A stretch of DNA of 53,261 nt, taken from contig NZ_VSFC01000009.1 of NCBI RefSeq assembly GCF_008084905.1, forward strand, positions 1-53,261. Reading direction: 5' to 3'. The translations under genes and the position numbers were made by a program. Source of the stretch: Xanthomarina maritima. GTDB taxonomy: Bacteria; Bacteroidota; Bacteroidia; Flavobacteriales; Flavobacteriaceae. Numbering within the stretch: the first letter of the stretch is position 1; each line of letters opens with the position of its first letter. The notes beneath the pieces are model-generated. The model made no database searches and had not been told where the DNA came from. It saw nothing but the letters and a program-made list of their open reading frames with translations. Below are positions 1 to 53,261 of the stretch, in pieces.

Positions 1-1929
1 GTTCGCTAATTGATAATCTGGAACGTCTACAATCTCTGGATCGACATCATCAGTAGCAACAGTAAAGGTTGTTTCACAAAATTCTGATTGCTCACATTCA
101 TCGCTAACTGTATATTTAATTTTAGCGACTCCACCTCCACATACACTTGGAGCGACAAAGTTTTCTAAAGTTACTTCAACATTATCTATATAATATGTAT
201 ATGCTTCGGTTACAGTGCCGCCACCACCTGTGTAAGAGAAACCAAGTGCATCTTTCCAAGAATTAAATCTAGCATCTATATCATCTGTACAACTTACAGA
301 ATCATTATTTGGGCATGAAGGTACTAATGTATCAGCTGCTGTTCCTTGTGTAACAGTAGCAGAATTACTTGGTGCTGTACAGCCAGGTACGCCATTTCTA
401 ATAATTGTGGCTTCTACCATATAGGTGCCTGCTACTGCATCATATGTTGCATTAATCGCACCAGGTATAGCATCCCACATTTCAGTTCCAGCATTCCAAA
501 CATACCATTGATAGTTATAAGATACTCCTGGTGGAGCTGAAGGTGGAACTGGGTTTGCAGTTAGTGTTGCAAATGTTTCAAAACAAGCATAAGAAGCATC
601 ATCTACTGCAACAACTACTTCAGGTCTATCTCCTAAGTTAAATGGTCCAGCCATATCTTTTAATGAAGATGTAAAAGAAGCTGAAGATCTTGATTTAACA
701 ATCACACTGCCTAAACCACTTTCACAACCTTCACCAGAACTTTCAGTATCAAAACCTAATAAAGTTGCGTTTATTGCAAATTCTACAAAAGTATCTGTAG
801 GATATTGTGTAACTTGATTTCCACCAGAATTAATAGTACCCCAAGATGGTGCTGCAGTAGGCCCTGTATTATTTAATTGAGAGAAAATAGCTTGAGGAGC
901 TCCATCTACTAAAGCAATTCTAGCATATCCAAAATTTGTTTCTCCACCTTCTATCGAATTTGTACATGCTGCAAACACATAGCCATTACCATCATCATAG
1001 AAATTAAATGGTCTATCTGGTAATGAATTGAAACTATCAAAATCTGCATCTGTTGGAAAATCATTCTTATCAATCCAAACTAATAAAGTTATTTCTGCTT
1101 CTCTACCACCTTGCTTATAATCTACAGATAATAATATATCTCCATGTTCTTCAACATTTCCAGTTGCGCCAAATTTATACGTACTATGACCACAATCAAC
1201 TCCATCATTAGGGTCAACATACTCAATCATTTTAGTATCGCTTAATTGAAGTTTTTTTCTATAGTACTCAAAATCTAAATGATTACTTCCATCAGCATCA
1301 GCAGTAGATGCTGCTATATAAGCCCATTCAAAATTAATAGGAAAATCTCTACGTAAATGTGCAAATACATCAATTATATCAGTCTTTGCTGGTACATCAC
1401 CTGTTTTTAATGTCCATGCGCGAGGATCATCAAAATTTTTATTTATACTCTGTTCAAAAACAGTAGCATCCATATTATTTCCTGAGACATATTGGTCTCT
1501 TACATAAGCTGCATCAATCCAAATTCTTCCATCCCCTTCAGGTGTGGAATATAATGGAGCAGACATGCGCAGAGTGGCAGGATTGTTTTGTCCTGAACTT
1601 ATCCCTGAAATTTGAGACAAAGCTTCAGATGAAAAAATATCAATGACACCTGCACCTGTATTAGTATTATTGTCTGGAGCTGAATTTATCCAGTCATCAA
1701 TCCCTAATGCAGGATCTATATAAGGTGATGCATCAAAAGGCCAAAAAGATAATTGTTCGTGCAAGACATCTCCATCCAAACCAAAATCTGCATGTACAGT
1801 TGTACCCGTTATAATTGTTTGCGACTGCATCGTGTTAAAACAACACGTAAAAAACAGCAGTAAGGCAAAATAAAATTTGTTTTTTAAAGGGAAGACCTCT
1901 AAAAATTTGTTAAAGTAAATAGCATTCAT
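1..1929 (-). CDS. Large secreted HYR/Ig-like adhesin, N-terminal part (3' end outside window)
   Basis: Reading leftwards from the ATG at 1929, a single frame stays open to base 1 (643 codons), so the stop lies outside the window. The protein starts with a signal peptide (hydrophobic FALLLFFTCCF ending near MQSQ). A module of about 450 residues follows, rich in D, N, G and aromatics, containing the phrase VIVKSRSSASFTSSLKD seen in large flavobacterial surface proteins. Next comes an Ig/PKD-like stretch (YQWYVWNAG, then EATIIRNGVPGC). From about residue 540 there is a cysteine-containing HYR-like repeat (SCPNNDSVSC, later YTVSDECEQSEFC and ATDDVDPEIVDVP). Such proteins are normally exported by T9SS and act in adhesion or gliding; that role is inferred, and the sorting domain would lie beyond the edge. 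It starts in the same intergenic region in which dnaK ends. Confidence 0.8.
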   Translation of the reverse strand, partial: MNAIYFNKFLEVFPLKNKFYFALLLFFTCCFNTMQSQTIITGTTVHADFGLDGDVLHEQLSFWPFDASPYIDPALGIDDWINSAPDNNTNTGAGVIDIFSSEALSQISGISSGQNNPATLRMSAPLYSTPEGDGRIWIDAAYVRDQYVSGNNMDATVFEQSINKNFDDPRAWTLKTGDVPAKTDIIDVFAHLRRDFPINFEWAYIAASTADADGSNHLDFEYYRKKLQLSDTKMIEYVDPNDGVDCGHSTYKFGATGNVEEHGDILLSVDYKQGGREAEITLLVWIDKNDFPTDADFDSFNSLPDRPFNFYDDGNGYVFAACTNSIEGGETNFGYARIALVDGAPQAIFSQLNNTGPTAAPSWGTINSGGNQVTQYPTDTFVEFAINATLLGFDTESSGEGCESGLGSVIVKSRSSASFTSSLKDMAGPFNLGDRPEVVVAVDDASYACFETFATLTANPVPPSAPPGVSYNYQWYVWNAGTEMWDAIPGAINATYDAVAGTYMVEATIIRNGVPGCTAPSNSATVTQGTAADTLVPSCPNNDSVSCTDDIDARFNSWKDALGFSYTGGGGTVTEAYTYYIDNVEVTLENFVAPSVCGGGVAKIKYTVSDECEQSEFCETTFTVATDDVDPEIVDVPDYQLAN

Positions 1930-2258
1930 GATTAAAAAGTTTAAATTAAACAGTTCATAATCAAGAAGTTAAGTTAATTAAGAGGTGGGGTTACCACTGG
2001 CTTAAAATTAAAAAGCTAATGATTGCTATTAATCAAGTTGCTATTTATTAATATGTGAAAGAATATTGTAAATGTAAGATATTTTTTTTATTTTCCAAAT
2101 AATTTAATTGAAATTTAAATGCATTGAATAAAATATATTAAAATTTAATTGTTTAACGTTTAAATAGGTATTTCATGGTTGATATGATAAAAAAGCGCAA
2201 CTATAATAGTTGCGCTTTTTTTTATTTTAATATTTTTAAATGTATTAGAAATATCTGC
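1930..2258. other. Gene-free stretch between adhesin start and dnaK end
   Basis: About 330 AT-rich bases. The right-hand part holds the dnaK terminator (2191-2223). The rest should hold the promoter and leader of the leftward adhesin gene, but I find no convincing TAnnTTTG element there. No ORF or RNA gene was seen. Confidence 0.6.
2191..2223. terminator. Intrinsic terminator, dnaK 3' end
   Basis: Perfect 9-bp stem GCGCAACTA / TAGTTGCGC (2195-2203 and 2207-2215) with loop TAA. An A run precedes it and an eight-base T run follows, so it can terminate in both directions. It lies about 40 bases beyond the dnaK stop. Confidence 0.9.
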
Positions 2259-4163
2259 TTATTTCACTTCTTCGAAGTCTACGTCTTCAACATCACTTCC
2301 TTCTGCCTGTCCATTCTGACTAGCATCTGGTCCTGCTTCTGCTCCACCTTGTTGAGCTTCAGCCTGTGCTTTATACATTTCTTCGCTAGCTACTTTCCAA
2401 GCTTCATTTATTTTCTCTAAAGCTGGATCGATAACTGCAAGATCTTTAGTCTCAAAAGCTGTTTTTAATTCTGCTAGTGCTTCTTCAATTGGTTTCTTTT
2501 TATCATCAGATAATTTTTCACCAAATTCTTTTAATTGACTTTCAGTTTGAAAAATCATAGCATCAGCAGCATTTAATTTATCTGCTTTTTCTTTTGCAAC
2601 TTTATCTGCTTCTGCATTTGCTTCAGCATCAGCTTTCATTTTTTGAATTTCTTCTTCAGTTAAACCAGAAGATGCTTCAATTCTAATATCTTGTGTTTTA
2701 TTAGTAGCTTTATCTGTAGCTGTTACATGAATAATTCCGTTAGCATCAATATCGAAAGTTACTTCAATTTGAGGAGTTCCTCTTCTTGCTGGTGGAATAC
2801 CATCTAAATGAAAACGACCAATGGTTTTATTATCTGCTGCCATAGCTCTTTCTCCTTGTAATACGTGGATTTCAACAGATGGCTGATTATCTGCTGCTGT
2901 AGAGAATACTTGACTTTTCTTTGTTGGAATAGTCGTGTTCGCTTCAATAAGCTTTGTCATAACATTACCCATAGTTTCAATACCTAGAGATAAAGGTGTT
3001 ACGTCTAATAATAAGACATCTTTAACATCTCCAGTTAAAACTCCACCTTGAATTCCAGCTCCTAAAGAAACTACTTCATCTGGATTAACACCTTTACTTG
3101 GTGCTTTTCCGAAGAATTTTTCAACAGCTTCTTGTACTGCAGGAATACGTGTAGAACCACCTACTAAAATAACTTCATCAATATCGCTTTTAGATAACCC
3201 AGCAGCTTTTAATGCAGCACTACAAGGTTCAATGGTACGTTTAACTAAATCGTCAATTAATTGTTCGAACTTAGCTTTTGTTAATGTGCGCACTAAATGC
3301 TTCGGTCCACTAGCTGTAGCAGTAACATAAGGTAAATTGATTTCAGTTTGAGCAGAAGATGATAATTCAATCTTCGCCTTTTCTGCAGCTTCTTTTAAAC
3401 GTTGTAAAGCCATTGGGTCTTGACGTAAATCAATACTTTCTTCAGCTTTAAACTCATCTGCTAACCAATCAATAATTTTTTGATCCACATCATCACCACC
3501 TAAGTGTGTATCTCCATCTGTAGCTAACACTTCAAAAACGCCATCTCCTAATTCTAAGATTGACACATCATGTGTTCCTCCACCAAAGTCAAAAACCACG
3601 ATTTTTTGGTCTTTTCCTTTTTTATCCATTCCGTAAGCTAAGGCTGCAGCAGTAGGTTCGTTAATAATTCTTCTAACTTTTAAACCTGCAATTTCACCAG
3701 CTTCTTTTGTTGCTTGACGTTGAGAGTCGTTAAAGTAAGCAGGAACAGTAATAACTGCTTCGCTAACTGTTTGACCTAAATAATCTTCAGCAGTTTTCTT
3801 CATTTTTTGAAGAATCATAGCAGATAATTCTTGTGGTGTATATAAACGACCATCAATATCTACACGAGGTGTATCGTTATCTCCTTTTACTACTTTATAT
3901 GGTACGCGATCTGCCTCTTTTTTAGACTCAGAATATTTATTACCCATAAAACGTTTAATAGAATAAACCGTTTTTGTTGGGTTTGTAACTGCCTGACGCT
4001 TTGCTGGATCACCAACCTTAATTTCGCCTCCTTCAACAAAAGCGATAACAGATGGTGTTGTACGCTTACCTTCTGCATTAGGAATAACTACAGGCTCATT
4101 TCCTTCCATTACAGAGACACAAGAGTTGGTTGTTCCTAAATCGATTCCAATAATTTTACTCAT
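2259..4163 (-). CDS. dnaK: Chaperone DnaK (Hsp70)
   Basis: 634 aa, full length for bacterial DnaK. This is the ATP-dependent Hsp70 chaperone, working with DnaJ and GrpE in cytoplasmic protein folding. The N-terminus [18 protein letters not shown] is the first phosphate-binding signature. [17 protein letters not shown] and [17 protein letters not shown] are the second and third Hsp70 signatures. The linker [13 protein letters not shown] leads to the substrate-binding domain. The helical lid ends in a Q/G/A-rich tail and EDVDFEEVK, close to the usual EEVD-like end. It is transcribed alone, with no dnaJ or grpE adjacent, and has its own terminator. The upstream region carries a hairpin and a palindrome (see separate entries). 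Confidence 0.98.
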
Positions 4164-4184
4164 AATAATATTTGTTTTTATAGA

Positions 4185-4202
4185 TTTCCGTCTTCACGGA
4201 AA
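4185..4202 (-). promoter_or_regulatory. Hairpin in dnaK 5' leader
   Basis: Perfect 7-bp inverted repeat TTTCCGT-CTTC-ACGGAAA, 21 bases before the dnaK ATG on the minus strand. It would form a small stem-loop in the mRNA leader. A regulatory or stabilising role is inference. Confidence 0.45.
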
Positions 4203-4228
4203 CGTTGTGTTCAATTTTAAATTCGGAA

Positions 4229-4278
4229 TATATAAGTCAATGATTATGCCATGACAAAAAATATGACATGATGTCATA
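4229..4278 (-). promoter_or_regulatory. dnaK promoter region with 17-bp palindrome
   Basis: On the minus strand, TTGTCA (4252-4257) and TATATA (4229-4234) are separated by exactly 17 bp, a classical -35/-10 arrangement rather than a clean Bacteroidota TAnnTTTG. Just upstream (4262-4278) lies a perfect palindrome, TATGACAT-G-ATGTCATA, sharing its TGACA core with the -35 hexamer. The sequence does not match CIRCE (TTAGCACTC-N9-GAGTGCTAA), so HrcA control is not indicated. Function as an activator or repressor site is inferred from position. Confidence 0.45.
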
Positions 4279-4355
4279 AAGAATATATATTCGGCAAAAA
4301 ACACAAAGAGTGTTCTTTAGAATTACTACTTTTAAATTCTAAAAAAAAATCAATT

Positions 4356-4844
4356 ATGAAAAATATTTTTATTGTATTAATGGCATTTTCATGTATCATA
4401 TTCACTTCTTGTGAAGGACCAGAAGGACCTCCTGGTAATGATGGAGGATTAATTGTGGCTCCTGCTTTTGAAATTGAATTAGATTTTACAGCTGGAAATA
4501 ATTATGAATTTATAGAACCTTATGGTTTTGAAATTTATCCCTATGATATGACACTTGTTTATATTCTTTGGGAAATAGATAACGGTCAAGACATTTGGAG
4601 ATTGGTGCCTCAAACTGTACTTTTTGAAGACAGCACGCTAATCTATAATTTTGATTTTACACGAAATGATGTACGATTCTTTTTAGATGGAACCGTAAAT
4701 TTCAACACACTAGATCCTTCTTGGACTCAAAACCAAATTTTTAGAGTTGTTATAGTTCCTGCTGATAATGTTGGTAAACAAAATTTCAATGATTTGAATT
4801 CAGTTATGGAAGCTTATAACATAAATTCTTTTGAAAAACGTTAA
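4356..4844 (+). CDS. Lipoprotein with short collagen-like segment, function unknown
   Basis: 162 aa. A lipoprotein signal peptide (MKNIFIVLMAFSCIIFTSC) has its lipobox cysteine at residue 19. EGPEGPPGNDGG follows at once, three Gly-X-Y-like triplets. This arrangement is frequent in small Bacteroidota lipoproteins. The rest is acidic and aromatic with no motif I recognise (ends YNINSFEKR). It should be anchored in the outer or inner membrane. It lies divergent from dnaK and upstream of the serine dehydratase gene, which has its own promoter. A biochemical role cannot be assigned. Confidence 0.75.
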   Translation: MKNIFIVLMAFSCIIFTSCEGPEGPPGNDGGLIVAPAFEIELDFTAGNNYEFIEPYGFEIYPYDMTLVYILWEIDNGQDIWRLVPQTVLFEDSTLIYNFDFTRNDVRFFLDGTVNFNTLDPSWTQNQIFRVVIVPADNVGKQNFNDLNSVMEAYNINSFEKR

Positions 4845-4888
4845 TTCCTTTTATCTCAATTTTCTTCAATTTCATAAAGACTAAAATG

Positions 4889-4920
4889 TATCTTTGTGTC
4901 AAAACTAAACTTTTGACACA
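4889..4920 (+). promoter_or_regulatory. sdaA promoter -7 element and start-codon hairpin
   Basis: TATCTTTG at 4889-4896 is a perfect match to the Bacteroidota -7 consensus TAnnTTTG. Overlapping and following it is a perfect 10-bp inverted repeat, TGTGTCAAAA (4895-4904) / TTTTGACACA (4911-4920), loop CTAAAC. The last base of the right arm is the A of the sdaA ATG. As DNA it could be an operator; as RNA it would place the start codon at the foot of a stem. Confidence 0.6.
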
Positions 4921-6344
4921 TGGAGTGTATTTCTGTTTTTGACATGTTAAAGATAGGCGTTGGACCTTCAAGTTCTCATACATTAGGACCTTGGCGTGCA
5001 GCTGAACGTTGGATAAAAGAATTGAAAACCGGAAATAAATTCGATAAAGTAGAACATATAAGTGTGGACTTATATGGATCTTTATCCTTAACTGGTAAAG
5101 GTCATGCCACAGATTATGCAGTCATGCTTGGCTTGTGTGGTTTTGACCCTGAATCCATTCCTACCGAAACTATTCCAACTATAATTTCTGAAATAAAAGA
5201 AACGCATGTTTTAGTTTTTAATAATGAAATTCCTATAACATTTTATCCTGAAGCTGACATTGTATTTAATAAAAAATTTCTTCCGTTTCATTCAAATGGA
5301 ATGACATTTACTGCAATAATTGATGGAAAGAAACAAAAATCAACATTCTACTCTATTGGAGGAGGTTTTGTAGTAAAAGAAGAACGAAAAAATTCGAAGA
5401 AGAATAAAGAGATTTTTCAAAACGTATTTCCTTATCCAATACAATTAGGAACTGAACTTTTAACCTATTGTCATGATTTAAACAAATCAATTTCAGAAGT
5501 TGTTTTAGAAAACGAAAAATCTCTACGTACTCCAGAAGAAATTGACTTTGAAATAAAACGCATTTGGGACACCATGTTAGAATGCATGTATATTGGCTGT
5601 CATACTGAAGGCAACCTTCCTGGAGGATTAAATGTAAGACGTCGTGCTTACGATATGAACCAGAACTTAAGAGGTGAAACAACATACGAAAATCCTGTAG
5701 AATGGATTTATTCCATAAGAAACACCGAAGTAAAATTTAGACAAATTATTAAATGGGTTAGCTGTTTTGCTCTTGCTGTTAATGAAGTAAATGCTTCTTT
5801 AGGACGTGTTGTTACAGCTCCAACCAATGGTAGTGCAGGTGTAATTCCTGCAGTTTTAATGTATTATTTAGTCATTGAAAACCACGATGGCAATTTTGAA
5901 GACATTAAAAAATTCTTATTGGTAGCTGGTGAAATTGGTAGTATCTTTAAAAAAGGTGCAACTATAAGTGCTGCAATGGGAGGCTGTCAAGCAGAAATTG
6001 GCGTATCTTCGGCAATGGCAGCTGGTGCTTTATGCGAATTACTTGGTGGTACTCCAGAACAAGTTTTAGTTGCAGCAGAAATTGCTATGGAGCATCATCT
6101 AGGCTTAACTTGCGATCCAATTGGTGGTTTGGTACAAATACCATGTATTGAACGTAATGCCATGGGAGCCATAAAAGCCATAAATGCTGCTGAATTAGCT
6201 TTAGATACAGACCCAAAAAATGTGAAAGTGCCTTTAGACAAGGTGGTTGCTACCATGTGGGAAACAGCTAAAGACATGAATTCTAAATACAAAGAAACTA
6301 GTGAAGGTGGTCTTGCAGTTGGTGTAAATATGTCAGATTGCTAA
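4920..6344 (+). CDS. sdaA: L-serine dehydratase (L-serine ammonia-lyase), single-chain Fe-S type
   Basis: 474 aa. It converts L-serine to pyruvate and ammonia in the cytoplasm using a 4Fe-4S cluster. The N-terminal beta domain opens with [20 protein letters not shown], the family signature, which supports the ATG at 4920. The C-terminal alpha domain has [33 protein letters not shown] and [14 protein letters not shown]. The cysteines in these last two motifs are the expected cluster ligands. Length fits the fused SdaA/SdaB form, not the split Bacillus type. It appears monocistronic with its own TAnnTTTG promoter; a hairpin abutting the start codon may regulate it. Confidence 0.96.
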
Positions 6345-6355
6345 GATGGTTTATG

Positions 6356-6417
6356 GATTACTAGTATTGTTAGAAAGCTAGATTTGCTATTTCAATAAAT
6401 CCAATCTTCTAGTAATC
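6356..6417. terminator. Long inverted repeat between convergent genes, probable terminator
   Basis: Outer perfect 9-bp arms GATTACTAG (6356-6364) and CTAGTAATC (6409-6417), with nested AGATT/AATCT and TATT/AATA pairings inside. It sits between the convergent sdaA and NTF2-like genes. There is no strong T tract, so termination is inferred from position. Confidence 0.45.
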
Positions 6418-6434
6418 GAAAGGTTCAATATCTA

Positions 6435-6890
6435 CTATTGACAACCTTCTTTTCTTCTAGTATCAATTAAGTAAATGATTTTCCAGTTTCCATTATCATT
6501 AAATAGCTGGAATGAATTGACGCCACAATGACTAAACTGTCCATTAAACCAAAACTCGTAAGGAGTCCAAGCGTTAGCCATATTGCCGTCAATTTGAATA
6601 TTATAGCCAAGTAAACGCTCATCCCATTTCTGGTCTGCTGATCTATTCGCAATGGCTAAAATTAATTTATCTGAACTTTCAGTAGCTAACACATCTTTTC
6701 CTTCTTTACTTTTAAATGTTGTTTGCGTTGGAAATTTATCCAGCATAACAGATTTCATAAGGGTTGTATCTCCTTTATGAAAGCCTTCAAAGAAAGTATC
6801 TATTGCTAATTTAACCTGAGTTTCTTCATCATGTTGAGCCGTGATAGTTGTTGTAATTAATAGTACTAAAAAAGTAATAATGCGTCCCAT
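6435..6890 (-). CDS. Secreted NTF2-like (SnoaL/DUF4440-type) protein
   Basis: 151 aa. Signal peptide MGRIITFLVLLITTTITAQ. The mature part has the cone-shaped NTF2-like pattern: an N-terminal helix around VKLAIDTFFEGFHKGDTTLM, a central Y-N-I-Q-I-D-G strand followed by ANAWTPYEFWFNGQFSHCGVNSF, and the closing strand NWKIIYLIDTRRKEGC. Small flavobacterial proteins of this kind are often labelled nuclear transport factor 2 family or putative lumazine-binding. No catalytic residues are recognisable, so the ligand is unknown. It is convergent with sdaA and divergent from panB. Confidence 0.75.
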   Translation of the reverse strand: MGRIITFLVLLITTTITAQHDEETQVKLAIDTFFEGFHKGDTTLMKSVMLDKFPTQTTFKSKEGKDVLATESSDKLILAIANRSADQKWDERLLGYNIQIDGNMANAWTPYEFWFNGQFSHCGVNSFQLFNDNGNWKIIYLIDTRRKEGCQ

Positions 6891-6977
6891 TTATATTTTA
6901 TTTTCAACTAAATTAACTTAACAACTAGTTATTATAAAGACTTTAAAGAAAAGTTTAACATTAAATTTCTAATTTAG

Positions 6978-6985
6978 TACTTTTA
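6978..6985 (+). promoter_or_regulatory. Probable panB -7 element
   Basis: TACTTTTA, one mismatch from TAnnTTTG, 27 bases before the panB ATG. Confidence 0.4.
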
Positions 6986-7011
6986 CAATCTATAAAAACT
7001 AACCTTTAACT

Positions 7012-7830
7012 ATGTCTGTAGCAAAAAAAGAATATAAAAGAATTACTGTAAAAACCTTAGTTGATATGAAGGCTAATGGTGAAAAAATCTCCATGCTTAC
7101 AGCATACGATTATACTATGGCCAAAATTGTTGATGGTTCAGGTGTTGATGTGATTTTAGTTGGAGATTCTGCAAGTAATGTTATGGCTGGACATGAAACA
7201 ACCTTACCTATTACATTAGATCAGATGATTTACCATGCATCTTCTGTTGTAAGAGCTGTTGAAAGAGCTTTAGTAGTCGTCGATTTACCATTTGGTAGCT
7301 ACCAAAGCGATCCAAAAGAAGCTTTGCGTTCTGCTATTAGAATAATGAAAGAATCTGGTGGACATGCAGTGAAACTTGAAGGTGGAAAAGAAGTAAAAGA
7401 ATCTATTAAACGTATTTTGAATGCTGGAATTCCTGTTATGGGACATTTAGGATTAACACCTCAATCCATATATAAATTTGGGACTTATACGGTTCGTGCA
7501 AAAGAAGAACAAGAAGCAATTCAATTAAAACAAGATGCTCTTATGCTTGAAAAAGCTGGTTGTTTTGCTATAGTATTAGAAAAAATACCTGCTAAATTAG
7601 CCAAGGAAGTTGCTAAAAGTGTATCCATTCCTATTATTGGTATTGGAGCTGGAAATGGCGTCGATGGTCAAGTATTGGTTTTACACGATATGATTGGAAT
7701 GACTCACGAATTTCACCCGAGATTTTTACGAAGATATATGAATTTATATGAAGACATGACTTCTTCCATTTCACAATATGTGGACGATGTGAAGACAGAA
7801 GATTTTCCGAATGATGATGAGCAGTACTAA
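7012..7830 (+). CDS. panB: 3-methyl-2-oxobutanoate hydroxymethyltransferase
   Basis: 272 aa, the usual length. PanB transfers a hydroxymethyl group from methylene-tetrahydrofolate to 2-oxoisovalerate, the first committed step of pantothenate and CoA synthesis. Motifs seen: [17 protein letters not shown], then [23 protein letters not shown] (metal and substrate binding), [52 protein letters not shown]. The C-terminal tail is D/E-rich. The rluA-family gene follows after 17 bases and is probably co-transcribed. No other pantothenate gene is adjacent. Confidence 0.97.
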
Positions 7831-7847
7831 TAATTATTCGTGCATTC

Positions 7848-8555
7848 GTGGCAAAAAATTCAAATAAAATACTTTCAACAAAAGAGAATCTTCAGGTTCT
7901 TTACGAAGACAACCACATCATCATCGTAAACAAACGTGCTGGAGATATAGTTCAAGGAGATAAAACTGGCGACAAACCCTTAAGCGATGTTGTTAAAGAC
8001 TATATAAAAGACAAATACAACAAACCAGGAAATGTGTATCTTGGTGTTATTCATAGACTAGACAGACCCACAACTGGAGTAGTTATGTTTGCTAAAACTA
8101 GCAAGGCTTTACCTAGACTTAATAAATTATTTGCAGATAAAAAAACAAATAAAACCTATTGGGCTTTAGTGAAACAAGAACCATCAAAAAAACAGGATAC
8201 ATTAATTCATTGGTTAAAAAAGAATCCGAAAAACAATAAATCTACGGCTTATCCAAATGAAATTCCAGATGGCAAAAAAGCCATTCTTCATTATCAGATT
8301 ATTAAAAAATTAGATAATTACTTCTTACTTGAAGTTACTTTGGAAACTGGAAGACATCATCAAATACGTGTGCAATTAGCAAGTATAGGTTGTTCAATTA
8401 AAGGTGATTTAAAATATGGTTTCGACAGAAGTAATAAAGATGCAAGCATAAGTTTACATGCCAGAAATTTACAGTTTGTGCATCCTGTTTCTAACGAAAA
8501 TATTAATGTAACTGCTCCTTTACCAAGCGATTCTGTTTGGGATGCTTGCCTTTAA
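7848..8555 (+). CDS. RluA-family pseudouridine synthase
   Basis: 235 aa, starting at a GTG (7848) 17 bases after panB; no in-frame ATG fits better. These enzymes isomerise specific uridines of rRNA or tRNA. The catalytic motif II is VIHRLDRPTTGVVMFAKTS, with the conserved Asp in HRLD. The N-terminal VLYEDNHIIIVNKRAG is motif I, and LETGRHHQIRVQLASIG with GDLKYG are motifs III and IIIa. It lacks an S4 domain, like the shorter RluA/RluC-type members, so the exact substrate cannot be stated. Its stop overlaps the convergent histidine kinase stop by four bases. Confidence 0.93.
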   Translation: MAKNSNKILSTKENLQVLYEDNHIIIVNKRAGDIVQGDKTGDKPLSDVVKDYIKDKYNKPGNVYLGVIHRLDRPTTGVVMFAKTSKALPRLNKLFADKKTNKTYWALVKQEPSKKQDTLIHWLKKNPKNNKSTAYPNEIPDGKKAILHYQIIKKLDNYFLLEVTLETGRHHQIRVQLASIGCSIKGDLKYGFDRSNKDASISLHARNLQFVHPVSNENINVTAPLPSDSVWDACL

Positions 8556-9388
8556 TCATTAATAGCTCTTTTTAAGATAGGATATTCTATTTGAAGCTGG
8601 ACACCTTCATTTGGTTTTGAAGTTAGACTAAACTTAGATTCTATCAGTTCTGCTCTACTTTTCATATTTATTAATCCAGCTCCATTTTTAACGGTTTCCA
8701 TATCAAATCCTATTCCATCGTCTTTAGCTTGAATAATAAGCATTTCTTCTGAATAATTTAAAGATATGTTTAAATGTTTCGCTTTAGAATATTTTACTGA
8801 ATTAGACATAAATTCCTGTATAATTCTAAATAAAATAATAGCGTCCTTATTATTTTTAAATACATCTTTTTCACCTTCGCTAATTAGCTCCACTTCCATG
8901 AGTTTCAAGCGCTTTAAACGATTTAATTCATTTTGAATAGATTCTTCAAAACCAGCATTTAATATAACATCTGTATTTAATGATTTTGAAAGTGCTCTTA
9001 CTTCTTGAAGACTTTCTTTAATAACTTTAGAAGTGTCTGTAACTTTTTCTTTTAAATCGTCATGAACTTGGCTTGTTAACATATTAATTTGCATACTGGC
9101 AAAAGCTAAAAGTTGACCAACGTTGTCGTGCAATTCTCTACCAACATGTTTTAAAGTTTCTTCTTGAATTTCGGTTTGAGTTTGAGCTATCTCTTCGTCA
9201 AAGGCTTGTTGTTGTCTTATTTTATCTAAAAGGAGTTTGTTTTTTCGCTTTTGAAAAACAATAAAGAAGATTACAACCAAGGTAGTTACAATTAGTAAGA
9301 CAACTATCATATAAATTAACAGATAGCGTTCTGCAGAGGTAGAAACCGAAGGTTGTGTTTGTAAAAATATATTAATTAGGTGAATCAT
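8552..9388 (-). CDS. NarL-type sensor histidine kinase (HisKA_3), no adjacent response regulator
   Basis: 278 aa. One transmembrane segment (about 24-45, YLLIYMIVVLLIVTTLVVIF) is followed by a coiled, Q/E-rich linker. The dimerisation/phosphoacceptor helix has HVGRELHDNVGQLLAFASMQ (phospho-His in ELHDN). The HATPase_c domain has the N box (EFMSNSVKYSKA), G1 (AKDDGIGFD) and G2 (GAGLINMKSRAELIES). The N-terminus before the membrane segment is only about 20 residues, too small for a sensory domain, so the signal probably comes from a partner. Its start overlaps the upstream seven-helix membrane protein by 17 bases, which suggests translational coupling and makes that protein the obvious partner. 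No NarL-type response regulator lies nearby; it must act in trans if it exists. Confidence 0.92.
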   Translation of the reverse strand: MIHLINIFLQTQPSVSTSAERYLLIYMIVVLLIVTTLVVIFFIVFQKRKNKLLLDKIRQQQAFDEEIAQTQTEIQEETLKHVGRELHDNVGQLLAFASMQINMLTSQVHDDLKEKVTDTSKVIKESLQEVRALSKSLNTDVILNAGFEESIQNELNRLKRLKLMEVELISEGEKDVFKNNKDAIILFRIIQEFMSNSVKYSKAKHLNISLNYSEEMLIIQAKDDGIGFDMETVKNGAGLINMKSRAELIESKFSLTSKPNEGVQLQIEYPILKRAIND

Positions 9389-10085
9389 TGTTTGGTTTTG
9401 AGAATATTAGGGCAACAACAAATGATAAGTACATAAATATATTAGCATATAGCATAATTAGCCATTTTAATTCGGCTTGGTTTGGGTCTGTAGCTGCATT
9501 GCCACACACAAAATGTACCAAAGGAATGGTTACTAACAACCAGATTAAAAGGATGCCACTTATATAAAAATGAAAATCTGTATAAAACTCAAGAATTTTC
9601 TCAGTATGAAGCAATTCATAAATATAAAACACAGCACTTAACATGATAATGGACATGTTTCCAATTCGAATCATTTTAAAGGTGCCTTCAAAAAATTGTT
9701 GAAAATTCAATACAATATTTCCAATGGAAATAATAAGAAACAAATACAAAGCGTATTGCAGTATGCTTTTTAAAAAGTTGTTTTTAAGCAACTTTCTATA
9801 ATACCAAGCAAAAAATATAGCTGAGCCTAAATACCAAGTTAACGTATGCCACCAAAAATTGAATTTAAAAACTGAGCTTTCTATTAAATAATAAAGACCT
9901 AATTGATTTAAAATCCTGGCATAAGAACCTAACACTTCAGTAACAAACACATAAATTAAGAAGTAAATAAAGTATTTAACTGGTGTTTGTTTGTACTTTT
10001 TAAATACAAGTAAACCAACAAACGCTGCAATAAATATAACAGCTATATTGATAAACATATAATTTTGAAGTAGGGTGTCTTTCAT
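9372..10085 (-). CDS. Seven-helix membrane protein, paralogue 1 of 3 (unknown family)
   Basis: 237 aa with about seven hydrophobic helices (roughly 10-28, 37-54, 80-97, 104-122, 138-154, 168-188, 207-230). It shares with its two upstream paralogues the pattern KYKxTPVKYFIYFL, then E-x-x-G-S-Y, FWWHTLTW, IYELLHTEKI, a WLLVT motif in helix 6, and an N-IFMYLSFVVAL-IF-xKP end. No extracellular domain and no catalytic motif is visible. It overlaps the downstream histidine kinase by 17 bases, so an upstream sensory or docking role is likely, but this is inference. I do not recognise a named domain. Confidence 0.8.
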   Translation of the reverse strand: MKDTLLQNYMFINIAVIFIAAFVGLLVFKKYKQTPVKYFIYFLIYVFVTEVLGSYARILNQLGLYYLIESSVFKFNFWWHTLTWYLGSAIFFAWYYRKLLKNNFLKSILQYALYLFLIISIGNIVLNFQQFFEGTFKMIRIGNMSIIMLSAVFYIYELLHTEKILEFYTDFHFYISGILLIWLLVTIPLVHFVCGNAATDPNQAELKWLIMLYANIFMYLSFVVALIFSKPNNDSPN

Positions 10086-10157
10086 TAATTACAACTTGTT
10101 ATTAAAAAATAAATATAAAGATTAAAAAAGGTATTTAAGAGTTTAAAATACAAAATT

Positions 10158-10865
10158 TTACACGTCTTGCTCAGGTTTGCACCATATTAAGGCAAAAGCA
10201 AATATGCTATACATTAAAATATTCGAGATTAAATAAATGTACCATTTTATCATTATAAAATCCCAATCGGCTTCAGTAAAATATTTTTCAAAAAAACTTA
10301 AAGGTGTTGTAACAAGCCACCAAATAAAAATGGTTACAGCAATGTAAAAATAAATAGATCTTGAAATATTAGTGAGCCTTTCAGAATTTATCAATTCAAT
10401 AAAATAAAAAATTAAACTCAATAGTATCACAAGAACACTTAAGATACTTAAGTATTCTGACCTGTAAGAAAAGAATGCGAGAGGGTCATAAAAAATGGAT
10501 ATTAATAAAAACAGTAAATAAATAAATTGACAAATTTTTATGATTTGTTTAAACATATGAGACTTATATCTTAAACTAAAAAACCAAGAATAAAAAAAGG
10601 CTGCAGCAGAAGTCCAAAAAAGTGTAAACCACCAATAGTTGCGTTCTATTAAAGTTCCTTCTATTAAATACTCTAAGTCATAATCCTTTAAATGACGTGG
10701 ATAATTACCGATGGTTTCGACAAAGACTATCCAACCTAAAAACCAAATAAAATATTTGACTGGAGTGTTTTTATATTTATTATAGACTATAAGACCTACA
10801 ACAAAAGCTAATATTTCTATGCTCTTCGTTAAAAATGTATAATAATCATATAAAAATTCTTTCAC
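10158..10865 (-). CDS. Seven-helix membrane protein, paralogue 2 of 3 (unknown family)
   Basis: 235 aa with the same helix spacing as its neighbours. Shared positions include YNKYKNTPVKYFIWFLGW, VETIGNYPRHL, YWWFTLFWTS, FYFIELINSERL, WWLVTTPLSFFEKYF and the closing NILMYSIFAFALIWCKPEQ. The last three motifs are closer to paralogue 3 than to paralogue 1. A decayed lipoprotein fragment (10903-11013) lies immediately upstream, and 72 AT-rich bases separate it from paralogue 1. No known family recognised; membrane location is certain from composition. Confidence 0.8.
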   Translation of the reverse strand: MKEFLYDYYTFLTKSIEILAFVVGLIVYNKYKNTPVKYFIWFLGWIVFVETIGNYPRHLKDYDLEYLIEGTLIERNYWWFTLFWTSAAAFFYSWFFSLRYKSHMFKQIIKICQFIYLLFLLISIFYDPLAFFSYRSEYLSILSVLVILLSLIFYFIELINSERLTNISRSIYFYIAVTIFIWWLVTTPLSFFEKYFTEADWDFIMIKWYIYLISNILMYSIFAFALIWCKPEQDV

Positions 10866-10902
10866 TATGTAATCGGGTTATGTATAATGATATCTATAAA
10901 TA

Positions 10903-11013
10903 CTAAAAAGCTATTTTTCTGTATTTTGAATAAGCAACTAAATATTCATATACACCATCCATAGTATACCCTAGCTCTTTAGATTCGTTTTCAGCATAAT
11001 TAAAAATTCTCAT
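10903..11013 (-). pseudogene. Remnant of a second copy of the NYAENESK lipoprotein gene
   Basis: On the minus strand 36 codons read MRIFNYAENESKELGYTMDG followed by VYEYLVAYSKYRKIAF and a stop. The full-length lipoprotein encoded at 11762-12265 contains YLNYAENESKDLGYTMDG followed by VRVYLGA, so the two are clearly homologous. DNA similarity continues upstream of the ATG (CTTAAAAGA is shared) but with a one-base length difference that breaks the frame, and the signal peptide and the Pro/Gly-rich tail are missing. It could be a new tiny gene, but decay after tandem duplication is simpler. Confidence 0.7.
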
Positions 11014-11034
11014 AGACCTCTTTTAAGTTAAAAT

Positions 11035-11754
11035 TTAGATTTCTTGTTTTGGATCACACCAAATTAAAGCAAATGAAAATGTTAAGTACATAAATAAGTT
11101 TGAAAATAAATACACATTACTTCTTAAATTTAAATAGCCTATATCTAATGCAGAAAAATATACTTCATAAAATAAAAGAGAGGTTATAATTAACCACCAT
11201 AAAAACAAAGTAATACTTATTATAGAATTTAACGATTTATAAAAGACTAATATTTTGTCACTATTGAGAATTTCAATAAAGTATAAGCAAATACAATTCA
11301 AAATGACTAATGCACCAAAAATATTGACAAATTTTAATTGTGAATTAAAGAATGAGTTTAAATTTTGACTAATATAAATAACAGAACAAAACAAAAATAT
11401 GAAACAGACATACTTTACAATTTTTTTAAAACTTCTAGTTTTTAAAATTACATAATAATAGTAAGACATAAATAAGACACTTCCTATATTCCAAAAAGTA
11501 GTAAACCACCAAAAATTTCTGCTAAAATAAGTTTCTTTTAAATAATCTCGTAGACCATGAAGTTGTTCGTATTCAATAACATAATATGGATAACTTCCAA
11601 TAAAATCAACGAATACCACATAAATTAAATAGTATATAAATATTTTGCTATTATAATTTTTATATTTTTTATAATATACAATCCCAATAACAGCACATAC
11701 AATTAAAATTAGGTCATTTAATTGTTCACTATACCTATATAATAAATCAAACAT
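11035..11754 (-). CDS. Seven-helix membrane protein, paralogue 3 of 3 (unknown family)
   Basis: 239 aa, first membrane protein of the cluster in transcription order. Shared motifs: YYKKYKNYNSKIFIYYLIY, FIGSYPYYV, NFWWFTTFWNIG, LYFIEILNSDKI, LWWLIITSLLFYEVYF and NLFMYLTFSFALIWCDPKQ. It is more divergent in the first loop, where TPVKYF is replaced by NSKIFI. It begins 7 bases after the intact lipoprotein gene, so the two form a tight pair. The same order (lipoprotein, then membrane protein) is echoed by the remnant plus paralogue 2. Function unknown. Confidence 0.8.
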   Translation of the reverse strand: MFDLLYRYSEQLNDLILIVCAVIGIVYYKKYKNYNSKIFIYYLIYVVFVDFIGSYPYYVIEYEQLHGLRDYLKETYFSRNFWWFTTFWNIGSVLFMSYYYYVILKTRSFKKIVKYVCFIFLFCSVIYISQNLNSFFNSQLKFVNIFGALVILNCICLYFIEILNSDKILVFYKSLNSIISITLFLWWLIITSLLFYEVYFSALDIGYLNLRSNVYLFSNLFMYLTFSFALIWCDPKQEI

Positions 11755-11761
11755 GAATTAA

Positions 11762-12265
11762 CTATTGAGGATAATTAGCTGGTGGAGGGTTTCCTGGATT
11801 TCCTGCATTTAGACCTCCTCCAGGAATATCTCCACTATCTGGTGGCAACATATTAAATAAGGTGCTGTTTCCTTGAGAGATGTTTTCAACGCCAGTTGGC
11901 ACTATAAACATAGTTGTGTAACCAACTTCTTTAGTTGTTGCATGAGCTCCTAGATACACACGAACACCATCCATAGTGTAACCTAAATCTTTAGATTCAT
12001 TTTCAGCATAATTTAAATAATCGCGCAAGTCTTTTAAGGACCACCAAGAAGACCGGTTGTCTGGACGTTTTACTATAGAATCGCTAATTAAAGTATGCCT
12101 GCTATTAAAGGCTTCATCCAAAGTTTTGGCTTCCTTTGGTGTAATAAGTCCTTTGGGTGCTACAATGGCAACTTCAGTTTCTTCAACACTACAACTTGGG
12201 CAAAAATAATAGGTAGCAAAAGCGCCAATAAGAATTCCTAAAATAAGTAAACTAAATTTTTTCAT
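11762..12265 (-). CDS. Small membrane-anchored or lipoprotein-like protein with NYAENESKDLGY motif
   Basis: 167 aa from the ATG at 12265. A longer reading from 12325 would overlap the comM end and has no extra recognisable sequence, so I prefer MKKFSLLILGILIGAFATYYF as the true N-terminus. A single hydrophobic segment is followed by CPSC, so it could be a lipoprotein or a signal-anchored protein. The middle holds RSSWWSLKDLRDYLNYAEN and, just after, ESKDLGYTMDGVRVYLGA. The C-terminal 30 residues are Pro/Gly/Asn-rich (PPDSGDIPGGGLNAGNPG). I recall similar motifs in uncharacterised flavobacterial proteins but no function. It is followed after 7 bases by membrane paralogue 3. Confidence 0.75.
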   Translation of the reverse strand: MKKFSLLILGILIGAFATYYFCPSCSVEETEVAIVAPKGLITPKEAKTLDEAFNSRHTLISDSIVKRPDNRSSWWSLKDLRDYLNYAENESKDLGYTMDGVRVYLGAHATTKEVGYTTMFIVPTGVENISQGNSTLFNMLPPDSGDIPGGGLNAGNPGNPPPANYPQ

Positions 12266-12312
12266 AATTATAATAGATTGGTTAATTAATGTTTTTAAAG
12301 TTAACAAAAAAA

Positions 12313-13851
12313 TTAGCCTAGCCAACCTTCTCTGTCTAAACTTCTGTATTGGATAGCTTCACTAATATGCGAGCCATTTATGTCTTCGCTTCCTTCTAAA
12401 TCGGCAATTGTACGTGAAACTTTTAATATTCTGTCGTAAGCTCTAGCTGAAAGATTTAATCGTTCCATAGCTGTTTTAAGTAATTGCATAGATGTATCAT
12501 CTAGCAAACAGTATTTCCTAATTTGTTTGGTATTCATTTGCGCATTATAATGTACTGTATTAGAATCTTCAAAACGTTTGGTTTGAAGGACTCTGGCTGC
12601 AGTTACTCGTTTTCTAATGTCAATGGAAGATTCTCCTTTTCTAGTATCTGACAGTTTTTCGAAAGGCACAGGAGTGACTTCTATATGAATATCGATTCTG
12701 TCCAATAAAGGTCCTGAAATCTTACTTAAATAGCGTTGCATTTCGGCTGGAGAGGATGTTACTGGTGAATCTGGATCGTTAAAATAACCACTCGGACTCG
12801 GGTTCATACTAGCAACCAACATAAACGACGAAGGATAGGTTACCGTAAACTTCGCTCTGGAAATGGTTACTTCTCTGTCTTCCAAAGGCTGTCGCATCAC
12901 TTCCAGAACTTCGCGCTTAAATTCTGGTAATTCATCTAAAAATAATACACCATTATGCGACAAAGAAATTTCTCCTGGTTGTGGATAACTGCCTCCTCCA
13001 ACTAAAGCGACGTTAGAAATGGTATGATGAGGACTTCTAAATGGACGTTGTGCCATAAGTCCTGTGTTCTCCTTGACCCTTCCAACAACAGAATGAATTT
13101 TAGTGGTTTCTAAAGCTTCATGTAAAGTCATTGGTGGTAAAATACTGGGTAATCGTTTAGCAAGCATGGTTTTTCCTGCGCCTGGAGGGCCAATTAAAAT
13201 AATGTTATGTCCTCCAGCTGCCGCGATTTCCATACAACGCTTGATGGATTCCTGGCCCTTCACATCGGAAAAATCGAATTCTGGGAAATTGAGACTTTTA
13301 TTAAATTCTTCTTCTACATTAATAATGGTTTGCTCTAATGCTTCACCTTTATCAAAATAATTGATAACCTGTTCTATATTTTCAACACCATAGACGTTTA
13401 ATCCAGAAACGATGGCAGCTTCTTTCGTGTTTTGAATTGGTAGTATAAAACCCTTAAATCCTTCTTCTTTCGCTTTGATGGCAATAGGCAAAGCGCCTTT
13501 GATAGGCTGTAAAGAACCGTCTAGGGATAACTCTCCCATAATTAGAAAATCTTCTAAATCTTCGGCTTGAATTTGATTGGTTGCTGCAAGAATTCCGATG
13601 GCTAAGGTTAAATCGTATGCAGAGCCTTCTTTGCGTAAATCGGCTGGAGACATGTTAATAATAATCTTTTTACCTGGGATTTTAAAACCATTATTTTGTA
13701 AAGCTGCTGCTATTCTAAAATTACTTTCTTTAATTGCATTGTCTGGCAAACCAACCAAATGATATCCTATACCTATGTCCACATTTACTTCCACGGTAAT
13801 GGTAGTCGCCTCTACTCCAAACACAGCACTTCCAAAGACTTTTTTAAGCAT
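12313..13851 (-). CDS. comM: YifB/ComM-family AAA+ ATPase (Mg-chelatase-like)
   Basis: 512 aa from the ATG at 13851 ([15 protein letters not shown]); a TTG two codons earlier is unnecessary. ComM is a hexameric helicase that promotes branch migration during natural transformation in other bacteria. Domains: N-terminal S5-fold/Lon-like region with [20 protein letters not shown] and [20 protein letters not shown]+ core with Walker [17 protein letters not shown] and Walker [12 protein letters not shown]; then C-terminal YifB domain ([20 protein letters not shown]). All key motifs are intact. It is likely the first gene of a leftward transcript that could continue into the lipoprotein/membrane-protein cluster (47-base gap). 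Confidence 0.95.
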
Positions 13852-13966
13852 ATTCAATTGTTTGCTTAAATGTAAGAAAAAACATTTATTATTAAAGAAC
13901 TAAAACAACCCAAATAGCTTATTCATAATTCTGAATCAATTTATTTAATGCAAAGAATTAGATTGG

Positions 13967-13974
13967 TATATTTG
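13967..13974 (+). promoter_or_regulatory. -7 element of nitronate monooxygenase gene
   Basis: TATATTTG, a perfect TAnnTTTG match, 19 bases before the ATG at 13994, giving a very short leader. Confidence 0.6.
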
Positions 13975-13993
13975 TAATTAAAGCTACAAAATA

Positions 13994-14971
13994 ATGAGTA
14001 AACCATCGTTTATAAAAGATTTAACATTACCAGCTGTTGCTGCCCCAATGTTTTTAATTTCTGGACCACAATTAGTTATTGAATGCTGTAAAAATGGTAT
14101 TGTAGGAACCTTTCCTGCTTTAAACCAACGTACAAGTGAAGGCTTTGAAGCTTGGTTGATAGAAATTAAAACAGCTCTTGCTACGTTTGAAAAAGAAACT
14201 GGCAAAAAAGCTGCACCTTATGGTGTCAATCTCATTGTACACAATACAAATCCACGTTTACAAGCAGATTTAGAGCTTTGTATAAAACATAAAGTACCTT
14301 TAATTATTACGTCTTTGGGAGCAGTTTCAGAATTGGTAGATGCTGTTCATTCTTATGGTGGATTGGTGTTTCATGATATTATAAAAAAACGTCATGCAGA
14401 AAAAGCTGCTGAAGCTGGAGTAGATGGATTAATATTAGTTTCTGCAGGAGCTGGTGGACATGCTGGAACCATTAATCCGATGCCTTTGGTAGCCGAAATT
14501 AAAAGCTTTTTCAAGAAAACCATCCTACTTGCTGGAACTATTAGTACAGGTCGAGATATTGCTTCTATCTTACAAATGGGAGCCGATTTAGCTTATATGG
14601 GAACCCGTTTTATAAATACTGAAGAAAGCAAAGCTCCAAAAGAATACAGAGATATGATTATTGAAGCTGGAGCAGACGATATAATTTATACAGCAGCTAT
14701 TTCTGGTGTTGCAGCAAACTTTCTAGGTCCTAGTATAGAAGCTATGGGAATCACCGAAGAGATGCTTAAACGAAAAAAGAAAGTCGATTTTGGTGAAGAA
14801 TTAACTGTACATAAAGATGATGCTAAAGCTTGGGCAACCATTTGGTCTGCTGGACAAGGTGTTACTAATATTCATAATGCACCTAGTGTAGCAGAATTAG
14901 TTTCAGAACTTAAAAAAGACTTTAAATTGGCTATTGAAGAGCAAGTTAAGTATCTAGAGATTTATAAGTAA
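13994..14971 (+). CDS. Nitronate monooxygenase (2-nitropropane dioxygenase family)
   Basis: 325 aa, FMN-dependent TIM-barrel enzyme oxidising alkyl nitronates; the family also includes FabK-like enoyl reductases. Motifs: LPAVAAPMFLISGPQLVIEC (N-terminal FMN site), PYGVNLIVHNTNPR, LIITSLGAV, LILVSAGAGGHAGTINPMPL with the catalytic His in GGHAG, LLAGTISTGRDIASILQMGA and DLAYMGTRFINTEES. The absence of FabK features in context and the monocistronic layout favour nitronate monooxygenase, but substrate is inferred from family. It is flanked by comM (divergent) and a convergent hydrolase gene. Confidence 0.88.
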   Translation: MSKPSFIKDLTLPAVAAPMFLISGPQLVIECCKNGIVGTFPALNQRTSEGFEAWLIEIKTALATFEKETGKKAAPYGVNLIVHNTNPRLQADLELCIKHKVPLIITSLGAVSELVDAVHSYGGLVFHDIIKKRHAEKAAEAGVDGLILVSAGAGGHAGTINPMPLVAEIKSFFKKTILLAGTISTGRDIASILQMGADLAYMGTRFINTEESKAPKEYRDMIIEAGADDIIYTAAISGVAANFLGPSIEAMGITEEMLKRKKKVDFGEELTVHKDDAKAWATIWSAGQGVTNIHNAPSVAELVSELKKDFKLAIEEQVKYLEIYK

Positions 14972-14977
14972 AATTAT

Positions 14978-15940
14978 TTATCGTTTTTGCTCAACAAACT
15001 CCAAAGCACGTTTTTCATTATAATAAAAACCACCAAATTGAAAAAATCCAACATGACCTCCATGTTTTGGCATTTCTAAAAATAGATTTGGATTGTTTTT
15101 AGCTTCTTTTACTGGATAACATTCTGCTGACAAAAACGAATCGTTAAGCGCATTAATAAGCAATGTTGGAATATGGATGTTTGGAAGAAATTGTAAGCTA
15201 CTACTCTGTTTGTAATAGTCTTGAGCATCCTTAAATCCATGTGCCTTAGAGGTATAAAGATTATCAAAATCGTATAAAGTTTTAATTGAAGTAATATCTG
15301 TATCATTCAATTTATCAGTATGTTGCGATTTTTTAATAATTAATTTCTCTTTTAAATTATATTTGAATTTATCGTGAAACGGTTTATTCTTTAAAGTGTG
15401 TAATTCTTTAGCTGAACCAGCTAAAAAACAAGGTACAGAAACAGCAATTCCTGCTTTAATTTGCTCAGGAATATTTTGGTTTTCACCCAAATATTTTAAA
15501 GCGACATTACCACCTAAACTAAAACCTTTAATATAAATTTCGGAGTACTCGGTTGTGTTTAATATATGTTGAATAACCTGTTCTAAATCTCCAGTATCTC
15601 CTGAATGATACGAACGATAAGACAAGTTGTCTTCGCCACTACAACCACGAAAATTAACCGAAACTGCATCGATATGATTCTGATTAAAAATCTTGGCAGT
15701 TCCAGTGATGTAATGCCTTTGTGCATTCCCTTCCAAGCCATGAAGAATAATGATGAGTCTTTCTGTTTTTCCTTCGGAATAACTCCAATCTAAATCCAGA
15801 AAATCGCCATCAGACAAGGTAATCCGTTCTCTTTTTTGAATCAGACCATTTACTTTTCTAAATAATCCTGAATAAACGGTTGATACAAAACCTTTTCTAA
15901 AAAAATATGGTGCTTTGTAGGCTGATTCTATTATAGGCAT
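14978..15940 (-). CDS. Alpha/beta hydrolase, YheT family
   Basis: 320 aa. YheT/ABHD-type hydrolases have an alpha/beta fold and probably act on esters; substrates are poorly defined. Seen here: oxyanion region IIILHGLEGNAQRHYITGTA, the AVSVNFRGCSGEDNLSYRSYHSGDTGDL block typical of the family in two halves, nucleophile elbow IKGFSLGGNVALKYLG (Ser in GFSLGG), acid region LLINALNDSFLS and the His in MPKHGGHVGFFQFG. All triad residues are present. It ends 3 bases upstream of the adenine deaminase end region in a leftward order: the deaminase gene lies directly downstream in coordinates and upstream in transcription, with a 3-base gap, so they form an operon. Confidence 0.88.
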   Translation of the reverse strand: MPIIESAYKAPYFFRKGFVSTVYSGLFRKVNGLIQKRERITLSDGDFLDLDWSYSEGKTERLIIILHGLEGNAQRHYITGTAKIFNQNHIDAVSVNFRGCSGEDNLSYRSYHSGDTGDLEQVIQHILNTTEYSEIYIKGFSLGGNVALKYLGENQNIPEQIKAGIAVSVPCFLAGSAKELHTLKNKPFHDKFKYNLKEKLIIKKSQHTDKLNDTDITSIKTLYDFDNLYTSKAHGFKDAQDYYKQSSSLQFLPNIHIPTLLINALNDSFLSAECYPVKEAKNNPNLFLEMPKHGGHVGFFQFGGFYYNEKRALEFVEQKR

Positions 15941-15943
15941 TTT

Positions 15944-17563
15944 CTAAACTTCAATGTTAGTAAACTGAAACGTATTTCCATCAAATAGCCCTTTATCGCT
16001 CAATTTTAATGACGGAATCACCAACAAAGCCATAAAACTCAAAGTCATATAAGGTGCATGTAGTGTGCTTCCTAATTGTTTTGCCATTTTATCAAGTTCA
16101 GCATATTGTTTTCCAATTGTTTTTGCATCCTGATCGCTCATAATTCCTGCAACTGGCAATGCCACCACTTTTTCCATTGTATCTGAAACTGCACAAATAC
16201 CACCTGTGTTTTCAATAAGTAAATTAACAGCTTTACAAATAGCTTCATCGCTTACTCCTACTGCTATGATGTTATGCGAATCATGTCCAACAGAAGAAGC
16301 AATAGCGCCTTCTTTAAGTCCGAAATTCTTTATAAAGGCAATAGCAGGTTTCTGATTTTGATATCTGTTTACAACAGTCATTTTTAAAATGTCCTTTTCA
16401 ACATTTGAAACTAAATTTCCATCTTGCAACATGCTTTCTTCAATCAGTTCGTTGGTAACTAACTGACCTTCCAAGGCTTCAATCACTCTAATTTCTTTGG
16501 CTGTAGATTCAAACCTAAAGTCTAAAAGGTCTTTTTTATTTGTATGAAAGTTGTTTAAAATTTCAAAAGGAACAGAATGTATTTTTGAAACCCCTTGATC
16601 GAAAACCAATCTTCCATTAATATATGTTTGAAGAGTTTTAAAATCTTTTAAATCTTCAACTACAATACAATCTGCAAAATCTCCAACTTTCAATAAGCCA
16701 ACATCTAAATTATAGTGTTTTACAGGATTGATACAAGCTGCTTGCAAGACCTTAAAAACGTCCATGCCTTTCGTGACAGCTCTTGCACATAGATTGTTTA
16801 TATGATGTAACAATAAATCGTCTGGATGCTTATCATCGCTACAAAACATCATGTTTTCAAAATGTTCAGGCAGTAAATCGATTAATGCTTCGAAGTTTTT
16901 CGCTGCAGATCCTTCACGAATAAGAACTTTCATCCCTTTTTGAAGTTTCTCTAAACCTTCTTCAAAAGTAAAACATTCGTGATCTGTACTTATTCCAGCT
17001 TGAATGTATTTAGTCACATCGTCGCCTCGTAATCCTGGAGCATGTCCATCAATTGGTTTGTTATTGTGTTTTGCCCAAGCTATTTTTTTAAGGACTTCCT
17101 CATCATCAAATAAAACGCCAGGATAATTCATCATTTCGGCTAAATATTTAATGTCAGGATTAGCCATTAAGGTTTTAATGCCTTCGGAATCAATCACAGC
17201 TCCAGCAGATTCAAAATTAGTTGCTGGCACACAAGAAGGTGCTCCAAAATTGAATTTAAAAGGAGTGTCTTTTCCATTGTTAATCATAAACTCCACGCCT
17301 TCAACACCAAGCACATTTGCTATTTCATGAGGATCTGAAACCGTTGCAACCGTTCCATGTGTTACGGCAATTCTGGCAAATTCACTTGGAACCAACATGG
17401 AACTTTCAATATGGATGTGTGCATCTACAAATCCTGGAAGGATGTAATGATTGACATCATTCGGTTTCTCTTCAATACTGAAAATCTTCCCATCTTTAAT
17501 AGTAATTTCACCTTTAAAAATGCGTTGATTTTCTATATCTACGATGTTTCCCTGAAGTTTCAT
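15944..17563 (-). CDS. ade: Adenine deaminase
   Basis: 539 aa, amidohydrolase superfamily, converting adenine to hypoxanthine plus ammonia in purine salvage. The metal-binding start is [20 protein letters not shown] (HxH). Further metal or catalytic residues lie in [46 protein letters not shown] and [14 protein letters not shown]. The C-terminal domain has [20 protein letters not shown] and [15 protein letters not shown], diagnostic for bacterial adenine deaminases over other amidohydrolases. It is followed after 3 bases by the YheT-like hydrolase. Confidence 0.96.
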
Positions 17564-17592
17564 ACTTATAATTTAATCCTTTTTGAGTATCA

Positions 17593-17619
17593 GATGCTTC
17601 GACAAGCTCAGCATGACAA
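17593..17619. repeat. REP-like repeat, intergenic copy
   Basis: GATGCTTCGACAAGCTCAGC followed by ATGACAA. It contains partial inverted repeats (ATGCT/AGCAT and GCTT/AAGC). A second, diverged copy is inside pabB (21912-21938). I recall the core CTTCGACAAGCTCAG as widespread in Bacteroidota genomes; copy number here needs the whole genome. Confidence 0.6.
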
Positions 17620-17621
17620 TT

Positions 17622-17648
17622 AAAAAAAGTGAGAACAAGTCTCACTTT
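17622..17648 (-). terminator. Terminator of the tilS-dsbD transcript
   Basis: Perfect 9-bp stem AAAGTGAGA (17626-17634) / TCTCACTTT (17640-17648), loop ACAAG, followed on the minus strand by a run of seven Ts. It lies 19 bases beyond the DsbD stop. Confidence 0.88.
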
Positions 17649-17666
17649 CTATTTTACAAATTGATT

Positions 17667-19658
17667 TTATTTCTTAAAATTATCTATGCCTTTCTTCAAC
17701 CACTCATAATATTCTTCCACATCAGGAGTATAGCCTACAGCTGGACTGATATCTTCACCTTCTAAATTTTGAATCACATATAAGGGTTGCGCATTGGTAT
17801 TATACCTAGTTTGCTGAAATTCCAACCATTTATGGCCATAAGTCCTAACCTTGTTTCCAGTAAGTTCAGACTCGAATTGTTCTGCTTCAGGTAGTTTGGT
17901 CCTATCGTCCACATACAGTGAAATAAGCACAATATCATTATCTAATAAAGCATATATTTCATCTTCTACCCAAACTTGTTCTTCCATTTTTCGGCAATTA
18001 ACACAAGTTAAACCTGTAAAATCTAACATCACTGGTTTGTTCACTTTTTTGGCGTAAGCCATTCCTTTATCATAATCATGGAAAGCAATTAAATCGTTAG
18101 GTCCAAAATGAGCATCTTTAGGTAATTCTTTAGCCACAAATTCTCCAGAAGCAGAGACTTGTTTTTTCATAAAACCAACACCATAAGGCGATTCGCTATT
18201 CGTGCTCATTGGAGGTGGAAAACCACTTATTAATTTTAAAGGTGCTCCCCAAAGACCAGGAACCATATACAAAGTGAATGATAAAGCTAATATGGCCATA
18301 CTCAATCTTCCAACAGAAATATGCTCCAAAGGTGAATCGTGTGGTAATTTAATTTTCCCTAATAAATACAATCCTAGAGTTCCAAAAATAGCTATCCAAA
18401 TCGCTAAAAAGACTTCTCTTTCTAAGAAATGCCATTCTAAAACCAAATCGATCATCGATAAGAATTTGAAAGCAAAGGCTAACTCTAAGAAACCTAAAAC
18501 TACTTTGACTGTATTTAACCATCCTCCAGATTTTGGTAAAGAATTTAACCAACTAGGGAAAAAAGCAAACAACCCAAAAGGTAATGCAATGGCAGATGAA
18601 AAACCCAACATGCTAACTATTGGAGCTATACCTCCTTTAGTGGCAGCATCTAATAAAGCAGTTCCTGCAATAGGAAACGTACATGAAAATGACACAACAG
18701 CCAAAGCCAATGCCATAAAGAAAATACCAACTACACCTCCTCTATTTGCACCACTATCTACTTTATTTACCCAAGAATTTGGTAACATAATTTCGAATGC
18801 TCCCAAAAATGAAAAAGCAAATACAATTAAGGCAATAAACATAATCGCATTAAAAGTAACACCTGTTGAGAATTCATACATAGCATTACTTCCAAAAAGG
18901 GCTGAAATAGCTGTGCCTAATAGTGTATATATTACTATAATGAAAAACCCATATAACAAAGCGTTTTTAATTCCTGAAGCTCTAGTTTTACTTTGTTTAG
19001 TAAAGTAACTTACTGTCATTGGAATCATTGGGAACACACAAGGCGTTAACAATACTAAGAATCCTAAAAAGAAAGCTGTAAAAAATATAGATGTTAACCC
19101 TTTGCTATTATCAGTTTTAACTGAATCTATACCCTTTTTTATTACAGTTTTTGATTCGTCTTCAACATAATTCGATGGGTCTTCAGATGCTGTAGTTGCT
19201 TTGGTCAAGTCGAAAGTCACCATCTTACTTTGGTAAATACAACGTGCATCATCACAGGCTTGAAAGGATGCTTCCACTTCTATAATTTTTAAATTAGGAT
19301 TTAAAACTTCAATTTTTTGGGTAAAAGTAGCTTCTTCATCAAAATAGTTTAAATCCATTTCAAACACCTTGTCATAAGCTGTGATGTAAGGGCTTTCAAG
19401 AGTTTTTCCAATCAACTTATAGTTATTAACTTGACTTAAAGAATCATAAATAAATTCTGTAGGTAAAGCGCCTCCTTCTGTCATCTCTTGTGAATATAAA
19501 TGCCAATGATCCTCAATATCTGCTAGAAATATTAAATTGTATTCAGTATCTGATAATTTTTCAACTTCTCCAGTCCATGTTACAGGATTTAAAACCTGAG
19601 CTTGCATTAAAAAAGCAGTAAAAAAAAGCGTAATAAAAAGGGTTAATTTATGTTTCAT
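17667..19658 (-). CDS. dsbD: Thiol:disulfide interchange protein DsbD-like
   Basis: 663 aa. DsbD carries reducing power from cytoplasmic thioredoxin across the inner membrane to periplasmic thiol proteins. Order seen: signal peptide (FITLFFTAFLMQAQ), an N-terminal beta domain (to about 170) with the redox pair in FQACDDARCIYQSK, a CcdA-like membrane core of about eight helices (190-480) with the two transfer cysteines in LTPCVFPMIPMTVSYF and SFSCTFPIAGTALL, then a C-terminal thioredoxin domain with LDFTGLTCVNCRKMEEQVW (CVNC). All six expected cysteines are present. Its start overlaps the tilS end by 11 bases, so the two are co-transcribed. Confidence 0.93.
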   Translation of the reverse strand: MKHKLTLFITLFFTAFLMQAQVLNPVTWTGEVEKLSDTEYNLIFLADIEDHWHLYSQEMTEGGALPTEFIYDSLSQVNNYKLIGKTLESPYITAYDKVFEMDLNYFDEEATFTQKIEVLNPNLKIIEVEASFQACDDARCIYQSKMVTFDLTKATTASEDPSNYVEDESKTVIKKGIDSVKTDNSKGLTSIFFTAFFLGFLVLLTPCVFPMIPMTVSYFTKQSKTRASGIKNALLYGFFIIVIYTLLGTAISALFGSNAMYEFSTGVTFNAIMFIALIVFAFSFLGAFEIMLPNSWVNKVDSGANRGGVVGIFFMALALAVVSFSCTFPIAGTALLDAATKGGIAPIVSMLGFSSAIALPFGLFAFFPSWLNSLPKSGGWLNTVKVVLGFLELAFAFKFLSMIDLVLEWHFLEREVFLAIWIAIFGTLGLYLLGKIKLPHDSPLEHISVGRLSMAILALSFTLYMVPGLWGAPLKLISGFPPPMSTNSESPYGVGFMKKQVSASGEFVAKELPKDAHFGPNDLIAFHDYDKGMAYAKKVNKPVMLDFTGLTCVNCRKMEEQVWVEDEIYALLDNDIVLISLYVDDRTKLPEAEQFESELTGNKVRTYGHKWLEFQQTRYNTNAQPLYVIQNLEGEDISPAVGYTPDVEEYYEWLKKGIDNFKK

Positions 19659-20973
19659 TCTTTAGGGATATTTTTAATATGTTTTTTGTCTTTTCTGTAA
19701 TTTTAAATCGGTTGTCTGCTCTGTGATTCAGTATCCAAACCACATCGTTATTGGAACAAAGCAACCAAACATTCTCTTTTTCTAACATAGAAAGTTTTTC
19801 GTCTTTAAAAAACTTACTCAGTTTCTTTTTACTTTCCATTCCAAAAGGGTAAAAATAGTCTCCTTTTTCCCATTTCCTTACTGTTAAAGGATATTTTAAC
19901 AAATCTTTATCTACATATATCGTTAAGTTGTTATGTTCTTTGAAATTTTGAGTTTCTGTTATAGTTAGTGTTCCTAAAGGAATTTCTACTTGAGTATCAT
20001 TTTCGGAAAATGAAACCTCTTCAATTTCTGCTAGTTTTTTATGGATTTCAGTAAGAATTAAAACATCTCTATTTTTTAACAATCGATATGTGTTAGAAAA
20101 AACTTGCTTTCCTGTTTGTGCTTCGAGTAAATCTTCTACATCTTGCCATTCGGTAAATTGATACTCTTTTAGGATTTCAAATAAGTAAGCTTTTGGGTTA
20201 GATAAGTTTATAATTTTGCCAATACTAAAATGAATTTCGTTTTCAGAAATTTTAGTAACTACTTTTTCTAAAACCTCTTCAATTCTATCTTTAATAATGT
20301 TTTTTGAGTCTTGTAAATGAGATTGTGTCAACTTATAATTTTGAAGTATCTGTGGATTTAATTCTTTTAAAATGGGAATAACTTCATGTCTTAATTTATT
20401 TCTTAAATATTTAGTTGAAGCATTACTACTGTCTTCACGCCATTCAATTTTGTTTTCTTTGGCATAGTTTTCTAATTCTTCTCTAGAGAAATTCAAGAAT
20501 GGTCTAATAATATTTCCATTTATTTCTGGAATACCTGTTAAACCATCCAAACCTGTTCCTCTAGACAAATTAATTAAAAATGTTTCCAGATTGTCGTTTG
20601 CATGATGTGCTGTTAAAATATAGTCGAAATGTAGTTGTTCTGCTAATTCAGAAAACCAATTGTATCGTAATTCTCGAGCAGCCATTTGTGTTGATATGCT
20701 ATTGATTCTCGAGAAATAATCTGTATCGAAATTTTCAATAAATACCTCTAACTCTAAATCTTCTGCTAATTGCAAGACAAACTCTTCATCTGCATCACTT
20801 TCATTTCCTCTTAAATTAAAATTACAATGTGCTAGACTGATGTTTAATTTTAAATCATGACATAGATGTGTTAATAAGACACTGTCTAATCCTCCAGATA
20901 CAGCAACCAAGAGCTTACCTTCCTTTAGAAAACTTAAATTATTATTGATATGTTCTTGGAATTTTTTAAACAT
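19648..20973 (-). CDS. tilS: tRNA(Ile)-lysidine synthetase
   Basis: 441 aa. TilS uses ATP and lysine to convert the wobble C34 of tRNA-Ile(CAU) to lysidine, which is essential for reading AUA codons. The PP-loop is LLVAVSGGLDSVLLTHLCHD (SGGxDS). Further N-domain motifs are LAHCNFNLRGNESDADEEFV and ILTAHHANDNLETFLINLSRGTG. The C-terminal substrate-binding part has VRKWEKGDYFYPFGMESKKK and LSKFFKDEK. Full length. It is the first gene of the tilS-dsbD operon, with a TATATTTG promoter upstream. Confidence 0.95.
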   Translation of the reverse strand: MFKKFQEHINNNLSFLKEGKLLVAVSGGLDSVLLTHLCHDLKLNISLAHCNFNLRGNESDADEEFVLQLAEDLELEVFIENFDTDYFSRINSISTQMAARELRYNWFSELAEQLHFDYILTAHHANDNLETFLINLSRGTGLDGLTGIPEINGNIIRPFLNFSREELENYAKENKIEWREDSSNASTKYLRNKLRHEVIPILKELNPQILQNYKLTQSHLQDSKNIIKDRIEEVLEKVVTKISENEIHFSIGKIINLSNPKAYLFEILKEYQFTEWQDVEDLLEAQTGKQVFSNTYRLLKNRDVLILTEIHKKLAEIEEVSFSENDTQVEIPLGTLTITETQNFKEHNNLTIYVDKDLLKYPLTVRKWEKGDYFYPFGMESKKKLSKFFKDEKLSMLEKENVWLLCSNNDVVWILNHRADNRFKITEKTKNILKISLKNET

Positions 20974-21009
20974 CTTGCCATTATTTCACGAATGATATAA
21001 AATAACTTT

Positions 21010-21017
21010 CAAATATA
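21010..21017 (-). promoter_or_regulatory. tilS -7 element with upstream ACTTTTA repeats
   Basis: On the minus strand TATATTTG (plus-strand CAAATATA), a perfect TAnnTTTG match, 36 bases before the tilS ATG. Near-exact tandem copies of ACTTTTA lie just upstream at about 21028-21047. Confidence 0.55.
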
Positions 21018-21057
21018 ACACCTTGAAACTTTTAACTTTTAACTTTAGCTGAAAACT

Positions 21058-22365
21058 TTAGTCTTCTAGAACCTCACGCATAGCTTTAGCTTTAATCAAA
21101 CATTCTTCATATTCTTTTAATGGATTACTTTTTGCAGTTATGGCACTACCAACAGAAAATGATACATATTGCTTAGTTTCATTATATAAAATACTTCTTA
21201 TAACCACATTAAAATCGAAATCACTATGTGGTGTAAAATATCCAACAGCTCCAGAATAGACACCTCGTTTGGTTTCTTCTAAATCTTCTATAATTTTCAT
21301 AGCCGAAATTTTTGGAGCTCCTGTCATGCTTCCCATAGGAAATGTAGATTCTAAAACATGTACTGCATGTTCAGATGATTCAATTTCTGAAGAAACAGTA
21401 GAAATCATTTGATGCACTTGAGGAAAGCTATAAACTTGACATAACTCCTCCACCTTTACTGTTCCTTTTATTGCAGTTTTAGATAAATCGTTTCGAACCA
21501 AATCCACAATCATGATGTTTTCGCTTCGTTCTTTTTCATCTAATTCTAATTGTGCCTTTAAATTTTGGTCTTCTAATTTATTTTCAGATCGTTTAGCAGT
21601 TCCCTTTATAGGTTGCGAAATGATTTTGTTTCCAGTCTTTTTCAAATAGCGTTCTGGGGAAGCAGATAACACATATCTATCGTCTAGTTTTATAAAAGTG
21701 GCAAAAGGTGGTTTGGAAATATCATTTAATTTCTGATAGATCTGAATAGGATTAATTTTTATGTTTTCAGCATAATACTCCTGACAAAAATTGGCTTCGT
21801 AAATATCGCCTCGAAGAATATGATCCAGCATCTTGTTTACTTTTACTAGATAATCTTCTTTTTGAATTCGTGGTTTTATGGCAATATCATTCAGCAGTTT
21901 GCTTCGTTTTTTGTCTTCAACAAGCTCAGACTGACAAATGGCAATTAAATCATCTTCCAATTCATCTGCAACCATATTTAAATACAGAATTTTAACGGTA
22001 TCTCCTTTAAACAAATACAACTTTTTAGGTTGAAAAAAATAAAGGTCTGGAAATTGTAGGCCATCAAAATTAATTGATGTTAACTCTTCAACAGTATTTT
22101 TTAAATCGTATGACAAATAACCAAAAATCCAGTCTTTTGTTGTGGATTGATATTCTTTTAGTTTTGAAAAAGCCTCATGGTAATCGGATTGAATACAGGT
22201 TATGGCATCTACAGCCAACACAGCATCAAAACTAGAATATGCTTCATGGAATTCATTGGAATCCATCCAAACAACTTCATGAAATTGTTGACTCCAAGTC
22301 AATAATTGACTTTTAAAAATGCCTACAGATTCTGGCTTATGTATATGTGTTGTTCTCACTACCAC
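21058..22365 (-). CDS. pabB: Aminodeoxychorismate synthase component I
   Basis: 435 aa, starting at GTG 22365 (an in-frame stop lies two codons upstream). PabB converts chorismate plus ammonia to aminodeoxychorismate for folate synthesis. The key motif is ISQPIKGTAKRSENK: PIKGT with Lys is typical of PabB, where TrpE has PIAGT. Other chorismate-binding motifs: NFCQEYYAE, FATFIKLDDRYVLSASPERYL, ENIMIVDLVRNDLS, STFPMGSMTGAPKISAMKII, GVYSGAVGYF and FSVGSAITAKSNPLKEYEEC. Around residue 145 the segment CQSELVEDKK is a translated REP-like repeat (21912-21938), lying in the variable N-terminal domain. The pabA/pabC partners are not adjacent. Confidence 0.92.
   Translation of the reverse strand: MVVRTTHIHKPESVGIFKSQLLTWSQQFHEVVWMDSNEFHEAYSSFDAVLAVDAITCIQSDYHEAFSKLKEYQSTTKDWIFGYLSYDLKNTVEELTSINFDGLQFPDLYFFQPKKLYLFKGDTVKILYLNMVADELEDDLIAICQSELVEDKKRSKLLNDIAIKPRIQKEDYLVKVNKMLDHILRGDIYEANFCQEYYAENIKINPIQIYQKLNDISKPPFATFIKLDDRYVLSASPERYLKKTGNKIISQPIKGTAKRSENKLEDQNLKAQLELDEKERSENIMIVDLVRNDLSKTAIKGTVKVEELCQVYSFPQVHQMISTVSSEIESSEHAVHVLESTFPMGSMTGAPKISAMKIIEDLEETKRGVYSGAVGYFTPHSDFDFNVVIRSILYNETKQYVSFSVGSAITAKSNPLKEYEECLIKAKAMREVLED
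21912..21938. repeat. REP-like repeat, copy inside pabB
   Basis: TGTCTTCAACAAGCTCAGAC followed by TGACAAA, matching the intergenic copy at 17593-17619 at roughly three quarters of positions, including the core CAAGCTCAG. On the coding strand it gives CQSELVED in frame, extending the PabB N-terminal domain without disrupting it. Confidence 0.55.
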
Positions 22366-22476
22366 AAATTACCGAAAATTAAAACGGAATTGAAAGCTGA
22401 CGGAAACTATAATCTTTATAATTTCAATTTAAAAAGATTCATATCATCCAAAGAATGACAAATCCTTTTAAAAATC

Positions 22477-22484
22477 TATCTTTG
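22477..22484 (+). promoter_or_regulatory. -7 element of helicase gene
   Basis: TATCTTTG, a perfect TAnnTTTG match, 11 bases before the ATG at 22496. A TGACA block lies about 21 bases upstream of it, near where the -33 element is expected. Confidence 0.55.
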
Positions 22485-22495
22485 CAGCAGATAAA

Positions 22496-23857
22496 ATGAC
22501 CATGAGCACATTTAGAGATTTAAATTTAAACACACCTTTATACAACGCCTTAGACGATTTAGGTTTTACACAACCTACTCCAATCCAGGAACAAGCTTTT
22601 AATGTGGTAGCTTCTGGGAAAGATGTGGTTGGAATTGCACAAACTGGTACAGGTAAAACCTATGCTTACATGTTGCCTATTTTAAAGAATCTGAAGTTTT
22701 CTAAACAGGACAATCCAAGAGTTTTGGTTTTGGTTCCTACTCGAGAACTGGTTGTTCAAGTTGTTGAAGAAATAGAAAAACTGGCAAAATATATTAATAT
22801 TCGTGTGCTTGGTGTTTATGGAGGCGTAAACATAAATACTCAAAAACAAGCTGTTGCTCAAGGTTTAGATATTATAGTTGCAACTCCTGGACGTTTGTAT
22901 GATTTGGCAGTTAGTAGAGTCTTACAGTTAAAATCTATTCAAAAGTTAGTGATTGACGAAGTAGATGTCATGCTGGATTTAGGTTTTAGACATCAACTTT
23001 TAAATATTTTTGATATTCTTCCAGAGAGAAGACAAAATATTATGTTTTCTGCAACTATGACACAAGATGTAGATGATTTGATTTACGACTTTTTTGTTGC
23101 TCCAGAACGTGTATCTATTGCTGTTTCTGGTACACCTTTAGAAAATATCTCGCAAACTAAATATAGCGTTCCAAATTTTTACACAAAACTGAACCTTCTA
23201 AATTATTTATTAAGTGATTCTGAAAACTTCAATAAAGTCTTGATTTTTGTAGCCAATAAAAAAATGGCTGATCGTTTATTTGAAGCTTTAGATGAAACCT
23301 TTCATGACGAATTATGTGTAATTCACTCAAACAAAACACAAAATTACAGATTGCGAAGCATTGAGCAGTTTAGAGAAGGTTTTAACAGAATTCTTGTGGC
23401 TACAGACGTTATGGCTCGTGGTTTGGATATTGATAATGTGTCTCATGTGATTAATTTCGATACACCAGATTTTCCTGAAAACTACATGCACAGAATAGGT
23501 AGAACTGGTCGTGCAGAACGCGAAGGGCAAGCGATTATTTTTTCAACTGAAAAAGAACAGGAAGCTCTTGAAACAATTGAAGCCTTAATGCAAATGGAGA
23601 TTCCTTCTATGGGAATTCCTGAAAAAGTTACTATTTCAACCGAGCTTATCGAGGAAGAACGCGAGGTTATTAAAGAACGAAACAATCCAATACGACGAAA
23701 AAAAGACGAAGATGCTGGAGCAGCTTTTCATGAGAAAAAGGACAAAAATAAAAAGGAAAACTTAGGAGGCTCTTACAAGTTTAAAATCGCTCAAAAATAC
23801 AAGAAACCTAAGACTCGAGGTGACAAGAACTATAACAAACGTAATAAGAAGAAATAA
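22496..23857 (+). CDS. DEAD-box RNA helicase with DEVD motif II
   Basis: 453 aa. ATP-dependent RNA helicase of the DEAD-box class, probably acting in ribosome assembly or RNA decay. Motifs in order: Q motif FTQPTPIQEQAF, Walker A GIAQTGTGKTYAYMLP, Ia VLVPTRELVVQ, Ib TPGRLYDL, motif II VIDEVDVMLDLGF (DEVD replaces DEAD), III MFSATM, IV KVLIFVANKKMADRLF, V VATDVMARGLDI and VI HRIGRTGRAE. The C-terminal 80 residues are highly charged (GAAFHEKKDKNKKE and later KKPKTRGDKNYNKRNKKK), a common RNA-binding tail. It starts at MTMST; M3 is also possible. Confidence 0.95.
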   Translation: MTMSTFRDLNLNTPLYNALDDLGFTQPTPIQEQAFNVVASGKDVVGIAQTGTGKTYAYMLPILKNLKFSKQDNPRVLVLVPTRELVVQVVEEIEKLAKYINIRVLGVYGGVNINTQKQAVAQGLDIIVATPGRLYDLAVSRVLQLKSIQKLVIDEVDVMLDLGFRHQLLNIFDILPERRQNIMFSATMTQDVDDLIYDFFVAPERVSIAVSGTPLENISQTKYSVPNFYTKLNLLNYLLSDSENFNKVLIFVANKKMADRLFEALDETFHDELCVIHSNKTQNYRLRSIEQFREGFNRILVATDVMARGLDIDNVSHVINFDTPDFPENYMHRIGRTGRAEREGQAIIFSTEKEQEALETIEALMQMEIPSMGIPEKVTISTELIEEEREVIKERNNPIRRKKDEDAGAAFHEKKDKNKKENLGGSYKFKIAQKYKKPKTRGDKNYNKRNKKK

Positions 23858-23860
23858 AAT

Positions 23861-24748
23861 TTATCGTTTATATATTTTTTTTAATTTTTCTATAATAATA
23901 GGATTCCAAAGCTCATAACCCAAACTATTTAGATGCATACCATCAGAAAGAAAAATATCTGATCTTAGTTTGCCATTTGATTCATACATCGTCTTAGTGA
24001 CATCTACATAATGTAAGTTTACTTTTTCAGTGCAATATTCTTGGAGTTTTATATTCGTTATTACTTTATTTTCTTTTACATTTTTACCTAAAAAATCATC
24101 TATTAATGTAGGTTTCATTGAAAGAATTATTATTTCAGTTTGAGGAAATTCTAATTCAAGTTTATTTACTAATTCACTAAAAACATTAACTGTTTCCGTT
24201 GGTGATTTGCCATTTTCAATATCAATATCACAATACACAATAATAATTGAAGGGGAATGCTTTTTTATAATATCGTTAAAATAATAAATAATTTCTGGAA
24301 TACTTGCTCCACCAAATCCACGATTAATAATAGGATAATCAGGGAAGTATTTAGACGTCTCCCAATAAACAATACTTGAACTACCTATAAACAGAATTGG
24401 GTTATTTGCTAAAGTATTTCGATTATCAAAACGACGAAAATTTTCTATTTGATCTTCAAATCTATCAATCTTAATGTCATTATTCCATATGTATTTTTGT
24501 TGATTTTGATGAAATAATAGTAACATCTCACTATATTGTTCTGGATTCTGATTGTAATCTAGTTTGCGTTCCATCCAATAAGCCCAAGAACGCTGATAAA
24601 AAGCTTTTGTAGATTCAGTGTTTACAACTTCATTTTCTAATGATTTTTTAAGAAACTCTAAAAATTGTAGGTTTTTATCTATTTTAGATTTTTCTTGAGA
24701 AAACCCTGAAAAATTTACAAACAAAAAAATAATTAAAACTCGTTTCAT
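23861..24748 (-). CDS. Secreted SGNH/GDSL-type hydrolase
   Basis: 295 aa from the ATG at 24748; a longer frame starts at a non-ATG codon and adds only MWSIIFK-like residues. Signal peptide MKRVLIIFLFVNFSGFSQ. The SGNH blocks are clear: block I ILFIGSSSIVYWE (nucleophile Ser within GSSS), block II IINRGFGGASIPEI (Gly), block III-like IIIVYCDIDIENGKSP, where the usual Asn is not obvious and D occupies its place, and block V LSDGMHLNSLGYELW (Asp and His). Such enzymes act on esters of lipids or polysaccharides; the substrate is unknown. It ends 3 bases from the convergent helicase gene. A leader ORF and terminator lie just upstream. Confidence 0.85.
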   Translation of the reverse strand: MKRVLIIFLFVNFSGFSQEKSKIDKNLQFLEFLKKSLENEVVNTESTKAFYQRSWAYWMERKLDYNQNPEQYSEMLLLFHQNQQKYIWNNDIKIDRFEDQIENFRRFDNRNTLANNPILFIGSSSIVYWETSKYFPDYPIINRGFGGASIPEIIYYFNDIIKKHSPSIIIVYCDIDIENGKSPTETVNVFSELVNKLELEFPQTEIIILSMKPTLIDDFLGKNVKENKVITNIKLQEYCTEKVNLHYVDVTKTMYESNGKLRSDIFLSDGMHLNSLGYELWNPIIIEKLKKIYKR

Positions 24749-24749
24749 T

Positions 24750-24824
24750 TTAAATATTATTGACCACAAGATAAAAAAAATCCCTCTTCATTTCTGAAAA
24801 GGGATGAGAATAACCTTGTGTCAT
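24750..24824 (-). CDS. Possible 24-aa leader peptide upstream of SGNH hydrolase
   Basis: ATG at 24824 reads MTQGYSHPFSEMKRDFFYLV then VNNI and stops at 24750, one base before the hydrolase ATG. The frame runs straight through the terminator-like hairpin, so translating ribosomes could melt it. Leader-peptide function is speculative; it may be a chance ORF. Confidence 0.25.
   Translation of the reverse strand: MTQGYSHPFSEMKRDFFYLVVNNI
24773..24805 (-). terminator. Terminator-like hairpin upstream of SGNH hydrolase
   Basis: Arms ATCCCTCTTCA (24780-24790) and TGAAAAGGGAT (24795-24805), 10 of 11 positions paired, loop TTTC, followed on the minus strand by eight Ts. It lies only about 25 bases before the hydrolase ATG, so it would stop leftward transcription before the gene. 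Confidence 0.7.
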
Positions 24825-25001
24825 ATCAAAACCTTCCTAACAATAACTTATTACCATACATAAGTTTAGCTTTGTAATCAACTTAATTATTCAATATTAT
24901 TTATTTGCTATTAAAATAAATAATAACTAATATCTTTAATTTTTATTACTTGACCAAGTATATAGGAAAATTCTATTACACTAATTATAAACAATAACAA
25001 A

Positions 25002-25052
25002 TAAAAAAGCGAATCATATATAAAACTGATTATCAGTAATTATACGATTCGC
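25002..25052 (-). terminator. Esterase gene terminator
   Basis: Long hairpin with outer arms GCGAATC (25009-25015) and GATTCGC (25046-25052), a TATA/TATA inner extension after one mismatch, and an ACTGAT-T-ATCAGT tip. On the minus strand it is followed by six Ts. It lies about 30 bases past the esterase stop. Confidence 0.8.
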
Positions 25053-25081
25053 AATTAATTGAAATATTATGATATCTCTGT

Positions 25082-26314
25082 TTAATTTCGAGCTTTTAGC
25101 TTTTCTAATCTCTCTTTATGGTAGTCGTTACCACTTATCTTATAGGCTAAAGCTACATATTTTAAAGTGTTTTTATAGTCAGTTATAGCTTCGTAATAAT
25201 CTGCCATAGAATCATAAGCATTAGCGCTTTTTGGGTAATATTTAATAGCTTGTTCAAAATACATTTTAGATTTGTCTAATTGTTCCATGTCTATATTCAT
25301 ATAACCTAACATATTAAATAAATATTCTGGGTATGGAGGAACATGATAACTAAAATGTTTTTTCAATTTTTCTTCCCGATGATTAATAACGTTTAACAAT
25401 TCTTCTATGGATGTTTCTGGACTATTGATTTTGTCCATGCTTTCCATTTGAAACCATTCAAAAAGTGCTATCAAACCATCTTTTATAGAAGGCTGTGGAA
25501 TAGTTCCATGTAAATCGTTAGGATAAAACTGCCACTTATAAAACAAGGAGTTTTCCGGGTTTTCTTCTATAACATTTGAAAACATCATATTGGAACGAGC
25601 AAACAACGTATATTCTGATGTGTCTTGCATGACGTTGTCTATGGTTATATCAGCATTTTGCATGTGTAATTGACAACCTAAAGACATAAACAAACCTTTC
25701 CCTTTGTAATCATTTTTAAGAAAAATAGATTCAGCTTGCTTTAATAATTTCTGGTCGTCCCAATCTAAACTTGGATCGATGCTTATATAGTTTTCAAATA
25801 ATTCAGGTTTATTTAATAAGGTATAGATTGTAAACAATCCTGCATACGAATGACCTATTAATGTTCTATAATTAGTAACTGGATATTTTCCTTCTACATA
25901 AGGTATAAGTTCAGTTTTAATAAACTCTAGGAAATTATCTGCTTTGCCATTTTCTTTATTATAAGGCATTCCACGTCTTGATGTGATTTTAGACGTTGTT
26001 AAATCTCTCGTTCTGTTTTCAGCATTAGAAATACCAACTATAATCATTTCTGGCATAAAACCTCCACTGTAATAATCATGAACATTAACTGCTGTTGGCA
26101 AGAGTACATCGCCATCTAATATATAAACAACAGGATAAGTCTCTTCTGTTTTTGATTGATAACTTTCTGGAATATGAACATAGATCTCTCTAGATTCATT
26201 AAGAACGTTTGAAAACAAACTATCCTTTTTCCCTATTTGATACAAGTATTCTGTTTGTGCACTAACTGTTAGTTGAAAAAAAACACAAATAAAAATAAAT
26301 ACAACTGTTCGCAT
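25082..26314 (-). CDS. Secreted esterase (EsterD/Fes-like alpha/beta hydrolase) with C-terminal TPR
   Basis: 410 aa. Signal peptide MRTVVFIFICVFFQLTVSAQ. The putative-esterase domain (about 25-300) has REIYVHIPESYQ, YPVVYILDGDVLLPTAV, IIVGISNAENRTRDLT, nucleophile elbow TLIGHSYAGLFTIYTL (Ser in GHSYAG), SIDPSLDWDD and the His in FYPNDLHGTIPQP. From about residue 330 to the end are TPR-like helices (YLFNMLGYMNIDMEQLDKSK, YYPKSANAYDSMADYYEAI). This esterase-TPR fusion is common in Bacteroidota; substrates include ferric siderophores or polysaccharide esters, not resolvable here. The ExbB-like gene lies 24 bases upstream, possibly in one transcript. Confidence 0.88.
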   Translation of the reverse strand: MRTVVFIFICVFFQLTVSAQTEYLYQIGKKDSLFSNVLNESREIYVHIPESYQSKTEETYPVVYILDGDVLLPTAVNVHDYYSGGFMPEMIIVGISNAENRTRDLTTSKITSRRGMPYNKENGKADNFLEFIKTELIPYVEGKYPVTNYRTLIGHSYAGLFTIYTLLNKPELFENYISIDPSLDWDDQKLLKQAESIFLKNDYKGKGLFMSLGCQLHMQNADITIDNVMQDTSEYTLFARSNMMFSNVIEENPENSLFYKWQFYPNDLHGTIPQPSIKDGLIALFEWFQMESMDKINSPETSIEELLNVINHREEKLKKHFSYHVPPYPEYLFNMLGYMNIDMEQLDKSKMYFEQAIKYYPKSANAYDSMADYYEAITDYKNTLKYVALAYKISGNDYHKERLEKLKARN

Positions 26315-26338
26315 ATCGATTTGATTGATTTATGTTAA

Positions 26339-26743
26339 TTAGTCCTTTTGTAATCCTCTTAAAATAACAATTCCAATTCTAGCAATAATAAAAGTCAATA
26401 AACCAAATGTTGCTGTTAACAGAGACACTTTAAGTCCTCCTGCAAAAATAGATGGATCGGCATTTCCCATAGCTTCTATAGAATCGAAAGCAGTAATTAA
26501 CCCGATGACTGAAGAGAAAAAACCAATAGCTAATCCTAATAAACTGGTATCAACAGCTAAATTTAGCATGCGTTTGGAATTTAGCATATTAGATTTAAGG
26601 CTTAAAAAGCCTTTCACAATAAAGAATAAAGACAACAATAAACAAATTAAAATAAGATACATAAAAGAACCTCCTTCGCTCATTCTATCTGTTAAAGGAC
26701 TTAATGTAATAACTGCTTCTGGAAATAATACTAATAGTTTCAT
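26339..26743 (-). CDS. Short MotA/TolQ/ExbB-like proton-channel protein
   Basis: 134 aa with three hydrophobic helices (about 28-48, 65-84, 102-128). The pair SVIGLITAFDSIEAMGNADP and GGLKVSLLTATFGLLTFIIA matches the core helices of TolQ/ExbB channels, where helix 2 and helix 3 line the ion path. The protein lacks most of the large cytoplasmic domain and is shorter than canonical ExbB (over 200 aa). No ExbD/TolR partner is adjacent. A 38-aa membrane peptide lies 17 bases upstream and the esterase follows. A channel role is from family resemblance; the partner and energised process are unknown. Confidence 0.75.
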   Translation of the reverse strand: MKLLVLFPEAVITLSPLTDRMSEGGSFMYLILICLLLSLFFIVKGFLSLKSNMLNSKRMLNLAVDTSLLGLAIGFFSSVIGLITAFDSIEAMGNADPSIFAGGLKVSLLTATFGLLTFIIARIGIVILRGLQKD

Positions 26744-26760
26744 AACTGATGGGTTTTAAA

Positions 26761-26877
26761 TTAATGATGTGTCAAACTTACTGGAGAAGTTTGGATAAAA
26801 AACTTAAATGCGATAAATAACCAAATTAGCAAAGGAATTAACATCTGGTTGAAACCCTTGCTAATTCCGTTATTCAT
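26761..26877 (-). CDS. 38-aa single-helix membrane peptide upstream of ExbB-like gene
   Basis: ATG at 26877 reads MNNGISKGFNQMLIPLLIWL, then FIAFKFFIQTSPVSLTHH, and stops at 26761. Residues 12-28 are one clear transmembrane helix with charged or polar ends. The stop is 17 bases before the ExbB-like ATG and the frame has no internal interruption. Proximity and composition make a real small membrane protein plausible, possibly a channel subunit; conservation must be tested. Confidence 0.55.
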   Translation of the reverse strand: MNNGISKGFNQMLIPLLIWLFIAFKFFIQTSPVSLTHH

Positions 26878-26934
26878 CTACAAATAATGAAATCACTTAA
26901 AAAATATGGTATTATTGTAGCATAAATTGTTTAC

Positions 26935-27987
26935 ATGTTTACCAAAAAAATTATATTAAAAACAATAACTCGTGTGTTTCTTCACATCCTTTTTTGGTGT
27001 ACTGTCCTGTTATTCTTCACTTATTTTTTTGGTTCTGGTAGTGATAATTTTAATAACACCTTACTGTTTTCCTTGTTTTTAATGCCTGTAACCATTGCAA
27101 CAACTTATGTGTCGATTTATAAACTAATTCCAGAATATTTAGTCACCAAACGTTATTGGCAATTTGGTCTATACAGTTTATATACATTAATTATTTCGGG
27201 TTATCTTATTATGGTTTCTATTTTTTTTAGCCTGATTTATCTGGCTAATTTTGAATATACCGACATGAATCCCATTACCAGAAACATCTTGTTGGTAACA
27301 ACTAGCGTGTATTTGGTTGTTATAGTTGTTAGCGCTTTTAAATTGCTAAAATTGAATTTAATTCAAGCCGAAAACACTAAGAAACTGGAAACTAAAATTC
27401 TAGATACGCAACTAAAACTAAAAGAACAGGAACTGAATTACCTAAAAATGCAAATTCATCCACATTTCTTGTTTAATACTTTGAATACCATGTATGGTTT
27501 TGCGTTAAAAAAAGCTGATGAAACACCAGAAATGATTTTAAAACTCTCAAACTTGTTAGATTATTTGCTCTATCAAGTAGATAAACCTTTTGTGTTACTT
27601 ACTGAAGAAATAAATCATATAATAGATTATATTGAGCTTGAAAAATTGCGATTTAACAACACGTTGGATGTCACTTTCCATACTGAAAACATCTTAGAAA
27701 GCGCTCAAATAGCTCCTATGCTCCTACTGCCTTTTATTGAAAATAGTTTTAAACATGGTCATATAAAAGATGGTGTGTTAACTATTAAAATTGATTTATC
27801 TTGTACTGAAGAACATATTGTTTTCTCTATTGAAAACACAAGCTCCAAATCGGTAACCAGTGATAATGGTATTGGTTTAGAAAATATGCAAAAACGCTTG
27901 GATTTACTGTACAAAAACAAATATGAACTAAACATAGACGATTCAAAAAACCTATTTAAAGTAAACTTAACATTAAGTACAAAGTAA
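26935..27987 (+). CDS. LytS/YehU-type sensor histidine kinase
   Basis: 350 aa. Four transmembrane helices fill about residues 10-140, without a periplasmic domain. After a coiled coil (IQAENTKKLETKILDTQLKL) comes the His_kinase domain LKMQIHPHFLFNTLNTMYGF, whose HPHFLFN carries the phosphoacceptor. The ATPase domain shows LPFIENSFKHGHIKD (N box) and SDNGIGLENMQKRLDLLY. Its stop is directly followed by the TTG start of the LytTR regulator, so the pair is translationally coupled. Signal unknown. Confidence 0.94.
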   Translation: MFTKKIILKTITRVFLHILFWCTVLLFFTYFFGSGSDNFNNTLLFSLFLMPVTIATTYVSIYKLIPEYLVTKRYWQFGLYSLYTLIISGYLIMVSIFFSLIYLANFEYTDMNPITRNILLVTTSVYLVVIVVSAFKLLKLNLIQAENTKKLETKILDTQLKLKEQELNYLKMQIHPHFLFNTLNTMYGFALKKADETPEMILKLSNLLDYLLYQVDKPFVLLTEEINHIIDYIELEKLRFNNTLDVTFHTENILESAQIAPMLLLPFIENSFKHGHIKDGVLTIKIDLSCTEEHIVFSIENTSSKSVTSDNGIGLENMQKRLDLLYKNKYELNIDDSKNLFKVNLTLSTK

Positions 27988-28704
27988 TTGAGTAAAACTA
28001 AAAAAATATCCTGTTTAATTGTCGATGATGAGGCCATTGCTAGAGAAATTATTGCAACACATCTCTCTAAAATAAGCAATATCCATATCGTGGCAAGTTG
28101 CAGCAATGCCATGGAAGCATTTAATGAGATTAGTAATAACGACATAGATTTAGTCTTCTTGGATATTAACATGCCTGAAATTTCTGGAATTGCTTTTGCT
28201 AAGTCCATAAACAAAAACATAAAAATTATTTTTACTACAGCTTATCGAGATTATGCAGTGGAAGGTTTTGAGCTTCAAGCTGTTGATTATTTACTAAAAC
28301 CCATTTCCTTTGAACGATTGTTAAAAGCTGTAAACACCTATTTTGAAGTTTATAGTGATTCTAAAAACAAAGATTCTCTAGAAATAGAAAGCAATCATTT
28401 TATGTTCGTTCGTTCAGACAGACGTATGATTAAAATTGATTTCGATACCATTATTTACATTGAAAGTTTTAGCGATTATATAAAAATCCATTTAGCAAAT
28501 GAAACTATTGTCACTCGTGAAACCATAAGTGCTATTGAGGCCAAACTACCTAACAAGCAATTTATTAGAATCCACAGATCGTTTATTATAGCTTTGGCAT
28601 ATATATCTTCTTTTACCAATGAGCATATTGTTATTCATGGACAAGCTTTAACTATCAGTAGAAGCTATAAAAAGGAGGTTTTGGAGTTGTTGGAGAAATA
28701 TTAA
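27988..28704 (+). CDS. LytTR-family response regulator
   Basis: 238 aa. It starts at TTG, immediately after the kinase stop (no base between); no ATG is available before the receiver domain. The receiver domain (about 6-120) has CLIVDDEAIAREI, the phosphoacceptor in DLVFLDINMPEISG, and TTAYRDYAVEGFELQAVDYL with the conserved K in LLKPI. The LytTR DNA-binding domain (about 140-238) has VRSDRRMIKIDFDTIIYIES, FIRIHRSFIIAL and LTISRSYKKEVLELL. It pairs with the adjacent kinase. Confidence 0.94.
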   Translation: MSKTKKISCLIVDDEAIAREIIATHLSKISNIHIVASCSNAMEAFNEISNNDIDLVFLDINMPEISGIAFAKSINKNIKIIFTTAYRDYAVEGFELQAVDYLLKPISFERLLKAVNTYFEVYSDSKNKDSLEIESNHFMFVRSDRRMIKIDFDTIIYIESFSDYIKIHLANETIVTRETISAIEAKLPNKQFIRIHRSFIIALAYISSFTNEHIVIHGQALTISRSYKKEVLELLEKY

Positions 28705-28758
28705 AAAAATAAGTTTCGTTTATCGTTTAAGAAAGAGCACCTTAATTCCTTTTATACA

Positions 28759-29799
28759 TTATTCTGACCTTTTTTGTCTTTTCAGAATTTTAACAATTCT
28801 ATTATTTATGATTTCTGATAAGTTCCAATTGTACAATTTAGGATCAGTAGTGCTATAAAACTCAACAATTATAGCATCAAGGTCTTCGTGATATTTAGCA
28901 AAACTCTGATATCCAGGAACCCAACCTGCATGTTCATATTTATAAATGGAGGCATATATTTCTTGTTCTCCTGATTCAAACAATGATCCATCATTCAATG
29001 CTCTTAGGAAAGTACCTACGTCTTCTGCTGTAGCTAACATGCCATGTTCGTCTTGTTTTAAATCAAAGGGATGTCCAACATGATAGCCACTCATTACATC
29101 CTCCAAATTCACTTCGTTGAGTGAACCGAAGGTATTTTTAAGATTTAGCGGCATGAGTATTTCTTCCTGAATGAATTGAAAGTTATTATAACCTAGTGCG
29201 TCATCCATAATCTTATTGATTAAAAGATAATTTGTATTACAATATTCATAGTCTTCACCTGGTTCAAAGTTGGCCGACTTATCTAGAATCAATGCAAGAC
29301 TTTCTTCATAGGTCTCAGTTGGAGCAGTCCAAAAATTTGGAGCGTCTGTAAAATTAGGAATGCCACTTCTATGCTGTAACATCAATCTCAAAGTTATTTT
29401 GTTTGAGTTTTCGATTCTTCCTCCAAGTTCCGGTAAATAATCAGCAATGGTTTTATCAAGAGAAAGCTGTCCATCACTCACCAATTTGGCAACAGCCACA
29501 GCATCATATAGCTTGCTAATACTGGCTAGTTTAAAAAGTGCGTTTGGTTTGGCAGGCACCTTAGTTTCTCGATTGTGCCACCCAGAAGCAAAATACTGAG
29601 GTGGATTACCAGCTTGGTCCACATAAACTATCATACCATCAAATCCATAACCTATAGCTTTGTCCATCTGTTCTTGAATCGTATCTGGTAGTGGAAGTAT
29701 CCATGCTTTAACTAAAAGCCACGGTACAAAAAATAAGGAGGATATGGTTGCTACTATTAATACAATTTTAAAAATTCGTTTTGTTTTTTTCTTTGTCAT
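28759..29799 (-). CDS. Serine beta-lactamase-family hydrolase (class C-like)
   Basis: 346 aa. A single N-terminal anchor helix (IFKIVLIVATISSLFFVPWL) suggests export or membrane attachment. The SxxK motif is in LFKLASISKLYDAVAVAKLV, the YxN motif in GEDYEYCNTNYLLINKIM, and the third motif is around KYEHAGWVPGYQSFAKY (HAG in place of KTG). LMLQHRSGIPNFTD and MLATAEDVGTFLRALNDG are family hallmarks. These proteins are mostly esterases, peptidases or PBP-like hydrolases rather than antibiotic-resistance enzymes, and nothing here shows resistance. It stands alone, convergent with the LytTR regulator. Confidence 0.9.
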   Translation of the reverse strand: MTKKKTKRIFKIVLIVATISSLFFVPWLLVKAWILPLPDTIQEQMDKAIGYGFDGMIVYVDQAGNPPQYFASGWHNRETKVPAKPNALFKLASISKLYDAVAVAKLVSDGQLSLDKTIADYLPELGGRIENSNKITLRLMLQHRSGIPNFTDAPNFWTAPTETYEESLALILDKSANFEPGEDYEYCNTNYLLINKIMDDALGYNNFQFIQEEILMPLNLKNTFGSLNEVNLEDVMSGYHVGHPFDLKQDEHGMLATAEDVGTFLRALNDGSLFESGEQEIYASIYKYEHAGWVPGYQSFAKYHEDLDAIIVEFYSTTDPKLYNWNLSEIINNRIVKILKRQKRSE

Positions 29800-29956
29800 A
29801 ATACTTTTGTAGGTGACTTTATAAATTTCTAAAAAACGACTTGATAAGAAATCTTTTCAATGTTTTATATCTGATGACACCTATTCGCCGATAGACAGAA
29901 GCTAAGTTAAAATTTTAAATAATGAATCCCTATTGAAGTTATAAACAGTTATAAAC

Positions 29957-29981
29957 AAAAAAGCCACCTTAATGGTGGCTT
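29957..29981 (-). terminator. lpdA terminator
   Basis: Perfect 8-bp stem AAGCCACC (29961-29968) / GGTGGCTT (29974-29981), loop TTAAT, followed on the minus strand by Ts (TTTTTTG). It lies about 35 bases beyond the lpdA stop. Confidence 0.88.
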
Positions 29982-30015
29982 TATATTATGAGATTCCTGC
30001 TTTCTTAGGAATTTG

Positions 30016-31416
30016 TTAAATATGCAAAGCTCTATCTTCTGTAGCAGCTAATGCCGCTTCTTTAGTTGCTTCAGCAAATGTTGGGTGTGCATGAGACATT
30101 CTAGAAATATCTTCGGCAGAGGCTCTAAACTCCATAGCTACCACAGCTTCAGCAATCATATCTGCTGCTCTTGCGCCAATCATATGAACACCTAAAATTT
30201 CGTCGGTATTTTTATCGGCAAGAATTTTTACAAAACCGTCCAAATCCATACTGGCTCTACTTCTACCTAAAGCACGCATTGGGAATTGTCCTGCTTTATA
30301 GTCTACTCCTGCTTCTTTTAGTTGCTCTTCGGTTTTACCTACTGATGCTACTTCTGGCCAGGTGTAAACCACTCCAGGGATTAAGTTATAATCGATATGT
30401 GGTTTTTGTCCTGCAATGACTTCGGCTACCAAAGCGCCTTCTTCTGAAGCTTTGTGTGCTAACATAGCGCCTTTAACTACATCTCCAATGGCATAGATGT
30501 TAGATACATTGGTTTGTAGATGTTCGTTGACTTCTACCTGACCTCTGTCGTTTAACTTAACTCCTGCAGCTTCGGCATTTAAACCATCTGTATATGGACG
30601 ACGACCTACTGAAACCAAACAGTAATCGCCTTTAAATTCTACTTCCTCACCTTTTTTGTTATCGGCTTTTACTATGACTTCTTTGCCTTTTCTTTCAACA
30701 GACTTTACTTTGTGAGAGGTGTTGATAGAGAATTTTTGTTTCTTTAAAACCTTGTTTAATTCTTTAGACAAACCAGCATCCATGGTTGGAATAATGCGGT
30801 CCATATATTCTATAACCGTTACTTCTGCTCCTAGTCTTTTATATACTTGTCCGAGCTCTAAACCAATGACTCCTCCACCAATTACGATTAAATGCTTAGG
30901 AATTTCGGTTAGTTTTAAAGCTTCGGTAGAAGTTATGATACGTTCTTTATCGATGTTGATAAACGGCAGGCTTGAAGGTTTTGAACCTGTAGCAATAATG
31001 ATATTTTTTGCTTCGATTTCTTCTTCTTTGTTGCCTTTAATAGTAATGTGCGTAGCATCTTTAAAACTACCTAAGCCTTGATAAACATCAATCTTGTTTT
31101 TCTTCATTAAGTAGTCGATACCACCAGTAGTTTGGTCTACAACGGATTGCTTGCGAGCAATCATTTGTTTTAAATTCACTTTAATATCGCCAGGAATATC
31201 AATTCCGTGTTCTTCAAAATGTTTAACGGCATCTTCGTAATGATGCGACGAATCTAAAAGGGCTTTACTAGGAATACATCCTACATTTAAACAAGTGCCT
31301 CCAAGAACGGCGTATTTTTCTATAATAGCAGTTTTCATTCCCAGTTGTGCGCAACGAATTGCTGCTACATAACCTCCAGGACCAGAACCAATAATGGCTA
31401 CATCGTATGAATTCAT
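30016..31416 (-). CDS. lpdA: Dihydrolipoyl dehydrogenase (E3)
   Basis: 466 aa. FAD enzyme that reoxidises dihydrolipoyl groups of the pyruvate, 2-oxoglutarate or branched-chain dehydrogenase complexes, or the glycine cleavage system. FAD-binding GSGPGGYVAAIRCAQLG, the redox disulfide in GGTCLNVGCIPSKALLDSS (CxxxxC), NAD-binding VIGGGVIGLELGQVYKRLG, YAIGDVVKGAMLAHKASEEG, and the C-terminal His-Glu dyad in SHAHPTFAEATKEA. No E1/E2 gene is adjacent, so the complex is assembled from products encoded elsewhere. A TACTTTTG promoter element precedes it. Confidence 0.96.
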   Translation of the reverse strand: MNSYDVAIIGSGPGGYVAAIRCAQLGMKTAIIEKYAVLGGTCLNVGCIPSKALLDSSHHYEDAVKHFEEHGIDIPGDIKVNLKQMIARKQSVVDQTTGGIDYLMKKNKIDVYQGLGSFKDATHITIKGNKEEEIEAKNIIIATGSKPSSLPFINIDKERIITSTEALKLTEIPKHLIVIGGGVIGLELGQVYKRLGAEVTVIEYMDRIIPTMDAGLSKELNKVLKKQKFSINTSHKVKSVERKGKEVIVKADNKKGEEVEFKGDYCLVSVGRRPYTDGLNAEAAGVKLNDRGQVEVNEHLQTNVSNIYAIGDVVKGAMLAHKASEEGALVAEVIAGQKPHIDYNLIPGVVYTWPEVASVGKTEEQLKEAGVDYKAGQFPMRALGRSRASMDLDGFVKILADKNTDEILGVHMIGARAADMIAEAVVAMEFRASAEDISRMSHAHPTFAEATKEAALAATEDRALHI

Positions 31417-31451
31417 ATAAGTAATTTTATCAAGTTGTGTTAAAACGAGTA

Positions 31452-31459
31452 CAAAAGTA
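31452..31459 (-). promoter_or_regulatory. lpdA -7 element
   Basis: On the minus strand TACTTTTG, a perfect TAnnTTTG match, 35 bases before the ATG; it lies inside the repeat GTAC-AAAA-GTAC (31449-31460). Confidence 0.5.
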
Positions 31460-31528
31460 CGATATTGATTTATGAATTGCGAATGACTGATAATGAATTT
31501 TTCTATTGTTTAAGTTATAATAAATTAA

Positions 31529-31569
31529 GTGCTATCTAAAATTATTATAACAACAATTTTAGATAGCAC
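31529..31569 (-). terminator. 15-bp perfect inverted repeat after the propeller gene
   Basis: GTGCTATCTAAAATT (31529-31543) and AATTTTAGATAGCAC (31555-31569) are perfectly complementary around an 11-base loop. It lies 43 bases past the stop of the leftward T9SS propeller gene. The following sequence is AT-rich but without a clean T run, so it is a probable terminator or mRNA-stabilising stem. Confidence 0.6.
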
Positions 31570-31611
31570 ATTAATGAAGTGAAGCAATAGTATTTTAATA
31601 GTTACTTCAAA

Positions 31612-32775
31612 CTATTTTTTATTAACTAGAATGGTTTTAGATTCAGAAATTTCTCCGTTTGAAATTACCAATTCATATAATCCATTTTTTATTCCTAATA
31701 AAGAAAGTGCATATTTTCCATAAATATTTACTTGGTCTTGTTCTAAAACCAAATTACCATGTGAGATATTATATAGTTTTATATTGAAAAAGTGACTATC
31801 CTTTTTATTAGTGTTATACATAATATTTATATAATCAGAAGCTGGATTAGGAAAGGTTCTAATATCTACAGTATTTTCGACAACTCGTGATGTTAGGCCA
31901 TTTCCATTAGTTATTTTTCTAACATGACCAAGACCATCATATTCCGATACATATAAAGTATTACCTGAACTATTTGAAATAATACCAGATGGAAAAGCAA
32001 AAGTTGCTTCAGTTATATTTCCATCCATATATCCAAAGGTGCTCCCTGAATATATTTCTACATCATCAACTCTTCTTGGGTCAATTTTATAAATTTTATG
32101 TTCTCCATAAACGGTTCCATATAAGAATCCTTGAGCATATGCTATAAATGATAAATATGGAACATAATTGTTTGGTGCAGGTACTGTTGCAACATATTCA
32201 AGTTCTCCGACTTTTGCAGTTAAGCGATAAATTGCTCTACCTAAATAATTACCTATATATAAATCTCCATTTGGACCATATGCTAATCCTACTGGTGTAT
32301 TTAATGGTGCTCCTTCATAAAGTACTCTTACAGATCCATCTGTTACAGACAATTCAATGACACTATGTGTCACTACTTCAGTATATATCATGTTGTCGCT
32401 TTTATATGCTTTAATTAATCCAGAAGGATAGCCTTGAACCGGAAATACTTGTAATAAATTTCCATCACTATCATATTTATTAATGGACCCTTCACCATAT
32501 GCAGCAACAAACACATTGTCTTCAGAATCTACAGCTAAACCATTTGCATATACTAGTCCTGTTACAAAAGGAGTAGAGTTTCCATCTGGAGTAATTTTGT
32601 AAACGACACCTCCATAAAAAGTAGATCCATATAAATTGCCTTGAGAATCTAATGCTAAAGCATCATCTACAATTGCGTCTGGGGAATCTAAATAAGTAGT
32701 AACTGTCTGTGAGTTGGCACTAATAGTAAATATCACTAGTAGCAACATGTAAAAATTTTTCATAATTGATTTCAT
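31612..32775 (-). CDS. Secreted NHL/SMP-30-like beta-propeller with T9SS sorting domain
   Basis: 387 aa. Signal peptide near MKNFYMLLLVIFTISANSQ. Residues about 25-295 are repeated blades of the pattern ALDSQGNLYGSTFYGGVVYK, GLAVDSEDNVFVAAYGEGSI and GLAYGPNGDLYIGNYLGRAI, typical of six-bladed NHL or SMP-30-like propellers. The last 80 residues form a T9SS type A sorting domain (TFPNPASDYINIMY at its start, LYELVISNGEISESKTILV at its end), so the protein should be exported through the outer membrane and anchored or released. Ligand unknown. It is monocistronic, with a long hairpin downstream. Confidence 0.88.
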   Translation of the reverse strand: MKSIMKNFYMLLLVIFTISANSQTVTTYLDSPDAIVDDALALDSQGNLYGSTFYGGVVYKITPDGNSTPFVTGLVYANGLAVDSEDNVFVAAYGEGSINKYDSDGNLLQVFPVQGYPSGLIKAYKSDNMIYTEVVTHSVIELSVTDGSVRVLYEGAPLNTPVGLAYGPNGDLYIGNYLGRAIYRLTAKVGELEYVATVPAPNNYVPYLSFIAYAQGFLYGTVYGEHKIYKIDPRRVDDVEIYSGSTFGYMDGNITEATFAFPSGIISNSSGNTLYVSEYDGLGHVRKITNGNGLTSRVVENTVDIRTFPNPASDYINIMYNTNKKDSHFFNIKLYNISHGNLVLEQDQVNIYGKYALSLLGIKNGLYELVISNGEISESKTILVNKK

Positions 32776-32942
32776 TTAAAATTAATATTCTATTAAATAA
32801 TTGAGACTTAATATGTCTTTGCGTTTCTTAAAATTATTAACTTCTTTAACTGATTATTTGAAATATGATGCCAGACAACTTTATTTTGTTGTAAACGGTT
32901 TGAATTTTGAGGTGAATAACATTTTAGCTTAAATAAGGCTCT

Positions 32943-32957
32943 ATTCATAATATGAAT
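32943..32957. promoter_or_regulatory. Palindrome upstream of the second LytTR system
   Basis: Perfect 15-base palindrome ATTCATA-A-TATGAAT, 67 bases before the response regulator ATG at 33025. Placement suggests an operator, perhaps autoregulatory, but LytTR proteins usually bind direct repeats, so the binding protein is unknown. Confidence 0.35.
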
Positions 32958-33024
32958 TATCCGTTTTTTTTATATAAATTGGACAAATACAAATGAAAAA
33001 CAACACTTTATAAATTTCTTATAA

Positions 33025-33801
33025 ATGAAAATTTCAACATTAATAATTGATGATGAACCTTTAGCAAGATTAATGATTGAAAGACTACTATTGCCTAGAA
33101 CAGAATTTGAAATTATTGGTCAATGCGGAACAGGAAAAGATGCTGTTAATATGATTAATCAATTCAAACCAGATTTAATTTTTTTGGATATTAAATTAAA
33201 AGACATGACTGGTTTTGATGTATTAGAAGCTATTTCAATAAACTCACCTATAGTTATTTTTGCAACAGCTTTTGATACGTATTCTTTAAAAGCTTACGAT
33301 TATTTTGCTTTTGATTACTTATTAAAACCTTTTAATGAGGACCGTTTTTATAAATCTCTAAATAAAGTTATTGAAACTTTTAAATCTAAAGACACAGACT
33401 TTTTACAACACAAAATTCAATCTCTTTTAGATTATATACAACCCAAAGAACAAAAAAATAACTTGCTTAAAAAAACCATTCCTGTTCCGTTAAAAAACAA
33501 AACTACTTTTATTGAATCTGATAAAATTATTTATATAACAGCTTCTAATAGTTATATAGAAATATTTACCAACGATAAAAAATATTTACTTCGTAATTCA
33601 ATGTCTAATATAATGATAGAATTACTTGATAGTAATTTTTGTAGAATTCATAGATCAACAATAATAAATATAGAATACATAAAAGAGCTTATACATTCTA
33701 ATTTTGGTGAGATTGATGTTAGAATGAAGGATATGAAACAATTTAGAATTAGTAGAAGTTATAAAAAAGAGTTTTTAACAAAAATAGGTGTTAGAAAATG
33801 A
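33025..33801 (+). CDS. LytTR-family response regulator (second system)
   Basis: 258 aa. Receiver domain (about 4-120) with LIIDDEPLARLMIERLL, phosphoacceptor in DLIFLDIKLKDMTGFDV, ATAFDTYSLKAYDYFAFDYL and LLKPF. After a 40-residue linker, the LytTR domain has TTFIESDKIIYITASNSYIE, FCRIHRSTIINIEYIKEL and FRISRSYKKEFLTKIG. The stop overlaps the start of the following kinase (ATGA, 4 bases). The gene order, regulator first, is the reverse of the 26935-28704 system. Confidence 0.94.
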   Translation: MKISTLIIDDEPLARLMIERLLLPRTEFEIIGQCGTGKDAVNMINQFKPDLIFLDIKLKDMTGFDVLEAISINSPIVIFATAFDTYSLKAYDYFAFDYLLKPFNEDRFYKSLNKVIETFKSKDTDFLQHKIQSLLDYIQPKEQKNNLLKKTIPVPLKNKTTFIESDKIIYITASNSYIEIFTNDKKYLLRNSMSNIMIELLDSNFCRIHRSTIINIEYIKELIHSNFGEIDVRMKDMKQFRISRSYKKEFLTKIGVRK

Positions 33802-34886
33802 AGAAATATATTGATAAAAAATTATTCTACATTTTATTAGGTTATGTTTTACTTTACCACATTTATTTTATTTCTAAAGGCATAATATTAAAGCTTAATC
33901 ACATAGGTGTTTATCATAAATTAAGTTGGAAAGAAATTGTAATAGACCCAATAATTACCAACCTACTTATAATACCTCCAATAATAGTATTAATAATACG
34001 GGTTACTAAATTAATGTTTGATAGGCATTACAAATGGAAATATGTTGTATTGATGCATTTTATATTTTCATTACTCTACATTATCACTATGTACATATTA
34101 TTATACATCTATCAAATTCTTACATTAAAAAGAAGTTTGGATTCTATAAATATAAAAGATTTTTTAATCGAAGCTTTTGCGAATTCGAATCTCCATTTTC
34201 TTGGGTATGTTGGTTTTATAAGTATTATATACTGTTATTATTATATAAATAAAATTATAAAAATAGAATTACAGAAAATACAGCTTACCCAACAATTAAC
34301 AAATGCTAAACTAGAAATGCTGAAAGCTCAATTAGATCCGCATTTTTTATTTAACACGCTTCATAGTATATCTTCTTTAATAAAAATAGATCCAAATAAA
34401 GCACAAAACATGATTTCTTATTTAGGAGATCTTTTACGGGAAATTATTGTAGTTAAACATGAAGATACTATTCCATTAGAACGCGAATTAGTAATTGTAA
34501 ATAAGTATATAGATATAATGCTTATTAGATTTTCAGATCATTTATCTATCAAAATAAAGATCGATGATGATGTAAAGAAAGCTTTAATCCCAAGTTTGAT
34601 GATTCAACCAATTATAGAAAACTCGATTAAACATGGATATTCATCAAATAACACAGATTTAGAAATAATAATTAATGTCTTTAAAAAGAAAAAATACCTT
34701 ATTATTAATATTGAAAACAATGGGAAGCCTTTAGATAAAAATAAAAAGCTAAATAAAGGTATTGGAATTAAAAACAGTATTGAACGGTTAAAAACTCTAT
34801 ACAATGACAATTATGATTATAAACTTAAATCTCTAAAATCCAATAAAGGAGTAATAACAACTATAAAAATTCCCTTACAATTCTAG
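33798..34886 (+). CDS. LytS/YehU-type sensor histidine kinase (second system)
   Basis: 362 aa. Four hydrophobic helices (about 10-25, 50-67, 80-108, 133-150) are followed by a coiled coil and the His_kinase core: MLKAQLDPHFLFNTLHSISS (DPHFLFN with the phospho-His), IQPIIENSIKHGYSSNN (N box) and LNKGIGIKNSIERLKTLYND. No periplasmic domain is visible, as in the other LytS-like kinase here. Its start overlaps the regulator stop by four bases, which indicates coupled translation. It ends upstream of a bidirectional terminator. Confidence 0.94.
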   Translation: MKKYIDKKLFYILLGYVLLYHIYFISKGIILKLNHIGVYHKLSWKEIVIDPIITNLLIIPPIIVLIIRVTKLMFDRHYKWKYVVLMHFIFSLLYIITMYILLYIYQILTLKRSLDSINIKDFLIEAFANSNLHFLGYVGFISIIYCYYYINKIIKIELQKIQLTQQLTNAKLEMLKAQLDPHFLFNTLHSISSLIKIDPNKAQNMISYLGDLLREIIVVKHEDTIPLERELVIVNKYIDIMLIRFSDHLSIKIKIDDDVKKALIPSLMIQPIIENSIKHGYSSNNTDLEIIINVFKKKKYLIINIENNGKPLDKNKKLNKGIGIKNSIERLKTLYNDNYDYKLKSLKSNKGVITTIKIPLQF

Positions 34887-34940
34887 TTTTATTTTCTACT
34901 TAAAATGACTTTATAATAAACGAACAATCATTTATAATTA

Positions 34941-34979
34941 AAAAAAGAGCAACACTAACATTTAAGTTAAGTTGCTCTT
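34941..34979. terminator. Bidirectional terminator between LytS kinase and LuxR regulator
   Basis: Perfect 9-bp stem AAGAGCAAC (34945-34953) / GTTGCTCTT (34971-34979) with a 17-base loop. A T run follows on the minus strand (A run 34941-34946) and a weaker one on the plus strand. It separates two convergent genes. Confidence 0.8.
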
Positions 34980-35071
34980 ATATTTAATAATCCTCCCTAA
35001 GAACTAATTAATAGCAATACAAAAATGGGACTCTTTTGAATGTCTTGCAATACTCAAATTGAGTAATTGTA

Positions 35072-35842
35072 TTAAATATAACTCTTATTTATTTTAAGCA
35101 TGCCTATTAATTCGCCAGTTGAAGAGATATTTAATTTTTTTAAAATATTTCGTCTGTGGGTATCTACTGTGTTAGGACTTATATTTAAGCTTTCGGCAAT
35201 TTCTTTACTGGATTTATTTAAGGTTAATAGCCTTATAACATCGCGTTCGCGATTGCTTAATCCATTGGTTAATAGTTTTTGCGAAAAGTTATTGAAATAC
35301 TTGGTTTCGTATTCGTTATTTTTATTTAAAAGCTTAGCAGTAGCTGTAATTGGAATTTTAACTTTTGGGTCTATAACTGTATAATGTGCCAAACCTATGA
35401 TGGGTTTCATGTCTGAATCGAACTCTAAAGGTGTGGTATTCTGAATGATGTTTACATAAGTATCATCTGCGCTTTTAAGTCTATAATTCCAAGTGTAACT
35501 CATGCGCTGCCTATTATCTAAAGGAATTTCGGCCATGGTATAAATCATTAATTCGTTTAAAGCTTTAAGCCATAATTCGATATCTTCAGGATGAATCCGG
35601 TTCCAAAAGTTACGCATCCCTTCTTTTAATAATTCATCTTTATCAAGTCCTATACAAGTAGTCATGTTTTTACTAATAAATTCAAACGTTAAATCTTGTG
35701 TGTTTGTAATACAGAAAAATGTCGAGCTATAAGGTAAATAGGTGTCTAGCTCTATTATCTTTTTAATATGGTGAGTCAGGATAGGATGATCATACGACTT
35801 AAAAATCTCGTTATAAATATTTTTAATGTTTTTTAAAAGCAT
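35072..35842 (-). CDS. PAS domain LuxR-type transcription regulator
   Basis: 256 aa. The N-terminal half is PAS-like (YSSTFFCITNTQDLTFEFIS, then FWNRIHPEDIELWLKALNEL and MSYTWNYRLKSADDTYVNII), as in cytoplasmic sensor domains. The C-terminal domain is a GerE/LuxR helix-turn-helix: GLSNRERDVIRLLTLNKSSK, EIAESLNISPNTVDTHRRNI and LKKLNISSTGEL. There is no receiver domain, so it is not a classical phosphorylated regulator; it likely senses a cytoplasmic ligand or cue. Target genes unknown. It is flanked by the convergent LytS kinase and by the Lrp-type regulator gene in the same orientation. Confidence 0.9.
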   Translation of the reverse strand: MLLKNIKNIYNEIFKSYDHPILTHHIKKIIELDTYLPYSSTFFCITNTQDLTFEFISKNMTTCIGLDKDELLKEGMRNFWNRIHPEDIELWLKALNELMIYTMAEIPLDNRQRMSYTWNYRLKSADDTYVNIIQNTTPLEFDSDMKPIIGLAHYTVIDPKVKIPITATAKLLNKNNEYETKYFNNFSQKLLTNGLSNRERDVIRLLTLNKSSKEIAESLNISPNTVDTHRRNILKKLNISSTGELIGMLKINKSYI

Positions 35843-35879
35843 GTATTAGGGGTTGAATATTTATTGCAATATAAACTAA

Positions 35880-36338
35880 TTAAATGTTAATAGCTGTAGT
35901 ATGCTTTACTTCGTTAATTACAAACATGCTATGTGTACTTCCAATATGATTGATAGATGTTAATTTATTAACCATAAATTCTCGAAAGGCTTCCATGTCT
36001 TCCACAATAACTTTTAATAAATAATCATAGTCACCACTAATGTGATAACACTCCATGACTTCTACTAAATTAGCAACTTCTTTTTCGAACTTCACCACAT
36101 AGTTCTGGGTGTGCTGAATGAGTTTGATATGGCAGAAGGCAACAAAACTTTTTTCTACTTTTTCCTTCTTCACTAAAGCCACATACTTAGATATAACACC
36201 TTGGTTTTCTAGCTTTTTAATACGCTCATAAACAGCTGTAACAGATAGATTTAATTTATTGGAAAGCTCTTTATTTGTTTGTTTACTATCTGCTTGTAAA
36301 AGCGCTATCAGTTTTTTATCTATGGCATCGAAAATCAT
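35880..36338 (-). CDS. Lrp/AsnC-family transcription regulator
   Basis: 152 aa, the usual length. The N-terminal winged HTH is DAIDKKLIALLQADSKQTNK followed by ELSNKLNLSVTAVYERIKKL. The C-terminal RAM effector domain has KVEKSFVAFCHIKLIQHTQN, VMECYHISGDYDYLLKVIVE and the final TTAINI. Lrp proteins sense amino acids and often control a divergent metabolic gene. Here the neighbour, transcribed away across 165 bases, is a methionine gamma-lyase-like enzyme, so it is the probable target and a sulfur or branched-chain amino acid the probable effector (inference). Confidence 0.93.
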   Translation of the reverse strand: MIFDAIDKKLIALLQADSKQTNKELSNKLNLSVTAVYERIKKLENQGVISKYVALVKKEKVEKSFVAFCHIKLIQHTQNYVVKFEKEVANLVEVMECYHISGDYDYLLKVIVEDMEAFREFMVNKLTSINHIGSTHSMFVINEVKHTTAINI

Positions 36339-36365
36339 ATTGAAAAATTTTCAGTTTAAATGAAT

Positions 36366-36425
36366 AATATCTATCTAAACAGTATTAATATTCTACAAAT
36401 ATAGCAATAGATAGATTTATAATCT
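36366..36425. promoter_or_regulatory. Lrp promoter and probable operator sites
   Basis: On the minus strand TATATTTG (36396-36403) is a perfect -7 match for the Lrp gene. On either side lie TATCTATCTAAA (from 36368) and the inverted ATAGATAGATTTAT (36407-36420). The palindrome AGATT-TAT-AATCT (36413-36425) has the size and shape of an Lrp half-site pair. Another TTATCTAAAATA lies further on (about 36450). Autoregulation and control of the divergent gene are inferred. Confidence 0.5.
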
Positions 36426-36503
36426 GAATAATTACCTACTCATTGATTATTTATCTAAAATACTTGATATTTACATCCATATAATCTTAAAACTAATAGC
36501 ATT

Positions 36504-37703
36504 ATGGCATTTAAACCAGCAAACAACATACAAGACTTACAATATTTTGGAGAATTTGGAGGAGTAAACCCCTCTATTTCTGATTCCTCAACCTATACCT
36601 TTTTATCGGCCAAAACCATGTTCGATACCTTTGAAGGTAATGCCGATGGTTGCTATTTATACTCCAGACATTCATCCCCTTCTAACCTGTATTTAGGTGA
36701 AGCTTTGGCTGCTATGGAAGGCACAGAAACTGCGAATGTAACTGCTTCTGGAATGGGAGCCATTACACCAGTTATTATGCAACTTTGTGGCGCAGGAGAT
36801 CATGTGGTCTCCAGTAGAACGATATATGGAGGAACTTACGCCTTTCTTAAAAATTTCACACCTAGATTTAATATTCAAACCAGTTTTGTAGATATCACTA
36901 AATTAGATGTGGTTGAAGCTGCCATTACGCCAGATACCAAAGTGCTTTATTGCGAGTCTGTAAGTAATCCGTTATTAGAAGTAGCAGATATTGCAGGATT
37001 GGCCAAATTAGCTAAAAAGCATAACTTAAAATTGGTTGTGGATAATACCTTTTCGCCTTTATCCATTTCGCCTGTACAATTAGGTGCAGACATCGTAATT
37101 CACAGTTTAACTAAATTCATTAATGGCTCTAGCGATACCGTTGGTGGAGTTGTTTGTGGTACCCAAGAATTTATTAACGATTTACGTAATGTAAACGATG
37201 GCGCTTGTATGCTTTTAGGATCTACAATGGATAGTTTAAGAGCTGCTTCGGTATTAAAAAACTTAAGAACACTGCATATTAGAATGCAGCAACACAGCTT
37301 AAATGCAACCTATTTAGCTGAAAAATTTGAAGCTTTAGGATTAAAAACGGTTTATCCAGGATTGGCTTCGCATCCATCTCATAAGTTATTTAAGTCTATG
37401 ATGAATGAAAAGTATGGTTTTGGTGGCATGCTAACCATAGATGTTGGGTCTTTAGATAAAGCCAATGCCTTAATGGAATTAATGCAAGAGAAAAACTTAG
37501 GATACTTGGCAGTAAGCTTAGGGTTTTACAAAACCTTGTTCTCTGCTCCAGGAAGCTCTACCTCTTCTGAAATCCCTGAAGATGAGCAAAAAGACATGGG
37601 ATTAAGCGATGGGTTAATTCGTTTCTCCATTGGTTTAGATGCAGATATAGAACGTACATTAAATACAATGAAAGCTTGTATGAAGGAATTAAACATCTTG
37701 TAA
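36504..37703 (+). CDS. Cys/Met metabolism PLP-dependent enzyme, methionine gamma-lyase-like
   Basis: 399 aa. PLP-dependent fold type I enzyme of the MetB/MetC/MGL group. Motifs: YLYSRHSSPSNLYLGEALAA, ASGMGAITPVIMQLCGAGDH, YCESVSNPLLEVADIAGLA, VVDNTFSPLSISPVQLGADI, and the PLP-lysine in VIHSLTKFINGSSDTVGG. The closing motif is RFSIGLDADIERTLNTM. SSRTIYGGTYAFLKNF is typical of the family's substrate loop. Reaction: gamma-elimination of methionine or a related beta/gamma-lyase; the exact substrate is not decided by sequence. The divergent Lrp gene suggests amino-acid-responsive control, consistent with a catabolic role. It is followed directly (end to end) by a convergent gene. Confidence 0.88.
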   Translation: MAFKPANNIQDLQYFGEFGGVNPSISDSSTYTFLSAKTMFDTFEGNADGCYLYSRHSSPSNLYLGEALAAMEGTETANVTASGMGAITPVIMQLCGAGDHVVSSRTIYGGTYAFLKNFTPRFNIQTSFVDITKLDVVEAAITPDTKVLYCESVSNPLLEVADIAGLAKLAKKHNLKLVVDNTFSPLSISPVQLGADIVIHSLTKFINGSSDTVGGVVCGTQEFINDLRNVNDGACMLLGSTMDSLRAASVLKNLRTLHIRMQQHSLNATYLAEKFEALGLKTVYPGLASHPSHKLFKSMMNEKYGFGGMLTIDVGSLDKANALMELMQEKNLGYLAVSLGFYKTLFSAPGSSTSSEIPEDEQKDMGLSDGLIRFSIGLDADIERTLNTMKACMKELNIL

Positions 37704-38726
37704 TTAATCGTTTCCTTTAAGTCGTTTCCAGAAAACAGATAAATCCTCACTTGAAGGAGGTTTACCATAAAAAGGGAGACCATTCAAACGTTCTCCCTCT
37801 TTTTTTACAGAAAAACTAAATATAGAGGAGTTTGGATCTTCCATATTAAAATAAGGATATCTTAAATCGTTATATCGAAATGTATTTTCTTCCAGAGGAA
37901 TTAAATTATAATAGCCATTACTAAACCATGAAAGTGTTTGAATATCTTTATTTCCCTCTGAAACTAGTTCATGGTTTTTAGGCAACTGTTTCCAATTCTC
38001 TACTCTTGAAGCTCTATCTAAAATAGAATAATAACCAACATAATAAGATGTTTCTGTTTCGGCAATGCCATACCAAAGCACATTGTTAAAAAATGTTGGT
38101 TGGGTTTGAAATCTACTGAATGCTATGCCATCATCTATTAAAGAATCTTTAAAAACTGAATTAACATACCATTTATTCAAAATAGTTAATAGCATATAAA
38201 ACGTACTAACAGTTAAGCCAAGCCTTGCTAAAAATAATCGTTTGTTTGAGTTCCTTTTGTAAAACATTACTGCAATAAAACACAACAGAAAAGGTAAAGT
38301 ATAAATAGGGTCTACTACCGAAATAGCATTTAAAGCCACTCGATAATCTGAAAAAGGCAAAAACAATTGCGTACCATAGGGAGTAAAGCTATCTAAAATA
38401 GGATGAGTAAAAATAGACAGGAAAAACAACCAAATCCAGTTTTTCCTATTGGTTGTGCCCAAACGTTTACCTCTATTATAGAGCCAATAAACAAATGCTC
38501 CTAAAATGAAGGCGGCTAAAATAGCAAACACAATAGAATGCATAAAGCCTCTATGAAACGCCATTCTATCAATTTCGTTAATGTAGAAAAGTTTTGCTAA
38601 AAACACATCCATATCAGGAATGGTACCACCAATAGCTCCAAACAATAAGGCCTTGTTGCCTATTTTTTTTCCTAATGCAACTTCTCCACAAGCAGCACCT
38701 AGAACAATTTGTGTTAATGAATCCAT
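37704..38726 (-). CDS. YdjM/DUF457-type membrane-bound putative metal-dependent hydrolase
   Basis: 340 aa. The N-terminal half resembles inner-membrane YdjM-like proteins: MDSLTQIVLGAACGEVALGK, GGTIPDMDVFLAKLF, MAFHRGFMHSIVFA and FTHPILDSFTPYGTQLFLPF, where conserved His/Asp residues look like metal ligands. Four to five hydrophobic helices occupy residues 30-190. The C-terminal 130 residues are soluble and family-specific (SRVENWKQLPKNH, LNGLPFYGKPPSS). Function unknown. Its stop directly abuts that of the PLP enzyme (37703/37704). Confidence 0.8.
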   Translation of the reverse strand: MDSLTQIVLGAACGEVALGKKIGNKALLFGAIGGTIPDMDVFLAKLFYINEIDRMAFHRGFMHSIVFAILAAFILGAFVYWLYNRGKRLGTTNRKNWIWLFFLSIFTHPILDSFTPYGTQLFLPFSDYRVALNAISVVDPIYTLPFLLCFIAVMFYKRNSNKRLFLARLGLTVSTFYMLLTILNKWYVNSVFKDSLIDDGIAFSRFQTQPTFFNNVLWYGIAETETSYYVGYYSILDRASRVENWKQLPKNHELVSEGNKDIQTLSWFSNGYYNLIPLEENTFRYNDLRYPYFNMEDPNSSIFSFSVKKEGERLNGLPFYGKPPSSEDLSVFWKRLKGND

Positions 38727-38828
38727 GTATGGTTATAAATATGAAAAACAAATGTACACAACTTAATCGATTTGCATAGGTAAAGTGAAAATCGTAACAT
38801 TACAATCCTAAAAAAACTAACTAGAAAA

Positions 38829-40295
38829 ATGCAAGACGATAAAAACCTTTCTGAAATTGAAATAGAGGATCAAACAATCATTGAAAATAAGGAACTTAGC
38901 ATTTGGGAAGCCTTAATTCCAGTTGTTCTATTAATGTTAATGTTAGCTTATAACATCTTTTATGCAGATGGAGAAGCCTTAGGCGAGTATTCCAATCAGT
39001 TTATTTTATTAATTGGTGGTGGTATTGCAGCCATAGTTGGTTTCTTTAATAAAGTTCAAATTAAATTAATGATCAAAGAAATTTGGGAAAACCTTAAAAG
39101 TGTTTTTGTACCCATTATGATTCTCTTTTTGGTTGGTGCTTTGGCTGGAACTTGGTTAGTTAGTGGTGTCATTCCTGCCATGGTTTATTATGGTTTACAA
39201 GTATTAAGTCCTGCTATCTTCTTGCCTGCTTCAGTAATTATTTGTGCTGTTATTTCTATTGCTACGGGTAGTTCTTGGACCACTTCTGCAACAGTTGGTA
39301 TTGCATTAATTGGTATTGGAAGTGCTTTAGGAATCCATCCAGGAATGATAGCTGGTGCAGTTATCTCTGGTGCTTATTTTGGAGATAAAATGTCTCCTTT
39401 AAGCGATACAACCAATCTGGCTCCTGCTATGGCTGGTACAGATTTGTTTACACACATTCGCTACATGACATTTACAACTGTGCCAACCTTAATAGTGACT
39501 TTAATAGCTTTTAGTATAATTAGTATGTCTATTGATACAACAGGAAGTGCAGATTTAAGTAGTTTATTAAGGAGTATAGATAATACGTTTAATATAACAC
39601 CATTATTATTTATTGTTCCATTAGCTGTTATAGCACTAATCCTATTAAAAACAAAGCCATTAATTGCATTAGGAACTGGTGTTCTATTAGCTACTGTTTT
39701 TGCTTTTATTTTTCAGCCTAATATTTTAGACGGTTTAGCATCTTCTAAATTTGGATCCATCATCAATGCCATTTTAACAGACACTCAAATTACCACAGAT
39801 AATGAAAAGCTAAATGACTTGTTTTCTGCTGGAGGAATGAAAGGCATGTTATGGACTATATTTTTAATTTGCTGCGCTATGGTTTTTGGAGGCATCATGG
39901 ATGCCATAGGTGCTCTATCGAGAATTACAAAAGCATTATTATCTGTTGCTACAACAGTATTTGGTCTGTTTGCAAGCACAGTTATTAGTTGTTTAGGATT
40001 AAATGCAATTGCTAGCGATCAATATCTAGCAATCGTTATACCTGGAAAAATGTTCAAAAAAGCTTATCAAGATAAAGGATTGGCTCCTGAAAATTTAAGT
40101 AGAACTTTAGAAGATTCAGGTACTGTAACTTCCGTATTAATTCCATGGAATACTTGTGGAGCTTATCAATCAGGTGTTTTAGGTGTTAGTGTTGCAGAAT
40201 ATTTCGTATATGCCATCTTTAACTGGTTAAGTCCTTTTACAACCTTATTCTTTGCAGCCCTTCAGATTAAAATCAGACAAATCTCTTCAAAATAG
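38829..40295 (+). CDS. nhaC: Na+/H+ antiporter, NhaC family
   Basis: 488 aa, about 12 transmembrane helices. NhaC exchanges Na+ (or other cations) for H+, or in some members malate/lactate. Diagnostic stretches: GALAGTWLVSGVIPAMVYYG, ISIATGSSWTTSATVGIALI, GIHPGMIAGAVISGAYFGDK, and MSPLSDTTNLAPAMAGTDLF, plus the C-terminal LEDSGTVTSVLIPWNTCGAY. The N-terminal 25 residues are acidic and cytoplasmic. It is divergent from the YdjM-like gene and independent of the next operon. Confidence 0.93.
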   Translation: MQDDKNLSEIEIEDQTIIENKELSIWEALIPVVLLMLMLAYNIFYADGEALGEYSNQFILLIGGGIAAIVGFFNKVQIKLMIKEIWENLKSVFVPIMILFLVGALAGTWLVSGVIPAMVYYGLQVLSPAIFLPASVIICAVISIATGSSWTTSATVGIALIGIGSALGIHPGMIAGAVISGAYFGDKMSPLSDTTNLAPAMAGTDLFTHIRYMTFTTVPTLIVTLIAFSIISMSIDTTGSADLSSLLRSIDNTFNITPLLFIVPLAVIALILLKTKPLIALGTGVLLATVFAFIFQPNILDGLASSKFGSIINAILTDTQITTDNEKLNDLFSAGGMKGMLWTIFLICCAMVFGGIMDAIGALSRITKALLSVATTVFGLFASTVISCLGLNAIASDQYLAIVIPGKMFKKAYQDKGLAPENLSRTLEDSGTVTSVLIPWNTCGAYQSGVLGVSVAEYFVYAIFNWLSPFTTLFFAALQIKIRQISSK

Positions 40296-40390
40296 TATTT
40301 ATTTATTGTTTTTTTATTTCATTATAAACAAAAATTATAGTGAGATAAAAAATTAAGATTTGATTATTCTAAAATCATCTCTTTGTGGAC

Positions 40391-40398
40391 TATATTTG
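40391..40398 (+). promoter_or_regulatory. -7 element of peroxiredoxin operon
   Basis: TATATTTG, a perfect TAnnTTTG match, 38 bases before the ATG at 40436. Confidence 0.55.
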
Positions 40399-40435
40399 CA
40401 ATAAAGAAATTTATTAATAATTAAATATAAAACAC

Positions 40436-41074
40436 ATGGCATTTGTAGGTAAAAAATTCCCAAATTTAAACGTTGACGCAATGAACGAAATGGGAGACAC
40501 TTTTAAAGTAAACGTATTAGAAGAAGCAATTAATAATAACAAAAAAGTTATTTTATTTTGGTATCCTAAAGACTTCACATTTGTATGTCCAACAGAATTA
40601 CATGCATTTCAAGCTGCAATGGAAGAATTCAAAAAACGTAACACTGTTGTTATTGGAGCATCTTGTGATACACCAGAAGTACACTTTGCTTGGTTAAACA
40701 CGCCTAAAGATAATGGTGGTATTGAAGGTGTAACTTATCCAATTTTAGCTGATTCTAACAGAAATCTTGCTGCAACATTAGGGATTTTAGATATCACTAA
40801 CGAACAATATAACGAAGAAACTGGAATTGTTACTGTAGATGGAGATAATGTAACTTACAGGGCTACATATTTAATTGATGAAGAAGGAACTGTTTTTCAT
40901 GAAGGTATTAACCATATGCCAGTTGGAAGAAACGTCAATGAATTTTTACGTTTAATAGATGCTTACTCTCATGTTCAAAATCATGGTGAAGTTTGTCCAG
41001 CTAACTGGGAAGAAGGTAAAGATGCCATGAAAGCGAATGCGAAAGGTACTGCTGAATATTTAGCTTCTCACTAA
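40436..41074 (+). CDS. 2-Cys peroxiredoxin (AhpC/Prx1-type)
   Basis: 212 aa. Reduces H2O2 and organic peroxides. The peroxidatic cysteine is in FWYPKDFTFVCPTELHAFQA (PxxxTxxC context) and the resolving cysteine in NHGEVCPANWEEGKDAM. VIGASCDTPEVHFAWLN and YRATYLIDEEGTVFHEGIN complete the thioredoxin fold. The C-terminus lacks a YF motif (ends AKGTAEYLASH). A thioredoxin gene follows and may supply the electrons, with the 85-aa protein next in line. The operon runs from 40436 to about 41732. Confidence 0.95.
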   Translation: MAFVGKKFPNLNVDAMNEMGDTFKVNVLEEAINNNKKVILFWYPKDFTFVCPTELHAFQAAMEEFKKRNTVVIGASCDTPEVHFAWLNTPKDNGGIEGVTYPILADSNRNLAATLGILDITNEQYNEETGIVTVDGDNVTYRATYLIDEEGTVFHEGINHMPVGRNVNEFLRLIDAYSHVQNHGEVCPANWEEGKDAMKANAKGTAEYLASH

Positions 41075-41160
41075 AAGTAATAAATTCCAATATTAAAACT
41101 ACAAATTCTATTCGACACATATTGGAATTTGGAATTTGATATTTTAAAATTGAATAAAAT

Positions 41161-41469
41161 ATGGTACAAGAATTAGATCAAGATAATTTACAAGATATAA
41201 TAAACAATAACGACACTGTAGTTGTTCAATATTCAGCAACTTGGTGTGGTAATTGTAGAATTATGAAACCAAAGTTCAAAAAATTAGCTTCAGAAATGGA
41301 ACAAACAGCATTTGTAATTGCTGATGCTGAAAAATTTCCAGAATCTAGAAAATTAGCAACGGTTGATAATTTACCAACTTTCGCGACTTTCAAAAAAGGT
41401 GATTTTGTAAATCAAGTTCAAACTAACAAATTTGAAGTTTTAAAAGAATTGGTTGACAATTTAAATTAA
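41161..41469 (+). CDS. Thioredoxin-family protein with WCGNC active site
   Basis: 102 aa, compact thioredoxin without signal peptide, so cytoplasmic. The active site is VVVQYSATWCGNCRIMKPKF, with CGNC where thioredoxin has CGPC. DNLPTFATFKKGDFVNQVQT holds the cis-Pro loop (L-P-T). The Pro-to-Asn change will alter redox potential. It follows a peroxiredoxin after 86 bases and precedes the 85-aa gene by 5 bases, so a peroxiredoxin-recycling role is likely (inference). Confidence 0.92.
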   Translation: MVQELDQDNLQDIINNNDTVVVQYSATWCGNCRIMKPKFKKLASEMEQTAFVIADAEKFPESRKLATVDNLPTFATFKKGDFVNQVQTNKFEVLKELVDNLN

Positions 41470-41474
41470 ACTAT

Positions 41475-41732
41475 ATGAAACTAACAATAATCAAGCACTT
41501 AACACAATTCATTGAAATTAATGATGAAGATTTTGTTGTAGAATCTATTGAAACTCTTGAAGCTTTAACAGAAGTAACTTCATTAAAAGATGAGGAACTA
41601 GATGTTATTGGCGAATTGATTTCTAATATGTATGGAGCCCTTGAAGTGAATAAAATGATAAAAGATGGTACACCAAAAAAAGAAGCCTTAAATAACTTTA
41701 TGAAACGTGTACTTGGTTCAATAGATAAATAA
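41475..41732 (+). CDS. Conserved 85-aa protein (recalled as DUF6952 family)
   Basis: 85 aa, cytoplasmic and acidic: KLTIIKHLTQFIEINDEDFV at the start, then IETLEALTEVTSLKDEELDV, IGELISNMYGALEVNKMIKD and KEALNNFMKRVLGSIDK. Predominantly helical with no cysteine. It starts 5 bases after the thioredoxin gene, so the pair is very probably co-translated. In Flavobacteriia I recall this thioredoxin-plus-small-protein pair being conserved, which suggests an accessory role in the peroxiredoxin/thioredoxin system. Function unknown. Confidence 0.8.
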   Translation: MKLTIIKHLTQFIEINDEDFVVESIETLEALTEVTSLKDEELDVIGELISNMYGALEVNKMIKDGTPKKEALNNFMKRVLGSIDK

Positions 41733-41758
41733 TTATTATTACACCTTTATATCTAAAT

Positions 41759-41792
41759 AAAAAAAGCCTTTTCTAACCGGAAAAGGCTTTTT
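41759..41792. terminator. Terminator after the peroxiredoxin/thioredoxin operon
   Basis: Stem AAAAAGCCTTTTC (41761-41773) / GAAAAGGCTTTTT (41780-41792), loop TAACCG, 13 bp perfect. A T-rich stretch follows on the plus strand. It separates the operon from tpx. Confidence 0.88.
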
Positions 41793-41840
41793 GTTTTAAG
41801 CAATTATCACTACTTTTAACTTCATTAAAAATCAAAAATT

Positions 41841-42347
41841 ATGGCAAGAGTAACTTTAAAAGGAAACGAAATACAAACATCTGGAACACTTCCAAAGGTT
41901 GGAACAAAAGCACCAGATTTCAAACTTACAACCACAGAACTAAACACCAAGTCGCTATCAGATTTTTTAGGCAGCAAAGTAGTATTAAACATTTTTCCAA
42001 GTGTAGATACAGGAACATGTGCTCAATCCGTAAGACAATTTAATCAGGAAGCTGCTGAATTAGAAAACACTAAAGTATTATGCATCTCTAGAGATTTACC
42101 CTTTGCTCTAGGTCGATTTTGTGGTGCCGAAGGATTAAATAATGTAACTTCACTTTCAGATTATAAAGATGGATGTTTTGGAAAAGATTATGGTTTAGAT
42201 TTTACTACAGGTCCTCTAGAAGCATTACACTCAAGATGTGTTATCGTTTTAGATGAAAATGGAACTGTAAAATATACAGAACAAGTTTCTGAAATTACAG
42301 AAGAACCTAATTATAAAGCTGCTCTCGAAGCTTTATTAGATGACTAA
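41841..42347 (+). CDS. tpx: Thiol peroxidase (Tpx-type, atypical 2-Cys peroxiredoxin)
   Basis: 168 aa. Reduces hydroperoxides with electrons from thioredoxin. Peroxidatic cysteine in FPSVDTGTCAQSVRQFNQEA (TxxCxxSxR) and resolving cysteine in FALGRFCGAEGLNNV, as in Tpx. The N-terminal MARVTLKGNEIQTSGTLPKV and APDFKLTT are family-typical. The dgkA-like gene overlaps its end by 8 bases, so they are coupled. It is preceded by a strong terminator. Confidence 0.95.
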   Translation: MARVTLKGNEIQTSGTLPKVGTKAPDFKLTTTELNTKSLSDFLGSKVVLNIFPSVDTGTCAQSVRQFNQEAAELENTKVLCISRDLPFALGRFCGAEGLNNVTSLSDYKDGCFGKDYGLDFTTGPLEALHSRCVIVLDENGTVKYTEQVSEITEEPNYKAALEALLDD

Positions 42348-42708
42348 AAAAGAGTCTTTTTTTATTAATAGAATTAAAAGTATAAAATATGCTTTTAAAG
42401 GTGCTGTACTTTTAATTAGTACAGAATCTAGTATTAAAATTCAAATATTTATTGGAATTATAATGACAATCATTGGATTTATTGTAGGTCTTAGTCCTAC
42501 TGAATGGATCTTACAAACTTTAACCATTGGCCTTATAATTTCAATAGAAAGCATCAATACTGCAATAGAAGAAATTGCCAACTTTATTCATCCGGAATAT
42601 CATCCAAAAATAGGATTTATTAAGGACCTTGCTGCTGGAGCTGTTTTTATATTTGCAGTTATAGCAATAATCATTGGTTGTATCATTTATATTCCTAAGT
42701 TTTTTTAA
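42340..42708 (+). CDS. dgkA: Diacylglycerol/undecaprenol kinase family protein (DgkA-type)
   Basis: 122 aa, three transmembrane helices (about 40-58, 60-75, 97-118). DgkA-type enzymes phosphorylate diacylglycerol or undecaprenol in the inner membrane. Catalytic signature region: ESINTAIEEIANFIHPEYHP with the Glu/Asn pair, then IGFIKDLAAGAVFIFAVIAI (KDxAAGAV). The ESSIKIQIFIGIIM segment is also typical. Lipid specificity cannot be told from the sequence. It overlaps tpx by 8 bases. The ftsK promoter follows it. Confidence 0.92.
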   Translation: MTKKESFFINRIKSIKYAFKGAVLLISTESSIKIQIFIGIIMTIIGFIVGLSPTEWILQTLTIGLIISIESINTAIEEIANFIHPEYHPKIGFIKDLAAGAVFIFAVIAIIIGCIIYIPKFF

Positions 42709-42743
42709 ATACTTTTACCGTTAGGATAAACGTTAGTAATTTG

Positions 42744-42751
42744 TATTTTTG
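42744..42751 (+). promoter_or_regulatory. -7 element of ftsK
   Basis: TATTTTTG, a perfect TAnnTTTG match, 67 bases before the ftsK ATG. Overlapping downstream, TTGCAT (42752-42757) and ATGCAA (42768-42773) form a small hairpin in the leader. Confidence 0.55.
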
Positions 42752-42818
42752 TTGCATTGTGAAAACCATGCAATCTTAATGTGTATAAAAAAGATTTCTG
42801 TTTTTTCGAATAATACTT

Positions 42819-45197
42819 ATGGCAAAAAAGAAAACCAAAACAACTAAAGAAAGTAAACCTAAATTAAAAGCCCCAAGTTTTAAGTTATCTAGTCAGCAAA
42901 AACTAGTACTAGGAAGCTTTTTAGCAATTTTAGGTCTGTTACTATTTATTGCATTTGTATCTTATTTATTTACAGGAAAAGCAGACCAAAGTACCCTTAA
43001 CGAGTTTGCAACTCGAGAGGTAAAAACTGAAAACTGGCTAAATAAAACTGGTGCTTGGCTAAGTAACTTTTTTATATATAAAGGGTTTGGTGTTGCTTCG
43101 TTTATATTTTCAGGTCTTATCTTTCTTTCTGGTGTGTTTATTTTAACTAACTCTAGCTTAATAAAATTAAGAAAGCATTGGTTTTGGGGAACCTTTATAG
43201 TTATTTGGTTGTCAATTCTTTTTGGCTTTTTTGCTGATTCTTTAGATACTTTAGGTGGTACTATTGGTTTTGAAATGAATAGCTTCTTACAAGACTATTT
43301 AGGAAAAATAGGAACCTCTCTCCTACTTGTGTTCTTACTAATTATCTATTTAGCTATTAGATTTAAAGTGACTGCAGATACCTTTAAGAACATGTTTCAA
43401 AGAGCTTCAAAAGATATCAAACAAGAATTTAAACCTTCAGATGAAGACATATCTATTCCTATTGACAATGACCTTACTGCTGAAGCTGAGGAAATTAAAT
43501 CAGCATTCGATTTAGATTTAAAAACTATTTCTGAAGATAAAGAAGAAATTACTCAGAAAGAAATACCTAAACCAGAACCAAAAGATTCCAAAGAAGAATC
43601 TGAAATGACTATTGAAGTAGAAGAAGTTGCTGAAGAACTTTCAGAAACTGATAACTTATCCAATAAGCTAGTTGAAGATTTTGGACTATTCGATCCAACA
43701 CTTGAATTAAGCAATTATCAATTTCCGTCCTTAGATTTATTAAAAAAATACGATTCTGAAGGTATAACTATCAATCAAGAAGAGCTTGAAGAAAATAAAA
43801 ACCGAATAGTAGAAACTCTTAGTAACTACAAAATTGGAATTGCAAGTATCAAAGCAACTATAGGACCAACAGTAACACTTTACGAGATTGTTCCAGATGC
43901 TGGGATTAGAATTTCAAAAATTAAAAACCTAGAAGACGATATTGCTTTATCGCTTTCAGCATTAGGTATCAGAATTATTGCACCAATTCCTGGAAAAGGA
44001 ACTATTGGTATCGAAGTGCCAAATAAAAATTCGACGGTAGTATCTATGCGTTCTGTAATTGCTTCACAGAAATTCCAGAAATCAGACATGCAGTTGCCAA
44101 TAGCTTTAGGTAAAACCATTAGCAACGAAACTTTTGTAGTGGATTTAGCTAAAATGCCTCACTTATTAATGGCTGGTGCAACAGGACAAGGTAAATCGGT
44201 TGGATTAAATGCCGTTTTAACCTCCTTACTTTATAAAAAACATCCTGCTGAAGTAAAGTTTGTTTTAGTCGATCCTAAAAAAGTAGAACTTACGCTATTC
44301 AATAAAATAGAACGACATTATTTAGCTAAACTTCCAGATAGCGAAGACGCTATTATTACAGATAACACTAAGGTTATCAATACATTAAATTCACTTTGTA
44401 TTGAAATGGATAACCGTTACGAAATGCTTAAAAATGCCTTGTGTAGAAATATTGCTGAATATAATGCAAAATTTAAAGCACGTAAACTAAACCCAAATGA
44501 TGGTCACCAGTTTTTACCATACATAATATTAGTAGTCGATGAGTTTGCCGATTTAATTATGACAGCTGGAAAAGAAGTAGAAACACCAATTGCCAGATTA
44601 GCACAATTAGCTCGAGCCATTGGAATCCATTTAATTATAGCAACTCAAAGACCTTCTGTAAATGTTATTACTGGTATTATTAAAGCCAATTTCCCTGCAC
44701 GTATTGCTTTTAGAGTAACCAGTAAAATTGATTCCAGAACTATTCTAGATGGCTCTGGAGCAGACCAATTAATTGGTCGTGGAGATATGCTATATACGCA
44801 AGGTAACGATTTAGTACGTATTCAATGTGCTTTTGTAGATACACCAGAAGTAGAAAAAATAACTGACTTTATTGGTTCTCAAAAAGCCTATCCAGATGCC
44901 TATTTGTTACCTGAATATGTTGGTGAGGAAAGTGGCACAAGTCTTGATATAGATATCAACGATAGAGATGATTTGTTTCGTGATGCTGCCGAAATTATAG
45001 TAACAGCACAACAAGGGTCTGCTTCTTTATTACAGCGTAAGCTTAAATTAGGTTATAATCGTGCTGGCAGACTTATAGATCAACTTGAAGCTGCAGGAAT
45101 TGTAGGAGGCTTTGAAGGTAGTAAAGCCAGACAGGTATTAGTCCCTGATTTAACTGCACTAAACCAATTATTAGACAACGAAGGCAAAAAAAATTAA
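42819..45197 (+). CDS. ftsK: DNA translocase FtsK/SpoIIIE
   Basis: 792 aa. Hexameric DNA pump at the septum that clears and orients chromosome ends during division. N-terminal membrane part with four helices (about 30-190), then an acidic disordered linker (about 200-290), then the motor: alpha domain start YKIGIASIKATIGPTVTLYE, Walker A MAGATGQGKSVGLNAVLTSL, Walker B IILVVDEFADLIM, RQAR-like LAQLARAIGIHLIIATQRPS. The C-terminal winged-helix gamma domain is IIVTAQQGSASLLQRKLKLG followed by YNRAGRLIDQLEAAGIVGGF. Complete. It is followed by lolA and lptF/G genes in one rightward block. Confidence 0.97.
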   Translation: MAKKKTKTTKESKPKLKAPSFKLSSQQKLVLGSFLAILGLLLFIAFVSYLFTGKADQSTLNEFATREVKTENWLNKTGAWLSNFFIYKGFGVASFIFSGLIFLSGVFILTNSSLIKLRKHWFWGTFIVIWLSILFGFFADSLDTLGGTIGFEMNSFLQDYLGKIGTSLLLVFLLIIYLAIRFKVTADTFKNMFQRASKDIKQEFKPSDEDISIPIDNDLTAEAEEIKSAFDLDLKTISEDKEEITQKEIPKPEPKDSKEESEMTIEVEEVAEELSETDNLSNKLVEDFGLFDPTLELSNYQFPSLDLLKKYDSEGITINQEELEENKNRIVETLSNYKIGIASIKATIGPTVTLYEIVPDAGIRISKIKNLEDDIALSLSALGIRIIAPIPGKGTIGIEVPNKNSTVVSMRSVIASQKFQKSDMQLPIALGKTISNETFVVDLAKMPHLLMAGATGQGKSVGLNAVLTSLLYKKHPAEVKFVLVDPKKVELTLFNKIERHYLAKLPDSEDAIITDNTKVINTLNSLCIEMDNRYEMLKNALCRNIAEYNAKFKARKLNPNDGHQFLPYIILVVDEFADLIMTAGKEVETPIARLAQLARAIGIHLIIATQRPSVNVITGIIKANFPARIAFRVTSKIDSRTILDGSGADQLIGRGDMLYTQGNDLVRIQCAFVDTPEVEKITDFIGSQKAYPDAYLLPEYVGEESGTSLDIDINDRDDLFRDAAEIIVTAQQGSASLLQRKLKLGYNRAGRLIDQLEAAGIVGGFEGSKARQVLVPDLTALNQLLDNEGKKN

Positions 45198-45219
45198 AGC
45201 CTTTAAAATATTTTAAAAA

Positions 45220-45858
45220 ATGAAAAAAATAACCTTAATTTTTACCCTCTTCATTTATGGATTTTCTTTTGGGCAAGATAGTAAAGCTAAAACGCTATTA
45301 GACGAAGTCTCTATAAAAGCTAAAAGCTATGATAATATTTCTATAGATTTTAAATATGTGCTAGATAATTCTTCAGAAAACATCAAACAGGAAACTCGTG
45401 GAGATGTTGTTATGCAAGGAGACAAATACCGATTAAATATTTTAGGTGCCACCCGAATATTTGATGGTAAAACCTTATACAGCATTAGTCCAGATGATGA
45501 AGAAGTTACTATTTCTTCAGATGTTTCAAATGAAGATAGTAACATTACACCTAGTAAAATGCTATCATTTTATGAAGAAGGTTATACTTATAAAATGGAT
45601 ATTATTCAAGATGTTAAAGGAAGAAAAATTCAATATGTAAAACTAATACCTATTGATTCAAACTCTGAAATAAAAAATGTGTTATTAGGCATTGATGCGC
45701 AAACCAAACACATCTATAATTTAATTGAAATAGGTAAAAATGGTACAAAAACCACTTTAACTGTTAATTCTTTTAAAACAAACGAACCAATCTCGAAATC
45801 CTTATTTACTTTTGACAAGAACAAGTATAAAGATTACTACATTAACAAATTGGATTAG
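45220..45858 (+). CDS. Outer-membrane lipoprotein carrier protein LolA-like
   Basis: 212 aa with signal peptide MKKITLIFTLFIYGFSFGQ. LolA-type proteins ferry lipoproteins through the periplasm. Seen: AKTLLDEVSIKAKSYDNISI, the beta-rich concave sheet with GDVVMQGDKYRLNILGATRI and FDGKTLYSISPDDEEVTISS, and the cross-strands of LTVNSFKTNEPISKSLFTFD ending in YKDYYINKLD. It lies between ftsK and lptF/G, the usual flavobacterial arrangement. The last codons are 8 bases before the lptF/G start. Confidence 0.88.
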   Translation: MKKITLIFTLFIYGFSFGQDSKAKTLLDEVSIKAKSYDNISIDFKYVLDNSSENIKQETRGDVVMQGDKYRLNILGATRIFDGKTLYSISPDDEEVTISSDVSNEDSNITPSKMLSFYEEGYTYKMDIIQDVKGRKIQYVKLIPIDSNSEIKNVLLGIDAQTKHIYNLIEIGKNGTKTTLTVNSFKTNEPISKSLFTFDKNKYKDYYINKLD

Positions 45859-45865
45859 GTGACTT

Positions 45866-47737
45866 TTGAAGCTTTTAGATAGATACATACTAACCTCTTA
45901 CTTAAAAACTTTTATCAGCGTGTTTGTTATTCTCATGCTGATTTTTGTTTTACAAACCATCTGGCTTTATATTAAAGAATTGGCTGGAAAAGATTTGGAC
46001 ATGGTTGTGGTTGCTAAGTTCTTACTCTATTTTTCTCCCAAACTTATTCCACTTGTTCTTCCTTTAACCATCCTTTTGGCCTCAATCATGGTCTTTGGTA
46101 ATTTTGCCGAAAACTATGAGTTTGCTGCCATGAAATCTACTGGGATTTCTCTTCAAAGAGCGATGGCTGGATTAAGTGTGTTTATAGTAGCTTTAGGAAT
46201 TACCACCTTTTTCTTTACAAACAATGTCATTCCATGGGCTGAATATAATTCCTATAATCTTCGGAAAAATATTGCCAAATTAAAACCTGCCATGGTAATT
46301 GCTAAAGGTCAGTTTAATGAAGTTGGTAACGAATATAACATTAAGGTTACAGATAAAAGTGGAGAAAGAGGTCAATATCTAGAAGAAGTATTAATTCATA
46401 AAAAGTCTAAGGGAAAAGCTGGGAACTTCACGACAATTTATTCAAAAACAGGTGAACTTATAGGTGAAGAAGATTCAGACATCTTACAACTTATTCTCTT
46501 TGATGGGTATTTTTATGATGATACTCCTCCAAAAGACCATAAACAAAGGCAAAAAAAGCCAATGACAAAAAGTTATTTTGAAAAATATACCATTAACGTT
46601 GACTTATCAAACCTCAACAATATAGATCTAGAAGAAAAAAATATTAGTGACAAATACAACATGCTTAATATTAGAGATTTAAGCTACACGATAGATACTT
46701 TAAAAATAGATAAAGAGAATGATATATTAGAACTCGCAAATAATTTATATATCAGATCTACTTTACCTAATATAAATACTGGAATTAAGGCAAAAAAAGA
46801 TACTATATATAACGGAACCATTCTAGAATTATATAGCAACAAAGACAAAGTTCAATTAATAGATTTAGCTTTAAATTCATTTAAAAGTACCTCTCAAATA
46901 TTAGAGAATAAAGAAAAAGGAATAAAAACTCAAAACATTTGGTTAAACAAACACATTATTGCTTTACATGAAAAGTTAGCCTTAGGTTTTGCTTGTATTA
47001 TATTATTTTTTGTTGGTGCACCTTTAGGAGCCTTAATTAGAAAAGGAGGTATTGGTTTACCAATGGTTGTTGCTATTTTGTTATTTCTAACCTATCATTT
47101 TATTGGTATTTTTGCTAAGAATAGTGCTAAAGACAGCAGTTTAAATCCTGTGTTTGCAGCATGGTTTTCTACTATAATCATGTTGCCATTAGGAGTTTAT
47201 TTAACTAAAAGAGCTACGGAAGATCGTGGTATTTTTGAGTTTGATCATATTATAGAACCACTAAAAAAATTATTTAAATTAAAAAGCAATAAAAAAACTA
47301 GAGAAACGTCTCAACTTCCAGAAGAAGTTCTTAAAGCTATTAAGAATAAACATGGTATAACTCAAGAACCTTTAGCAAATGTTGAAGACTACGAGACTAT
47401 TAAGAAAAGACATTCAGAATATAAAGAGTACGCAAGATTTACATTCATATTCTATATTATTGGTGCAGTACTCCTTCCTTTATATTTCATTTTAAAAAAT
47501 AATAAGTTAGAAGAAGTAGCTTTAGTCTGTCTGCAACTAGGTATAATTTCACTTTGTATAAGCATATTCTATTTTATTATTTCACAAATAAAATTATATG
47601 CTATCTACAGATTGATTAAAACTAAAGGCTTTACAAAAAATCCAGTATTTGTAATAATAAGTTTTATTATATACCCTCTAACTCATTATTTAAGAAGGAA
47701 TAAAATTAACGAAGACCTTTCTGTTAGTTTAAAATAA
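45866..47737 (+). CDS. LptF/LptG-family permease with C-terminal extra membrane domain
   Basis: 623 aa starting at TTG 45866; no ATG is available. LptF/G are inner-membrane partners of LptB that extract lipopolysaccharide. The core (about 1-445) has LLDRYILTSYLKTFISVFVI, LKLIPLVLPLTIL-like ILLASIMVFGNFAENYEFAAMK sections, GISLQRAMAGLSVF, a large beta-jellyroll periplasmic loop (about 130-360), and C-terminal helices VGAPLGALIRKGGIGLPMVV and MLPLGVYLTKRAT. After a charged linker (about 450-530) two or three further helices follow (FTFIFYIIGAVLLPLYFILK, LVCLQLGIISLCISIFYFII, VFVIISFIIYPLTHYLRRNK). Typical LptF/G are about 360-480 aa, so this tail is unusual. Confidence 0.9.
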   Translation: MKLLDRYILTSYLKTFISVFVILMLIFVLQTIWLYIKELAGKDLDMVVVAKFLLYFSPKLIPLVLPLTILLASIMVFGNFAENYEFAAMKSTGISLQRAMAGLSVFIVALGITTFFFTNNVIPWAEYNSYNLRKNIAKLKPAMVIAKGQFNEVGNEYNIKVTDKSGERGQYLEEVLIHKKSKGKAGNFTTIYSKTGELIGEEDSDILQLILFDGYFYDDTPPKDHKQRQKKPMTKSYFEKYTINVDLSNLNNIDLEEKNISDKYNMLNIRDLSYTIDTLKIDKENDILELANNLYIRSTLPNINTGIKAKKDTIYNGTILELYSNKDKVQLIDLALNSFKSTSQILENKEKGIKTQNIWLNKHIIALHEKLALGFACIILFFVGAPLGALIRKGGIGLPMVVAILLFLTYHFIGIFAKNSAKDSSLNPVFAAWFSTIIMLPLGVYLTKRATEDRGIFEFDHIIEPLKKLFKLKSNKKTRETSQLPEEVLKAIKNKHGITQEPLANVEDYETIKKRHSEYKEYARFTFIFYIIGAVLLPLYFILKNNKLEEVALVCLQLGIISLCISIFYFIISQIKLYAIYRLIKTKGFTKNPVFVIISFIIYPLTHYLRRNKINEDLSVSLK

Positions 47738-47741
47738 CCCA

Positions 47742-47749
47742 TATCTTTG
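47742..47749 (+). promoter_or_regulatory. -7 element of ribB
   Basis: TATCTTTG, a perfect TAnnTTTG match, 21 bases before the ribB ATG. It lies just beyond the LptF/G stop, so ribB can be transcribed on its own. Confidence 0.55.
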
Positions 47750-47770
47750 CAAAACATTTAAATAATACTT

Positions 47771-48928
47771 ATGTCTACGCTTAAAATGACAAAAGAATCT
47801 GTTCAAATAAAATTACATACCATTGAAGAAGCCATTAACGATATTAGAAATGGTAAAGTAATTATTGTTGTTGATGATGAAGACAGAGAAAATGAAGGGG
47901 ATTTTTTGGCTGCTGCCGAAATGGTAACACCTCAAATGATTAATTTCATGGCAACTCATGGTCGTGGTCTAATATGCACACCACTTACAGAAAAACGATG
48001 TAAAGAACTTGAATTAAATCCAATGGTTCATAATAATACAGATCCAATGGAGACAGCATTTACAATCTCAGTCGATTTAAGAGGTAATGGTGTTACTACT
48101 GGAATTTCAGCGAGCGATAGAGCTAAAACTGTAAAAGCACTTGTCGACATAAGCACAAAACCATTTGAATTAGGTAGACCTGGACATATCTTTCCACTTG
48201 TAGCAAAACAAGGTGGTGTTTTAAGAAGAACTGGGCATACAGAAGCTGCTATAGACTTTGCTCGTTTGGCTGGTTTAAAACCAGCTGGAGTGATTGTTGA
48301 AATTATGAATGAAGATGGTTCTATGGCACGTTTACCTCAACTAATGAAGGTTGCTGAAAAATTTGATTTAAAAATAGTTTCTATTGAAGACCTTGTAGCT
48401 TATAGAATGGAGCATGATTCTTTAATTGAGAAGAAGGAAGATTTTAACCTTGAAACACGTTTTGGAAAATTTCGTTTAAGAGCATTTCAACAAACTACAA
48501 ACAATCAAATTCATATTGCACTAACTAAAGGCACATGGTCTAAATACGAACCTGTATTAACTCGTGTAAATGCAACCTTAGTTAATACAGATATTCTTGG
48601 TACATTAACAAACAATGCAGACGAGAAACTAGACGACATGTTTAAAGTTATTAATAATGAAGGAAAAGGTGCTATTATTTTTGTGAATCAACAATCTCAA
48701 TCCATGAATTTATTAAAACGTTTGAATGTTTTAAAAGAATCTCAAATTGAAGGTGAAATAGTTAAAGCACCACGAATTGAAATGGATCATAAAGACTTTG
48801 GCATAGGCGCACAAATACTACATCATTTAGACATTCATAAATTACGTCTTATTTCCAATAGAGAACAGACCAAACGTGTGGGAATGATTGGATATGGATT
48901 AGAGATTGTTGAATATGTAAAGTATTAA
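47771..48928 (+). CDS. ribB: 3,4-dihydroxy-2-butanone 4-phosphate synthase with degenerate GTP cyclohydrolase II domain
   Basis: 385 aa. The N-terminal DHBPS half (about 15-215) is intact: IIVVDDEDRENEGDFLAAAE, MATHGRGLICTPLTEKRCKE, TAFTISVDLRGNGVTTGISA, SDRAKTVKAL, RPGHIFPLVAKQGGVLRRTG and HTEAAIDFARLAGLKPAGVI. It converts ribulose 5-phosphate to the four-carbon riboflavin precursor. The C-terminal GCHII-like half (about 220-385) keeps the fold (ETRFGKFRLRAFQQ, GIGAQILHHLDIHKLRLISN) but lacks the three zinc cysteines (canonical SECLTGDxxxSxRCDCGxQ becomes LVNTDILGTLTNNADEKL), and the QEGRGIGL loop has become QQSQSMNLL. So only RibB activity is expected; GCHII must be elsewhere. Confidence 0.93.
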   Translation: MSTLKMTKESVQIKLHTIEEAINDIRNGKVIIVVDDEDRENEGDFLAAAEMVTPQMINFMATHGRGLICTPLTEKRCKELELNPMVHNNTDPMETAFTISVDLRGNGVTTGISASDRAKTVKALVDISTKPFELGRPGHIFPLVAKQGGVLRRTGHTEAAIDFARLAGLKPAGVIVEIMNEDGSMARLPQLMKVAEKFDLKIVSIEDLVAYRMEHDSLIEKKEDFNLETRFGKFRLRAFQQTTNNQIHIALTKGTWSKYEPVLTRVNATLVNTDILGTLTNNADEKLDDMFKVINNEGKGAIIFVNQQSQSMNLLKRLNVLKESQIEGEIVKAPRIEMDHKDFGIGAQILHHLDIHKLRLISNREQTKRVGMIGYGLEIVEYVKY

Positions 48929-49890
48929 TCTGCTACTTCAAAAACTTTAAAAAGCTCTTTGCTCTTTGTGTTTGGGACTTCGGAAATAAAAGCATATTTA
49001 CCAGGCTTTAAATCAGCATAAAAATAACCTGTACTACCAGCAGGCATATCATTAACACCTCCTAAAAAAGTAATACCATTTGGAACAGGTGTGATTAACC
49101 CTTTAGGATGCGACCAATCCATCCAAGCTTCCAAAGCAGCTTCACTAGCATCATTTTCTAACTTTACTAAATTGATATCATGCCATATAAAATTCTCATG
49201 TGGTTTTTGGTCTTTTACATAAACAGAGAAAATTTGTTTTCCTTTGGTAATGTTTTTGTTATAACTTATACCTTCTTCTCCCGACAAGATAATGTTGACC
49301 GTTGACTCTGGAGGTGAGTTTCCACTATCTTCGTTAGTTACAATAATAGGTTTAGCCATTCCCATTAGGGTATGAAATTTACCATTAGGCATTTTTACAT
49401 AGCATTCCATAATGTAATAGCCAGGATCCAGCTTAATTGTTGTTATAGCTGTATGCTTTGGAGCAATTAGGCCAGATCCTCCCGAAAAAACTATTTTTCC
49501 AAACCATTCTGGCAGTTTACCAAAAGCAGCAAAACCTTCTTCTGCTTTACCTGCATTAATAAGATCCATACCTTCCTCAAAAACAGGAGCTATCTCTGTA
49601 ATTGCATTATCTACACTTTTACCTTCAGGATATTTGTCTAATAAAAAGAAATGTGTTTCATTGGATAGGTTTTGGTACTTAAAGGTGTTCCAACCAGAAG
49701 AGATGGTATCTACACTTTGAAATTCCATGCTTCGAGTTACAATATCAATAACATTAGACGGTTCTTCAATTACCTCTTCTACTTCAACTATTGTTTCTTC
49801 AATAGGTTCGGTTCTCTTGTCGTTTTTGCAATTGAAAAATATACTAAATAGAATTAGTAATATAAAAATTGGTTGGTTTTTAGTTTTCAT
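48925..49890 (-). CDS. Lipoprotein of unknown function
   Basis: 321 aa. Lipoprotein signal peptide with lipobox ILFSIFFNC (Cys about residue 21), then an E-rich stretch (EPIEETIVEVEEVIEEPS). The mature part is beta-rich with a possible cupredoxin-like pair of motifs: TIKLDPGYYIMECYVKMPNG followed by KFHTLMGMAKPI, and later GSTGYFYADLKPGKYAFISE. The His and Cys in the first resemble blue-copper-like sequences, but a full type 1 copper site is not evident. Its stop overlaps the ribB stop by four bases (convergent). The next gene in the same direction, a small T9SS protein, lies 29 bases upstream. Confidence 0.7.
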   Translation of the reverse strand: MKTKNQPIFILLILFSIFFNCKNDKRTEPIEETIVEVEEVIEEPSNVIDIVTRSMEFQSVDTISSGWNTFKYQNLSNETHFFLLDKYPEGKSVDNAITEIAPVFEEGMDLINAGKAEEGFAAFGKLPEWFGKIVFSGGSGLIAPKHTAITTIKLDPGYYIMECYVKMPNGKFHTLMGMAKPIIVTNEDSGNSPPESTVNIILSGEEGISYNKNITKGKQIFSVYVKDQKPHENFIWHDINLVKLENDASEAALEAWMDWSHPKGLITPVPNGITFLGGVNDMPAGSTGYFYADLKPGKYAFISEVPNTKSKELFKVFEVAD

Positions 49891-49919
49891 AATTTAATTT
49901 TTAATGGCTTGATTCAAAG

Positions 49920-50378
49920 TTAGTTAATTATTATCTTTTTTGTGATTTTACTTCTATCTGTTTTTATTTTAAGTAAATAAATTCCTGATTTCAAATTGCG
50001 AACTTCTATTTGATTAACTTTTTTTGCTAATAAAACCTGTTTGCCTAATAAATCATATAGTGTTACCGTTTCAATTTGTTGGTCTGTTGAAATATAGAGG
50101 GTTTCGGAGACAGGGTTTGGGAATATTTTAATAACTTCTGCAGTCTCACTTTCTATTGATAAAGTTGGTCCATCTGTAATTGGATTAATAAAACCTTCAG
50201 AAACTTGAATATTTCCTACACTTAATTCTTGAATATTAACTTCACCAATAGTGTAAAGTATGTTTACTTCTCCAGCTGTGATACTTGCACCTCCATTATC
50301 AATACTAAACTTTTCTATTGTTTGCGCTGATGCAACAAACCCAATACATAGCATCATTAAAAAACATATTTTTTTCAT
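49920..50378 (-). CDS. Small T9SS type A sorting-domain protein
   Basis: 152 aa. Signal peptide KICFLMMLCIGFVASAQ. A 60-residue beta-like segment (GGASITAGEVNILYTIGEVN and IQELSVGNIQVSEGFINPIT) resembles the short module often found at the end of Bacteroidota surface clusters. The last 75 residues are a T9SS type A sorting domain: IKIFPNPVSETLYISTDQQI, LYDLLGKQVLLAKKVNQIEV and GIYLLKIKTDRSKITKKIII. It starts 4 bases after the end of the fibre-protein gene, so they are co-transcribed. Perhaps it supplies an accessory for the fibre; this is inference. Confidence 0.82.
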   Translation of the reverse strand: MKKICFLMMLCIGFVASAQTIEKFSIDNGGASITAGEVNILYTIGEVNIQELSVGNIQVSEGFINPITDGPTLSIESETAEVIKIFPNPVSETLYISTDQQIETVTLYDLLGKQVLLAKKVNQIEVRNLKSGIYLLKIKTDRSKITKKIIIN

Positions 50379-50382
50379 GATT

Positions 50383-51765
50383 TTAGTTTTTAACCAATTT
50401 AATATCTGAAGGAGTCGCTTGTTTTTCTAAAGCCTCTACTCTATTTAAAAGTGCTTGTAGTAATGCAGATTGTTCTGTACTCGCCTGCTCTTGATTTTGT
50501 ATTGTCTGTTTTTGGCTTTCAATAATAGCTTGCTGTTCTTGTATCGCTTTTATAAGTACTGGAATTAACTCACTGTAGCTAATACTTAAAGTATTGTCTT
50601 TATCTTCAGCTATATGAACAATTTCATTAATAATTGGCTGGACTTCTTGAGCAATCAAGCCTAATGACTTTTGCTGCTCCGGATAGCGTTTCCAATTGTA
50701 GTTTACTGGTTTCATTTGTAGTATTTCTTTTAAACCATAAGGTAACTCTGAAATATTGGTTTTTAAACGTCTGTCTGAGCTTTGAGTTAAGGTACCAGCT
50801 AATGTTGCATTACCATTACGAAAAACGGTGAAGGCATTAGTTCTGTTTGCTGTACTTACACCATTACCAACTTGAAACAAAGCACTAGAGGTTGTAGTAT
50901 TGTCATTATTCTGACCAACTACAGTTGCATAAGAATCGTCGTTTATTAAGTTGTATCCTAAAGCTGAAGCCGCAAAGCTAGAAACTTGCACATTATTTCC
51001 CATAGCCAATGAATAATCACCACTCGCTTGCGTAATAATCCCTAAAGCCACAGAAGTATTTCCTGAAGCAATGTTACTGTCTCCGCTTGCTGAAGCATTA
51101 ATACCAATAGCAGTTAAAAAATCACCTGAAGCTGTAGATAAATATCCCATAGAAGTCGCATTTTCCCCTGAAGCTAGTGTTTGCCTACCCATAGCTGTAC
51201 TGAAGGTATTATTGGCTTCAGTACTGGTGCCTAATGCGGTCGAAGATTCTCCTGAAGCTATAGTCGATCTCCCAAGAGCTGTAGATCTCGTTCCTGAAGC
51301 TACTGAAAAATAACCCATAGACGTTGAACTTTGACCAGAAGCAGTAGTATTATAACCTGAGGCAAATGACCTATTACCTGTAGCTCCATAAACCTCTGAT
51401 GCAAATTCTGAAATACTTAAATCTACTGCATTTGATCCAATATTTCCGTAGTTATTAGAATCTCTTCCTATAAAACGCCAACCAGAGCCACCATTTCCTT
51501 CATCTATAGCCTCTAAACCAGAAGCTTCTGAAGTATTAGCATCTAAATATTCTTTAGTAATTAATGCTTTTGGATTTGTAATTTCCGTTATATCTAAACT
51601 TGGCGCTATTATCATTCCTTCTCTTTCTACAACAAAAGCATTTGATCGATCATTTATATCAGTACCATTTCCTACTTGAAATAAGGTCGTTGATGACGTT
51701 GAATTTTCATTGAAAGCACCTACAACCAAACTATTAAAATCATCTGCTAAAGTGCCATATCCCAT
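50383..51765 (-). CDS. Downstream half of split fibre gene: head repeats plus peptidase S74 domain
   Basis: 460 aa as the frame stands (starts MGYGTLADDFNSLVVG, an internal Met of the restored gene). Residues about 100-290 are 14-residue-type YadA head repeats (ASGQSSTSMGYFSVASGTRS and relatives), each closing with an S/T-A-M/L-G turn. The S74 domain starts at SSDRRLKTNISELPYG (Ser/Asp of the self-cleaving chaperone motif SDxRxKxxI), followed by YNWKRYPEQQKSLGLIAQEV, and ends in a coiled coil with QEQQAIIESQKQTIQNQEQA. S74 domains trimerise and self-cleave in phage tail fibres and bacterial adhesins. Confidence 0.75.
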   Translation of the reverse strand: MGYGTLADDFNSLVVGAFNENSTSSTTLFQVGNGTDINDRSNAFVVEREGMIIAPSLDITEITNPKALITKEYLDANTSEASGLEAIDEGNGGSGWRFIGRDSNNYGNIGSNAVDLSISEFASEVYGATGNRSFASGYNTTASGQSSTSMGYFSVASGTRSTALGRSTIASGESSTALGTSTEANNTFSTAMGRQTLASGENATSMGYLSTASGDFLTAIGINASASGDSNIASGNTSVALGIITQASGDYSLAMGNNVQVSSFAASALGYNLINDDSYATVVGQNNDNTTTSSALFQVGNGVSTANRTNAFTVFRNGNATLAGTLTQSSDRRLKTNISELPYGLKEILQMKPVNYNWKRYPEQQKSLGLIAQEVQPIINEIVHIAEDKDNTLSISYSELIPVLIKAIQEQQAIIESQKQTIQNQEQASTEQSALLQALLNRVEALEKQATPSDIKLVKN

Positions 51766-51836
51766 AGCAGCAGAGTTAGCTGCAGAAGCAGTTGTAACAG
51801 AACCTAATGCTGTTGATCTCTCGCCAGAAGCAGTTG

Positions 51837-52388
51837 TTAAATAACCATTGACGTTGAGTAGTTCCCAGTAGCACCATAAATATTGGAAACAAAATCACTA
51901 TAGCTAAAATCAGCAGCATTCAATCCAATATTGCCATAATTAGCTTCGTTTCGTCCTATGAATCTCCAACCAATACCATTGCCTTCATCAAGAACTTCAA
52001 GTCCAGATACATTTCCAGCACTTAAAGCATAAGGTACAGCCATAAATTGAGTAGTTCCCATATCTGTTAAACCAGAGCCTATATCTATTTGTACGTTCAG
52101 AAAGTGTTCATTTCGATTCCAATTTATATTTGAAAAGTTATCACTAGTTGTGCCTTCTCCTATATTTACAATAACAATACCGTTAGCATCGGTATTTACG
52201 GTATGGTTTTCTTGGTAAACGTTAGTTGCTGCTTCACCTTCTAAAATAGTAAACTGTATGGTTACTGATTGGTTAGCCATGACATTACCTAAATTGTCCT
52301 TAATCAAAGCCTTATAGTTAATAGCTTGTTGGGCAACCACTGAAAGTGTTGACAAAAATGCGATGAGTAAGATTAGTTTTGATTTCAT
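51837..52388 (-). CDS. Upstream half of split fibre gene: signal peptide and N-domain
   Basis: 183 aa ending prematurely. Signal peptide LILLIAFLSTLSVVAQQ. A beta-domain (INYKALIKDNLGNVMANQSV, QFMAVPYALSAGNVSGLEVL) resembles the N-terminal region of Bacteroidota S74 proteins, followed by EGNGIGWRFIGRNEANYGNI. Standing alone it is a truncated secreted protein without the S74 or repeat region. Its ATG follows the end of the upstream T9SS gene by 55 bases, with a hairpin between. Confidence 0.75.
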   Translation of the reverse strand: MKSKLILLIAFLSTLSVVAQQAINYKALIKDNLGNVMANQSVTIQFTILEGEAATNVYQENHTVNTDANGIVIVNIGEGTTSDNFSNINWNRNEHFLNVQIDIGSGLTDMGTTQFMAVPYALSAGNVSGLEVLDEGNGIGWRFIGRNEANYGNIGLNAADFSYSDFVSNIYGATGNYSTSMVI

Positions 52389-52405
52389 AATATTAAATTT
52401 TAACT

Positions 52406-52436
52406 AAAGCCTCTAGGAAAAATTCCCAAAGGCTTT
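52406..52436 (-). terminator. Hairpin between TSP3/MopE-like gene and fibre gene
   Basis: Outer arms AAAGCCT (52406-52412) and AGGCTTT (52430-52436), inner GGAA/TTCC around AAA. It lies just past the T9SS gene stop and about 18 bases before the fibre gene ATG (both leftward). The following T tract is weak, so it may be an attenuator rather than a full terminator. Confidence 0.45.
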
Positions 52437-52443
52437 GGTTTGT

Positions 52444-53261
52444 TTATTTTGTAACAATAATCTTTTTTGAAACTGATGAATTTCCATCTGTTATGAATAT
52501 AAAATACAAGCCCTCTTCTTTTAAACGGTCTTTAATATCCAATTCTATATGAGTAGAATAGCTTTGTTTGCATTGGTAAACGGCTATACCAAAGGTATTC
52601 TTAATTGTTATTGTTAGCGTATTGACATGTGCTACTCCATTTTTCAATACTACTGAAAATTTACCTGTTGTTGGGTTTGGATAAATCACCACATCTTCAA
52701 GCGAATTAGCCTGTTTTGTTTGCGTATTACAGCCTCCCAAGGTATCTCCATGATCTAAATGGCGTTGCAATTGGTTTTCTCTTACACAAAGTTCTACAGA
52801 CGTACCATTGTTTTTATTGTGGCAGATTAATACTTCGCCGGCAGAACAAGTATTACTATTACAAGCATTATTTGGATCATTTGGGCATGGGTCGTAACAA
52901 TCTAAAACCCCATCACCATCAGAATCTTGATCTCCAATACAAGGGTCTATACAATCTGGAATACCATCGGCATCTACATCAATAGTATCATCTTCTCGGT
53001 TACATACATCGTTACAATCAGCAACACCATCATTATCTCTATCTCTATCTACTACACCACAGCCACATTTGCCTGGCTCTATTTTCTTTCTATCGTTAGG
53101 GCAACCATCTAGGCAATCTGGTGTCCCATCGTTATCACTATCTAGAGCACAGTCGTTGGTGTCTGGCGTATCTGGATTACAGTCGTCGTCTATACCATTG
53201 TTTGGTATTTCGGTTGCACCTGGGTTGACATTTGGGTTTGTGTCGTCACAATCTTCAACTT
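52444..53261 (-). CDS. Calcium-binding TSP3/MopE-like surface protein, C-terminal part with T9SS domain (5' end outside window)
   Basis: Open from the right edge; the first complete codon begins at 53259, so 271 complete sense codons are visible. Seen from the edge: DTNPNVNPGATEIPNNGIDD-DCN, a MopE-type putative metal-binding motif. Next are thrombospondin type 3 Ca-binding repeats (ALDSDNDGTPDCLDGCPNDR, DADGIPDCIDPCIGDQDSDG). Then comes VLICHNKNNGTSVELCVREN followed by HLDHGDTLGGC, a pattern I recall from Bacteroidota surface proteins. The end is a T9SS type A sorting domain (VVIYPNPTTGKFSVVL to SNSSVSKKIIVT-like NSSVSKKIIVTK). The Met commonly read at 52770 is a TTG inside this domain, not a start. 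Likely a secreted adhesin. Confidence 0.85.
   Translation of the reverse strand, partial: VEDCDDTNPNVNPGATEIPNNGIDDDCNPDTPDTNDCALDSDNDGTPDCLDGCPNDRKKIEPGKCGCGVVDRDRDNDGVADCNDVCNREDDTIDVDADGIPDCIDPCIGDQDSDGDGVLDCYDPCPNDPNNACNSNTCSAGEVLICHNKNNGTSVELCVRENQLQRHLDHGDTLGGCNTQTKQANSLEDVVIYPNPTTGKFSVVLKNGVAHVNTLTITIKNTFGIAVYQCKQSYSTHIELDIKDRLKEEGLYFIFITDGNSSVSKKIIVTK

Follow-up and report, generated by a model that had tools for sequence, protein, structure and literature searches.

How can a histidine kinase with one membrane helix, almost no periplasmic sequence and no response regulator beside it receive and pass on a signal? This question is raised by a locus of Xanthomarina maritima located in the window, the whole 53,261-nucleotide stretch analysed here (contig NZ_VSFC01000009.1). 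A small protein (SP), three membrane proteins (TM1, TM2 and TM3) and a histidine kinase (HK) are all encoded on its minus strand. The original prediction described them as a signalling module in which a lipoprotein captures an outside signal, the membrane proteins relay it and the kinase reports it. The anatomy of this module is borne out, with membrane proteins and a HisKA_3 kinase lying in a conserved neighbourhood, and the proposed order of signal transfer is where revision is needed.

Organization of the locus

The SP gene (11762..12265, 167 aa, ATG start) opens the array, and its stop codon lies 7 bases from the start of TM1 (11035..11754, 239 aa), exactly the spacing first described. TM2 (10158..10865, 235 aa, GTG start) and TM3 (9372..10085, 237 aa) follow. 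The kinase-proximal TM3 is overlapped over 17 bases by the reading frame of HK (8552..9388, 278 aa), as its coordinates confirm. Identity to TM3 is 36% for TM2 and 33% for TM1, all three sharing 44 invariant alignment columns, and the AlphaFold2 model of TM3 alone consists of seven long helices (mean pLDDT 89.3, pTM 0.85). The claim of three tandem seven-helix paralogues stands. Their motifs are indeed shared, less strictly than proposed: FWW reads YWW in TM2, E-LxNS reads ELLHT in TM3, and WWLVT is exact in TM2 only.

HK has Pfam matches to HisKA_3 (43 bits, cut-off 24, E 6.8e-11) and HATPase_c (41.4 bits, cut-off 26.4, E 2.2e-10). Its sequence contains one N-terminal hydrophobic helix, in keeping with the near-absent periplasmic part that had been noted, and the window locus holds no response regulator, again as first observed.

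A further element between TM1 and TM2 was overlooked in the first reading. It is a 36-aa open reading frame on the minus strand (10903..11013, beginning MRIFNYAENES), identified by homology search as the remnant of a second SP copy. The match, at 33 bits, was located at L001 3029-3139 and L003 1360-1470, which convert to the window positions given here, as checked on the sequence, and a second search matched the remnant again (10921-11004, E 0.00125). A promoter and terminator scan, whose scope does not extend to Bacteroidota-type promoters, returned 31 promoter-like sites against 26.5 expected and 0 terminators, and was uninformative.

Conservation of the gene neighbourhood

The arrangement was surveyed in 99 loci hand-chosen from hit lists (19/19 of one list and 80 stretches from two others), hence a non-random sample. 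L086 repeats L041; it and L045 were dropped from the per-locus counts of TM, SP, gap, overlap and tail. The SP-TM-HK order is kept across Bacteroidota, so the neighbourhood is conserved as anticipated: TM has the kinase as a neighbour in 92 of 99 loci and SP in 85 of 97. SP lies directly upstream of TM with a median gap of 8 nt, and the TM and HK frames overlap in 84 of 89 loci when the furthest-upstream start is taken, a choice that overstates the overlap. A locus usually carries one full SP and one HK, together with one to five TM copies (a single copy in 77/97). In 3/99 loci TM and SP occur with no kinase seen within 2.6 kb on that strand. Two loci pair TM-SP with a His_kinase-type kinase and a LytTR regulator, which makes TM-SP look like a constant input and the transmitter exchangeable. 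TM itself is present in 191 of the 299 genomes of the window's family. Judged by titles, no description of the SP-TM-HK system was found in the literature.

Seven-helix proteins and their subtypes

Searches of 26 TM members against Pfam at E 0.1, and of the window TM proteins against NCBIfam, yielded no family above the curated cut-offs. The closest sub-cutoff matches are Multi_Drug_Res for one member (E 0.064) and Rnf-Nqr for the window TM1 (E 0.6). The TM profile matched no PDB sequence. Thus, the concern that these proteins might belong to a named unrelated family finds no backing. Foldseek compared the TM3 model with PDB structures and gave 0/235 matches at E 0.001 (best E 0.56). GPCRs and rhodopsins make up most of the top-ranked matches, with TM-scores of at most 0.54 among the best 50 of 235.

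Small transporters or lipid-modifying enzymes, with the kinase monitoring their activity or flux, would account for polytopic proteins coupled to a kinase that lacks a sensor domain, and the subtypes could then differ in substrate. Since no such family exceeded its cut-off in the 26 members and the profile retrieved no PDB sequence, we regard this explanation as improbable. The TM topology is predicted to place the N-terminus outside and the C-terminus inside. The outer helix halves are more variable than the inner halves in five of seven helices, a difference that is not significant (p 0.12), although greater outer variability would be expected of a receptor.

Phylogenetically, TM1, TM2 and TM3 fall into subtype clades of 7, 6 and 8 rows, respectively, each with an SH-aLRT of 100. 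These subtypes are old, well-supported clades whose combination varies between species. TM1 of the window is identical to the copy of Xanthomarina spongicola over the 235 columns compared, although the kinases of both are far diverged, which indicates that the array has been shuffled by recombination. The recombined stretch common to the two species comprises SP and TM1.

An intact kinase and a lost regulator

Related operons often carry their own regulator. A NarL-type regulator directly follows the kinase in 51 of 92 loci, two of which are weak cases (L146, 141 bits; L147, 62 bits and at the locus edge). In L158 the regulator is found one gene further on. In the kinase tree, computed after dropping L045, L086 and L147, the 37 regulator-less kinases of the window's lineage form one clade whose members span at least 21 genus codes. 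The regulator-less set used for catalytic residues excludes L129, L144 and L158, which are regulator-less by adjacency only, and was compared with 17 regulator-bearing rows. Residues H87, D88, N89, Q92, N196, G225, G227 and G238 are each kept in 37/37 of these kinases. H87 is the phospho-acceptor histidine, and D88 and Q92 form the DxxxQ phosphatase motif described for HisKA_3 kinases (PMC3510030).

A regulator that merely moved elsewhere was considered and rejected through a genome-wide search of ten genomes (G000, G001, G002, G004, G005, G012, G021, G024, G035 and G099), some of them classed as regulator-less by kinship and G099 with its locus uninspected. The best match in the window genome reaches 137.5 bits versus 334-357 bits in 5/5 regulator-bearing genomes, three of which (G119, G283 and G034) have one more copy, scoring 298-314 bits. 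With no cognate regulator found next to HK or elsewhere in the window genome, the locus does not make up a complete two-component system. The cognate regulator was lost in the window's lineage, apparently genome-wide, and the label of orphan kinase, correct as it was, describes a derived state. Among the three candidate regulators of the window genome that were compared, no new partner could be chosen. C25 is accompanied by a kinase of its own, the phosphorylation site of C24 is altered, and C27 has no kinase within about 3.5 kb, but regulator-bearing genomes also contain matches with similar scores.

Regulator loss, truncated SP copies between TM copies and a 59-aa TM fragment in L039 might together be read as a two-component system in decay. 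This is very improbable given that the regulator-less kinases form a single clade in which every member retains the key catalytic residues, and given that the TM array has been enlarged in the window and several relatives. Selection argues the same way. In comparisons with two related species, dN/dS comes to 0.14-0.15 (TM3), 0.11-0.17 (SP) and 0.06-0.11 (HK); TM2, compared with one species, gives 0.15. Because dS approaches or exceeds 1 in several pairs, these ratios are rough. TM, SP and HK are under purifying selection. A kinase that persists in at least 21 genus-level groups after the loss of its regulator would amount to a natural experiment on such survival.

Co-variation between the components

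Co-variation was analysed in the 58 loci with exactly one TM, SP and HK (both flanking controls were present in 31 and a regulator in 40; L086 and L045 dropped). Controlling for SP, RluA and PanB, the TM-HK partial correlation is 0.51 (n=31); controlling for SP and the response regulator (RR), it is 0.64 (n=40), with 0/500 permutations as high in either case. The corresponding SP-TM values, 0.07 (39/500) and 0.21 (0/500), are weaker than those of TM-HK or SP-HK. HK and RR, which are expected partners, give only 0.11 (87/500 permutations as high), so the test is unreliable at detecting partners; TM-RR gives 0.20 (5/500). TM co-varies about equally with three kinase parts (0.30, 0.24 and 0.27), the membrane part not being singled out. 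For SP, the strongest co-variation is with the membrane segment of the kinase. The TM-HK signal is no more than suggestive.

The small protein

SP combines an N-terminal membrane anchor (MKK...LGILIG), a helix and beta-hairpin domain, a low-complexity linker and a C-terminal PPPANYPQ tail. PP occurs within the last 32 residues of 79 of 93 homologues. Neither a Pfam search with the window protein and its relatives nor an NCBIfam search with the window protein gave anything above cut-off, and no match to PDB sequences was accepted. A PRP40 match of the SP profile (E 0.0047, a single 56-position stretch) was judged to be chance. The AlphaFold2 model is poor (mean pLDDT 63), which leaves its Foldseek search uninformative.

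Inspection by eye finds no lipobox in the window SP. The name lipoprotein is accordingly not supported for it, and its N-terminus reads as a membrane anchor. Lipobox-like leaders are recognized by a simple pattern in 13 relative ORFs, and 36 of 95 classified relatives are leaderless, perhaps two or three of them misclassed through start choice. The predicted TM orientation is the same in 35/35 TM proteins from loci with leaderless SP only; these counts cover 118 of 134 TM proteins, leaving out 4 in mixed loci and 12 with no recognised SP.

These observations bear on the order of signal transfer. SP may act outside the cytoplasm, binding an external signal for TM to relay and HK to report, as originally proposed. 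From its positive N-terminus the anchored window SP is judged to have its domain outside, relatives with lipobox-like leaders exist, and the gene directly precedes TM. The case is weakened by the missing lipobox and by the leaderless third of relatives, which leave TM orientation unchanged. In addition, SP-TM co-variation is low, albeit in an insensitive test, and TM copies diversify within arrays that usually share a single SP. The proposal is therefore unlikely.

Alternatively, SP may be a secreted quorum or kin signal whose PP tail is recognised by TM as receptor. Such systems, in which an exported signal derives from the small protein, include agr and ComQXPA, and leaderless signal precursors exist, which the leaderless SP forms resemble. 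The position of a small gene just before those for a membrane protein, a kinase and, in many relatives, a regulator would fit, as would the conserved tail and the recombined SP-TM1 stretch shared with X. spongicola. So would the divergence of SP in L036, only 60% identical to the window SP, as against 80-95% in L035, L037, L038, L040 and L047. Outside L036, however, SP is conserved in the closest loci and constrained in both dN/dS pairs, its co-variation with TM is weak, and many SP are anchored or lipobox-bearing. A secreted signal is thus quite improbable, and the polymorphic ligand-receptor model was lowered by the selection and co-variation results, with L036 as the exception.

A proposed bank of sensors on one kinase

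The reading we favour, at about even probability, is a three-component complex resembling UhpABC and LiaFSR, in which exchangeable seven-helix sensors act on a one-helix kinase with SP as an accessory. The TM proteins would be sensory units in the membrane beside the single kinase helix. They may set the autokinase/phosphatase balance of HK in trans, as UhpC does on UhpB and LiaF on LiaS. Separate subtypes could answer separate membrane or outside cues, providing one kinase with a bank of exchangeable sensors, and SP would be a common accessory subunit acting close to the kinase membrane segment. Where a NarL-type regulator is encoded beside the kinase, as in many relatives, it is probably the kinase's target. 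In the window's lineage, where that regulator would have been lost once, the intact kinase presumably must use another. Against this reading stand the low HK-RR value in the co-variation test, the even co-variation of TM with all three kinase parts, the lack of a significant excess of variability in the outer helix halves, and the 3/99 loci in which TM and SP were seen without a kinase.

A broader proposal is more tentative and falls short of an even chance: a combinatorial bank of recombining, interchangeable receptors from an undescribed Bacteroidota-wide superfamily, an orphan kinase rewired after regulator loss, and an accessory domain working from either membrane side. If the sensor reading is right, a large share of Flavobacteriaceae would use an unannotated class of membrane sensors, with subtypes passing between species and the kinase remaining in place. 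The paralogous sensor sets would also offer a way to study control of a one-helix kinase by a seven-helix bundle acting in trans.

Comparison with known systems

The system is seemingly an undescribed variant of accessory-sensor two-component systems. UhpC is a 12-helix MFS protein; by contrast, the TM3 model has seven helices and the 26 TM members gave no Pfam MFS match at E 0.1. In UhpABC, which senses hexose phosphates and has UhpA as regulator, the separate membrane sensor UhpC stimulates the membrane kinase UhpB in trans (PMC10352792). UhpB is also the lowest-E NCBIfam match of HK (86 of 408 bits, far below cut-off), and relatives such as L103 share the NarL-type regulator. The extra small protein, the sensor arrays and the regulator loss set the window system apart.

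LiaFSR and VraTSR combine an intramembrane-sensing kinase with almost no outside sequence, an accessory membrane protein and a NarL-type regulator. HK has a sub-cutoff match to LiaS (82.4 of 450 bits). Pfam holds LiaF models, yet no LiaF-type match was obtained for the 26 TM members at E 0.1, and TM differs in having seven helices. Lia is not known to include an SP. LiaF inhibits LiaRS when no stimulus is present (PMC7191749).

The 7TMR-DISM domain (PF07695) is likewise a seven-helix bundle, found in 11 of 31 genomes of the group and once in the window genome. Its hits lie in reading frames of 316-971 aa, whereas TM stands alone. As a parent of TM it was rejected: hhalign, run against 14 sequences of the family, gave a probability of 1.8%, and 1/26 members only showed a match, at E 0.042.

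The gene order recurs in a second Bacteroidota operon (L179, L180, L226, L227, L229 and L230), which encodes a small protein (SP2), a membrane protein (TM2nd), a HisKA_3 kinase and a NarL regulator. Its membrane protein belongs to another TM subfamily, and its small protein ends in CP(P)xxCD.xSPL in most cases, with PP itself in 4/6. TM2nd and SP2 of L179 have no Pfam match, and the window genome's relative (G000:C10) has no kinase or regulator beside it. The likenesses extend beyond gene order to a small protein that lacks a leader and has a conserved end and, in L179, a HisKA_3 kinase with a Response_reg and GerE regulator. The membrane protein is remotely similar as well: that of L230, the one sequence compared, aligns with the TM profile at an hhalign probability of 78% (E 1.8e-5).

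A conserved module of small protein, membrane proteins and kinase

The small protein SP (11762-12265), the three paralogous membrane proteins TM1 (11035-11754), TM2 (10158-10865) and TM3 (9372-10085) and the HisKA_3 histidine kinase HK (8552-9388) are encoded on the minus strand between comM and the convergently read rluA, names assigned by likeness (by Pfam for rluA). The window makes up one contig of a 3.04-Mb, 99.98% complete genome; among named relatives, Xanthomarina and Bizionia are the closest at this locus. Seven bases separate SP from TM1, 17 bases are shared by TM3 and HK, and a partial second SP copy of 36 aa (10903-11013) lies between TM1 and TM2. Structure prediction gives TM3 seven long helices with high confidence, and charge counts predict an outside N-terminus and an inside C-terminus for all three window TM proteins. 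Orthologues of TM3 and TM2 are 70-79% identical across species, while paralogues within the window share 38% (TM1-TM2) or 35% (TM2-TM3), so the paralogues are old. A weak Lumazine_bd_2-like gene (6435-6890; E 0.0083, below the cut-off) occupies the same position in several relatives.

TM occurs in 25 of the 60 relatives searched, 191 of the 299 family genomes and 53 of the 395 sampled across the phylum, counts that include the window genome and those behind the profile and, for the two larger samples, rest on the best 7-9 candidates per genome. Among 99 loci inspected (19 from named genomes and 80 stretches hand-picked from match lists), an HK-like kinase adjoins TM in 92. Elsewhere, a contig end interrupts the locus (L047), a kinase is present but its TM overlap exceeds the adjacency limit (L162), or a His_kinase-type kinase and a LytTR regulator accompany SP-TM, replacing HisKA_3/NarL (L116, L141); no kinase was seen within 2.6 kb of TM in L128, L134 and L139. 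In 85 of 97 loci, SP immediately precedes the first TM (median gap 8 nt), and some of the remaining 12 have, by eye, a diverged gene upstream of TM (e.g., L129, L144). Against orthologues of related species, dN/dS is 0.14-0.15 for TM3, 0.15 for TM2, 0.11-0.17 for SP and 0.06-0.11 for HK, values from few pairs with dS often near 1. The module noted in the original prediction is real, conserved and seemingly undescribed so far.

Shuffling of the membrane protein array

A quick-method tree of 63 TM rows resolves clades of type 1 (7 rows), type 2 (6 rows), type 3 (8 rows) and a further type (4 rows; L035, L037, L050, L092), each with support of 100. Types 1, 2 and 3 occur together in the window and in Xanthomarina sp. 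F2636L, types 1 and 3 with the further type in X. spongicola, and types 2 and 3 with the further type in LYZ1037. Bizionia arctica has five TM copies, and two X. gelatinilytica contigs each carry part of the set. Shortened SP copies of the window and six other loci (L034, L036, L038, L039, L040, L047) all start at the same motif, so what was duplicated was probably TM together with the end of SP. Frames of 87-92 aa remain open in some of these copies (dN/dS 0.13-0.37), so not every copy need be dead.

The TM1 proteins of the window and X. spongicola are identical (dS 0.01); the HK genes of the same pair have a dS of 1.39. DNA identity between the two is 94% over 10978-14500, spanning comM, SP and TM1 (TM1 99-100%, comM 81-98%), and 67-82% in matching parts on the kinase side. 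The high-identity stretch stops within the SP remnant. Read as the recombination tract that it appears to be, 10978-14500 indicates that the TM array is shuffled, usually with one SP and one HK retained.

Location and co-variation of the components

Among 95 SP frames of 100 aa or more, an LGxxIG-type N-terminal anchor is present in 31, another hydrophobic leader in 15 and a lipobox-like leader in 13, and 36 are leaderless; these classes follow simple thresholds, and L088, L095 and L099 are perhaps misclassed through start choice. The same small domain is thus leaderless, membrane-anchored or lipobox-bearing by lineage (e.g., L099-L122 versus L125-L127). The predicted TM orientation is the same in 75 of 80 proteins accompanying a leadered SP and in 35 of 35 accompanying a leaderless one, so the SP domain is predicted to lie on opposite membrane sides in different lineages. 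This argues against SP as a simple outside-binding protein, the role first proposed for it. The SP tail is conserved: a PP pair falls within the last 32 residues of 79 of 93 SP proteins, versus 4.6% of internal 32-mers.

Mirror-tree values, which are correlations of rates and no proof of contact, are highest for TM and HK: the partial r is 0.51 when controlling for SP, RluA and PanB (31 loci) and 0.64 when controlling for SP and the NarL-type regulator RR (40 regulator-bearing loci), each with 0/500 permutations. SP-HK values are weaker (0.24 and 0.34 in two settings; 0/500 each), and those of SP-TM weaker still (0.07, 39/500; 0.21, 0/500). TM-RR gives 0.20 (5/500). The expected partners HK and RR reach only 0.11 (87/500), which counts against easy use of the test. 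Across 58 loci, SP co-varies best with the kinase membrane segment (0.30 versus 0.13 and 0.08), and TM co-varies alike with three kinase parts (0.30, 0.24, 0.27).

Loss of the regulator

Immediately downstream of the kinase, 51 of the 92 kinase loci encode a NarL-type regulator, a weak match in two of them; the one checked among the 51, L103, was confirmed as Response_reg plus GerE. In a quick-method kinase tree of 90 rows, the window's kind of regulator-less kinase, 37 rows in all, falls into one clade (SH-aLRT 95), and the nearest row outside it, L049, carries a regulator (99); a single loss would explain them all. Twenty-one rows of this clade carry 21 different genus codes. A regulator profile scores 334-357 bits in 5/5 regulator-bearing genomes and at best 110-146 bits in 10/10 genomes taken as regulator-less. 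Since runner-up matches in regulator-bearing genomes reach 157 (G107) and 142 bits (G028), the lower range is the level of other regulators, and the cognate one is therefore gone from those genomes rather than relocated. At 137.5 bits, the window genome bears out the orphan status originally assigned to the kinase.

HisKA_3 kinases have a described DxxxQ motif (excerpt of PMC3510030). H87, the phospho-acceptor, D88 and Q92 of DxxxQ, N196, G225, G227 and G238 are intact in 37/37 regulator-less kinases, and D223 is kept in 97%. Because the catalytic signatures are kept while the cognate regulator is absent, HK most likely works through another regulator. Elsewhere in the window genome, a Response_reg plus GerE regulator (contig C24, L172 4590-5219) has SEID where LLDI(N) is usual in the receiver, so that its phosphorylation site seems changed. 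Its neighbors resemble gldB, gldC, nadE and dnaG.

A second operon type

A second operon, comprising a small protein (SP2), a membrane protein remotely related to TM (TM2nd), a HisKA_3 kinase and a NarL regulator in the same order, occurs in L179, L180, L226, L227, L229 and L230, and adjoins comM in L179, L180 and L227. TM2nd occurs in 27 of the 149 family genomes searched, including the window genome, where it lacks the kinase. A superfamily of SP-TM-kinase-like modules likely exists. The window genome's member, a distant relative of the seven-helix TM2nd on contig C10 (3453-4049; L224 3402-4067), lies 3′ of a gene of 418 aa whose start is signal-like, with neither kinase nor small protein beside it; the pair recurs in G035 (L225) and G126 (L231).

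Comparison with known systems

The module is best read as a bank of interchangeable seven-helix sensors that would control a single kinase in trans, the regulator having been lost in the window's lineage. Profile comparison ruled out a 7TMR-DISM identity for TM, and its structural matches to GPCRs and rhodopsins are not significant. TM does not match the families of the UhpABC and LiaFSR membrane proteins, and there is no sign that the module belongs to either system. In anatomy, the module resembles both: UhpABC, in which a separate membrane sensor stimulates a membrane kinase (excerpt of PMC10352792), and LiaFSR, in which an accessory protein restrains its kinase (excerpt of PMC7191749).
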